From Candidatus Omnitrophota bacterium (GTDB taxonomy: Bacteria; Omnitrophota; Gorgyraeia; Duberdicusellales; 4484-171): a DNA stretch of 42,658 bases. The stretch is taken from contig JAMXCX010000010.1 in the NCBI GenBank assembly GCA_024542985.1, forward strand, positions 1 through 42,658, read 5' to 3'. This document shows positions 1-42,658 of the stretch, in pieces; the first letter of the stretch is position 1, and the number at the start of each line of letters is the position of its first letter. The notes beneath the pieces are model-generated. The model was not told the origin of the DNA. It saw only the letters and a program-made list of their open reading frames with translations, and did not search any database. A program made the translations under genes and the position numbers.

Positions 1-14
1 AAGGAGGTGTATAA

Positions 15-191
15 ATGGCGAGAACGAAAAAGGAAACAATAAAGATTTTTAAAATAGTAAGCCTGGGGGAGGAACTTTGTCCTGAAGACATCTCCCGTAT
101 TTTAAAGGAAGAAATAACCTTAAATTCTAAAGAACCTGATATCTTTTTTACTGTGACTGAATGCTCAGTCGAGGATGCTATGCATAATTAA
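15..191 (+). CDS. Small hypothetical protein (58 aa)
   Basis: This is the only credible plus-strand gene in the window. It reads 58 codons from ATG at 15 to TAA at 189-191. A near-perfect Shine-Dalgarno (AAGGAGGTG at 1-9) lies just upstream, which is the main reason to believe it. The product starts MARTKKETIKIF, is highly charged and has two cysteines (C22, C50). It has no membrane segment or signal peptide, and I do not recognise a family. It converges on the GDYXXLXY gene with a small hairpin between them. Its promoter, and any partner gene, would lie left of the window. Confidence 0.6.
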   Translation: MARTKKETIKIFKIVSLGEELCPEDISRILKEEITLNSKEPDIFFTVTECSVEDAMHN

Positions 192-197
192 AGATAA

Positions 198-214
198 ATG
201 AGCCCAGCCCTCAT
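198..214. terminator. Weak bidirectional hairpin between convergent genes
   Basis: ATGAG and CTCAT form a 5-bp stem around a 7-nt loop, with T-rich sequence on either side (CTTTACTATTT to the right; TTATCTTT on the minus strand). It sits between the stop codons of two convergent genes, the expected place for a shared terminator. The stem is short, so this is tentative. Confidence 0.35.
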
Positions 215-277
215 CTTTACTATTTAATTGTCGTTGTTTATATTTACTGGCGGGATAGCTCTTATTACTTTAAGCAG

Positions 278-1066
278 CTACCTATATTCCTTACCCTCAT
301 GCAGCAATCTCGTAGGGTAACCATATCCATTTTTATCAATAGCCACTTCGACTATAACCGGCTTTCTGTCTAATCTTTGAGGATTTCTAGTCACTTCTCC
401 TATTTTAAGAAGAGCGCTGTTGTATTTTTTCATAATAATATCCTTTACACCCTTGCTGATAATGTCTTCTTTTACCCAAAGTTCAAATTCCTTTTCCCAT
501 TTATCCAGGCTCCAACGGGAAATACCGCTTTTATAAATTCTTTTAGTCTCAGGGTCTAACTGTTCAATCCGCTTTTTCCGTAAATCCTGGACCTGGCGCC
601 AATCAGTTCGTCTATTAACCCTGTCTACCTCTTGGGCCGATTTTTCATTTAAGAAAAAGGACTCTATTCCATAATGCAAATTAAGAGTCTTGCGATAAGC
701 ATAGCTATAATTATAATAGCTGGGAAGCCTGCCGCGAATATAAAGTTTGTGTTTATCTTTGGGGCGATTTTTATATATACTCTCAGCCTGCCAATAATCG
801 CCTTGTTTTTTAAGCACTACGAAAAGCTCATCCCCGCTTCTTAAATTTTCAGATTTAGTATCTTTCAACAACTCTTTCGGCAATGTGCTTATTTCATAAC
901 GCAAGACCGCGAAATGACCGCGAAAAAGACTCACAGGATCATAAGGAATAGTTTTTAAAAAAATTCTTCTAGCCCGGCTTAATTTAACACTATGAAAGCA
1001 TATCATCGAACTTAAAAAAAATATCTGAAGCCCTAATATAATGAAAAGTAAATTCTTTTTCTTCAT
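278..1066 (-). CDS. GDYXXLXY domain protein
   Basis: This 262-residue protein has one N-terminal membrane segment (about residues 5-24) and an otherwise soluble, probably periplasmic body. The family signature, usually RGDYxxLxY after a DP(x)2LxRG lead-in, appears as DPVSLFRG then HFAVLRY (residues 43-57), so the Asp-Tyr pair is His-Phe here. The second conserved family stretch, YGIESFFLN (132-140), is intact. Its start overlaps the stop of the DUF2157 gene by four bases (ATGA), so the two are translationally coupled. GDYXXLXY and DUF2157 genes are recurrent neighbours in bacteria. Their joint function is unknown, and I infer only a membrane-associated role. Confidence 0.85.
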   Translation of the reverse strand: MKKKNLLFIILGLQIFFLSSMICFHSVKLSRARRIFLKTIPYDPVSLFRGHFAVLRYEISTLPKELLKDTKSENLRSGDELFVVLKKQGDYWQAESIYKNRPKDKHKLYIRGRLPSYYNYSYAYRKTLNLHYGIESFFLNEKSAQEVDRVNRRTDWRQVQDLRKKRIEQLDPETKRIYKSGISRWSLDKWEKEFELWVKEDIISKGVKDIIMKKYNSALLKIGEVTRNPQRLDRKPVIVEVAIDKNGYGYPTRLLHEGKEYR

Positions 1067-2406
1067 TGGCTAGCGCCCTTTAGCATTCTTTCTTCAAACT
1101 CTCTCCGTTTCTTATTAGCGAATACTGCTCCGCCGATAAGTATCGCTCCTCCCAATATAAACAACAAAGACCTGGGCATCATCTTCCAGAAAATATCAAA
1201 ATACCGGCTTAATATATCTAAAAAGAAAATCGCAATTCCTAAGCGAAATATTCCTTCATTGCTTTTTAAAAACCCGATATAAATAAACCCTAAAGCCTGG
1301 AATAACAAAATAATATTATAACTCAAAGAAACTGTGCGCACTGACGAGAATGACAAAAGCATTGCCATGACCTGTAAAACAAATAACCACAAAACTAATT
1401 TAATTTCTTTAATTTCAGGCTTATTGTCTGCAGTACGATACAGGCGGTAAAAAATAAAAATGCCTCCTGCAGATAAAAAGAGAATCAGCAAATTTATCCC
1501 TAATGGTAAACTGATTAAATGCTCACCCTTATCATAATGATGAGTAAAGGTAAGTGAATAAGTACCTAAGGCAATAAAAATGATGCTTAAGAATTTATAA
1601 AGAAAAGAAAAACTAAATAACTTGCTGCTTCGCTGATGCCATATACCTAAGCCGTACAAAATAACTCCCCAGGCTCCATAGATTGTAACCAAAATTACGT
1701 GCCCGATAAAACCCTTGTCAGTGAAAGTTCTATCCATAGGGTAGGCTAGAACCCAAAAACGCGTAAGCCACATGGTAATACCAACCAGTATAACAAATAA
1801 AGAGAATCTTTGCTTACGCAGGTAGCATAAGGAAATCAAAACCGCTGCTAATATGAAAAACCCATAGCCTGCCCGCTGAGAATAATAAGTATAGTATGAA
1901 CCCAGCCAAACGCAGCTTAATATTGAAGAAAGCGTTAATATCATCCAGGAACGATAAACAAAAGCCAGCGGCAAAATACCCAATATCCAGAATAGAATTC
2001 CTGCAGAAAAATTATAGTGTATCTGATATATCTGGGCTATTAACCACACTCCTGCCCCAAAAGAAAACGCACCTATTAAAAGAAAGCCCTCTCCTAGCCC
2101 AGGATAGTTATCCTTAACGCAGCGAAAGTAATACCCGGAAATATTAAAACCTGAGATTACTGAAAATATTATCAATATTTTGAAGGGCCGGCTTATTTTA
2201 TCCCAGTTAGAGGCAACAAAAAGAAGAATTCCTAATCCAACAAGGATAGAACCCAAAGTAACTATAGTATTAATTAAGCGGTTGTATTCCAGGCGTTCGG
2301 CATATTTAGCCTGGATACGGCTAGCCTGAGTATCATCAATAAGGCCTTCATTGCGCCACTTAGCTATTTCTTCGAAGAGTCTTTTTATCCACCCTTTAGA
2401 AACCAT
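1063..2406 (-). CDS. DUF2157 domain integral membrane protein
   Basis: A polytopic membrane protein of 447 residues from this ATG. The cytosolic N-terminus reads EIAKWRNEGLIDDTQASRI, typical of DUF2157, where a short helical motif precedes about a dozen hydrophobic segments. The C-terminus is charged (KKRREFEERMLKGASQ). The start is uncertain: an in-frame TTG at 2430 lies directly behind a GGCGGGG stretch and would add eight residues, whereas the ATG at 2406 lacks a clear Shine-Dalgarno but matches the family N-terminus. It is coupled by a 4-nt overlap to the GDYXXLXY gene. Function unknown. Confidence 0.85.
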   Translation of the reverse strand: MVSKGWIKRLFEEIAKWRNEGLIDDTQASRIQAKYAERLEYNRLINTIVTLGSILVGLGILLFVASNWDKISRPFKILIIFSVISGFNISGYYFRCVKDNYPGLGEGFLLIGAFSFGAGVWLIAQIYQIHYNFSAGILFWILGILPLAFVYRSWMILTLSSILSCVWLGSYYTYYSQRAGYGFFILAAVLISLCYLRKQRFSLFVILVGITMWLTRFWVLAYPMDRTFTDKGFIGHVILVTIYGAWGVILYGLGIWHQRSSKLFSFSFLYKFLSIIFIALGTYSLTFTHHYDKGEHLISLPLGINLLILFLSAGGIFIFYRLYRTADNKPEIKEIKLVLWLFVLQVMAMLLSFSSVRTVSLSYNIILLFQALGFIYIGFLKSNEGIFRLGIAIFFLDILSRYFDIFWKMMPRSLLFILGGAILIGGAVFANKKRREFEERMLKGASQ

Positions 2407-2513
2407 ATTATTTAATTTTAAATCACTCAATCCCCGCCGTCAAGCCAATTAAGAACTACCCAACAAGCCAAAGGCCTACTCCGGGTGGTCTGTTGGCCTA
2501 CCCTTTAATATCG

Positions 2514-3317
2514 TCAATTCACTGGAAGTTGTTTAATTACTTTATTAGTAAGTGCCTCTTTCAGAGCAATTTTATCTTTAGAATAAGCTATATAAGTCGG
2601 TGTAGCCGTATCGGACCAGCTCCCGCAATTTGCATATATCCCCTTGCCTACAATCTCAAGTTGCGGCCTATGGGTATGGCCAAAAATAACTATTCTTGCC
2701 CCTTTGTTCATATGATTTTTTACTGCTTCTTCAAACTCAACAAAATGCCCGCCTCTTTTAATATATTCTTTTGTCGCCGGTGTAATCTTATTTCTTATAA
2801 ACACAGCTTCCTGCAAGAACTCATCTAAACCTTCCATTGCTTTCTTTGTCCATTTATCAATATCAGGGTGAATTAATTTTTCTAAACCGGCCAGGAATAA
2901 AGAAAAGCATTTACCCGGAGGCCATTTAATGATTTTTAGGGAATTCTTATAACGATTAAAGATGTCATAGCGGTGGCCGTGTTCGGCAACAATTCCGGAT
3001 TTACTGTCGCGGTATTCTAGGGCGATTCCGCAGTTTGAATCTTTAAATTTTACAAAAGGTATATAATCATGGTTTCCGATTACATAGCTGAGCTTTACTT
3101 TATCCCGAAGGGCTAGAAGTTTATTTATAATTCCACTATGCTGAAACAAAACTCTATCCAAATCAGCTTGCCAGAGTTCAAGAAAATCGCCCAGAATAAT
3201 CAGCTCCTCAGCCTCAAGACTAACAAATTCAAGAAATCCAAGAAACTCTTTATCCCGATGAAAATCATCGCTTCTTGAACCATCACCTAAATGTAAATCG
3301 CTGATAAATACTTTCAC
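2514..3317 (-). CDS. Metallophosphoesterase, LpxH-like (UDP-2,3-diacylglucosamine hydrolase family)
   Basis: A calcineurin-type phosphoesterase of 267 residues with the full metal-ligand set: D7-x-H9 (SDLHLGD), D44 (LGDFLE), N82-H83 (GNHD), H113/H115 (EHGHR) and H214-x-H216 (GHTHRP). The order and the GDFLELW variant place it near the LpxH/YbbF group, which hydrolyses UDP-2,3-diacylglucosamine in lipid A synthesis. An LpxL-like acyltransferase elsewhere in the window fits a lipid A-making cell. A distinct extra segment (about 120-200) is helical. The start is GTG at 3317 with no strong ribosome-binding site. It sits apart from other lipid A genes, so the exact substrate is unproven. Confidence 0.75.
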   Translation of the reverse strand: MKVFISDLHLGDGSRSDDFHRDKEFLGFLEFVSLEAEELIILGDFLELWQADLDRVLFQHSGIINKLLALRDKVKLSYVIGNHDYIPFVKFKDSNCGIALEYRDSKSGIVAEHGHRYDIFNRYKNSLKIIKWPPGKCFSLFLAGLEKLIHPDIDKWTKKAMEGLDEFLQEAVFIRNKITPATKEYIKRGGHFVEFEEAVKNHMNKGARIVIFGHTHRPQLEIVGKGIYANCGSWSDTATPTYIAYSKDKIALKEALTNKVIKQLPVN

Positions 3318-3422
3318 TTTAATTATAGTTATAAGTAATTATACCAAGGATTTAAAGGCAGGAAAAGCTTTAAAGATAAATATAGTGACCATAGGCTAAG
3401 GGCTTATGGCTTTAACCTAAAA

Positions 3423-3459
3423 GGACGCCTGTTCGCTCCTCCCAAACGAACTGGCGCCC
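3423..3459 (-). terminator. Strong hairpin after the rhodanese gene
   Basis: Arms around GTTCG/CGAAC and GGCG/CGCC pair over about ten base pairs with one T-T mismatch and an 11-nt loop. On the minus strand it is followed only by TTTT, so termination efficiency is doubtful. It lies between the rhodanese stop (3513) and the start of the phosphoesterase gene (3317). Confidence 0.4.
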
Positions 3460-3512
3460 TTGAAAGATTCAGCGTTTTTAAACTTTAGCTTAAGCCAAAT
3501 TAATTAGCAGCT

Positions 3513-3887
3513 CTATACAATGCAAGTATTTCTCTTGCCTTCAAAGCTACCGCAAATACTCCCCTGCACCGGCAACCGCCCTTCTTTGTAATCCTTTAAG
3601 CCTCCTTTGTAATCCAGCACATGCTCAAAGCCCATAGCCATTAACTGTTTAGCAGCATTTGTACTCGCCTGGCAGTGAAAGCTTGCGCAATAGACTACAA
3701 TCGTGTCTTTTTTGTTAAGAAAATCGATAGCTTTTTCTCCTAGTTGCTCAAAAGGTAGTGAAATGGCCCCCTTTATATGCTCGAAATTATAATGCTCTCT
3801 GCTCAAAACATCAACCAATTTAAAAGGCTTATTAGAAGCCATCAAATTTATTAATTCGTCTGTAGTTATAAATTGAATTTTATTCAT
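3513..3887 (-). CDS. Rhodanese-like domain protein
   Basis: A single-domain rhodanese of 124 residues. The active-site loop is VVYCASFHCQAS with the presumed catalytic cysteine at C67 and a second at C72; further cysteines lie at the C-terminus (SICGSFEGKRNTCIV). The upstream motif LVDVLSREHYNFEHIKGA is the standard CH2A segment (LIDVRxxxEyxxGHIxGA) with Leu-Ser where the Arg usually sits. Such proteins move sulfane sulfur or, when inactive, bind it as sensors. The ATG at 3887 has a good ribosome-binding site (AGGGGGTG) and its own near-consensus promoter, so it is probably monocistronic. Confidence 0.85.
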   Translation of the reverse strand: MNKIQFITTDELINLMASNKPFKLVDVLSREHYNFEHIKGAISLPFEQLGEKAIDFLNKKDTIVVYCASFHCQASTNAAKQLMAMGFEHVLDYKGGLKDYKEGRLPVQGSICGSFEGKRNTCIV

Positions 3888-3909
3888 TTTGCACCCCCTT
3901 TTTCATTAA

Positions 3910-3938
3910 ATGATACAATTTTAGTGTCATTTTGTCAA
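3910..3938 (-). promoter_or_regulatory. Sigma-70-type promoter of the rhodanese gene, with operator-like dyad
   Basis: TTGACA (3938-3933), a 17-nt spacer and TATCAT (3915-3910). The predicted start is about 16 nt before the ATG, leaving room for the ribosome-binding site. The spacer and -10 carry an imperfect inverted repeat, TGACACTAAAATTGTATCA, whose arms match at six of eight positions, so a repressor could bind there. Confidence 0.6.
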
Positions 3939-4101
3939 GTAAACTCACAGAATATTTACTAGAATATCCTAATATTTATAAGGGTTTTAAAGCGCGGAGG
4001 TAAAAATTGTCTGATAGGAGAAAATTGTTTCTCTGGACAAAACAAAGTCAGCCTTGCCAAAGACCTCTCTCATAATCTCATGCAGGAACCGATAGCAGAC
4101 C

Positions 4102-4308
4102 TCAGCCAATTGCTTTATCGAACTCTTCTACTGAAATAGCGGGAAAAGTAGTAAAGGAAATATCACTTAACTTAGTAACTGATATTGAGGCTTTCATTGC
4201 CTCTAAAGACTCTGAAAACTCAACGACAAAAGCCAAATCATAACTGCCCAATAAGGCATACATTGCTTGTACTTTGCCTCCGGATTTCTCAATAATATTA
4301 TCTATAAT
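4102..4308 (-). pseudogene. GYD-domain protein remnant, N-terminus missing
   Basis: Translating this stretch in one frame gives IDNIIEKSGGKVQAMYALL, then GSYDLAFVVEFSESLEAMKA and SISVTKLSDISFTTFPAISV, ending EEFDKAIG and a stop. This matches the C-terminal two thirds of GYD-family proteins (GG-K-x-A-x-Y...G-x-Y-D...E near the C-terminus). The usual first ~20 residues are absent: an in-frame TAG lies directly upstream (4309-4311), then the end of the membrane-protein gene. The first internal ATG (4263) would give only 53 residues and has no clear ribosome-binding site. It is therefore probably a decaying gene, though a short expressed form cannot be excluded. Confidence 0.55.
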
Positions 4309-4336
4309 CTAAAATCAACAAATAGCTTCTGAGCTT

Positions 4337-5017
4337 TTAGCTATTCTTAGAATGTCTTTGCTTTAGCTCATCAAGATATCTTCCTGCTATATCCCTTCCG
4401 CCCAATCCAAAGGCTAAAGATAAAGCAAGGCAAAGGCCGGCAAAGAAAATATTAAAAGTAGTTGATACAAGAAGCGGATCTATGCCTAGCTGTTTTAAAA
4501 AAATGGTTATTGCAAAAATTACAATTGCTCCTTTACTTATATTGCTGAGCAATTCTGGCTTGGGTAAATCAGCGTTACTAGCAGCAGTATGCACTACTCC
4601 GTAAACGAGGTTCCCCAAAAATAAACCCAAGATTAAAACAAACAAAGCCGCTATAACCTTAGGGATATAGCCAAGCAGGCCTTCTAAGAGCTGTGAGGCC
4701 ACAGTTAAGCCTAAAGCGTTAACTACCATCGCCAAAGTCATAATCATAACCAACCAATAAGCCAGGCCGCTTATTATCTGACTCGCAGTGACTTTTACCT
4801 CGCCCTTGCTTAATACTTTTGATATGCCGGATTTATCAGCTAGAGTACTAAAATGTAAAAACTTAAGTAACTTTTTAACTGCTCCTCGGATTACCTTGGC
4901 TATAATCCAACCTACGATCAAGATGAGTAAGGCACCGACTAATGAAGGGATAAAATTTGCTATCTTTGTCAACATTTCCTGCACTGGTTCTGCTACAAGA
5001 GCTTTCCAATTACCCAT
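4337..5017 (-). CDS. Mechanosensitive-channel-related TM-helix repeat membrane protein
   Basis: A 226-residue protein with about four to five membrane segments. It has the conserved TM-helix motif of the small-MscS-associated family (VGALLILIVGWIIAKVIR near residue 30, repeated as IAALFVLILGLFLGNLV near 130). It lacks the beta domain of true MscS channels. The C-terminus holds a glycine-rich stretch (ALAFGLGGRDIAGRYLDEL) like the region after TM3 in MscS relatives. The start at 5017 has an excellent Shine-Dalgarno (AAAAGGAGG). A role in osmotic or envelope stress is inferred from the family only. The neighbours (GYD remnant, small lipoprotein) give no functional clue. Confidence 0.75.
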   Translation of the reverse strand: MGNWKALVAEPVQEMLTKIANFIPSLVGALLILIVGWIIAKVIRGAVKKLLKFLHFSTLADKSGISKVLSKGEVKVTASQIISGLAYWLVMIMTLAMVVNALGLTVASQLLEGLLGYIPKVIAALFVLILGLFLGNLVYGVVHTAASNADLPKPELLSNISKGAIVIFAITIFLKQLGIDPLLVSTTFNIFFAGLCLALSLAFGLGGRDIAGRYLDELKQRHSKNS

Positions 5018-5222
5018 TTTTCAGTCCTCCTTTTAAAGTTTCTAAATCTACCTTAAATTTTTAACACCCTACATAAATTTTACTCTCTATTTGCCTATAA
5101 GCACCACCTCCCAAATATTCTCTGGTAATGAATAACTCCCTAACCAAACTCCCCCTATTTCTCTGAAAATTCTCCATTTCTTAATTATTTTTCCCCAAGG
5201 TGAATTTTTGATTTTTATAGTC

Positions 5223-5259
5223 CCGGCTTTTAAGGGTATTACCTAAGTAGGTATGCCGG
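5223..5259. other. Palindromic hairpin in the intergenic region
   Basis: CCGGC (5223-5227) pairs with GCCGG (5255-5259), and inside it TACCT/AGGTA pairs around AAGT. The result is a two-tier dyad with one asymmetric internal loop. It lies between the membrane-protein gene and the small lipoprotein gene, with no U-tract on either side, so it looks like a protein-binding dyad or small structured repeat rather than a terminator. I do not recognise it. Confidence 0.35.
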
Positions 5260-5305
5260 ATTGTCCAACTCTCCCTAAAAATTAAAGCCAATTTACATTA
5301 TCCTG

Positions 5306-5428
5306 TCAATCGTTAATTAATTTCCAGAGAGCATAACTGGCCCCGGCTGAAATAAGGGTTCCTAAACTAGCACAGCCTTGTACAAGTGGCATCAGTAATA
5401 ATAACAGGATAATTATAAATTTTTTCAT
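5306..5428 (-). CDS. Very small lipoprotein (40 aa)
   Basis: Forty codons from ATG (5428-5426) to TGA. The sequence begins MKKFIIILLLLLMPLVQG followed by C19, a textbook signal peptide with lipobox LVQGC. The mature part is only about 22 residues (CASLGTLISAGASYALWKLI...). A Shine-Dalgarno (AGGGAGA) sits about nine bases upstream and a perfect -10 box TATAAT at 5458-5453. Lipobox, ribosome-binding site and promoter together support a real gene. It resembles entericidin-type mini-lipoproteins in size, but there is no sequence reason to assign that function. Confidence 0.7.
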   Translation of the reverse strand: MKKFIIILLLLLMPLVQGCASLGTLISAGASYALWKLIND

Positions 5429-5613
5429 TATCGACTTTTCTCCCTTGAAAATATTATAGCAGGAATTTTTTAGATTTGTTAGACTTTTTTATTTAAACTT
5501 ATAAAAATAACCCTTAAAGGCTCTTTCGAAAGGTAAAAAGTAAAACCACAATAATAAATATCTTTTGCACCATCACCTTGCAAGCTCCTTAAAGTTAAGT
5601 CAGCTAATTCATC

Positions 5614-6657
5614 CTAAAAGCAAGGTTTCTTTTGTTCTTTCAAGCATGGTTTTTCGCATTTGTAGCATACTTCATTTCTAAGATATCCATCATTGAAAAA
5701 TTCAGTAATATTGTCAAGGGTAGTTTTGGCAATATTATGCAAAGCCTCGGCAGTAAAAAATCCTTGATGCGAGGTAATTAATACATTCGGAAAGGTTAAC
5801 AAACGCGCGAGCACATCGTCACTTATCATTTCAGAGGATAAGTCTTCAAAGAAATATTCACTTTCCTCTTCATAAACATCAAGGCCTGCTGAGCCTATTT
5901 TCCTACTTTTAAGACCCTCTATCAAAGCTACCGTATCAACTAACTTCCCTCGGCCGGTATTAATTATCATAACACCATCTTTCATTTGCTTTATACTCTC
6001 TCTATTAATCATATGCGCAGTTTCTGAAGTTAACGGACAATGGAGCGATATAACATCTGATTTTCTATATAGCTCTTCTAACTCTACATATTTAATATTC
6101 ACAGAATCAGCATATCCTGTATCAGGATGGGGATCATAAGCCAGAACATGCATACCGAATCCTTTTAATATAGGCACTAAACATTTTCCTATTTTTCCGG
6201 TTCCGATTATGCCTGCGGTTTTACCATGCATATCAAAGCCAAGCAAACCTTTAATAGCAAAGTTTCCGTCACGAGTACGATAATAAGCTTTGTGCGTTTT
6301 GCGATTCAATGACAACATCAAGGCTATTGCATGTTCGGCCACAGCATAAGGAGAATAGGCCGGAACTCTTACAACAGGAATTTTTCCATAAGCAGCTACA
6401 AAATCTACATTGTTGTACCCCGCGCAACGTAAGGCAATTATCTTTACTCCATGTTCTACTAAATGGCCGATAACTTCTTTGTTGACAGCATCATTAACAA
6501 AAACACAAATGCTGTCAAACCCCTGAGTAACTTCAACTGTCTTAGAGCTTAAATGGGCATCAAAATAAACTATTTTAAATCCAAATTCTTTGTTTACTTC
6601 TTCGAAAGATTGCCGGTCATAGGGCTTGGCGTCAAAAAAAGCAATTTTTTTATCCAT
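5614..6657 (-). CDS. ldhA: D-lactate dehydrogenase (D-2-hydroxyacid dehydrogenase family)
   Basis: 347 residues with the standard two-domain layout: catalytic halves around a Rossmann fold (GTGKIG at 152-157). Catalytic Arg is in NTGRG (R236), Glu in LDVYEEE (about 264), and His in TSHQGF (H297). The LRCAGYNNVD motif (near 77-85) is typical of fermentative LdhA, which reduces pyruvate to D-lactate with NADH. The C-terminus carries an unusual cysteine-rich tail (C331, C334, C338, C346) that could bind metal or be redox-active. The ribosome-binding site is weak. It follows phhB with about 140 bases between and may share its promoter. Confidence 0.9.
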   Translation of the reverse strand: MDKKIAFFDAKPYDRQSFEEVNKEFGFKIVYFDAHLSSKTVEVTQGFDSICVFVNDAVNKEVIGHLVEHGVKIIALRCAGYNNVDFVAAYGKIPVVRVPAYSPYAVAEHAIALMLSLNRKTHKAYYRTRDGNFAIKGLLGFDMHGKTAGIIGTGKIGKCLVPILKGFGMHVLAYDPHPDTGYADSVNIKYVELEELYRKSDVISLHCPLTSETAHMINRESIKQMKDGVMIINTGRGKLVDTVALIEGLKSRKIGSAGLDVYEEESEYFFEDLSSEMISDDVLARLLTFPNVLITSHQGFFTAEALHNIAKTTLDNITEFFNDGYLRNEVCYKCEKPCLKEQKKPCF

Positions 6658-6800
6658 AGCTATCTTTTTATTTTTTCAATTCAAAATTTTGCGCTGGTAC
6701 CCCTCCCATTCTTTAGAGAACTCCCTCCTCTAACAGGGTAAACTATTCGTATCCGGTAATTACAAATATAAAGTATCCTTAGACCGAATTATCAGAAAAA

Positions 6801-7139
6801 TTATTTAATTATATTATCTGTCTTTGCTGCCATTATGAAATCGTTGCGATGCAATCCTTTAATTTTATTGGTCCACCACCAAACAGTAAGTCGATTGTAT
6901 TCAACAAGCATTTCCGGATGATGCCCTTGTTCTTCTGCCAATTTTCCAATTTCATTAACAAAGGCAAGAGTCTCTTTGAAATTATTAAATCTAAATTCAC
7001 GAACTAATTTTTTTATATTTTTCTCCTCAATAATATTCCATTCGGGAATCTTTAGCTTAAATTCACCTATTTGCGCTTCTGTTGCTAGTGGTGCTCCTAC
7101 CTTACAGACTTCACATTTTAGAGCTTCTAAACCCTCCAT
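6801..7139 (-). CDS. phhB: 4a-hydroxytetrahydrobiopterin dehydratase (PCD/DCoH)
   Basis: 112 residues from ATG at 7139, chosen because GGGAGGGG lies five bases upstream; an in-frame TTG at 7187 would add 16 residues but lacks a ribosome-binding site. The family signature is clear: EEQGHHPEMLVEYN followed by VWWWT, with the catalytic His pair. The enzyme dehydrates 4a-carbinolamine to recycle pterin cofactor for aromatic amino acid hydroxylases. Many bacteria carry it without such hydroxylases, where it may act in molybdopterin or folate-related metabolism. No hydroxylase is visible here, so its partner is unknown. It has its own promoter just downstream of gltD. Confidence 0.9.
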   Translation of the reverse strand: MEGLEALKCEVCKVGAPLATEAQIGEFKLKIPEWNIIEEKNIKKLVREFRFNNFKETLAFVNEIGKLAEEQGHHPEMLVEYNRLTVWWWTNKIKGLHRNDFIMAAKTDNIIK

Positions 7140-7273
7140 TTTCCCCTCCCTCATAAACTTATCTAATTTTATTTTTTCTAATACCAAAAATAAACGGCTA
7201 TCTTTTAAAATTTTTACCTGTAATTATTATCTATTTTTTTAGACGTAAATAGCATTTTAAAGCCTGAATGCAA

Positions 7274-7302
7274 ATTATATCTCGCTCTTTCATGAAAAAC
7301 AA
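7274..7302 (-). promoter_or_regulatory. Probable promoter of phhB/ldhA
   Basis: TTGTTT (7302-7297), 17-nt spacer, perfect TATAAT (7279-7274), placed after the gltD stop and about 130 bases before the phhB start. The -35 matches consensus at four of six positions. Confidence 0.5.
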
Positions 7303-7321
7303 GAGTAAAATTAAATCTGGA

Positions 7322-8767
7322 TTACAGGATGGGTAAGTTACTCTTACCCATAAGGTAGGTATCAACTGAATGCGCAGCTTTTCGGCCTTCAGAAATGGCG
7401 TTAACGACTAAAGATTGGCCTATTCTGGCGTCTCCGGCAGCGAATGCACCTTTTTTGGAAGTCATAAAATTTGGATTAGTTTTTATATTTCCCCGCTTAT
7501 CCAACTCTAAGGCTAAATCTTTAACTAAACCTTGATGTTCGGGATGGATAAAACCCACGGCAATAATTACCAAATTAGCCTCTATTTTGAATTCAGAACC
7601 AGGAATTTCATGCATTACCGGACAGGTATTCGGAGCTTCTTTAGTAAATTCTGCCTGTATACATGAAAGCTTGGTTACTTGGCCGTTTTCGCCAATAAAC
7701 TTTTTGGTTAAAACTGCCCATTGACGGTCAGTTCCTTCCTGGTGCGATGATGAGGTCTTAAGTAATAAGGGGTAATTTGGCCAGGGATAATCACTAGTGC
7801 GGCACTCAAAAGGCCTAGGCATAACTTCGATTTGAACCACGCAAGAGGCACCTTGTCTATTAGCAGTACCTACGCAATCCGAGCCAGTATCTCCTCCGCC
7901 GATTACTACTACGCGTTTGCCTTTAGCGTCGATTGGCTCTTGGTTTGATATATCTTCGCCACTGACCCGGCGATTATTCTGCATTAAATAATCCATAGCA
8001 AAGTGGATTCCTCTTAACTCCCGGCCTTCAATTTTTAAATCTCGGGGTAGGCGCGAACCAATTGTTATCACTACGGCGTCAAAATCAGCTAATAATTGCT
8101 TGGCAGTAACATCCTTTCCTGCTTGAGTTTTAACTCTAAGCTCAATACCTTCTTTTTCTAAAATATCAAGGCGACGGTCAATTACCCATTTTTCTAATTT
8201 AAAATCAGGAATTCCGTAACGAAGTACCCCTCCGCATTTTTTGTCTTTTTCAAATAAAACTACCTTGTGGCCGCATTTATTTAACTGGGCTGCGGCACTC
8301 AGGCCGGCCGGGCCGGAACCGATAACTGCTATTTTTTTGCCAGTTCTTTTTTTAGGCGGCTCAGGTTTTATAAAGCCCTTTTTAAAACCATATTCAATTA
8401 TTGCTAACTCATTTTCTCTTATAGTAACCGGGTCATCATTTATACCTAAAACGCAAGAATACTCACAAACAGCCGGGCAAACTCGACCGGTAATCTCAGG
8501 AAGGTTGTTAGTAGCATTGAGAAGCTGAAAAGCTTTCTGCCATTGCTGAGAGATTACAGCATCATTCCATTCCGGGATATAATTACCTATAGGACAACCC
8601 CAATGGCAAAATGGTACTCCGCAATCCATACATCTTGAGGCTTGCTCTTCTGAATGTTCAGATCTAGGCGGATTAACAACTTCCTTGTAATCCTTAATGC
8701 GCTCACAAACCGGCCTATAGGAAACAACCTTGCGTTTTGTTTTTAAAAATGCTTTTATATCTTTCAT
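7322..8767 (-). CDS. gltD: Glutamate synthase (NADPH) small subunit
   Basis: 481 residues, normal for GltD. The N-terminal cysteine clusters that bind 4Fe-4S are present (SRCMDCGVPFCHWGCPIGN near 45-63, then GRVCPAVCEYSC near 95-105). The FAD-binding GxGxxG follows (IGSGPAGLSAA), then the NADPH-binding site (VIGGGDTGSDCVG) and the C-terminal FAD motif AAGDARIGQSLVV. It passes electrons from NADPH to GltB, which converts glutamine plus 2-oxoglutarate into two glutamates. It lies 45 bases after gltB at the end of the nitrogen-assimilation run. Confidence 0.95.
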   Translation of the reverse strand: MKDIKAFLKTKRKVVSYRPVCERIKDYKEVVNPPRSEHSEEQASRCMDCGVPFCHWGCPIGNYIPEWNDAVISQQWQKAFQLLNATNNLPEITGRVCPAVCEYSCVLGINDDPVTIRENELAIIEYGFKKGFIKPEPPKKRTGKKIAVIGSGPAGLSAAAQLNKCGHKVVLFEKDKKCGGVLRYGIPDFKLEKWVIDRRLDILEKEGIELRVKTQAGKDVTAKQLLADFDAVVITIGSRLPRDLKIEGRELRGIHFAMDYLMQNNRRVSGEDISNQEPIDAKGKRVVVIGGGDTGSDCVGTANRQGASCVVQIEVMPRPFECRTSDYPWPNYPLLLKTSSSHQEGTDRQWAVLTKKFIGENGQVTKLSCIQAEFTKEAPNTCPVMHEIPGSEFKIEANLVIIAVGFIHPEHQGLVKDLALELDKRGNIKTNPNFMTSKKGAFAAGDARIGQSLVVNAISEGRKAAHSVDTYLMGKSNLPIL

Positions 8768-8812
8768 GCTTATTACTACTTATTACTTACAACTTACGGC
8801 TTACAACTTACT
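8768..8812. repeat. Short intergenic repeat between gltB and gltD
   Basis: On the minus strand this spacer is made almost entirely of variants of GTAAGTTGTAAG and GTAATAAGTA (two copies of each in about 45 bases). It is a low-complexity direct repeat with no gene. Such units are often scattered through genomes of uncultured bacteria. Confidence 0.5.
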
Positions 8813-11800
8813 TCAGCCATCAGATACCTCTCCTAACTGCAAACTTTCTGGTGCTTTTTTAGCTTCTAAGATACGCTTATATTCAATAGGCATAACTTTT
8901 ACAAATTTATTCAGGGCTAGAGAAAAATTATCTAAAATTTCTTTCGCCGGTTGACTCTGGGTATAAGTGTAATGATTATGAATTAAATTGTGGATTATTT
9001 CTTTATCTTCCGAATCGGGATTTTGAAGTTCAACCATGCTTAAATTACATCTATCTTTAAAGGTAGAGTCTTTATCGTAGACATAAGCAATTCCTCCGCT
9101 CATCCCGGCAGCAAAATTTCTCCCGGTACTGCCTAGAATAATTACTCTTCCTCCGGTCATATATTCACAGCCGTGATCTCCTACTCCTTCAACTACTGCG
9201 TATAAACCGGAATTACGAATACAAAAACGCTCCCCGGCTAGGCCTTTAATGTAGGCCTCTCCCTTTATTGCCCCGTAAAAGGTGGTATTACCGATTAAAA
9301 TATTAGCTTGAGGGTTGTAATCGGCGGCTTTACCGGGATAGATAATTAGTTTTCCTCCGGACATACCCTTACCTACATAATCATTAGTTAAACCTTCCAG
9401 CTCAAAAGTTACTCCTTTAGCCAACCAAGCTCCAAAACTCTGGCCGGCAACACCCCTAAATTTAAAATTGATTGTATCTTCGGGTAAACCGGCATCGCCG
9501 TAAAGCCGGCAGACTTCACCGCTCAACATTGCTCCGGTTGTGCGGTTAACATTTTTAATTTCTAGCTCTTCTTGGACTTGTTTTTGCTTCTCCAAAGCCG
9601 GCTTTGCCAATTTGATTAGTTTCCTATCTAAAACGCTATTAATGCCGTGGTCTTGAGGTTTTTGGCAATATATCCCGATATTTTTGGGAACTTGGGGCTT
9701 ATAAAGAATTTTTGTATAATCAATATTTTTTGCTTTCCAGGGAAGGATATCTTCATTTTTTTCTAGAAAATCAGTCCTTCCGATTAGTTCATCAATTGTG
9801 CCTACACCGAGCTGGGCCATTATTTCCCGTACTTCCTTGACCACAAACCGAAAGTAATTCTCAACCTGTTCAACCTTTCCTTTAAATCTATTCTGTAAAA
9901 TATCATCTTGAGTGGCCACCCCAACTGAACAATTATTAAGGTGACAATGCCGCAGCATTACACAGCCCATAACAATTAAAGCTGCAGTGCAAAAGCCGTA
10001 CTCTTCTGCTCCTAAAATTGCCGCAATCACGACATCCCTTCCGGTACGCATTTGGCCGTCAGTTTGCAGTCTGACCCGAGAACGTAAATCATTTAAAACT
10101 AAAGTTTGATGAGTTTCAGATAGGCCTAACTCCCAGGGAAGTCCGGCATGGCGGATTGAACTCATCGGAGATGCTCCGGTTCCGCCGTCTCCTCCGGAAA
10201 TCAAAATCATATCAGCATGGCCCTTAGCAACTCCGGCAGCAATTGTACCTACTCCCACTTCTGATACTAATTTTACGCTGATGCGAGCCCGGGGATTAGT
10301 ATTTTTTAAATCAAAAATAAGCTGGGCCAAGTCTTCGATAGAGTAAATATCATGATGCGGAGGCGGCGAAATTAAAGTTACACCCGGAGTCGTGTATCTA
10401 GTTTTAGCAATAGTTACACTTACTTTATGTCCGGGGAGTTGGCCTCCTTCACCGGGCTTTGCACCTTGAGCGATTTTAATTTGAAGTTCATCAGCATTAG
10501 TTAAATAATTTGCGGTTACACCGAAACGTCCGGAAGCAATCTGCTTTATTGAACTGCGCTTTGAATCGCCGTTAGGTAAAGGTGTAAATCTTTGAGGGTC
10601 CTCTCCGCCTTCTCCGGTATTGGAACGGCCTCCCAATCTATTCATGGCTAAAGCTAAGGTTTCATGGGCGCCGCGGGAAATTGAACCAAAACTCATGGCC
10701 CCGGTTGCAAAACGCTTGAGGATGTTTTTTGCCGGTTCAACTTCATTAATTGATATCGGTTTTGTTTTTTTGAATTTTAATAAACCCCGAAGAGTCGTGG
10801 GGGCTTTCGATTGCTCATTTATTAATTGAGTGAATTCTTTATAGCGCTGGTAATCATTAGCGCTGGTTGCATCTTGAATGGCTGAAATACTTTCCGGGTT
10901 CCAAAGATGAAATTCACCGTCTCTCCTCCATTGGTATAATCCGCCGCTAGCTAAAACCGGGCTCTCGATTTCACTTTCCCCAAAAGCCTGATTGTGGCGC
11001 ATAAGAGTTTCTTTTTGAATTACCTCAAAGCCTGCTCCCCCGATACGAGAAACTGTTCCTGAAAAACACTTATCAATAACCTCATCATTTAAACCAAGGG
11101 CTTCAAAAATCTGGGCTCCTCTATAGCTTTGCAAAGTAGATATACCCATTTTAGAAATAATCTTTAAAATTCCTTTATTAAGAGCTTTGCGGTATTGTTT
11201 TCTTGCGGTTTTAAAGTCACCTTCCAGCATCCTGTCACTGATTAAATACTGTAAAGTTTCATAAGCCAAGTAAGGATTAACACAATCTGCGCCATAGCCG
11301 AATAAAAGCGCGAAATGAAAAACCTCACGAGGTTCGGCACTTTCGACTACAATGCCGATTTGAGTACGCATTGATTTGCGCACTAAGTGATGATGTACTG
11401 CTCCCATTGCCAGGAGAACCGGTAAGGCGGCATATTCTTTATTAACTCCTCTATCGCTTAGGATAATAAAACTATAATTTTCTTTTATTGCTTTTTGAGC
11501 CTCGGCGCAGACTTTATCTAGGCTCTTTAAAAAAGCATTTTTATCATTAGCTTTAAAGAAAAGTGAAATTGTTTTTGTTCTAAAGTCTTTTTCTTTTATA
11601 CTGCGGATTTTTTCTAAATCTTCATCAAAAAGTATGGGCTCTTTTACCAAAAGCTTATGGCAATGTTCGGGAGCCTCTTCCAATATATTTTGCTGCCGGC
11701 CCACAAAGCTAATTAAACTCATTACGCACTCTTCTCTTATAGGGTCAATAGCCGGGTTAGTAACTTGAGCAAAAAGCTGTTTAAAATAATTATATAAACT

Positions 11801-13339
11801 TTGAGCGTTCTTAGATAACAGCGCCAGAGGGGTATCATTTCCCATTGAGCCCGTAGGCTCAAGGCCTTTTTGAGCCATGGGCACGATTAACATTTTTAAA
11901 TCTTCGCGGCTATAACCAAAAGCCTTCATTAAAGCAAGCAGGCTTTCTTCCGGGTGTTTTTTATTGTGAGTTTTTACATTATCAAGATCAACTAAATTAT
12001 TCTTTAACCACTCACCATAAGGCCTAGCAGTTGACACGGTTTGCTTTACTTCTTCATCGCTTACTATCCGGCCCTGTTCAGTATCAATGTAAAACATCTT
12101 ACCCGGCTCTAATCTTCCCGAAAGGGCGATATTTTCAGGCTTAATATCTAAAACACCTACCTCTGAAGCCATTACTACTAAATCCTGTTTAGTCACAATA
12201 TAGCGGGCCGGACGAAGACCATTTCTATCTAAAACTGCTCCTATACTAATTCCGTCAGTAAAAGCAATCGCTGCCGGGCCATCCCAAGGTTCCATAAAAC
12301 AAGCGTGGTATTTATAAAAATCAACTTGGCTTTCATCTAATAAAGGATTTTGTTCCCAAGCTGCCGGGATTAACATCATCATGGCGTGGGCGATTGACCT
12401 TCCGCCTAAAACCAGCAGTTCAAAAGCACTGTCAATAGTGGCTGAATCACTAACCCCGGAAATTAAAATCGGTTTTAATTTTTCAATATCCTTACCGAAT
12501 AAATCGCTCATCAGGAGCCCCTCTCGGGCCTGCATCCAGTTAATATTGCCTCTTAAAGTATTAATTTCTCCGTTATGAGCCAAGAATCTAAAAGGCTGGG
12601 CCAAATCCCAGGTAGGAAAAGTATTTGTGCTGTAACGTGAATGAACTAAGGCCAGTGAACTTTTAATACTCTCATCCTTAAGATCAAGAAAATAATCCTC
12701 CAGCTGATGAGTCATTAGAAGGCCTTTATAAGAGAAAGTGCGGCTGGAAATATTAGTGATATAAAAAAAAGACTCTTGCTTTAGATTAAGACCCCTGATT
12801 TCGTTTTCAACGAGTTTACGAATAATATAAAGGTTACGTTCAAAGTTAAGCTGGTCTTTAATTGCCGGATTACTTTTGATAAATATCTGTTTGATTATAG
12901 GTTCGGTATCTCGGGCAGTGGCTCCGATTCCGGAATTATCCAGAGGGACGTCACGCCAACCCAAAAGAATTTGACCCTGCTCTTTAATAGCCTTAGCAAA
13001 TACGTCCCGGCAGGCTTTACGTTCCCTATTATCGGTAGGCAGGAATATTAAACCGCTGCCATAAGAACCCAAGGCCGGTAAATCTATTTTTGCTTTTTGA
13101 CATATTTTCTGGAAAAATTCATCAGGAGTTTGGATAAGAAGTCCGGCTCCATCGCCGGTTTTGGGATCTGAACCGACCGCCCCCCGATGAGCCAGACGTT
13201 TTAAAACCTTTAAAGATTTAGTAATAATATCCTTGGACTTACGGCCTTTAAGATCACAAACAAATCCTACGCCACAAGAATCATGTTCAAACCGCGGGTC
13301 ATATAGACCTTGTTTTTTGGGAAATCCTGGTAATCTCAT
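8813..13339 (-). CDS. gltB: Glutamate synthase large subunit
   Basis: 1508 residues from ATG at 13339. This start gives the usual propeptide MRLPGFPKKQGLYDPRFEHD, S21, then C22-GVGF, where C22 becomes the N-terminal nucleophile of the class-II glutaminase. It also has GGAAAG eight bases upstream, whereas the longer reading from 13366 would overlap the preceding gene. Domains in order are glutaminase (about 22-430), central, FMN-binding synthase (GGRSNTGEGGED, then GGDGGTGASP), the 3Fe-4S cysteines (GCVMLRHCHLNNCSVGV) and the C-terminal GXGXG beta-helix (GGKLIIYPG, GGRVIILG, GGIAYVYD). It forms the GOGAT holoenzyme with GltD and takes glutamine from the GlnA encoded in the same run. Confidence 0.96.
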   Translation of the reverse strand: MRLPGFPKKQGLYDPRFEHDSCGVGFVCDLKGRKSKDIITKSLKVLKRLAHRGAVGSDPKTGDGAGLLIQTPDEFFQKICQKAKIDLPALGSYGSGLIFLPTDNRERKACRDVFAKAIKEQGQILLGWRDVPLDNSGIGATARDTEPIIKQIFIKSNPAIKDQLNFERNLYIIRKLVENEIRGLNLKQESFFYITNISSRTFSYKGLLMTHQLEDYFLDLKDESIKSSLALVHSRYSTNTFPTWDLAQPFRFLAHNGEINTLRGNINWMQAREGLLMSDLFGKDIEKLKPILISGVSDSATIDSAFELLVLGGRSIAHAMMMLIPAAWEQNPLLDESQVDFYKYHACFMEPWDGPAAIAFTDGISIGAVLDRNGLRPARYIVTKQDLVVMASEVGVLDIKPENIALSGRLEPGKMFYIDTEQGRIVSDEEVKQTVSTARPYGEWLKNNLVDLDNVKTHNKKHPEESLLALMKAFGYSREDLKMLIVPMAQKGLEPTGSMGNDTPLALLSKNAQSLYNYFKQLFAQVTNPAIDPIREECVMSLISFVGRQQNILEEAPEHCHKLLVKEPILFDEDLEKIRSIKEKDFRTKTISLFFKANDKNAFLKSLDKVCAEAQKAIKENYSFIILSDRGVNKEYAALPVLLAMGAVHHHLVRKSMRTQIGIVVESAEPREVFHFALLFGYGADCVNPYLAYETLQYLISDRMLEGDFKTARKQYRKALNKGILKIISKMGISTLQSYRGAQIFEALGLNDEVIDKCFSGTVSRIGGAGFEVIQKETLMRHNQAFGESEIESPVLASGGLYQWRRDGEFHLWNPESISAIQDATSANDYQRYKEFTQLINEQSKAPTTLRGLLKFKKTKPISINEVEPAKNILKRFATGAMSFGSISRGAHETLALAMNRLGGRSNTGEGGEDPQRFTPLPNGDSKRSSIKQIASGRFGVTANYLTNADELQIKIAQGAKPGEGGQLPGHKVSVTIAKTRYTTPGVTLISPPPHHDIYSIEDLAQLIFDLKNTNPRARISVKLVSEVGVGTIAAGVAKGHADMILISGGDGGTGASPMSSIRHAGLPWELGLSETHQTLVLNDLRSRVRLQTDGQMRTGRDVVIAAILGAEEYGFCTAALIVMGCVMLRHCHLNNCSVGVATQDDILQNRFKGKVEQVENYFRFVVKEVREIMAQLGVGTIDELIGRTDFLEKNEDILPWKAKNIDYTKILYKPQVPKNIGIYCQKPQDHGINSVLDRKLIKLAKPALEKQKQVQEELEIKNVNRTTGAMLSGEVCRLYGDAGLPEDTINFKFRGVAGQSFGAWLAKGVTFELEGLTNDYVGKGMSGGKLIIYPGKAADYNPQANILIGNTTFYGAIKGEAYIKGLAGERFCIRNSGLYAVVEGVGDHGCEYMTGGRVIILGSTGRNFAAGMSGGIAYVYDKDSTFKDRCNLSMVELQNPDSEDKEIIHNLIHNHYTYTQSQPAKEILDNFSLALNKFVKVMPIEYKRILEAKKAPESLQLGEVSDG

Positions 13340-13343
13340 TTTT

Positions 13344-13718
13344 TTAAACTTTCCATTTTCCGGCATTAATACTTAATTTTTTAATTTTCGACCGTAAAGT
13401 ATTGCGATTTATACCTAAAATCTTAGCAGCCTTTAGCTGATTGCCTTCTGCACGCTCTAAAACTGCTTCAATTAAAGGTCTCTCTATTTCTTCGAGCATA
13501 GCTTGATAAACCTGACCATTTTTTGTTATAAACAAGTTGTCTTTAAGCTCCACTATTTTTTCACCCAGAGAAGTTACTGCCTCACTATTTTTCTTGATGA
13601 TTTTTATTATACCGCCGCTTTGAGGTTCGTCTACAAAAGAATACCCCTGCTTTCGTAGAGCCTCCGAAAGCAACTCATAAATTTTCTTTTCGTCTTCTAA
13701 TACTAAAACTGTAATCAT
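13344..13718 (-). CDS. Small Fis-type DNA-binding protein with a truncated receiver-like N-terminus
   Basis: 124 residues. The C-terminus (about 70-118) is a Fis/NtrC-type helix-turn-helix: ERPLIEAVLERAEGNQLKAA, then KILGINRNTLRSKIKKL. The N-terminus starts like a response-regulator receiver (MITVLVLEDEKKIYELLSEA, then LRKQGYSF) but breaks off before the phosphorylated Asp, and there is no AAA+ sigma-54 domain. It therefore looks like the two ends of an NtrC protein without the middle. It ends four bases before gltB and sits in the nitrogen run, so a local role in nitrogen gene control is plausible. Without an AAA+ domain it cannot activate sigma-54 directly and may act as an architectural or repressor protein. 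Confidence 0.75.
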   Translation of the reverse strand: MITVLVLEDEKKIYELLSEALRKQGYSFVDEPQSGGIIKIIKKNSEAVTSLGEKIVELKDNLFITKNGQVYQAMLEEIERPLIEAVLERAEGNQLKAAKILGINRNTLRSKIKKLSINAGKWKV

Positions 13719-13756
13719 TTTTTGCTTAAAATATAGGCAGAACAGCCTAAAAAAAA

Positions 13757-14458
13757 CTAAACCGCCGACTGTTCTTTTCTCTTAGCAATAATACTGCTGA
13801 AATTTGAACAAATTATTCTTGCCTGTTCTAAATATATATCCTGATACTTAAAATAACCCTTCAGTAATTTCTGAACATCAAGTGATTGGCTGTAATAATC
13901 TGTCCAAGTTTTAATTAACTGACTGGTTATTTCAGGATGAAACTGCAGGCCCCAGACAGAACTGCCAATTCTAAAAGCTTGATTCTTGCACCCTTTACCT
14001 TCCACTATGAGTTTTGCTCCCTGGGGAATAGTAAAAGTATCTTCATGCCACTGAAATACCTTCAAGCTATTTTTAAGTCCGCTGAATAAGGGATCTTTCC
14101 TGCCTTCTGCGTTGAGCGCAACCTTATACCAGCCAATTTCTTTTACCGGTGATTTTATGACTTTCCCTAAGCATATTTTTGCCAGTATTTGAGCCCCTAA
14201 GCATATACCTAAAACAGGAATTTTTTTATGGATAGCTTGCAGCAGGAAAGATTCTTCATCTACTAAAAACGGGTACTTATTAGTTTCATACACGCTCATC
14301 GGCCCGCCTAGAGAAACAACGGCCCTACATTCCTCTATCGGAGGCAGGCTCTGACCCTGAGCTAGCTCTACTATTCTAATTTCGCAGCCGGCTTGATTCA
14401 ATAAATTTTGGAAAGAGCCCGGGCCTTCAATATTAATATGTTTAATAAACAGAATCAT
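13757..14458 (-). CDS. Class-I glutamine amidotransferase domain protein
   Basis: 233 residues forming a stand-alone triad glutaminase: nucleophile in GICLGAQ (Cys near 95), His and Glu in LQFHPEIT (near 173-175), and oxyanion strand SLGGPMSVYE. The fold is that of the GMP-synthase-like GATase1 group, not PuuD. No acceptor domain is fused. It lies between glnA and the Fis-type gene, so it probably acts on glutamine or a gamma-glutamyl compound connected to nitrogen assimilation. The acceptor is unknown. It could supply ammonia to, or trim products for, a neighbouring enzyme, but nothing in the sequence proves that. Confidence 0.85.
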   Translation of the reverse strand: MILFIKHINIEGPGSFQNLLNQAGCEIRIVELAQGQSLPPIEECRAVVSLGGPMSVYETNKYPFLVDEESFLLQAIHKKIPVLGICLGAQILAKICLGKVIKSPVKEIGWYKVALNAEGRKDPLFSGLKNSLKVFQWHEDTFTIPQGAKLIVEGKGCKNQAFRIGSSVWGLQFHPEITSQLIKTWTDYYSQSLDVQKLLKGYFKYQDIYLEQARIICSNFSSIIAKRKEQSAV

Positions 14459-14491
14459 AAAACCGCCCTTAAGATTTTTACCCTAACCCTG

Positions 14492-14528
14492 CCTGCCGGC
14501 AGGCCAGGCCCGCCTGCGCTTAAGGCGG
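14492..14528. repeat. GC-rich palindromic intergenic element
   Basis: A perfect 12-nt palindrome CCTGCCGGCAGG (14492-14503) is followed by a hairpin CCGCCT...AGGCGG (14510-14528). The block is far richer in G+C than its surroundings. A related fragment (CCTACCGCAGGCAGG) occurs near 29138-29152. It looks like a dispersed palindromic repeat (REP-like) between glnA and the amidotransferase gene; an effect on mRNA processing is possible. Confidence 0.5.
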
Positions 14529-14551
14529 ATAGAGCTAGGAAATGTTAGCAA

Positions 14552-16051
14552 TTAGATGTCAAAATAAAGGTAAAACTCATAGGGATGCGGCCTTAGACGC
14601 AAGCTGTCAATTTCTTTTTCGCGCTTGTACTCAATCCAAGTCTCAATTACGTCTTTAGTAAACACATCGCCTCTTAAGAGAAACTCATGATCTTTCTCCA
14701 AAGCGTCTATAGCTTCTGCTAATGACCCTGGTACGCTGGGTATTCCTTCAGCTTCGCAAGGTGATAACTCATAAATATTTTTATCCAGCGGATTTCCCGG
14801 GTCAATCTTATTAATAATCCCGTCTATTCCGGCCATAAGCATAGCAGAAAAAGCCAGGTAAGGATTAGCTGCGCTGTCAGGAGGCCTAAACTCAATTCTC
14901 TTGGATTTAGGATTATCAGTATACATAGGTATTCTTACTGCAGCGCTTCTGTTACGGGCAGAATATACTAAATTTACCGGCGCCTCATAACCAGGTACGA
15001 GCCTCTTATAAGAATTTGTTGTGGGAGCGGCAAAAGCTAAAATTGCCGCTGCATGCTTTAATAAACCGCCGATATAGTACTTAGCTATTTGGCTTATACC
15101 GGCATATCCCTTTTTGTCATAGAAAATATTCTTGTTGTCTTTCCAGAGCGATTGATGGGTATGCATTCCGCTGCCGTTATCGCCAAAAAGAGGCTTAGGC
15201 ATAAAAGTAGCTGTCATTCCGAACTTGCGGACCATATTCTTAACGATATACTTATACATCAGGCAGTTATCAGCCATATTCACCAAGGTGCCGAACTTCA
15301 TATCTATTTCACATTGACCGGCAGTTGCAACTTCATGATGATGAACTTCAACCGGAATACCGGCTTTAATCATAGTCAAAATTATTTTGCTCCTTATATC
15401 CTGTAGGGAATCGTGCGGCGGAACAGGAAAGTAACCTTCCTTGAAGCGAGGTTTATACCCCAGGTTGGGTTTTTCATCCCGGCCTGAGTTCCACTCACCT
15501 TCAATAGAATCTACCTTATAGTAGCAAACATTTTCGCTCTGCTCAAACCTAACATCATTAAATATAAAAAATTCCATCTCCGGTCCCCAGCAAGTTTTAT
15601 CAGCAATGGCTGCTTTCCTTACATGCTCGGCTGCCTTTTTAGCAACATAGCGGGGATCACGGCTGTAAGGTTGTTTAGTTAAAGGGTCATAAATATCACA
15701 AATGATGCTTAAAGTCGGTACTTCACATACAGGGTCAAGAACAGCAGTCGATGGATCAAGCATCAAAATCATGTCTGATTCCTGTATTTTCTGAAAACCT
15801 CTGATTGAAGAACCGTCAAAACCAATACCTTCAGACCAGATACTTGATACTGGATCATCGATTTCGGTTAATTCCGACACCGGCATGGAAAAATGTTGCC
15901 AAAGGCCGGGCAAATCATTAAACTTTAAGTCTACAATCTGAATATTGTGCTGCTTAATTAGGTCGTTTACTCTTTTAATGTCGCTTGCCTTTACTTGTCC
16001 GTCCCAACGCATAGCAACTGTTTCTGTTCTTTTTGCTACTGCTTCTTCCAT
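14552..16051 (-). CDS. glnA: Glutamine synthetase type I
   Basis: 499 residues. Visible signatures are [18 protein letters not shown] (beta-grasp), SIRGFQ, the ATP-site segment [18 protein letters not shown], and [20 protein letters not shown]. The adenylylation-loop tyrosine is kept (KNIYELSP), so GlnE-type control is possible. Compared with usual GlnA (about 470 residues) there is an N-terminal extension of roughly 25 residues ([20 protein letters not shown]...); the ATG is supported by GGGGGTAG upstream. It makes glutamine from glutamate and ammonia, fed by Amt and watched by the P-II proteins encoded just upstream, and its product is used by GltBD downstream. Confidence 0.96.
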
Positions 16052-16082
16052 TTACTTCTACCCCCTTAGAAATTATTTAAAA

Positions 16083-16424
16083 TCAACCAATTGCCTCATG
16101 GCCACTTTCCCCTGTTCTTATCCTTATACATTCCCCTAAATCAACCACTAATATTTTCCCATCTCCAATGTTACCGGTACGCGCTCCCTTTATGATTGCC
16201 GCAATCGTAGATTTTACAAAATCCTCATTAACCGCAACCTCTAATCTAACTTTCTTAAGAAGATTTACTTCATGAATTACTCCCCGGTAAGTTTCAGTGA
16301 AACCTTTTTGCTGACCGCAACCAAGAGCATTAGTAACTGTCATTTTGTGCACATCGGCCTCAAAAAGTGCTTTTTTCACATCCGATAGTTTGTGTGGCTG
16401 AACCATTGCTATTATTAACTTCAT
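16083..16424 (-). CDS. glnB: P-II nitrogen regulatory protein
   Basis: 113 residues, canonical P-II length. The B-loop ([13 protein letters not shown]) and C-loop ([10 protein letters not shown]) that bind ATP/ADP are intact, as are Q39 and K58. In the T-loop, Y46 is kept but the uridylylated tyrosine is replaced: position 51 is His ([13 protein letters not shown]). Control by GlnD uridylylation at Tyr51 is therefore unlikely, leaving 2-oxoglutarate/ATP/ADP sensing. It sits between amt and glnA, has an excellent Shine-Dalgarno (AAGGAGG), and is preceded by two strong hairpins. Probable partners are Amt and GlnA. Confidence 0.95.
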
Positions 16425-16448
16425 TTTTTACCTCCTTGATTTTTCGCC

Positions 16449-16475
16449 TTCGGCGGAAAATTAATATCCGCCGAA
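16449..16475 (-). other. Hairpin immediately upstream of glnB
   Basis: TTCGGCGGA and TCCGCCGAA form a perfect 9-bp stem with a 9-nt loop. It ends about 12 bases before the glnB Shine-Dalgarno and has no U-tract. It may protect a processed glnB-glnA mRNA end or tune glnB translation. Confidence 0.55.
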
Positions 16476-16476
16476 T

Positions 16477-16521
16477 CTGGGTAAATTTAGCATCTTGTAC
16501 TCAAGGTGCAAATTTACCCAG
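16477..16521 (-). other. Long near-perfect hairpin between amt and glnB
   Basis: CTGGGTAAATTT (16477-16488) pairs perfectly with AAATTTACCCAG (16510-16521). Inside it GCATCTTG/CAAGGTGC pairs over eight more base pairs with a single bulged base at 16489 and a tetraloop. The result is a roughly 20-bp stem in a 45-nt element with no U-tract. A related CTGGGTA string also forms the end of the amt coding region (16568-16574). It could be an RNA processing or stabilising site that separates amt from glnB-glnA expression, or a dyad for a regulator. Confidence 0.65.
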
Positions 16522-16564
16522 TATATAGCGCAACGGATGTAGTACTAACAAATACATACAAAAT

Positions 16565-17914
16565 TTACTGGGTAGTAAATATCTGAAAACCACTATAAGC
16601 TTCCATGCCGTGCTCACCAATGTCTAACCCTTTGAGCTCCTCATCTTTAGATACTCGTAAACCCACAGTAGCCTTGATTATCCCAAAAAGAGCTAAGGCT
16701 GCCCCAAAAACCCAAACAAATACTGAAACTACACCTATAACTTGAGTAATAAACTGGCTTATTCCTCCTCCGAAAAATAATCCATTTGTACCACCATAAG
16801 CTTCTTGGGCAAATAAACCCACGGCTAATGTCCCCCAGGCACCGCATACTCCATGCACTGATATAGCGCCTACAGGGTCATCTATATGAAGCACCTTATC
16901 TATAAACTCCACACTGAATACAACCAGAATTCCTCCGATTGCCCCAATCATAATCGCACCCAAAGGCGAAACATTGGCACAACCAGCAGTAATAGCTACC
17001 AATCCGGCAAGAGCTCCATTTAAGGCCATACTAGTGTCAGGTTTTCCAAATTTTATCCAGGCAATAAACATAGCGCAAATAGCACCGGCTGCAGCAGCTA
17101 AATTTGTAGTTACAGCAATTACTGCTATGCTTAAATTTGTACCGGCAGTTGTACTCCCGGCGTTAAATCCAAACCAACCAAACCAGAGGATAAACACGCC
17201 TAAGGCCGCCAAAGGGATATTATGACCAGGTATAGCCCTTGAAGAACCATCTTTGCTGTATTTTCCCAGCCTTGGCCCCAGCATTATAGCACCGGCTAAA
17301 GCTGCCCAGCCACCTACTGAATGAACTACTGTTGAACCAGCAAAATCAATCATTCCTCTAGCTGCTAACCAGCCATTACCCCAGATCCAGTGCCCAACAA
17401 CAGGGTATATTATCGCGCTGACAAACACACTGTACCAGAGATAGGCACTGATTTTCGTTCTCTCAGCCATGGCGCCAGAAACTATTGTTGCCGCCGTGGC
17501 AGCAAACACTACTTGAAACATCCAAAAAGCAAATTGCCATTGCCCCTCCCCAGTGGAAGGATTTGCTGCACTTAAGAAAAAACCATCACTACCGAAAAGC
17601 CCAAAAGCGCTTGCTCCAAACATTACACCAAACCCAATAGCCCAATAAGCAATTGCACCCACTGAAAAATCCATAAGATTTTTCATCATTATATTGCAGG
17701 CGTTTTTGGCCCGGGTAAAACCGGTCTCAACCATAGCAAATCCAGCTTGCATAAAGAACACTAAAAATGCCGCAACAAGTGTCCAGACAGTATCAATAGC
17801 TTTAGCATTACTTTGGACGCTAGCTTCGGCAAAAGCAAAACCAGCCCCGCAAATAGTCAATAGCGAAACTAGTAAAAATAGTCTCCCCAATTTTGGTCTA
17901 AATATTCGTATCAT
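16565..17914 (-). CDS. amt: Ammonium transporter
   Basis: About 449 residues from ATG at 17914, chosen over the ATG nine bases upstream because AAGGATGG then sits at proper spacing. An N-terminal signal-like helix is followed by eleven membrane segments. Typical Amt motifs are seen: FFMQAGFAMVETGFTRAKN, DFAGSTVVHSVGGWAALAGA with the first pore histidine, and ISVHGVCGAWGTLAVG with the second. It moves ammonium/ammonia across the inner membrane. A P-II gene lies on each side, matching the conserved amt-glnK pairing in which P-II blocks the channel under nitrogen excess. Confidence 0.96.
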   Translation of the reverse strand: MIRIFRPKLGRLFLLVSLLTICGAGFAFAEASVQSNAKAIDTVWTLVAAFLVFFMQAGFAMVETGFTRAKNACNIMMKNLMDFSVGAIAYWAIGFGVMFGASAFGLFGSDGFFLSAANPSTGEGQWQFAFWMFQVVFAATAATIVSGAMAERTKISAYLWYSVFVSAIIYPVVGHWIWGNGWLAARGMIDFAGSTVVHSVGGWAALAGAIMLGPRLGKYSKDGSSRAIPGHNIPLAALGVFILWFGWFGFNAGSTTAGTNLSIAVIAVTTNLAAAAGAICAMFIAWIKFGKPDTSMALNGALAGLVAITAGCANVSPLGAIMIGAIGGILVVFSVEFIDKVLHIDDPVGAISVHGVCGAWGTLAVGLFAQEAYGGTNGLFFGGGISQFITQVIGVVSVFVWVFGAALALFGIIKATVGLRVSKDEELKGLDIGEHGMEAYSGFQIFTTQ

Positions 17915-17987
17915 ATAAACCATCCTTTTTAAAAATATTTAATTGCTCATATACCCTATTCATTCATCATTCTCCCGCTTTTAAAAG

Positions 17988-18308
17988 TTAAAAAATGGCA
18001 GTTTCTCCCCGTTCTCCGGTTCGTATTCGCATACACTCCTCCATTGGGAGCACGGCAACCTTACCACTGCCAAATTTATCATCGCGGCAGCATTCGCTAA
18101 TAGCGTTTAGAATTTCATCAACTTGGTTATCAAGAGCATAAATCTCAACTTTGGTTTTAGGTAAGAAGAGATACTGCTGCGGTCTTGTAGTCTGCACTCC
18201 AAAACCTTTAACTTCTGTAGCCATCATTCCTCCGATACCGGCAAGCAACAACCTATCTGCCACATCTTTTAATTTTTCTGACCGTATGATACACTCTATT
18301 TTCTTCAT
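17988..18308 (-). CDS. P-II family protein with shortened T-loop
   Basis: 106 residues from ATG at 18308 (GGGGGTG nine bases upstream; a GTG at 18320 is a less likely start). The P-II fold is recognisable: MKKIECIIRSEKL, TEVKGFGVQ with Q39, LPKTKVEI, a modified B-loop (KFGSGKVAVLP) and an intact C-loop (MRIRTGERGETAI). The T-loop between G37 and the LPK motif is about seven residues shorter than in E. coli GlnB and has no uridylylation site (TTRPQQYLF). It is the first gene of the nitrogen run, directly behind three tandem attenuators. It may gate Amt differently from GlnB or bind another partner. Confidence 0.9.
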   Translation of the reverse strand: MKKIECIIRSEKLKDVADRLLLAGIGGMMATEVKGFGVQTTRPQQYLFLPKTKVEIYALDNQVDEILNAISECCRDDKFGSGKVAVLPMEECMRIRTGERGETAIF

Positions 18309-18325
18309 CTCTACTATCACCCCCT

Positions 18326-18380
18326 AAAAAAAGAAAAGGTATCCTGCTATCATCATCATTGACAACAAAACACCTTTGTT
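18326..18380 (-). terminator. Attenuator 3: hexaloop hairpin overlapping a terminator
   Basis: On the minus strand AAC-AAAGGT-GTT forms a 3-bp stem with hexaloop AAAGGT (18377-18372; A1, G4). Its loop and 3' side are the 5' arm of a longer hairpin (AAAGGTGT with ATACCTTT, plus inner GTTGTCA/TGATAGC) that ends in TCTTTTTTT (to 18326). The two folds exclude each other. It lies immediately before the ribosome-binding site of the first P-II gene. Confidence 0.65.
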
Positions 18381-18399
18381 AAATGCAGCCCCTCGGGAC

Positions 18400-18453
18400 A
18401 AAAAAAGGCATCACTTCATTAATGACACCCTTGTTCTAGCACATCACTGTGCT
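18400..18453 (-). terminator. Attenuator 2: two-hairpin ANTAR-like motif with terminator
   Basis: First hairpin: AGCAC-AGTGAT-GTGCT (18453-18438), perfect 5-bp stem and hexaloop with A1 and G4. One base later comes GAAC-AAGGGT-GTC (18436-18424), a weaker stem with a bulge and loop AAGGGT, again A1/G4. Its 3' half belongs to the terminator GGTGTCA...TGATGCC followed by seven T (18429-18400). This module matches the ANTAR two-hairpin consensus best. Confidence 0.65.
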
Positions 18454-18470
18454 TCAATTACAAAATTGGC

Positions 18471-18515
18471 AAAAAAAATCCCCAAGCTTATCTTTGCTTG
18501 GGGCACCTTTGCCTC
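18471..18515 (-). terminator. Attenuator 1: hexaloop hairpin overlapping a strong terminator
   Basis: GAGGC-AAAGGT-GCCCC (18515-18500) has loop AAAGGT (A1, G4). Its 3' side CCCC is the beginning of a strong terminator, CCCCAAGC/GCTTGGGG (8 bp), followed by A and eight T (18503-18471). Only about 17 transcribed bases precede it. A possible first hairpin (TGAC-GAGGAA-GTTG) lacks A1. Confidence 0.65.
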
Positions 18516-18538
18516 ATCACAACTTCCTCGTCAGCTTA

Positions 18539-18567
18539 AATATAACATTTTGAATTCAGGCTGTCAA
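18539..18567 (-). promoter_or_regulatory. Near-consensus promoter of the nitrogen-assimilation run
   Basis: TTGACA (18567-18562), a 17-nt spacer and TATATT (18544-18539). The -35 box overlaps the stop codon of the oxidoreductase gene upstream. The predicted start near 18532 puts all three attenuators inside the transcript. Confidence 0.75.
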
Positions 18568-19682
18568 GCATTTTTTAAAACTTTTTTCACAATTTCTGCT
18601 ATAGCCAGGCAAGCTGTCAGTCCCGGAGACTCTATGCCAATAAGGTTAACAAATCCCGGCAAACCTTTATCGCTTTCATGCTGTATGATGAAATCTTTGA
18701 AAATCTCATCCTCTTTCTGCAATTTTGGCCTTACTCCAACCGTATCAGGCACTAAGTCCTCCGCCTCTAAAGAAGGTAAAAATCTCTTAACTGATTCGTA
18801 AAAACAACCTTGATCAGCCTCATCAATCTGATAATTAATTTCGCTGATATACTTTGCATCCGGGCCCAAACGCAAGCCTCCTCCTAGATCCGGAGTAATA
18901 TGAATGCCCAAACTTATTTGCGTTGCGCAAGGATAAACGAGATGAGAAATAGAAAATTTTTTAGGATTACCTATACGAAAATATTGGCCCTTACAGTAAT
19001 TAAGCCGATAAAAATACTTATCAATATCTATACCTGCCATTTGGGCTACTTTATCTGAATTTAAACCTGCGGCATTTATCACAGCTTGGCTTTGAAAAGA
19101 AAAAGTATCCCCCTTAGGCTCTTTGACAGTAATTTTATAATGCGAGCCTCGCCAGGCCAAAGCTGCTGCTTCTGTACAAAAAGAAAAAGTCACACCATTA
19201 TCTTTAGCTTTGGTATAGAAAAAATTCATCAAAGAATGAGAATCAATTATGCCTGAATCCGGAGATATAAATCCGAATTTGGCAGAAATTTGAGGTTCTA
19301 ATTCTTCAATATCGCCAGAGTCTAAGAATTTTAAATTTTTAACCCCGCACTTTTGGCCATTATAATATATTTTTTCTATTTTTTTAATTTCTTCATCATT
19401 GCAGGCAACAACTAGCTTTGTTGTTTTTTTATAAAGAATGTTATATTTAGAACAAAGTTCATATAGGAGATATTTGCCTCTTATACAAGTTTGGGCCTTA
19501 AAAGAATCCGGAAGATAATATAATCCGGCATGAATTACTTCAGAGTTGCGAGATGAAATTTCCTGGCCAAAAGAATCATTCTTTTCCAAAACAACAATAT
19601 CCTGGTGAAATTTTGAAAGCACATAAGCAATACTTAAACCTACGACTCCGGCTCCGATAATTGTAATTTTAGTTTCTTGCAT
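18564..19682 (-). CDS. FAD-dependent oxidoreductase, L-2-hydroxyglutarate oxidase-like
   Basis: 372 residues from ATG at 19682. A DAO-type flavoprotein with FAD-binding IIGAGVVGLSIAYVLS at the N-terminus, the second FAD strand VVLEKN, SSRNSEVIHAGLYY typical of LhgO relatives, and a C-terminal GIESPGLTACLAIAE. LhgO-type enzymes oxidise L-2-hydroxyglutarate to 2-oxoglutarate and pass electrons to the quinone pool, which fits a place beside glutamate-synthase genes that consume 2-oxoglutarate. Glycerol-3-phosphate or other 2-hydroxyacid oxidation cannot be excluded. Its promoter is so close that the mRNA is probably leaderless, which explains the lack of a Shine-Dalgarno. Confidence 0.82.
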   Translation of the reverse strand: MQETKITIIGAGVVGLSIAYVLSKFHQDIVVLEKNDSFGQEISSRNSEVIHAGLYYLPDSFKAQTCIRGKYLLYELCSKYNILYKKTTKLVVACNDEEIKKIEKIYYNGQKCGVKNLKFLDSGDIEELEPQISAKFGFISPDSGIIDSHSLMNFFYTKAKDNGVTFSFCTEAAALAWRGSHYKITVKEPKGDTFSFQSQAVINAAGLNSDKVAQMAGIDIDKYFYRLNYCKGQYFRIGNPKKFSISHLVYPCATQISLGIHITPDLGGGLRLGPDAKYISEINYQIDEADQGCFYESVKRFLPSLEAEDLVPDTVGVRPKLQKEDEIFKDFIIQHESDKGLPGFVNLIGIESPGLTACLAIAEIVKKVLKNA

Positions 19683-19691
19683 ATTTAACAA

Positions 19692-19720
19692 AGTATACTT
19701 CTATGATAAATGTTTGTCTA
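19692..19720 (-). promoter_or_regulatory. Promoter of the LhgO-like gene (leaderless)
   Basis: TAGACA (19720-19715), a 17-nt spacer and TATACT (19697-19692). The expected start is about three bases before the ATG at 19682, so the transcript would have essentially no 5' leader. It follows directly after the terminator of the upstream gene. Confidence 0.55.
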
Positions 19721-19721
19721 C

Positions 19722-19764
19722 AAAAAGAAAAACACCTCCGAAAAATCCGGAGGTGTTTTTTTGT
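19722..19764. terminator. Strong intrinsic terminator after the stand-alone glutamate synthase gene
   Basis: ACACCTCCG (19732-19740) and CGGAGGTGT (19748-19756) form a 9-bp GC-rich stem, extended by A-T pairs, with a 7-nt loop. T-rich runs occur on both sides, so it can work in both directions. It ends transcription of the gene stopping at 19786. Confidence 0.85.
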
Positions 19765-19785
19765 GGCCTTAATTATGTATATACT

Positions 19786-21447
19786 CTAGGATACGCGCAC
19801 GCCTGACTCTGACTTCATAATCTCTTTAGCAACGGTATCATTTTTTTCAGTAATAAAAGTAATGTCTGTTTCAGCGGCTGTTTCTCTATTAGCTGCATAG
19901 ATATCGTCTCTGGTGATTTCCGGCAAAGAAAATTTACGGGCTCCGGCCATTAGCTGCTGTAAACCTGCGGCTAATTTATCAGCCAAGGTCCAAGCGGCTA
20001 TTGCGCCAAAGGGAATATTTTTCATCTCATTTTTACCAACTTTCTTTTGGACATCGTAATAACCAGCAAATATTTCCTCCGGGCCCATTCCAAACTCAGA
20101 AACAGAAGAAGGTAATTTATCCCAATTTCCGTTTACTTTCTGTCTAACATCAGGATTAACTACTCCTTCGATATTCGATCCTAAATATGCAGGTATCATC
20201 AAAGATCTCCCCATGCAGATTAACTTTGTAAATGGTGCGCCTAAAGCAAGGGCTTTAAAAATTTGATCTTCTTTTGCCAGGCCGCCGGCGAAAGCAATAT
20301 CTACCACATCCTCGCCTTTATCAGCAAGAATCTTGGCATATTCATAAGCTTTAGCGTGTAAGTGAAGCGAAGGAACACCCCAGGTTTCCATCATATTCCA
20401 AGGACTCATGCCTGTTCCGCCACCCGAACCGTCGATGGTAAGCAAGTCTAATTTTGCTTCAGAGGCGTACTTAATTGACATAGCCAAAGCTTCCATGCCG
20501 TAAGAACCTGTTTTTAAAGATATCCTCTTGTAGCCTAACTTACGGAGGTACTCAACAGACTTCATAAAGTTTTCTTTTACCGCCTCGCGTGAAGAAAGGC
20601 TGGTATAGCCTAAGCGGCTGTGGCGGGCAAAAGACCTTATAGCTTTATGTTTAAAGGCTTCCTGAACTTCAGGGGCAGCTGGGTCAGGATCAACTACATA
20701 ACCTCTGTTTTTTAAAAACAAGGCATACTCAATGCTTGTAACCTGGATTTCACCTCCAATGTCCTTTGCTCCCTGGCCCCACTTAAGCTCAATAATTACC
20801 TTATCGCCGTATTTACCAATTGCATATTCAGCAACTCCGTTGCGAGTATCCTCAACGTTTAGCTGAACAATAATTGCGCCATACCCGTCGTAATAACGCA
20901 GGAAAGTTTCAATTCTTCTATCCAATTCAGGAGCTTTGGCTATTTTACCGTTTTTAATCTCTGCCTGCTTATCAATTCCTACTACGTTTTCACCGACAAC
21001 TATCGGATATCCAACTAAAGCAGCGCCGATGGCGAATGATTCCCAATATTTAGCAGCAATAAAAGTTGAACCTAGAGCTCCGGTCATTACAGGAACTCTG
21101 AATTTTGTTTTAATTTTAGCTCCGAATTCTCCGCTAAGGCTTACATTAGGAAAAATGCAATCATCTTCTGAACTAGAAAGACCTTTTGGTAATCCACATG
21201 CTCCATAGTTATAACCATCAATACGCAAACCATTATAGTTTACTCCAACATGAGTTGTGTTAGCACTACCTGCAGTGATGGCACCGAAGTCTCTTGGATA
21301 CAATAGCTTTCTTCCTTTTAAACTTGAAAGCCAAGTCTCGCATTTTCCCTTACAATCTGCACGGCACAATGTACACAATCCAGATTCGCAAGGATTGCCA
21401 CGATTCACAGTACCCAGCGCGTCATTGCTTTTTGGCCATTGAATCAT
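19786..21447 (-). CDS. Stand-alone FMN glutamate-synthase-domain protein
   Basis: 553 residues carrying the GOGAT synthase/FMN-binding domain (IDGSGGGTGMSP, DIAFAGGLAKEDQIFKALAL) but neither the class-II glutaminase nor the GXGXG domain of full GltB. An N-terminal cysteine cluster (C21, C26, C29, C33, C37 within NPCESGLCTLCRADCKGKCE) could bind an iron-sulfur centre. It resembles archaeal-type glutamate synthase domain proteins, which use separate partners. Likely partners here are the NfnB/GltD-like and NfnA-like genes upstream. It has its own promoter, attenuator and terminator, so it is transcribed alone. ATG at 21447 is preferred over GTG at 21450 because AGGAGG is then five bases upstream. 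Confidence 0.88.
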   Translation of the reverse strand: MIQWPKSNDALGTVNRGNPCESGLCTLCRADCKGKCETWLSSLKGRKLLYPRDFGAITAGSANTTHVGVNYNGLRIDGYNYGACGLPKGLSSSEDDCIFPNVSLSGEFGAKIKTKFRVPVMTGALGSTFIAAKYWESFAIGAALVGYPIVVGENVVGIDKQAEIKNGKIAKAPELDRRIETFLRYYDGYGAIIVQLNVEDTRNGVAEYAIGKYGDKVIIELKWGQGAKDIGGEIQVTSIEYALFLKNRGYVVDPDPAAPEVQEAFKHKAIRSFARHSRLGYTSLSSREAVKENFMKSVEYLRKLGYKRISLKTGSYGMEALAMSIKYASEAKLDLLTIDGSGGGTGMSPWNMMETWGVPSLHLHAKAYEYAKILADKGEDVVDIAFAGGLAKEDQIFKALALGAPFTKLICMGRSLMIPAYLGSNIEGVVNPDVRQKVNGNWDKLPSSVSEFGMGPEEIFAGYYDVQKKVGKNEMKNIPFGAIAAWTLADKLAAGLQQLMAGARKFSLPEITRDDIYAANRETAAETDITFITEKNDTVAKEIMKSESGVRVS

Positions 21448-21502
21448 CACACCCTCCTTTTTTTAAGCACTTTATGCCTATTTTTTAAGCAGTGTTTCAA
21501 AT

Positions 21503-21558
21503 AAAAAAAGCGCTCTCTCCCTACCTCTTAAAATAGAGAAAGAACGCCCTTGTTCTTT
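21503..21558 (-). terminator. Attenuator 4: ANTAR-like hexaloop hairpin overlapping a terminator
   Basis: AAAGAAC-AAGGGC-GTTCTTT (21558-21539) is a perfect 7-bp hairpin with hexaloop AAGGGC (21551-21546; A1, G4, closed by C-G). Its 3' arm is the 5' arm of a 10-bp terminator, GCGTTCTTTC with GAGAGAGCGC (21519-21510), followed by seven T (21509-21503). The folds exclude each other. The string GAACAAGGGYGTY is shared with attenuator 2. No first hairpin fits between the promoter and this element. Confidence 0.72.
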
Positions 21559-21563
21559 CACCA

Positions 21564-21591
21564 AATATACCAATTAAAACTAAACTGTCAA
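21564..21591 (-). promoter_or_regulatory. Promoter of the stand-alone glutamate synthase gene
   Basis: TTGACA (21591-21586), a 16-nt spacer and TATATT (21569-21564), the same boxes as the P-II operon promoter. The predicted start near 21557 is at the foot of the attenuator hairpin, so the leader is about 110 nt. Confidence 0.7.
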
Positions 21592-21649
21592 GAATTTTTT
21601 TATGCTTCAAATACCAGCCATACTTAATCTATAACGGATTATTGAAAAG

Positions 21650-22489
21650 CTACTTCTGGCTATCCCCTGGCCTACGGGCGTAGTCAATTATTGTTTGCAT
21701 ATCCTCCTTAGGTATTTTGACTAATTCTGCACCAATATCGAACTTATCCGCTCCTGCCTGCGTTGTTCTTACGACCCGTGCAACCGCTGCAATCGGAGAA
21801 GAACTAAAATTTTTCGGCAAATTTATCTGGAGTATAACAAATGCATCCAGGGGTAAGATATTTTTGGACTCAAACAAGATTCCATGACGGCTAACATTTT
21901 TTATCTGCGATTTTCTATAATAGTCCTGTTCCGGAAAATGTATATCAATTTTGGCATTTAACCTGACTGACCTTCGGCGCTCCGGACCATCATAAATATT
22001 ATCTTTTACAGAAAGAGGGGCCGGTTCTTCTCCCTTTAGCTTTTTTTCTTTAATGTCAACTCCATAATAATATTCAATTGCCTTTAATATATCAGAAGCA
22101 ATTCCTACGAAGGTCTGGACTTTATACCCTGTTGAGCTTTCGACTTCTCTTACTGCCTTTGTATCAAGAGGGTCAACCATCACAACCGTAATAACATCTT
22201 TCATTCTGTCTAGAGGAATTAACCAGTACTTTCTTGCAAGGTCCACCGAAATTATTTTAATTATTTCCTCAGGTATGTCATAAGCTCTCAAAGGGATATA
22301 AGGAATACCTAGGTGATTAGAAACACACTTGGCCAAATTTTTCTCTGTGATGAAATTAGCCTCCAGTAAATAGCGTGCTACTTGCTGGCCGGACTTTTCT
22401 TGATTTTTAAGAGCCTCCTGCAGCATATCTTCGCTAATGAACCTCTGCTCAAATAATATGCGTCCTGTTTGTTTTTGCTCTATCTCCAT
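21650..22489 (-). CDS. MshEN-domain and PilZ-domain protein (probable c-di-GMP effector)
   Basis: 279 residues. The first ~145 match the N-terminal domain of type II secretion/pilus ATPases (MshEN/T2SSE_N): GRILFEQRFISEDMLQEALK, then HLGIPYIPLRAY and VVMVDPLDTKAV. There is no ATPase domain. The C-terminal part (about 165-270) is PilZ with both c-di-GMP motifs: R172xxxR176 in ERRRSVRLNA and NVSRHG at 198-203. Both domain types can bind c-di-GMP in known proteins, so this may be a double receptor acting on a pilus or secretion motor. It follows the NfnAB-like genes closely but is not functionally tied to them. A Shine-Dalgarno (AAGGAAT) supports the ATG. Confidence 0.85.
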   Translation of the reverse strand: MEIEQKQTGRILFEQRFISEDMLQEALKNQEKSGQQVARYLLEANFITEKNLAKCVSNHLGIPYIPLRAYDIPEEIIKIISVDLARKYWLIPLDRMKDVITVVMVDPLDTKAVREVESSTGYKVQTFVGIASDILKAIEYYYGVDIKEKKLKGEEPAPLSVKDNIYDGPERRRSVRLNAKIDIHFPEQDYYRKSQIKNVSRHGILFESKNILPLDAFVILQINLPKNFSSSPIAAVARVVRTTQAGADKFDIGAELVKIPKEDMQTIIDYARRPGDSQK

Positions 22490-22534
22490 GCTTATTCCTT
22501 TTTTAATTTTCTAGATCAGTACTCTGTTAAAAAT

Positions 22535-23971
22535 CTAACTAGAGAGGTATTTTATAATAGAACGGGCACCCTTTTTGGCCATACTCATAGCTTCAATAAC
22601 AGTACCTTCTCCGCCCACAATATCACCTCCAGCAAATACGCCTTTTATTGATGTCTCCATAGTAACAGAATTAACGATAATGTCACCCCATTTATCAACT
22701 TCTAACTCCCTAGTAACACTGGTAAGAATTTTATTGGCGCCAAGACCAACAGCAATTATTGCCATATCGCAAGCCATATTGAACTTGCTTCCCGGAAGCG
22801 CAACCGGCCTTCGTCTCCCTGAGGAATCAAGCTCACCTAGCTTGCATCTTAAAGATTTTATTTTTCCCAGCCACCCCTTAGAATTACCTTTAAATTCTAT
22901 AGGCTGAACCAGAAATTCAAACTTCAGGCCTTCCTCTTTAGCATGTACAATTTCAAGGCGGCGCGCCGGCATCTCAACCTCGCTACGACGATAAAATATC
23001 CTGACGTCAGGCTTTTTTTTGTTCATTTTCTGGAGGCGCAAAGCAACTCTGGCAGCATCCATAGCAGTATTTCCTCCGCCTATAACAATTATCTTTTTTC
23101 CTATATTAACCGGGGTATGAAATTCAGGAAACTTATAGGCTCCCATTAAATTGACCCGGGTCAAAAATTCATTAGCTGAATAAATATTGCAAAGATTTTC
23201 TCCTTTAATGTTTAAAAAATACGGCACTCCAGCACCAAGGCCTAAAAATACAGCTGAGAATTCTCTACGTAATTCCTCTAAAGATTTAGCTCTGCCGATA
23301 ACAATATTGGTAACAATCTCAACCCCCAGCGTCTTTAGATAGTCTATTTCCGCCTCTAAAACATCTTGAGGTAATCTAAAAATGGGTATGCCATACCTCA
23401 ACACTCCTCCCGGCTTGTGAAGGCTTTCAAAAATAACTACTTTTATCCCGCAACGCGCTAACTCTCCGGCACAACATAAGCCGGCCGGACCTGAACCAAC
23501 AACTACCACCTTAGGGATTTCGGGTTTCGGGCCAAGAGTTACGGTGTTTGAGATCCGGTTTACGGTTGGCTGTAAATTGTGTTCTATTCCATAATCACCG
23601 GCAAATCTTTCTAAAAAATGGATATTGATTGCCTCAGGAGATGCAAAAGGCTCACCCGTCTTGGTTAAAACACAAGTTTTCCGACACTGATACTCTGCCG
23701 GGCAAATCCGGCCGCAAATTGAAGCAAAATTATTCTTTTCCTTAATGGTAAAATAGGCTCCTTTATAGTCTTCTTGAGTAATCTGGTAAATAAATTTTTT
23801 AATATCTATCTCCACAGGACAACCAGAAATACAAACAGGGTTTTTACATTGCAGGCACCGCTTGGCTTCTTCGAGCGCTTCTTCTTCACCGTAAGCCAAA
23901 GTAACTTCTTGGAAATTTCCTATTCTCTTAAGGGGACTTAGTTCTTTGGCTTTTATTGCTTCTTTAGTCAT
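22535..23971 (-). CDS. GltD-like flavoprotein, NfnB/SudA type
   Basis: 478 residues, homologous to GltD. Iron-sulfur cysteines are in KRCLQCKNPVCISGCPVEID and GRICPAEYQCRKTCVL, FAD-binding in VVGSGPAGLCCAGEL, NADPH-binding in VIGGGNTAMDAARVALR, and the C-terminal motif in FAGGDIVGGEGTVIEAMSMA. Immediate coupling (8-nt overlap) with an NfnA-like gene identifies it as the large subunit of NADH-dependent ferredoxin:NADP oxidoreductase (electron-bifurcating Nfn) or sulfide dehydrogenase SudAB. The proximity of the orphan GOGAT-domain gene leaves open that it supplies electrons for glutamate synthesis. Confidence 0.88.
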   Translation of the reverse strand: MTKEAIKAKELSPLKRIGNFQEVTLAYGEEEALEEAKRCLQCKNPVCISGCPVEIDIKKFIYQITQEDYKGAYFTIKEKNNFASICGRICPAEYQCRKTCVLTKTGEPFASPEAINIHFLERFAGDYGIEHNLQPTVNRISNTVTLGPKPEIPKVVVVGSGPAGLCCAGELARCGIKVVIFESLHKPGGVLRYGIPIFRLPQDVLEAEIDYLKTLGVEIVTNIVIGRAKSLEELRREFSAVFLGLGAGVPYFLNIKGENLCNIYSANEFLTRVNLMGAYKFPEFHTPVNIGKKIIVIGGGNTAMDAARVALRLQKMNKKKPDVRIFYRRSEVEMPARRLEIVHAKEEGLKFEFLVQPIEFKGNSKGWLGKIKSLRCKLGELDSSGRRRPVALPGSKFNMACDMAIIAVGLGANKILTSVTRELEVDKWGDIIVNSVTMETSIKGVFAGGDIVGGEGTVIEAMSMAKKGARSIIKYLSS

Positions 23972-24821
23972 TAGATTTATAAAGATTACAGATGTGCTTT
24001 TCTTTCTCTTGGTAAATACGATTTCTTGCTTCTAATTCCTGCCAATCTACCAAATGAGCATCAAAATCCGGCCCGTCAATACAGCTAAATTTGGTCTTAC
24101 CCCCAATACTTACTCGACAACACCCGCACATACCTGTACCATCAACCATAAGCGCATTTAAACAGACGATTGCTTTTATCCCAATATCTTTAGTAATTAA
24201 GGAAACTTTTTCCATCATCGGAATCGGCCCCACCGCATAAACTAAATCATACTTTTCATCCTTCTTTAGGAGTAATTCTTTTAATATATCGGTAGTAAAG
24301 CCTCTTTGGCCGTAAGAACCGTTATCTGTAGCCACAAAAAATCTATCTGAGGCCGCCTTCAGTTCTCTCTCTAAAATTAATAAATCCCTTTCTTTCGCTC
24401 CCACTATAATTTCTACTTGATTGCCGGCTTCCTTTAAAGCTTTGGCTACCGGATATATTTCAGCAATACCTACTCCTCCGCCTACTAAAACTACCTTACC
24501 GTATCTTTTTATGGGGGTAGCCTGCCCCAGAGGCCCAAGCAAGGCATAAAAGGAATCCCCAGGATTTAACTTGCCTATTAGCCGGGTTGTAAATCCGGCT
24601 TCTTGGACAATTAAAATAATAGTGCCTTTGGCAATATCCTTATCTACCACAGTCAAGGGAATTCTCTCACCCTCTTGTGCCGCCATAACTACTACGAACT
24701 GGCCTGGCTTTATTTTTTGAGCAACTGAAGGAAAAAATACCTCTAACCTGACAATTTTCACACCTGAAGTATCAGCCAGGATTGATTTTTCAACTATCTT
24801 CATCATCATATTTAATGTCAT
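23964..24821 (-). CDS. Ferredoxin-NADP reductase subunit, NfnA/SudB type
   Basis: 285 residues of the ferredoxin-NADP-reductase/dihydroorotate-dehydrogenase electron-transfer family. An FAD barrel (KPGQFVVVMA, then GERIPLTVVD) is followed by an NAD-binding Rossmann half (VVLVGGGVGIAEIYPVAKAL). The C-terminal 2Fe-2S site is DGTGMCGCC with a further Cys in KFSCIDGP, the NfnA pattern. It would bind NADH and pass electrons to the large subunit encoded next. The stop overlaps the next start by eight bases (ATGACTAA), ensuring equal synthesis. Start candidates are ATGs close together near 24821; the first is used. Confidence 0.87.
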   Translation of the reverse strand: MTLNMMMKIVEKSILADTSGVKIVRLEVFFPSVAQKIKPGQFVVVMAAQEGERIPLTVVDKDIAKGTIILIVQEAGFTTRLIGKLNPGDSFYALLGPLGQATPIKRYGKVVLVGGGVGIAEIYPVAKALKEAGNQVEIIVGAKERDLLILERELKAASDRFFVATDNGSYGQRGFTTDILKELLLKKDEKYDLVYAVGPIPMMEKVSLITKDIGIKAIVCLNALMVDGTGMCGCCRVSIGGKTKFSCIDGPDFDAHLVDWQELEARNRIYQEKEKHICNLYKSND

Positions 24822-24845
24822 CGCGGCTAGTCTTGCTTAAAATTT

Positions 24846-25349
24846 TTATTTGCCTACAAAGAAAAGTCCAATCGTTCCGGCTACAATCAAACTCACAGCT
24901 ATACCAGCAATAATAACTCCGACAGAAATAGCCAAAAATGCTCTTTTTGTTTTTATTTTAAACAAGTTAGCAGCTATTGTTCCGGTCCAAGCTCCGGTTA
25001 CCGGCAAAGGTATTGCTACGAAAAGGACTAAACCCCAGAAACCCCAGCGCTCAACCATCTTAGATTTTCTCTTTACTCTCTTAAACCACCACCGAAAAAA
25101 TCCTCCCAAGACTGCCATATCTTGCAATTTTTGAAAAAAATATTTAAAAAATAAGAGCAAAGGGAAAATCGGAATCAAATTGCCTAATAAGGATAAAAAA
25201 TAAACTTTACCCAAAGCAGATATTCCTAAAAGCTTACAGCCAATCGGAATTGCAGCCCTTAATTCAAGAATTGGTAATGAAGCTATGCCTATTACTAATA
25301 ATTCTTTTGGCAATGCAAGAATCCAATCAGATAAATTAATTCCATCCAT
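24846..25349 (-). CDS. Small multidrug-export family membrane protein (COG2426)
   Basis: 167 residues with about four membrane segments and the family signature at the N-terminus (SLPILELRAAIPIGCKLLG). The second conserved stretch is GFWGLVLFVAIPLPVTGAWT, then GTIAANLF. Despite the family name, a transport role is not well shown for any member. It starts 14 bases inside the end of pcm, so the two are translationally linked. Confidence 0.85.
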   Translation of the reverse strand: MDGINLSDWILALPKELLVIGIASLPILELRAAIPIGCKLLGISALGKVYFLSLLGNLIPIFPLLLFFKYFFQKLQDMAVLGGFFRWWFKRVKRKSKMVERWGFWGLVLFVAIPLPVTGAWTGTIAANLFKIKTKRAFLAISVGVIIAGIAVSLIVAGTIGLFFVGK

Positions 25350-25989
25350 ATTTACCTACCAAAGGTACAAAGCGACACCCACAAATACTTTCTTTCTTAA
25401 CTTCGTTTTGAGAAATTTTACAAACGACAACTAAATCCTGAGTAAATCTTTTACCTAAGGGAATCACTAACTTTCCCTCTATTTTAAGTTGAGCAATCAA
25501 GGCTTCAGGTATTTCAGGAGCAGCGGCAGTTACGATAATTCTGTCGTAAGGTGAGTTTTCAGGCCAGCCCAAAGTTCCATCACCTATCTTAACTGCTATT
25601 TTGTATCCTAGCAAGCTAAACAACTCCTGCGCCTTTTTAGCTAAAGGTTCAATACACTCAACGCTGTAAACTTTTGCCCCCAAAAAACCAAGAATCGCAG
25701 CCTGATAACCGCTGCCTGTGCCTATTTCAAGAACACTCATCCCGGCTTTAACATCTAAAGTCTTTGTCATCAGAGCTACGATAAAAGGCTGAGAAATAGT
25801 TTGGTCATTACCTATAGGCAAAGGGCAATCATTGTAAGCAAAACTTTTTTGACTATCAGGAACAAAAACATGGCGAGCAACGCTCTTAAATGCTTCTAAA
25901 ATCTTAGGGCCGGTAATGCCTCGGCTAAAGATTTGCCGTGAAACCATTTCACTGCGAAGTTCTTTAAAGGAGTCATCTGCTACTGTCAT
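25336..25989 (-). CDS. pcm: Protein-L-isoaspartate O-methyltransferase
   Basis: 217 residues. The family motifs are intact: RHVFVP near 39-44, YNDCPLPIGNDQTISQP, SAM-binding VLEIGTGSGYQAAILG (87-102), and the C-terminal LVIPLG. It methylates isoaspartyl residues in aged proteins and starts their repair. The family is usually 205-225 residues, so it is complete. Its end overlaps the next gene by 14 bases. Confidence 0.93.
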   Translation of the reverse strand: MTVADDSFKELRSEMVSRQIFSRGITGPKILEAFKSVARHVFVPDSQKSFAYNDCPLPIGNDQTISQPFIVALMTKTLDVKAGMSVLEIGTGSGYQAAILGFLGAKVYSVECIEPLAKKAQELFSLLGYKIAVKIGDGTLGWPENSPYDRIIVTAAAPEIPEALIAQLKIEGKLVIPLGKRFTQDLVVVCKISQNEVKKESICGCRFVPLVGKYGWN

Positions 25990-26024
25990 CTTAAATTTAT
26001 TAAGCTATAAAAATTCTATAAGAC

Positions 26025-26687
26025 TTAGTGTCGTGACCGAATAATAAAACGCCAAAATCTTACGGTATCAATAAAAGGGCTTATTCTGCTATGAAAACCT
26101 TTAAAATAAATACTTTTTATAGGTATGCTTTTAATAAAGAATCCTAGCCGGGCAGCTTTTATGATAAGTTCTGTTTCTATCTCAAATTTATTAGTTTTGA
26201 TTATCATCTTCTCTAAGACTTCTCTTTTAATAAGACGAAAACCGCACTGAGTGTCAGGAATTTTCTGGCCAGCTATCTTAGAAATAATAAATGACATAAA
26301 CCTATTAATAAACATACGGATTTTCGGCATACCTGAAGGATTTATCATCCGGTTACCGATAACAAAACATTCTCCCCTTTTAGCCTCACCTAAGAAATTG
26401 TCTATATCTTCGCAACTATGCTGGCCGTCAGCATCCATTGTAAGCACGTAGTCAAAATTTTCAGTTTTAATAAGATATGAAATGCCTGCGTTTAAAGACA
26501 TGCCCTTGCCAAGATTCCTGTCATTTTTAATTACTAAATCCGCCTTACTTTTAGCAAGAGAATAAGTATGATCTATCGAGCCATCATCAATCACCAAAAC
26601 AGATAATTCTTTTTCTTTTAATTGATAAAGAATACCAGATAGAGTCGCAGCTTCATTATAAGCAGGAATTACGACCCAAACTTTCAT
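26025..26687 (-). CDS. Glycosyltransferase family 2 (DPM1/polyprenyl-phosphate type)
   Basis: 220 residues with a GT-A fold: VVIPAYNEAATL at the N-terminus, DDGSIDHT, the metal-binding DADGQH at 85-90, and a downstream CGFRLIKREVL segment typical of dolichyl/undecaprenyl-phosphate mannosyltransferase-like enzymes. There are no clear C-terminal membrane helices, so the enzyme is probably peripheral. It precedes pcm by 35 bases and follows two envelope-lipid genes, so sugar transfer to an envelope lipid is a reasonable inference. Confidence 0.85.
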   Translation of the reverse strand: MKVWVVIPAYNEAATLSGILYQLKEKELSVLVIDDGSIDHTYSLAKSKADLVIKNDRNLGKGMSLNAGISYLIKTENFDYVLTMDADGQHSCEDIDNFLGEAKRGECFVIGNRMINPSGMPKIRMFINRFMSFIISKIAGQKIPDTQCGFRLIKREVLEKMIIKTNKFEIETELIIKAARLGFFIKSIPIKSIYFKGFHSRISPFIDTVRFWRFIIRSRH

Positions 26688-26771
26688 TATCGCTTTGCTC
26701 CAATTAAAAATTTACAATTAAAAATAGTAGAAAATATATCCTGTTGTTTTCCCTTATATGATATTCCGGAA

Positions 26772-26803
26772 TTTTTCATTTTGCATTTTTCATTTTGCAT
26801 TTT
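26772..26803. repeat. Short tandem repeat overlapping the end of the acyltransferase gene
   Basis: TTTTTCATTTTGCA (14 nt) is present in two perfect copies plus four bases. It lies in the spacer and runs over the stop codon of the acyltransferase gene, so its last residues (NAK) are encoded by the repeat. Confidence 0.6.
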
Positions 26804-27644
26804 CTTCCGAGAGCCAGTATTTTTCAAATATATACCATTGATTGGGATATTTTTTTATGTAACTTTCTAAAACGCGAATATATTGCTTAATTAAATCAGC
26901 TTCACTTCTAAATCCATCTCTACCGCTGACAATAGGCTTTTCAAAATACAAATGATAAAAATACTTATTCTTTCTAATAAGAAATGCAGGAACAATGCTA
27001 GCATTTGTTTTGCAAGCAAAAAATGCAGCTCCCCGCGGAAAATAGGCCCATCTAGAAAACATTTTAAACTTTATGCCTTTCCCAGAAAAATCCCTATCTC
27101 CCAGCAAAGCCAATAATTCACCGCGCTGCAAAGCCCAGAAACAACTTTTAATAGCAACTCCGGTAGAAATTACTTTCATTCCTGCTGCCTGGCGCCGTTT
27201 ATCAAAGAAACGATTCAGACGTTGGTCTTTATGAGGAAGAGCAATCACAGAAAGAGCATAATCGAAAGAAGCTGTAACTGCTGCCGCCAATTCATAATTT
27301 CCTAAGTGCGCTGTAAGCGCGATAGCTCCTTTATGCTGGGAAAGACAATCATCCAAATTTTCTAAACCGCTTATCTTTACGTATTTTTTTATAAAATCAG
27401 GATTTAATTTAGGGTATTTAAAAAAATCAACTAAATAATAGGCAAAATTTATAAAAACCTCTTTTGCACACTTCCTTCGAACTTTTCTATCATCAAATAT
27501 TGCAGAAAGATTATAGATGACGGCTTCCCTGTCTTTGCGGGAGATATAAAACTGATAAGTCGCGAGAAATTTAGCAAGCACATAACAAAATCTGCGGGGC
27601 AAAATGAGACTCAGTACACTACCTAGGACAAAAAGATAATACAT
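26790..27644 (-). CDS. Lipid A biosynthesis acyltransferase-like protein (LpxL/HtrB family)
   Basis: 284 residues. One N-terminal membrane segment (about 2-16) is followed by the acyltransferase motif H113-x4-E118 in TAHLGNYELA. Other family blocks include LLGDRDFSGKG and FPRGAAFFACKTNASIVPAF. These enzymes add secondary acyl chains to lipid A at the inner-membrane inner face. It shares a TGATG stop/start overlap with the glycosyltransferase upstream, suggesting joint work on an envelope lipid. Some homologues act on phosphatidylinositol mannosides instead, so the exact acceptor is uncertain. Confidence 0.82.
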   Translation of the reverse strand: MYYLFVLGSVLSLILPRRFCYVLAKFLATYQFYISRKDREAVIYNLSAIFDDRKVRRKCAKEVFINFAYYLVDFFKYPKLNPDFIKKYVKISGLENLDDCLSQHKGAIALTAHLGNYELAAAVTASFDYALSVIALPHKDQRLNRFFDKRRQAAGMKVISTGVAIKSCFWALQRGELLALLGDRDFSGKGIKFKMFSRWAYFPRGAAFFACKTNASIVPAFLIRKNKYFYHLYFEKPIVSGRDGFRSEADLIKQYIRVLESYIKKYPNQWYIFEKYWLSEENAK

Positions 27645-28759
27645 CAGCTTATCAACTCAAAAATTAAATCAACTATGCGCAACGAAGAGTCAATAAAAGA
27701 ATTATCTTTAGCTCGCTCTCTAAGAGAATACATTTTCTTTTTATCTCTCAACAAAGCATCAACAACCTCGCCTATTTTTGTAGCCTTATCGGCTTGTATT
27801 ACAGCTTGCTTTTTAAGAAGATATTCCACATTCCTGTCTTCTTGACCAGGAATAGGGTTAGTAACTATTATACACATACCTTTAGCCAAAGCTTCGGAAA
27901 TAGTTATGCCTCCGGCTTTAGTAATAATCATATCGGAAAAATCCATAATCTTGTATATCTGGTCTATATAACTAAACACAAAAATAGGTTTTTTGAACTT
28001 TTTTTTCTTTTTTACAAACCAATCGTAAAGCTTTTTATTTCTACCGCACACGACTATTATCTGAAAATTATGCTCTAAAGAGTCTAGTTTCTTGGCGATA
28101 GTTTCGATTGGGCCAATTCCTAACCCCCCTCCCATTATCAATACCGAACTCAAATCATTAGCAAACCCTAATTCTTTGCTAATCTGCTCTTTTGGGTAAG
28201 TAGTTAAAAATTTTACGGAAATAGGTATACCTAGCACTTTTATTTTCTTAGGCTCAACTCCCTCAGCAATTAATGAATCTCGGGCCTGCTGACAAGCAAC
28301 AACATATTTATCAACATAGGAATGGACCCAAAACCGGTGGGGATGATAATCGGTTACAACCGCAACAAGAGGAGTCTCTAGCCCTTTTTCCCTCTTAAAG
28401 TCTCCCACCAGTCCGCAAGGAAAGGCTTGAGTGGCTACAAAACAATCCGGGTTATATAATGTTATGAGTTTTCCCAGCTTTTTAAAACTAAGCCGGTTTA
28501 TCAAACTGCGAGTAGGCGTTAAGGTTTTTATTACTTTATCACGGTCATAAGCCTTTCTCCAGATATTAGGAAAATGCTTTATGGTAATTGTATAAAAAAA
28601 ATCGAGTACCTTTTCTCCTCGAGGATAAAGATACCCTAAACTATTGTGAGTGAAAACATCTATGTTTGTGCTCTTATAAAAAAGAGCTTCTTTTAAATTT
28701 TGCGCTGCTTTGCTATGACCGCCAAATTCAGAAATGTGAAGAATATGAATTTTTTTCAT
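27644..28759 (-). CDS. MGDG synthase/MurG-like glycosyltransferase (GT28)
   Basis: 371 residues with a GT-B fold. The N-terminal lobe has the diacylglycerol-glycosyltransferase pattern (HISEFGGHSKAAQNLKEAL, VATQAFPCGLVGDFK, VVTDYHPHRFWVHSYVDKYV). The C-terminal lobe has the nucleotide-sugar site (LIMGGGLGIGP, then TKAGGITISEALAKGMCII and PIPGQEDRN). It probably transfers a sugar from UDP-sugar to diacylglycerol or a related lipid, as in MGDG synthase or UgtP. The usual N-terminal GGGH is FGGH here. It is coupled by TGATG to the acyltransferase gene. Confidence 0.82.
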   Translation of the reverse strand: MKKIHILHISEFGGHSKAAQNLKEALFYKSTNIDVFTHNSLGYLYPRGEKVLDFFYTITIKHFPNIWRKAYDRDKVIKTLTPTRSLINRLSFKKLGKLITLYNPDCFVATQAFPCGLVGDFKREKGLETPLVAVVTDYHPHRFWVHSYVDKYVVACQQARDSLIAEGVEPKKIKVLGIPISVKFLTTYPKEQISKELGFANDLSSVLIMGGGLGIGPIETIAKKLDSLEHNFQIIVVCGRNKKLYDWFVKKKKKFKKPIFVFSYIDQIYKIMDFSDMIITKAGGITISEALAKGMCIIVTNPIPGQEDRNVEYLLKKQAVIQADKATKIGEVVDALLRDKKKMYSLRERAKDNSFIDSSLRIVDLIFELIS

Positions 28760-28834
28760 TATTAATATCCTGCTAACAAAAATTTACAATTAGTCAATAT
28801 TATCATAATTACCAGAAACGGTAAATATCTTTAT

Positions 28835-28871
28835 AAAAAAATGAAACCTCTTCGGGCTAAAGCTTAGGTTT
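28835..28871. terminator. Bidirectional terminator-like hairpin
   Basis: AAACCT (28844-28849) and AGGTTT (28866-28871) pair around a 16-nt loop. On the plus strand TTTTTT follows; on the minus strand CATTTTTTT follows. It lies about 310 bases downstream of the HD-GYP-type gene and upstream of the glycosyltransferase gene, separating the dcw-linked genes from the envelope genes. Confidence 0.5.
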
Positions 28872-29030
28872 TTTGCTTCTTCCTGGCGAAATTCTTCAAA
28901 ACTTGTGCTGCATATTGCCCAGTAGCCAAAAATTCTCATCCCCTAGCATCAATATCGCCAAGCACACACACATTCATCCCGTTAGAGATAGGTCATCTTT
29001 GGGCGATCGTAAAATGGCTCTGTCGTTAAG
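28864..29030 (-). pseudogene. Possible decayed coding fragment
   Basis: Minus-strand translation gives SNGMNVCVLGDIDARG, an in-frame TGA (28936-28938), then EFLATGQYAAQVLKNFARKK ending QKT and a stop. A neighbouring frame gives DRAILRSPKDDLSLTG just upstream. The composition looks protein-like, but the frame is broken twice and there is no start signal. I do not recognise the family. It overlaps inverted repeats, so it may be a remnant left by an insertion or deletion event, or a chance open stretch. Confidence 0.25.
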
Positions 29031-29110
29031 AACAACTCTTTAGTTATTACTTCCTGCCACAAAAAAAACATAAACCTTCATCCTTGCAAATCTCTAACGG
29101 GATTCATCCC
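28976..29110. repeat. 14-nt inverted repeats with an adjoining palindrome
   Basis: ATCCCGTTAGAGAT (28976-28989) recurs as its exact reverse complement ATCTCTAACGGGAT (29090-29103), about 100 bases apart. The right copy overlaps the palindrome GGGATTCATCCC (29099-29110), and ATTCATCCC occurs in direct orientation beside both. This could be the two ends of a small non-coding element or a large stem-loop in a gene-free stretch of about 420 bases. Confidence 0.5.
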
Positions 29111-29181
29111 CGATTTGAAAACAGGGATTTTCTTTGCCTACCGCAGGCAGGTGTGAATAAGAATAAGACTATTTTCAGGGC

Positions 29182-30516
29182 TTATATTAACTCCAGGTAT
29201 TTTTTCCCTTCTTTTAAAGGGTTAAGAGCGCGTTTTATCTTTATATTTTTTTTCTTATTCAAATCAATTATTCTTCTTGAGCGCTCAGAAATTACCTCGA
29301 CCGCGGGAGAAAATATGGCCTCTTCGTTTACTTCCCTTACTATGGCAATCCTTTCATCTTCCAAACAAACAATTGTTCCTCTGGGCCAAATTCCCATTAT
29401 CCTAAAAAACTTATTTAGAAGTTGGGCTGAAAACTTAGTGTCCTTACCTCTCATCATTATGTTATAAATCATCTCTGGGGGATAGTCGTTTTTATAAGAT
29501 CTCCTCTGCATAAGAGCATCATAAACATCGCATATAGAAACAATCAAGGTGGCTATATGAAGATTACGGACAAAATATACTTTCGGATAACCTCCCAAAT
29601 CATAATCTAGGTGATGTTCGAAAGCAACTACAACCGGTAAAATCGTTAGCTTATCTACATGCCTGAGAAGAATTTCAGCTCCCAGCACAGTATGGCTTTT
29701 TATTTCACCGAATTCTCTTTCGTCCAACTTGCCAGTTTTTTGAATTATCCTTCTGCCAATATAAAGTTTACCTATATCATGAAACAATCCTGCGAGGCCC
29801 ACACTCAAACAATCTTCTTTCGAAAACCCTAATTTGCTGGCAAAGTATATAGATAAAATACTGACATTGAGGATATGCATAAAAGTTGCCATATCATGAC
29901 TTTTGATTTCTTTTAATTTGAAAAATTCCTGATAGCTGCCAATCAAATTTTCCATAATGTTGTTTGATATAAACGTAAAATTGTGGCCATCAACAGTATT
30001 GTCATCGATTAATGAAATAATAGAATCTGATAGCTTATCAAGACAGTCCTCGTAATGCCCAATCTTATTGATACCCCTTACGGCTGCAACATAGTGGCCT
30101 TGGCCAAAATCTTTAATTTTACCTACTTCTATATTCTTAACGCCCAAATTTAATAAATAATTCTGTGGCTCAAGTTTCAAATTTTCGGTAGGAGTTATTA
30201 TAAAGGAAATAAGTTTTACTATTTCGTCTTTAGTTACCCCCTTGTTAAAAATAATCCTCTCTACTCCTATTGATTTCAGATGTCCGATAGCTAATTGCAT
30301 TTTTTTGCTCAATTCAAAAAATATTTCCTTTCCGCTGGTCAGTTCCTCCCCCACAACACCTATAACCACTTCATTTTGCAATTCCAAGAGAGACCCAAGG
30401 CTCTTATATGCCTTCTCCAATGATTCAACAAACTTAGGGTGGCTAGTTTCATAAATCCTGGCTACTTGCCAAGATGCCATAAAATTTGTTAAAAAATTAG
30501 TGCTATTATCAGCCAT
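29182..30516 (-). CDS. HD-GYP-type phosphohydrolase with a novel N-terminal module
   Basis: 444 residues. The HD domain (about 205-360) holds H246-D247 in AGLFHDIGK, H275 in KSHT, H301-H302 and GGYP at 308-311. This is the HD-GYP pattern, though the usual HHE-x-x-DGxGYP reads HHLDYDLGGYP. Such enzymes hydrolyse c-di-GMP or related nucleotides; the altered motif makes the activity uncertain. Residues 1-125 form a module also found at the N-terminus of the neighbouring 641-residue protein. A C-terminal tail (390-444) is basic. The gene starts eight bases inside the end of that neighbour, so both are made together at the end of the dcw cluster. Confidence 0.82.
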   Translation of the reverse strand: MADNSTNFLTNFMASWQVARIYETSHPKFVESLEKAYKSLGSLLELQNEVVIGVVGEELTSGKEIFFELSKKMQLAIGHLKSIGVERIIFNKGVTKDEIVKLISFIITPTENLKLEPQNYLLNLGVKNIEVGKIKDFGQGHYVAAVRGINKIGHYEDCLDKLSDSIISLIDDNTVDGHNFTFISNNIMENLIGSYQEFFKLKEIKSHDMATFMHILNVSILSIYFASKLGFSKEDCLSVGLAGLFHDIGKLYIGRRIIQKTGKLDEREFGEIKSHTVLGAEILLRHVDKLTILPVVVAFEHHLDYDLGGYPKVYFVRNLHIATLIVSICDVYDALMQRRSYKNDYPPEMIYNIMMRGKDTKFSAQLLNKFFRIMGIWPRGTIVCLEDERIAIVREVNEEAIFSPAVEVISERSRRIIDLNKKKNIKIKRALNPLKEGKKYLELI

Positions 30517-32434
30517 TTAGTTTATCCAGTATTTCTTTTGCCGTTTGCCTTATAATCCGATTCCAAAAAAATCTATACTTAGTCAACAATAATAAACTAT
30601 TCTCTAAGCCTTTAAATGGTTCTTCTGCGACAATTTTTAAGTTTTCCTGAATAAGCCTGCTGTGCAAGCCAAAAGGATTCCTAATCGCTAAAAGCGCCTG
30701 AGCTATCTGGTTCTTTAATTGGCTCCGTTTAATGAGAATGATGAACGCCAGCTTCCGCTGCATAAAATCTAGATTCTTAAGAATCGAAAAAAGAAACTTC
30801 TCATCATAAACCGACAACCCCAGCATTAGCTTAAGTATTTCTATCTTTATAAAATCATTAGATGAATAAAAAATGTGTTTGAGCACTTCTAGGCTTTCGA
30901 AGGAATCTATTTTCTGCAAACTTTCTATAAGTTTCTTCAAGAATAGTGCATCGGTAATTTTTTTGTCTAAATTTTCGCAAAAAATATTCAAATCTTCCTT
31001 GAAGAATTTAAAAAATAGGCTCAAACTATAAAAACTAAGCTTATTCTCATTGAATATTTCACTGATATAAGCTTGAGAATCCAAAGTGCTTATTTTTAAG
31101 ATATTCAAAAAATATTCAAAATCCGATATAGATTTCTGAGCCAAAACTGCCGACTCTATAAACTGACTGATACCTTTTTCAACCTTTGTAAAAATATCTC
31201 CCAAGGATGGATTATCTTTACGTTTTTTTTCCAATGCTTGCGCAACGCTCTTTAAATACTTGAAACTATTAAGTTCGATTCTTTTTTCACACTCACGCAT
31301 AATATTATCGATTATTAGCTCTAGCTGAAAGGTATCTGTCTCTAAAATAAATAAATCAAGAAGAGTAAGCTGATAATTATTCTCTAGTTGATTTCGGTCA
31401 AAAGACATACCTTGATTTAAAGAAACATTCTCAAGCAATTCTGAAAGATTATGCTTATAAATTTGTGCGATATAAGGTGCCTCCGGCAAGGAAATCAAAT
31501 CTTTAATTCCTTCTAGAAGTTTAGGGTTATTGCGCAACCAATCTTTTTTCTTGATTTTATCAGCCAAAGAAGAAGCAACTTTTTCGTGCTCATTTCTATC
31601 AAGTAGCTTAGAAAATAATTTTATGCTTAAAGAATTTATCTCATCGCCTTTCTCGAACTCATCAAGAAGCATCTGGGAAAAATCATCGGTTTCTATACTC
31701 TGGAAAAATGTCCCTAGCTTTTGGCGAATATCTTTTTTAGATAAATCTCCGCTCCTTGCAACTAGTTTAGTTAAACCCTTGGCACATTTGAGAAATTTAT
31801 TTTTATCCTTATCTTTAAGATATACTAAAAACTTGTTTATAGCTGGGCCATCTTCCCCGTCTATCAATAAATCTTCTACCTTGAGCTCTGTCAATACTTT
31901 TGAAAAACCATCAGCTAACTCCTCTATAGGAACCCCGCCTTGCTTACCAAAGCTCTTTTTCAACATATAAAACCATATATCTTTTAATTCCTGGCCTTCA
32001 CCTTTTAAAAGCTGTGAATAATCTAATTCTTCGGCCACTATATGGGAAACATTCCTCTGCTTTAAAATATTTTGAGGCCCTCCGTTTTCCAGGATATTTT
32101 TTGCCGACAAATTCATCAACGCCAAAAAACTAACTAACTCTTTACCGGTTACCCCTGGCTTAATTTCTATGCTTTTTATCTTGCGCCGATGAAAAAATTC
32201 AGCCACATCGCTGTATAACCTCGTACCTTCCAGGACTTTATCGCTAAATAATAAAGAAGTAGGTGTAATTCCAAACTTTAAAGGGTTTAATAATGGAAAA
32301 ACCTTCTCAAGTTTCTCTCCGAAATCCTCGATAGATTTTACAAAAATAGGGTGCTTGTTAAAATAGACTGAAGAATTAGTGATAGCTACCCTTAAACTTT
32401 TTAAAAAATCATCATAAATCTCAATCTCATCCAT
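30509..32434 (-). CDS. Large helical protein paired with the HD-GYP-type protein
   Basis: 641 residues with no signal peptide or membrane segment. The first ~110 residues match the N-terminus of the next gene's product: both have an HP-x-FV-x-S-(I/L)-E start (28-35 here), then a hydrophobic strand, and a conserved E-I-x-P/F-x-x-GVT block (90-96). The remainder is leucine- and lysine-rich and almost certainly all alpha-helical, with HEAT-like periodicity near 500-640 (repeated F(I/L)xIEILKLMLGLS-type helices). I recognise no enzyme motif. It may be a scaffold or partner for the HD-GYP protein. It lies about 95 bases downstream of the ftsA-like gene. Confidence 0.7.
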   Translation of the reverse strand: MDEIEIYDDFLKSLRVAITNSSVYFNKHPIFVKSIEDFGEKLEKVFPLLNPLKFGITPTSLLFSDKVLEGTRLYSDVAEFFHRRKIKSIEIKPGVTGKELVSFLALMNLSAKNILENGGPQNILKQRNVSHIVAEELDYSQLLKGEGQELKDIWFYMLKKSFGKQGGVPIEELADGFSKVLTELKVEDLLIDGEDGPAINKFLVYLKDKDKNKFLKCAKGLTKLVARSGDLSKKDIRQKLGTFFQSIETDDFSQMLLDEFEKGDEINSLSIKLFSKLLDRNEHEKVASSLADKIKKKDWLRNNPKLLEGIKDLISLPEAPYIAQIYKHNLSELLENVSLNQGMSFDRNQLENNYQLTLLDLFILETDTFQLELIIDNIMRECEKRIELNSFKYLKSVAQALEKKRKDNPSLGDIFTKVEKGISQFIESAVLAQKSISDFEYFLNILKISTLDSQAYISEIFNENKLSFYSLSLFFKFFKEDLNIFCENLDKKITDALFLKKLIESLQKIDSFESLEVLKHIFYSSNDFIKIEILKLMLGLSVYDEKFLFSILKNLDFMQRKLAFIILIKRSQLKNQIAQALLAIRNPFGLHSRLIQENLKIVAEEPFKGLENSLLLLTKYRFFWNRIIRQTAKEILDKLNG

Positions 32435-32528
32435 GATATATTTTAAGCCCTAATATAACCCTTTAATGTATAATCCCAATCTCAACCTCAACCTTAAATC
32501 TTAACCTTTTCTATCGCTTCCAGCAACT

Positions 32529-33674
32529 CTAAAAGTATCCCTTGTATATATTGGAAATAGATTGTAATAATGATTCGTTTTTTTTATGATCTCTTTCTAA
32601 AAAGCGTAATACTCCATAACGCAAACATCCGAAAGAAGAAGACAAGCTGGTTTTCTGAAGAGGTGACTTTAAAGAACAGCTCAAGCAATCCCGCAAAACT
32701 GTGTAAAACCCTTCTTTCTTATTTAACCTACCTATAAAAGAAATCACAAAATCATTATTTTTTGTAACTTTTTTAACTTGCTCTAAAAGCACCGAAATTT
32801 GGCTTTGAATGTAGCCCTTCATGAAAGAATTCACGTCCTGAGTACTTAAATTCAAGTACCCTGAGCCTTTTTTAACAGTTATCTCTTTAAAGTAAGGTAT
32901 CTCCTTAAAAGAAACATATCGATAAAATACTTCCTCTGCCAACGTTTTAGACAGTAGAAATCTTTTTGAAAGTTTTTCTATTATTTTTTTTAAACCAAAA
33001 TCAACTTCCTTGCTGAAAAAGAAATCATCTCTATCCCTGATCATAAAACGGCTGTTATTGTAATCCAGGCTCACCACAGCTTGCGTCTTTTCTTTTTTTG
33101 TAAATGCCGAAAAAAGCATGCTTAGCTGAGGAGAGACGAATCCTGCAAAATTCCTATCTAAATTATCGAAAATGTCTTCGACCTCTTTGTATATTTTATC
33201 CTTGACCCATACCAACATTGAACGAACTTTCATCTTTCGTCCCCATACACCTAAAGGAGGCCTATCATAATCTACACCCTCTACTGTATAATGCATTACA
33301 ACATTATGTACACAAAAGTCATCCCAATCCAAAAATCTATCTTCTAGACTTTTTTTCGCAGAGGAAATATCTCGCGAAGTGATCCTTTTTCTCCTTTTTA
33401 AAGTATATGACTCCTCAACCACTCTTTTATTGGCAAAAGCCCAAGGCAACTCAAGAAATATTTTCTCTACCCGAAACGAATATTTTTTTTCTAGTTTTTT
33501 TATTTTTTGATTTATGATTTCTGCATTTTCCTTTAAGTAAGTTATTGCATTACTGCTCTTTCGCGATATCGACACTTCGACCTCTTTTAAAAATGTTAAA
33601 TAACCCCTTTTTAAAATAGCGAAGGAAATAAATATCCTATCGCTATCTAAAACAATCGCGCAAGCACCTTTCAT
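32529..33674 (-). CDS. ftsA: Divergent FtsA-like cell-division ATPase
   Basis: 381 residues. The actin-like fold is suggested by an N-terminal phosphate-1-like strand (AIVLDSDRIFISFAI), an SHS2-like region (KIFLELPWAFANKRVVEES), a phosphate-2-like VVSLDYNNSRFMI near 205 and an adenosine-like VISFIGRLNKKEGF near 315. Overall similarity is weak, and the assignment rests mainly on its place: five bases after ftsQ in the dcw cluster. FtsA tethers FtsZ to the membrane. The usual C-terminal amphipathic helix may be represented by the last residues (SLLQSISNIYKGYF). No ftsZ follows. Confidence 0.65.
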   Translation of the reverse strand: MKGACAIVLDSDRIFISFAILKRGYLTFLKEVEVSISRKSSNAITYLKENAEIINQKIKKLEKKYSFRVEKIFLELPWAFANKRVVEESYTLKRRKRITSRDISSAKKSLEDRFLDWDDFCVHNVVMHYTVEGVDYDRPPLGVWGRKMKVRSMLVWVKDKIYKEVEDIFDNLDRNFAGFVSPQLSMLFSAFTKKEKTQAVVSLDYNNSRFMIRDRDDFFFSKEVDFGLKKIIEKLSKRFLLSKTLAEEVFYRYVSFKEIPYFKEITVKKGSGYLNLSTQDVNSFMKGYIQSQISVLLEQVKKVTKNNDFVISFIGRLNKKEGFYTVLRDCLSCSLKSPLQKTSLSSSFGCLRYGVLRFLERDHKKNESLLQSISNIYKGYF

Positions 33675-33678
33675 TTAT

Positions 33679-34491
33679 CTACCTCTTAAACCCCACATAC
33701 ACCTTTTTATATCTTAGGTCAATATATTTAACTAAAGATAATTTATCCTTTAAGCTTTGGGTCAAAAGATCCTTAAGTATTGCTATCTTGCGTTCAAGAT
33801 CACTTTCACCAAGTATTACTTTTATACCTCTGGCTGGAATTTTACTATCTTCAGAAACACTTTCAAACTCTAAAACTAAAAAAGTCCCCTGTAAATGCGT
33901 ACTGTTTATCAACTCTGCCCTAAAATAATTGGCAAATTTACCTTTTTGCAATACTTCAATAAGCTCAAAAGCATGGCTTAACCTCTTATCGCGGATGCGA
34001 TCGCCTATATTAAAAAGACGGTTTCTATCGCTGATTTCAATCAATACTAGTTTTTCAAAAGACTGGTTACTACCAGCACTCAAGATTACTGCTTCTCTAT
34101 CTAAGGAATAGAATTTTCTCCCCTTTATCTGAGCAAATGGTTTCCTCTTTTTAACATCTATCACTACTGAGAAAGGAAACCTTTTAAAAACATAGGCTTC
34201 TTTATATTCTGGATGCTCACGAATAAGCCGGGAAGAGATTGATTTAATATCCAGCTCAAACAATGACTGGTTTACAATTGATTCCTTTAAGCTTTCGCTC
34301 AAAGGTACATTAGATATTATGTTATCCTTGCGTATTTTAAAAATATTACAAGTATAGGTAAGGTGCCCTAGACCGGTTAAAATGGCTAACATTAGAATGA
34401 TAAACCCAATAATCAAAATTACCTTACGGCCAAGCTTAAACGGTAATTTAAAATTAATTTTTTTGAGTCTTCTGTTTCTCTTTCTTCGCAT
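33679..34491 (-). CDS. ftsQ: Cell-division protein FtsQ/DivIB
   Basis: 270 residues with a strongly basic N-terminus (MRRKRNRRLKK), one membrane segment at about 24-44, a POTRA-like region (about 50-115; IIREHPEYKEAYVFKRFPFS is typical of FtsQ linking POTRA to the beta domain) and a beta domain (FYSLDREAVIL...). It bridges the divisome between cytoplasm and periplasm. The gene begins 38 bases inside the end of ddl with no clear Shine-Dalgarno, so it relies on coupled translation. Low conservation is normal for FtsQ. Confidence 0.82.
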   Translation of the reverse strand: MRRKRNRRLKKINFKLPFKLGRKVILIIGFIILMLAILTGLGHLTYTCNIFKIRKDNIISNVPLSESLKESIVNQSLFELDIKSISSRLIREHPEYKEAYVFKRFPFSVVIDVKKRKPFAQIKGRKFYSLDREAVILSAGSNQSFEKLVLIEISDRNRLFNIGDRIRDKRLSHAFELIEVLQKGKFANYFRAELINSTHLQGTFLVLEFESVSEDSKIPARGIKVILGESDLERKIAILKDLLTQSLKDKLSLVKYIDLRYKKVYVGFKR

Positions 34492-35404
34492 ATAATGCTA
34501 GTCGTACCATTTTCAAAATTAAAGCATCAAAACCAATACCACATTCTTTTGCTGAAAGCGGCAAAAGACTATGGGAAGTTAAACCCGGTATTGAATTTAC
34601 CTCTAAGACGTAAGGTATATTATTCGTATTTAAACGGAAATCCACTCTGGAAAAATACCTACAACCTAAAATCTGATAAGCTTTTAGGGCTTGATTTTGG
34701 ATTTTTTTATACAGGCTATTCTCAAGTTGTGCCGGGGCAATAAAATCAGTTTTGCCATCAGCATATTTGGCATCAAAATCATAATAGCTATTCTTAGGGA
34801 CAATTTCTACCACTGACAAGGGTTTATCCTCTAAAATTCCGACTGTCAATTCCCTGCCCTCAATATACTCTTCAAATATTACCTCACTTCTAGAATAAGA
34901 AAATGCCCTATCAAGTGCTTTTTTCAAATCAAATTCCTCTCTTACAATGGATATCCCCAGGCTTGAGCCGGAAAAATCAGGTTTTATCACAACGGGATAT
35001 TTGATATCTTTAGGCAGACTCTGGGAACCAACACAAACACTAAAATTAGGTGTTTGTATACCGGCTTTAATAAAAATATTTTTAGACAATGTTTTATCCA
35101 TAGCTAGAAAGCTAGCCTTCGGCCCTGAACCAGTATAAGGTATTTCCAAGTCTTCCAGAATCTGCTGGATAGAACCATCTTCACCGAATTTACCATGAAG
35201 TGCGATAAAAGCTAAATCAAGACTATGAGAAGCTATGAGTTTTTTAACATCTGAGAGTAAAGAGCTGGTAATATCAACAAAGATTGCCTCTAAGCCTGCC
35301 CTAAGTAAAGCACTTTGTGCTTCTTTAGCTGAGATGAGAGAAACATCTCTCTCCGGCGACACCCCACCGCCTAAAACACCTATTTTAATTCCCTTTATAT
35401 TCAT
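34454..35404 (-). CDS. ddl: D-alanine--D-alanine ligase
   Basis: 316 residues, ATP-grasp fold. Key blocks are GGVSPERDVSLISA near the N-terminus (ligand loop), ALHGKFGEDGSIQ, GIPYTG-type EIPYTGSGPKAS, VIKPDFSGSSLGI, EEYIEGRELTVGI and the C-terminal metal site LEVNSIPGLTSHS. It makes the D-Ala-D-Ala dipeptide for peptidoglycan. The C-terminus runs into ftsQ by 38 bases. Confidence 0.95.
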   Translation of the reverse strand: MNIKGIKIGVLGGGVSPERDVSLISAKEAQSALLRAGLEAIFVDITSSLLSDVKKLIASHSLDLAFIALHGKFGEDGSIQQILEDLEIPYTGSGPKASFLAMDKTLSKNIFIKAGIQTPNFSVCVGSQSLPKDIKYPVVIKPDFSGSSLGISIVREEFDLKKALDRAFSYSRSEVIFEEYIEGRELTVGILEDKPLSVVEIVPKNSYYDFDAKYADGKTDFIAPAQLENSLYKKIQNQALKAYQILGCRYFSRVDFRLNTNNIPYVLEVNSIPGLTSHSLLPLSAKECGIGFDALILKMVRLALYAKKEKQKTQKN

Positions 35405-35431
35405 AAATAATATTTAGCAATTACACGCTAT

Positions 35432-36286
35432 TTAGGACCACCTTTTAATTTCTTCTTGCAGAATAATTCCGTATCTTTTATGAACTTTATCCTTAATTTT
35501 CTGGATTAGATAATCAACATCTTTGTACTTAGCTGTTCCTAAATTAATAATGAAATTCGCATGTTTATTCGAAACTTGAGCATTGGCTTTTCGCAATCCT
35601 TTAAGCCCGCAGGAATCAATAAGAAAACCCGCTGCGAATTCTTTAGGGTTTTTAAAAATGCTGCCACAGCTGGGAAAATCAAAGTCTTGAGAATCTAATC
35701 TCTTTTTTAACAAATCTTTTATCTTCTGTCTTAAGGCTGCCTGTTTTGACAAACGAAACTTGGCCCCTAGAATAACGTAATCCTCCAAGGAAGAAGACCT
35801 GTATCCAAAAACAATATTGCTTTTCTTTAACGTCTCCAATTCTCCTTTTCTGTTAATGGCCTCAATTTCTTGGAGACAACTAGCTATATTAACCCCGAAA
35901 GAAGATGCGCTCATAACTAAAAGACCTCCTACCGTAGCAGGAATACCTACCAAATTCTCCAAACCTGCTAAATTATTCTTAAGGCAATATTTTATCAAAA
36001 AAGAAAGCGGAGTTGAAGCGCCTATTTTAAAATTGTCATCGTTTTGCTCTATATAAGTAAAACTCTCGCTAAGCATTACAATCGGTTTTTTAATCACTCT
36101 ATCTGTTATAAGCAAATTAGACCCCTTGCCCAGTACATAAAACTCAAAAGCTGTTTTCTTAATTACCTGCCTTAAGGCCCTAATGGTGCTAACAACAAAA
36201 AGGCAGTCTGCGCGTCCTCCTATTTTGATAGAAGTATATTTTTTAAGGTCAACATTGCGCCTGATTTCTATTTTTCTTAAATTCAT
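35432..36286 (-). CDS. murB: UDP-N-acetylenolpyruvoylglucosamine reductase
   Basis: 284 residues. FAD-binding motifs TSIKIGGRADCL (19-30) and YVLGKGSNLLI, then GLENLVGIPATVGG. The catalytic serine lies in SCGSIFKNP and the C-terminal FLIDSCGLKG...AQVSNKHANFI is typical of MurB. It reduces UDP-GlcNAc-enolpyruvate to UDP-MurNAc with NADPH. The start overlaps the end of murC by 38 bases, and AAGGA lies eight bases before the ATG. Confidence 0.94.
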   Translation of the reverse strand: MNLRKIEIRRNVDLKKYTSIKIGGRADCLFVVSTIRALRQVIKKTAFEFYVLGKGSNLLITDRVIKKPIVMLSESFTYIEQNDDNFKIGASTPLSFLIKYCLKNNLAGLENLVGIPATVGGLLVMSASSFGVNIASCLQEIEAINRKGELETLKKSNIVFGYRSSSLEDYVILGAKFRLSKQAALRQKIKDLLKKRLDSQDFDFPSCGSIFKNPKEFAAGFLIDSCGLKGLRKANAQVSNKHANFIINLGTAKYKDVDYLIQKIKDKVHKRYGIILQEEIKRWS

Positions 36287-37634
36287 CTATAATTCCTTCT
36301 GCTAAAATATTTATATCACCAGCGCCTAAGGCCAAAACGATATCACCCTCTTTAACCAAAGAAGGAATAAGTTTATGAAGGCGACTTTTAGGAATATATT
36401 CTATATCGCCGGTATTTTTTTTAGCCACTTTACTGCAAAAACACTCCGCACTAATTGTACCCGGATTTTCCTCATCTGCACTATAAATATCGGTTACTAC
36501 CACCTTGTCGGCTTCAGAAAAACACTCCTCAAATTCAGCCTGAAGCAATTCTACACGCGAAAACCGATGAGGCTGAACAATGACAAATATACGTTTTGGT
36601 TTTAATAATTTAGCTGCCTTTAGTACCGCCTTTATTTCTGTGGGATGATGAGCATAATCGTCAACGAATGTTACGCCGTTAACAGTAGCTGTGATTTGAA
36701 AACGTCTCTTGGTGCCTTTAAAAAACGTAAGTGCCTGGTTAACTTTGTTGAGATCCTCACCAAGATAATTAAAAAAAGCAAAGACAGCCAAAACATTCAA
36801 GCAATTGTGCTCTCCTAAAAGTGGCACTTGAGCAGTAACGATAAATTTACCTTTAATGTATAAGTCAAAATAGCTGTAATTTCCATCAAATCTAAAATTA
36901 CATCCTCTAACCTTATTATGTTTAGACCAGCCAAAGCTAATACCCTTTACTTTGGATATGACATCTAAGACGAAAGGATAATCTCCGCAACCGAAAACTT
37001 TATTTTTTGTCTGACGCGCAAATTGTAAAAAACTCATCCTTAAATTATCTATTGTTTTATAATAATCCAGGTGTTCAAAGTCTATATTGGTAATTATAGA
37101 AACCCAAGGATGACAGTAAAGAAAACTGCCATCGCTTTCATCAGTTTCAATTATAAAATAATCATCTCCCCAACAGGCTTGTGGTGAATAATCCCGGGGA
37201 GAGCCTCCCAAAAATATTGCCGGGCTATACCCCAAACTAGTAAAAAGATACCCGAGCAGAGAAGTAGTAGTAGTTTTCCCATGACTTCCGGCTACAGCAA
37301 CGGCTTTTCTGCCTTGACAAAGTTTTGCTAGAAGCTGGCCTCTTTTCAAAATATTTATACCTAATTTTTTTGCCTGTAGTATTTCAGAATTATCCCTCCC
37401 CACAGCTGAAGAGTACCCAAGAAGGTCAATATTAGAGCTTATATGTTCTGCCTTATGGCCGATAAATACCTCGATAGCTTCAGATTCCAACATTTTAACA
37501 TTAGGGCCGCTTTTTGTATCGGAACCCCAAACATTAAAACCTTTCTTTTTTAAAAGCAGAGCCAGGCCGCTCATGCCTACGCCTCCTATACCGACAAGAT
37601 AAATATTTTCTATTCCTGGTAGAATTTTTTCCAT
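36249..37634 (-). CDS. murC: UDP-N-acetylmuramate--L-alanine ligase
   Basis: 461 residues with the three Mur-ligase domains: N-terminal UDP-binding (LVGIGGVGMSGLALLL), central ATPase (VAGSHGKTTTTSLLG, IIETDESDGSFL, NIDFEHLDYY) and C-terminal (YAHHPTEIKAVLKAAK, VQPHRFSR). It adds L-Ala to UDP-MurNAc. Its start lies 25 bases inside the metalloprotease gene and its end overlaps murB, so it sits in a tightly packed operon. Confidence 0.96.
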   Translation of the reverse strand: MEKILPGIENIYLVGIGGVGMSGLALLLKKKGFNVWGSDTKSGPNVKMLESEAIEVFIGHKAEHISSNIDLLGYSSAVGRDNSEILQAKKLGINILKRGQLLAKLCQGRKAVAVAGSHGKTTTTSLLGYLFTSLGYSPAIFLGGSPRDYSPQACWGDDYFIIETDESDGSFLYCHPWVSIITNIDFEHLDYYKTIDNLRMSFLQFARQTKNKVFGCGDYPFVLDVISKVKGISFGWSKHNKVRGCNFRFDGNYSYFDLYIKGKFIVTAQVPLLGEHNCLNVLAVFAFFNYLGEDLNKVNQALTFFKGTKRRFQITATVNGVTFVDDYAHHPTEIKAVLKAAKLLKPKRIFVIVQPHRFSRVELLQAEFEECFSEADKVVVTDIYSADEENPGTISAECFCSKVAKKNTGDIEYIPKSRLHKLIPSLVKEGDIVLALGAGDINILAEGIIDEFKKNRNQAQC

Positions 37635-38419
37635 TCTCGCTCTACTATATCTAGATTTTTGTAATAATAAAAAGCCCTGGCTAAAGCCTTCTCCGTATTA
37701 TGCCCTTTCCTCAGATAATAAAGAAAGCGGTAAAATCTATAACTACCATGCTCTTTCATAAGAAAATTAATCAAAGAAAAAGACTCTATATAAAAAAGGT
37801 TAACATATTCTTTAGAACTCTTAGCCAAAACTTGTGTTGTTATATTATTTAACTGCACCAGTTTTATATATGAATCATCTTCTATTTTTTTCTTTAGAAA
37901 CCCTAGGGTACCACCATAAGATCCCCTACCATACTTATTCTCCATATACACAGCAACACCCTCCTCCAGCCAAAGAGGAAGGTTGCCGCCTTTAACATAC
38001 TCCCGAAAAATTATGTGAGTTAATTCATGGACCAGTATAGTTTCAAAGTTTAAGTGATTCTGATAAGTATAGATTATTTTTCTATTATAATCAACACAGG
38101 CAGCAGACCAGGAAAAACATTTAAAGCTCTTCGAATAATCAGCTTTGTCTTTGGCTATATAAAGAACAGCTCGGTTTTCCCATATCCATAGTTTATCCCT
38201 TACGAGATTGAATTCCTGAGTTATAACTTTATAAAATTTTTCGGCTATATCTCGAATCTTAAAAATATAACCTTCGTCTACATCTTTGCGATAATTAATT
38301 AAAAAATGGGAAGAACGCAACTGCCTAAAATCTTTTTCCTTAGCATAGACGCAAGAAACTAAACTTACACTGCTCAAAATATTAAAAATAAGTACTAGTG
38401 CAAAAATTCTCAAAATCAA
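37610..38419 (-). CDS. Peptidase-MA-type metalloprotease, exported
   Basis: 269 residues. A signal sequence (about 1-27) ends with a possible lipobox, LVSC at 20-23, so the protein may be a lipoprotein. The zinc motif HELTH is at 131-135 and the third ligand probably E152 or E153 in LEEGVAVYME, the gluzincin/peptidase-MA layout. It lies between murG and murC with overlaps on both sides (38 and 25 bases), unusual company for a protease. A role in processing envelope or division proteins, or a structural non-catalytic role, is inference. The start is TTG at 38419; TTG at 38413 has better spacing to GGGGA and would shorten it by two residues. Confidence 0.82.
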   Translation of the reverse strand: MILRIFALVLIFNILSSVSLVSCVYAKEKDFRQLRSSHFLINYRKDVDEGYIFKIRDIAEKFYKVITQEFNLVRDKLWIWENRAVLYIAKDKADYSKSFKCFSWSAACVDYNRKIIYTYQNHLNFETILVHELTHIIFREYVKGGNLPLWLEEGVAVYMENKYGRGSYGGTLGFLKKKIEDDSYIKLVQLNNITTQVLAKSSKEYVNLFYIESFSLINFLMKEHGSYRFYRFLYYLRKGHNTEKALARAFYYYKNLDIVEREWKKFYQE

Positions 38420-39428
38420 TCCCCAGCTTTATTTTAGCTAAATTACTGCTGATGCCGTGCCTGACATTTTTATCACAAATTAGTTTTTTTAATAAACTGC
38501 TAAAACTATCAAAAGAAAAATTATCCTGCCGAATAACAAATGCAGACTCCCTTTCTTTAAAATAGGAGGCATTCTGCTTTTGATGGCCGCCGGCTTTAGG
38601 GTGGGGTATCAAAATCGACGGTAAGCGGTAAAATGCTATTTCAGCTAGCGTACTTGCGCCGGCACGGGAAATTACTATGTCAGCCGCGCTGTAAAGAACC
38701 TCCATCATATAATAAAAGTCTTTGATAAATTTATTATTTTTTATCCGTTCATATCTTTTTATTATCTGAGAGTATCCGCTTTTACCTGTAAGGTGAATTA
38801 TCTGATAATCTTCGCGAAAATGTTCAACAAACCTAACAAAGGTAGCATTTATAAAGGCTGACCCCTGACTACCCCCTAAACAAAGGAGGACTGATTTCTC
38901 ATTGAAATTCAGCATTTTACGCGCCTCGGCCTTGTCTATCTTTCTTATATTTTCTCTTAAGGGAACTCCAACTGTCGTTATTTTTTTGTTCTGCTTAGAA
39001 TCTTCAAATGCGCGCAATATCTTATGCACAAAAGGAGAGAGAAATCTATTAGCCCTGCCCATCTTTATATTTGGTTCGTATATAGTTGTTTCTATCAAAA
39101 GAAGAGCGCTGAAAAGAACCAAAAAGAAACTATCTCTGCCGCCAAAACCAATGACGCGGTCGGGCCTTAAAGTTAAAATAAGATATAATGCTTCTAGAGG
39201 CCTAAAAATACCTTCAATGAACAAATTTCTAAACCGGAGAGCTCTACCCACAACCTTGAACCCCTCTTTTTCTATATAACTTTTGAGGAATGCCGATGTG
39301 ATAAAAAAATAGACCGCCTCGGCTGAGGCCTGGGAAAGATTGCTCTTAGTGCCTAAGAGCTTTCTTGCAAAACACAAAGCCGGAAAAATATGCCCGGCAC
39401 TTCTTTCACAAGCTAAAAGTATTTTCAT
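38382..39428 (-). CDS. murG: UDP-N-acetylglucosamine--MurNAc-pentapeptide-PP-undecaprenol GlcNAc transferase
   Basis: 348 residues of GT28. C-terminal donor-site motifs are clear: LCLGGSQGSAFINATF, SRAGASTLAEIAFYRLPSIL and IPHPKAGGHQKQNA. The N-terminal glycine loop, normally GGTGGH, reads ACERSAGH here, keeping the catalytic histidine but losing the glycines; VIGFGGRDSFFLVLF matches the second loop. It forms lipid II on the inner membrane. Its place between ftsW and murC agrees with the assignment. Confidence 0.9.
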   Translation of the reverse strand: MKILLACERSAGHIFPALCFARKLLGTKSNLSQASAEAVYFFITSAFLKSYIEKEGFKVVGRALRFRNLFIEGIFRPLEALYLILTLRPDRVIGFGGRDSFFLVLFSALLLIETTIYEPNIKMGRANRFLSPFVHKILRAFEDSKQNKKITTVGVPLRENIRKIDKAEARKMLNFNEKSVLLCLGGSQGSAFINATFVRFVEHFREDYQIIHLTGKSGYSQIIKRYERIKNNKFIKDFYYMMEVLYSAADIVISRAGASTLAEIAFYRLPSILIPHPKAGGHQKQNASYFKERESAFVIRQDNFSFDSFSSLLKKLICDKNVRHGISSNLAKIKLGIDFENFCTSTYF

Positions 39429-39474
39429 CCTCTTATCCTATTGGCATAAATGGTTCTGTCAAAATTATCAATAA

Positions 39475-39598
39475 CCAAGAAACAAGATACAAGCTCCAAG
39501 CAAATTCCAATATTCAATATCCAATAATCAAACAAATATGTTTGGTTATTTGAATTTGGTTATTGGTCATTGTTTGGTTATTGTTTCTTGGAGCTTGG
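39475..39598. repeat. Inverted repeat between ftsW and murG
   Basis: CCAAGAAACAA (39475-39485) is exactly repeated in reverse complement at 39581-39591, and CAAGCTCCAAG (39490-39500) at 39587-39597. The centre is built of degenerate (A)TAACCAAAT/ATTTGGTTAT units in both orientations. The roughly 120-base element can fold into a long hairpin and fills the spacer. It appears non-coding. Confidence 0.6.
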
Positions 39599-39623
39599 TC
39601 AACAGACCACCCTGTTGGGTTGG

Positions 39624-40751
39624 TTATTTATTCCCTGCCTGTTCCTCTCGAGAAGCGTTAAAAAATAAACCTAAAAGAATATAGTGTACTATTAAATTAC
39701 TGCCTCCATAACTCATAAATGGCAAAGGCAAACCCTTAGTAGGAAAAACCCCGCAGCTTACTCCAATATTCATTAGGACCTCTAAGAAAAATATAAAAAC
39801 AACGCCCCATAAGATGCCTTTTTTAAACCCATTATCAGAAACCAAAGCAATAACGAACATCTTGTGAAATACTAAAAAAAAGGCAAAAATTACCCCTAAG
39901 GAGCCCAGGAGACCAAGCTCTTCAGCAATAATAGAAAAAACAAAATCAGTATGGGCCGCAGGAAGAAAAAACAGTTTCTGCCTGCCTTCACCCAGTCCAA
40001 CCCCCCAAATACCTCCCAGACCGTAAGCAATCTGGGATTGAACTAGTTGAAAACCGGCTCCTTGAGGGTCAGAAAAAGGATTAAGATAGGAAACTACCCT
40101 GCGAAGCCGATAAGGACGCTGGAATATCAACAATATCATAGCTGCCAAACCAGAAAAAATAATAAAAATAAGGTGTTTATTCTTCGCCTTGAAGACAAAA
40201 AGAAAAATAAGAAGCCAAACCACCCAGAAAACAGCCGCTCCCAAATCAGGCTGCAAAAGCAGCAAAACGCACACAAGCCCCAAAACTAATCCCAAAGGCA
40301 TGAGTCCTGCTTTAACGCTTCTTATAAGATTTTTTCTCCGGCTACAATAATCAGCACAATAAACTAAAAAAGATATTTTTAATATCTCTGAGGGCTGGAG
40401 ATTAAAATTGCCTAGGCTCAACCATCTTCTTGCTCCGCCTATATTTTTACCCAGAAGAACGACTACTACCAGAAAAAAAAGCGTAAAAAGTAAAAATTCT
40501 TTGCTATAGCGCCTTAACAATTCTAAATCCAAAAGCAGGGTTAAGCAAAACGATAATATGCCTAAAATAAAAAATAATGCCTGCCGTTTAAAAAAATAGG
40601 CCGCATCTGTAGTTGTTTTAAAAGCGTAAATGCTTGATGATTCATAGACCATAAGAAGGCCCAGAAGAGTAATACCTAAAATGAGGCTAAAAATAAACCT
40701 TCTCTCGTCTTTAAGATTAAGTTTACTGATTTTATTTTGTGTGATAATCAT
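39624..40751 (-). CDS. ftsW: SEDS peptidoglycan polymerase FtsW
   Basis: 375 residues with about ten membrane segments. SEDS signatures are GGARRWLSLGNFNLQPSE, LLLQPDLGAAVFW (with the catalytic Asp), AHTDFVFSIIAEELGLLG and the C-terminal LPLPFMSYGGSNL. FtsW polymerises septal glycan from lipid II with a class-B PBP. RodA has nearly the same motifs, but the place between murD and murG favours FtsW. Confidence 0.93.
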   Translation of the reverse strand: MIITQNKISKLNLKDERRFIFSLILGITLLGLLMVYESSSIYAFKTTTDAAYFFKRQALFFILGILSFCLTLLLDLELLRRYSKEFLLFTLFFLVVVVLLGKNIGGARRWLSLGNFNLQPSEILKISFLVYCADYCSRRKNLIRSVKAGLMPLGLVLGLVCVLLLLQPDLGAAVFWVVWLLIFLFVFKAKNKHLIFIIFSGLAAMILLIFQRPYRLRRVVSYLNPFSDPQGAGFQLVQSQIAYGLGGIWGVGLGEGRQKLFFLPAAHTDFVFSIIAEELGLLGSLGVIFAFFLVFHKMFVIALVSDNGFKKGILWGVVFIFFLEVLMNIGVSCGVFPTKGLPLPFMSYGGSNLIVHYILLGLFFNASREEQAGNK

Positions 40752-40819
40752 TTGAATCAGTTTTTATAACTTCACTGAGCCTTAAAAACCAACGGCCAAT
40801 CTTATCCTAACTATGGATT

Positions 40820-42070
40820 CTATTTTGAAAGGCTATTCACTATTTCCATGAATTTGCTGCCCCTTTCTTTGTAGTCAGAAAACATGTCAAAGCTAGAACA
40901 CATCGGAGAAAAAAGGACTATATCTCCGGAAGACGCGTCTGCTTTAGAAGCTCTCACCGCCTCCTCCAGCGAAGAAAACATTTCTGATTCTATATCTGAA
41001 TTTAATGATTTCCTTATTTTATAAGAAGCCTCTCCGAAAAGATTTATCTTTCGTATTCTATCTGAATAATCTAAAATCGCAGAATAATCCAGGCCTTTAT
41101 CTTTACCACCGGCGATGAGGACTATTTTTTTCTTGGTATTTTTAAGCGCCCAGACAGTTGAAGCCGGATTTGTAGCCTTTGAATCATTTATAAAAGTAAC
41201 TCCCTTGATATTTTTCACGAACTCTAAACGATGCCCTAGGCCGCGGAATGCCAAAAATACCCTCTGGCATTCATCTCTATCTACACCGAAAACTTTAGCT
41301 ATTCTATAAACACAAGAAAAATTTTCGTTAGGGAATTCTTTGCCAAAATGTAATATTCTAGATTTTAGTCTCTTCTCTATGGAATCGAGACAAGTCATAT
41401 TTTTATTTAAAACAGCCCAGTCTTTCTTCCCTTGATTCTTAAAAATATTCATTTTCGCTTGGAAGTATTTCCTAAAGCCACCATAGCGGTCAAAATGATC
41501 AGGCTCGATATTAAGAAAAGCAGCCACATAGGGCCTAAACTTAAAAGTGGTTTCCAACTGAAAAGAACTTACTTCAAGAACAACAACATCCCCTTTTTTA
41601 GTATTCAAAACAAAAGAAGAAAAAGGTGTACCAATATTGCCGCCCAAGAACACTCTTCTTTTTCTTTTTTTAATAGCCTTATGTGCTAAATAAGTTGTAG
41701 TTGTTTTACCGTTAGTACCGGTAACAGCTACAATTTTTGCTTTTGTGAGCCAAGAAGAAAATTCTATTTCCCCCACGCAGGGTATCCTCTGGCTTTGGTA
41801 ACTTTTAATAGTTTGAGAATGTAAAGTATCTACGCCCGGGCTTACAATTAATAATTGTGAATCCTTTATGAAATTACGGCTATGGCCGCCAAATTCAAAC
41901 TCTACGCCCTTTTGACCAAACTCATTTACCAAAGACGCAGGGAAACATTTCCTTTCTTTGATTTCGCTAATCTTGACCTTTTTGCCTAGCGATAAAAGCA
42001 ACCGGCAAAGAGAAATTCCGCTTCTAGCCCAACCTACAACGCAAACTTTACTAAAATTATCTAAATTCAT
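40820..42070 (-). CDS. murD: UDP-N-acetylmuramoyl-L-alanine--D-glutamate ligase
   Basis: 416 residues from ATG at 42070, which puts the UDP-binding motif (VCVVGWARSGISLCRLL) at the usual distance; an ORF start 16 residues upstream would add a hydrophobic stretch unlike MurD. Central ATPase motif VTGTNGKTTTTYLAHK, then LEVSSFQLE and NIEPDHFDRYGG. The C-terminal domain has FINDSKATNPASTVWAL and LIAGGKDKGLDY, both MurD-specific. It adds D-Glu to UDP-MurNAc-L-Ala. Confidence 0.94.
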   Translation of the reverse strand: MNLDNFSKVCVVGWARSGISLCRLLLSLGKKVKISEIKERKCFPASLVNEFGQKGVEFEFGGHSRNFIKDSQLLIVSPGVDTLHSQTIKSYQSQRIPCVGEIEFSSWLTKAKIVAVTGTNGKTTTTYLAHKAIKKRKRRVFLGGNIGTPFSSFVLNTKKGDVVVLEVSSFQLETTFKFRPYVAAFLNIEPDHFDRYGGFRKYFQAKMNIFKNQGKKDWAVLNKNMTCLDSIEKRLKSRILHFGKEFPNENFSCVYRIAKVFGVDRDECQRVFLAFRGLGHRLEFVKNIKGVTFINDSKATNPASTVWALKNTKKKIVLIAGGKDKGLDYSAILDYSDRIRKINLFGEASYKIRKSLNSDIESEMFSSLEEAVRASKADASSGDIVLFSPMCSSFDMFSDYKERGSKFMEIVNSLSK

Positions 42071-42193
42071 ATCTATTAACCAGTTAGTTAAAAGCAATAA
42101 AGCGAATTCAAAATGCAAAGTTAAAAATTAACAGAAAAAATAATTTTTCATTTTTAATTTTGAATTTTTAATTAGAGTGCTACTTTTCTGCCT

Positions 42194-42658
42194 TTATCGT
42201 AGCTTGAGGGTGAGTAAAGCTAAAACTGAGCACATAATAGAAAAAATCCAAAAGCGGGTAATTATTTTCGGTTCTTTCCATCCTAATATCTGAAAATGGT
42301 GATGTAAGGGGGCTGCCCTAAATAACCTTCTTCCCTTCAATTTAACCGAAAGTATCTGCAAGATAACACTCACCGCTTCAAGAACAAATAACCCACCGCT
42401 TATAAAAAGGAGAAATTCCTGTTTTATGCATAGAGCTATGGCTCCTATTATTCCTCCCAAAGTTAAAGCCCCTACATCGCCCATGAAGGCTTCAGCCGGA
42501 TAGGAGTTGAACCATAAAAACCCTAAGCCTGCCCCCATTAAAGAAAAACAAAGAACAGTTAATTCCCCTGCGCCGGCGATATGAGGAATAAAAAGGTAAT
42601 TTGCAAATTTTGCATGCCCGACAATATAGCTTAAAATACCAAAAATCAAGAAATTCAA
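42194..42658 (-). CDS. mraY: Phospho-MurNAc-pentapeptide transferase, C-terminal part (cut by window edge)
   Basis: About 155 residues of the C-terminal half; the gene continues beyond 42658. The MraY motif [20 protein letters not shown] contains the catalytic/Mg-binding Asp. Near the C-terminus, [16 protein letters not shown] holds the conserved His cluster that distinguishes MraY from WecA. Several membrane segments are visible. It makes lipid I from UDP-MurNAc-pentapeptide and heads the visible part of the dcw cluster. Confidence 0.94.

Follow-up and report, generated by a model that had tools for sequence, protein, structure and literature searches.

A leader of serial putative ANTAR-controlled attenuators ahead of the nitrogen assimilation genes of an Omnitrophota bacterium

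The window, by which we mean the whole 42,658-nucleotide stretch of Candidatus Omnitrophota DNA analysed here, carries on its minus strand a run of genes in the order P-II, amt, P-II, glnA, GATase, Fis-type HTH protein, gltB and gltD-like, which probably forms one transcript. An oxidoreductase gene (18564-19691) ends directly upstream of the leader of this run. GTG 18320 was considered as the start of the first P-II gene, and ATG 18308 is likelier. The leader contains a promoter and three hexaloop-terminator modules, and a fourth module precedes a glutamate-synthase-like gene. In the list that follows, P1 is the first hexaloop hairpin of a module and P2 the one overlapping the terminator; loops are in brackets, and the terminator energies of modules 1 to 3 are those of the version extending into the hexaloop.

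21564-21591, minus strand: module 4 promoter, TTGACA-N16-TATATT, read directly
21538-21559, minus strand: module 4 lone hexaloop hairpin, GAAAGAAC[AAGGGC]GTTCTTTC, at about the transcription start; -7.9 kcal/mol
21501-21551, minus strand: module 4 terminator and U-tract; -25.4 kcal/mol; R2 match 21555-21501
19786-21450, minus strand: glutamate-synthase-like gene, 3' of module 4; Pfam Glu_synthase 6e-16
18539-18567, minus strand: leader promoter, TTGACA-N17-TATATT (TTGACA 18567-18562, 17-nt spacer, TATATT 18544-18539), read directly
18521-18532, minus strand: module 1 P1 hairpin, GAC[GAGGAA]GTT, at about +1; model R1 match
18502-18513, minus strand: module 1 P2 hairpin, GGC[AAAGGT]GCC (loop 18510-18505); within the R1 match
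18471-18510, minus strand: module 1 terminator (hairpin 18503-18480) and U-tract (to about 18471); -16.8 kcal/mol
18438-18453, minus strand: module 2 P1 hairpin, AGCAC[AGTGAT]GTGCT; -5.4 kcal/mol
18424-18436, minus strand: module 2 P2 hairpin, (G)AAC[AAGGGT]GTC (loop 18432-18427); read directly, weak R2 match of 13.8 bits
18399-18432, minus strand: module 2 terminator (hairpin 18432-18404) and U-tract (to about 18399); -11.3 kcal/mol
18369-18380, minus strand: module 3 lone P2 hairpin, AAC[AAAGGT]GTT (loop 18377-18372); R2 match
18327-18377, minus strand: module 3 terminator (hairpin 18377-18335) and U-tract (to about 18327); -20.1 kcal/mol
17988-18308, minus strand: P-II gene, first after the array, likely start ATG 18308 (MKKIE...); Pfam P-II 6e-21
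16565-17923, minus strand: amt, ammonium transporter; Pfam 8e-133
16083-16424, minus strand: glnB, second P-II gene; Pfam 6e-26
14552-16051, minus strand: glnA, glutamine synthetase; Pfam 3e-136
8813-13366, minus strand: gltB, glutamate synthase large subunit; Pfam GATase_2, Glu_syn_central, Glu_synthase and GXGXG
7322-8767, minus strand: gltD-like subunit; Pfam Fer4_20 and Pyr_redox_2

The earlier note, made from the letters of this stretch, had described the TTGACA-N17-TATATT promoter followed by three terminators with U-tracts, and rereading gave the same arrangement (18503-18471, 18432-18399 and 18377-18327). The loops AAAGGT, AAGGGT and AAAGGT were likewise found again, all three closed by a C-G pair and carried on a hairpin whose 3' side is the 5' arm of the terminator. 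The claim that module 2 has a hairpin pair one base apart held for AGTGAT, which sits on a proper P1, and less well for AAGGGT, in whose stem only two pairs are consecutive and a third, G-C, is bulged. The linker between P1 and P2 is 7 nt in module 1 and about 1 nt in module 2, and modules 3 and 4 have no such pair. Hexaloops with A at position 1 and G at position 4 (A1/G4) on a stem of at least three pairs are present as the P2 of modules 1, 3 and 4 and as the P1 of module 2; position 1 of the module 1 P1 loop is G instead of A. The hexaloop hairpins have energies of -2.8 to +2.2 kcal/mol, the P1 of module 2 and the hairpin of module 4 being the exceptions, and the terminators range from -11 to -25 kcal/mol.

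A strict rule was applied that calls for an A1/G4 hexaloop on three or more pairs and, overlapping it, a U-tract terminator at -11 kcal/mol or below; modules 1 and 3 of the leader pass it, and module 2 does not because of its short P2 stem. When the leader was dinucleotide-shuffled 1000 times, 983 shuffles contained no such module, 17 contained one and none contained two. Modules 1 and 3 escape a strict dual-hexaloop rule, and the hairpins were therefore scored singly and then modelled. No Rfam family scored above its gathering score anywhere in the window, and the leader gave one sub-threshold chance match.

Two covariance models were built from relatives, with the window sequence excluded from both, and both matched modules of the window. 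R1 comprises the P1 hairpin plus the module-1 terminator and comes from 7 relatives, and R2 describes the lone-hexaloop modules of relatives. Mixed alignments (A1 and A3) misaligned the terminator 3' arms, and the models used the register-consistent subsets A4 and A8 only. R1 matched the window at 18533-18471 over its full length with 45.8 bits (E 1.2e-5, the E-values of both models being rough), and this was the only match in the genome at E<=0.5. Because the match spans GAC[GAGGAA]GTT, we take this hairpin to be the P1 of module 1. Thus, of the two modules in which the first hairpin had been called poor or absent, module 1 has one and module 3 is indeed a lone hexaloop.

With R2, four matches in the genome rose above noise, at rough E-values again, and the fifth-ranked had an E-value of 2.9. 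These four are module 4 (the top match, 21555-21501, 33.3 bits, E 9e-4), the leader of carA on contig C29, with carB next (E 1e-3), the leader of a cluster of redox genes on contig C85 (E 0.015), and module 3 (18381-18330, 27.1 bits, E 0.02 genome-wide). Within the window, modules 4, 3 and 2 were the top three, module 2 being weak. Note that the hexaloop stem of module 4 starts at about +1 and the promoter is too near for a P1, which makes module 4 necessarily one with a lone hexaloop. The carAB module (L188, G000:C29:24017-24067) belongs to the same genome as the window, and the redox cluster, of iron-sulfur/flavin genes, is preceded by what is apparently a two-module array (L189, G000:C85:2030-2084).

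Other hairpins were also seen in the window. The amt-glnB gap (16440-16565) holds the inverted repeats GGGTAAATTT...AAATTTACCC and TCGGCGG...CCGCCGA, which form hairpins without a U-tract; similar GGGTAAAT repeats lie in the amt/P-II gap of locus L007. The hairpin at 39339-39380 has T-runs on either strand and may be a terminator working in both directions; it passes a loose hexaloop rule by chance.

We inspected in detail 37 leaders drawn from the R1 matches among relatives and 237 genomes of the phylum. At least two hexaloop-terminator modules were present in 28 of them, and three in 11 (L145, L149, L153, the window, L161, L163, L173, L174, L175, L177 and L181), which contradicts, for this phylum, the earlier view that three in series is unusual. 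In most of the relatives' leaders a CTTGACA-N16/17-TATANT box immediately precedes the first hexaloop hairpin, and P1 is therefore at about +1 in most leaders. Loop position 4 was G in all the first hairpins scored (33/33), and position 1 was A in 28 of the 33. The P-II-first operons (L145, L161 and the window) share the P1 stem GAC/GTY, and their loop position 1 is T, C or G, not A. Downstream modules are almost always lone hexaloops and the dual hexaloop is usually confined to the first module, where the presence of P1 is partly due to selection because R1 contains P1; its absence downstream is unaffected by this. Many downstream modules are packed 3-12 nt behind the preceding U-tract, and in about 20 of those from relatives the gap between U-tract and P2 is at most 12 nt, so that a 3-bp hexaloop P1 hairpin cannot fit. 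A missing first hairpin had been read as a hint of a different RNA-binding protein or ligand, and it loses this meaning since later modules in Omnitrophota normally lack P1.

Behind the arrays of relatives lie sigma-factor-like genes, glnA, GSIII, gltB, carA, carB, porins and amt, named by Pfam or otherwise read off the translations. The sigma-70-like gene, of about 175 aa with weak Pfam Sigma70_r2/r4 matches, is found behind an array in many Omnitrophota, often right after a GAF-ANTAR gene (loci L143, L144, L146, L147, L150, L151, L154, L157, L164, L174, L177, L178 and L185). An ANTAR-to-sigma-factor cascade is possible in this phylum.

Compensatory changes, which the earlier note had proposed to look for in homologous leaders, were present both in the P2 stem and in the terminator arms. 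In the P2 stem of 40 downstream modules they occur at 3 of 4 pairs (in the covariation sets pairing percentages are inflated, some P2 stems having been collected by a rule demanding pairing), with lower values in slid controls. This covariation, like that of the terminator stem in 14 register-consistent modules, was reached in 0 of 500 shuffles, a test in which related sequences can exceed shuffles. In the same 14 modules, position 5 of the hexaloop covaries with the terminator 3' arm, being G-C in 9 and A-U in 5. Moreover, across 30 modules the letters of the P2 5' arm go with those of the terminator 3' arm (98 of 120 letters equal, 78 expected, 0 of 10000). This is what competition of the two arms for one middle strand would produce, and it is consistent with the P2 hairpin and the terminator being mutually exclusive. 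The rule of a hexaloop plus a terminator is unspecific when used alone, as 16% of ordinary terminators satisfy it; our claims therefore rest on the models, the linkage and the covariation.

An ANTAR protein is encoded in this genome, as the antitermination reading of the earlier note would have it. The MAG holding the window as its contig C7 (1.57 Mb, 88% complete) has a single ANTAR match, a 247-aa GAF-ANTAR protein (G000:C51, E 9.8e-20) that scores 68.3 bits with Pfam ANTAR vs a cut-off of 27.3. Its gene is directly downstream of a second glnA on contig C51, which is not the window contig, and no array of its own is visible at this glnA-GAF-ANTAR pair. In the PDB, EutV (6WSH/6WW6) and Rv1626 are its top-ranking ANTAR matches. 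Among the 11 RNA-contact residues of EutV listed in PMC8934654, 9 are identical (R142, K143, K147, K149, E160, Y164, R168, M172 and R175), the departures being N173 to D and R177 to P.

ANTAR proteins are present in 177 of the 237 Omnitrophota genomes and go together with the leaders. An ANTAR gene was found in 25 of 26 phylum genomes with an R1 match vs 152 of 211 without (p 0.007), and in 22 of 23 vs 22 of 35 nearer relatives (p 0.005), the two sets overlapping. In 12 genomes the ANTAR domain is followed on the same strand by the array, which begins 40-132 nt further downstream; three more arrays lie about 2.2 kb upstream of the domain, and two of these immediately precede a glnA. Two R1-matching MAGs, G008 (86% complete) and G213 (93% complete), yielded no ANTAR gene; their R1 matches are good (G008:C39:850-918 and G213:C80:512-566). 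GAF-ANTAR proteins were termed uncharacterised in a 2012 paper (PMC3369931).

The published ANTAR motif is a dual hexaloop, and extension of the linker by 20 nt abolished EutV antitermination (PMC8934654). In many bacteria, ANTAR RNAs are known ahead of P-II and amt and of the genes for glutamate and glutamine synthases (PMC3369931). Ramesh et al. (2012, PMC3369931) already counted 13 ANTAR attenuators distributed over six transcription units of Desulfotomaculum acetoxidans, so the principle of attenuating in series through ANTAR is not new. The Desulfotomaculum and Pelobacter regulons of that paper resemble ours in their targets (P-II, amt, glutamate/glutamine synthases) and in having more than one attenuator per unit, and differ in having been detected with a dual-hairpin model. 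The leader has in common with the eut attenuators of Enterococcus faecalis, read by EutV, the A1/G4 hexaloops closed by three pairs, a second hairpin whose 3' arm also serves the terminator, the presence of several attenuators along a single set of genes, and a protein with matching RNA-contact residues. In contrast to eut, the attenuators here are stacked in one leader, the later modules lack the first hairpin, position 1 of the module 1 P1 loop is G, and the Omnitrophota protein senses through a GAF domain joined to ANTAR in place of a two-component receiver. NasR/nasF of Klebsiella and AmiR/amiE of Pseudomonas are also cases of ANTAR antitermination of nitrogen genes via a leader terminator, with one attenuator per operon and a NIT or amide-sensing input (general background and PMC3369931).

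When R1 was run on 80 amt loci, mostly from other phyla, no strong match was obtained, but the simpler hexaloop plus terminator rule does find tandem modules among them. Tandem C-G closed hexaloop terminators precede amt in Thermoanaerobacterium, Erysipelotrichaceae, Sedimentibacter, two Ruminococcus, a Caldatribacterium and a MAG named Alistipes, and ANTAR is present in each of these genomes. The Firmicutes amt leaders L072, L088, L090, L126 and L131 (Thermoanaerobacterium, Sedimentibacter, Ruminococcus and Erysipelotrichaceae) resemble the Omnitrophota arrays in having two serial terminators with C-G closed ANNGNN hexaloops; unlike the window leader, they apparently lack P1 in both modules. 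In the open-licence papers searched we found no report of the one-P1/many-P2 layout, of lone-hexaloop modules or of ANTAR regulation in Omnitrophota.

The structures and their mutual exclusivity, the covariation, the conserved loops, the models from relatives, the ANTAR gene with its contact residues, the linkage in relatives and the regulon members argue, at the level of sequence, that the leader consists of transcription attenuators linked in a chain and controlled by ANTAR (probability about 0.88), and so support the antitermination proposed by the earlier note. The imperfect P2 of module 2 and the lack of P1 in module 3, set beside the published dual motif, speak against it, as do the instability of the module 3 P2 on its own, the two R1-matching genomes in which no ANTAR gene turned up, and the glnA-GAF-ANTAR pair at which no array is visible. 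An alternative is that every module is an ordinary, independent EutV-type dual-hexaloop attenuator with later first hairpins degenerate or overlooked: module 2 does have a proper P1 one base 5' of its P2, and a weak GGG[GCTGCA]TTT is possible ahead of module 3. However, the tightly packed downstream modules of relatives leave no room for a P1, and module 4 starts at about +1, and we consider this explanation unlikely.

The G at position 1 of the module 1 P1 loop would suit hexaloops read by another RNA-binding protein or by a small-molecule riboswitch. Yet the leader matches no Rfam family, and the loop rules, the dual hairpin, the terminator overlap, the ANTAR-gene linkage and the RNA-contact residues all favour ANTAR, which makes such a reader very improbable. 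Even slighter is the chance that the hairpins serve simply to terminate transcription arriving from upstream and so insulate the P-II/amt genes. Tandem terminators can insulate, and the oxidoreductase gene does end just upstream, but the promoter sits at the end of that gene, 5' of the terminators, so that as insulators they would stop the operon's own transcript. Moreover, hexaloops with R at position 1 and G at position 4 are enriched on array terminators (20/26 vs 210/1328 other terminators, p 2e-11).

If the leader is such a chain of ANTAR attenuators, we infer protein binding, signal and read-through as follows. By default, polymerase would meet three intrinsic terminators before P-II/amt/glnB/glnA/glt and little transcript would pass; with terminators strong and hexaloop hairpins weak, termination should be the default and bound protein would be needed to hold the antiterminator. 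The GAF-ANTAR protein would be active most likely under nitrogen limitation, as suggested by the target genes. Its dimer would then bind the hexaloops as they emerge: P1 at the RNA 5' end, the P2 of module 1, and later ones in turn. Since P2 borrows the 5' arm of the terminator as its own 3' arm, a held P2 would block the terminator. The protein would have to act fast at module 3, where P2 is unstable alone (+1.3 kcal/mol) against a terminator of -20 kcal/mol. If EutV is a guide (PMC8934654), P1 would be where the dimer loads before it acts at P2, and in P1-less modules the protein would either re-bind directly or be handed on. Full expression would require read-through at each step, giving less leak and a sharper response. 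We put forward tentatively, at somewhat less than even odds, a wider model in which single-hexaloop ANTAR attenuators are used in series by Omnitrophota and probably by some Firmicutes: a 5' P1 would load the GAF-ANTAR dimer, and this dimer, or followers, would work the P1-less modules, many of them 3-12 nt apart, so that the nitrogen assimilation genes would lie behind an AND-like gate of several steps.

Judged by its letters, the leader is a well-supported member of the known ANTAR attenuator kind with a variant layout. The compact serial layout of one P1 followed by lone hexaloops appears to be common in Omnitrophota and undescribed. The 2022 EutV structure paper proposed one hexaloop as the minimal ANTAR target and left open the extent of single-hexaloop use (PMC8934654). 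In these natural arrays one protein should meet dual and lone hexaloops within one transcript, a layout that lets the sufficiency of a lone hexaloop be tested. Finally, these results provide a candidate nitrogen regulon for an uncultured phylum, comprising P-II, amt, glnA, glt, carAB and the sigma-factor-like gene, and a candidate function for GAF-ANTAR proteins.
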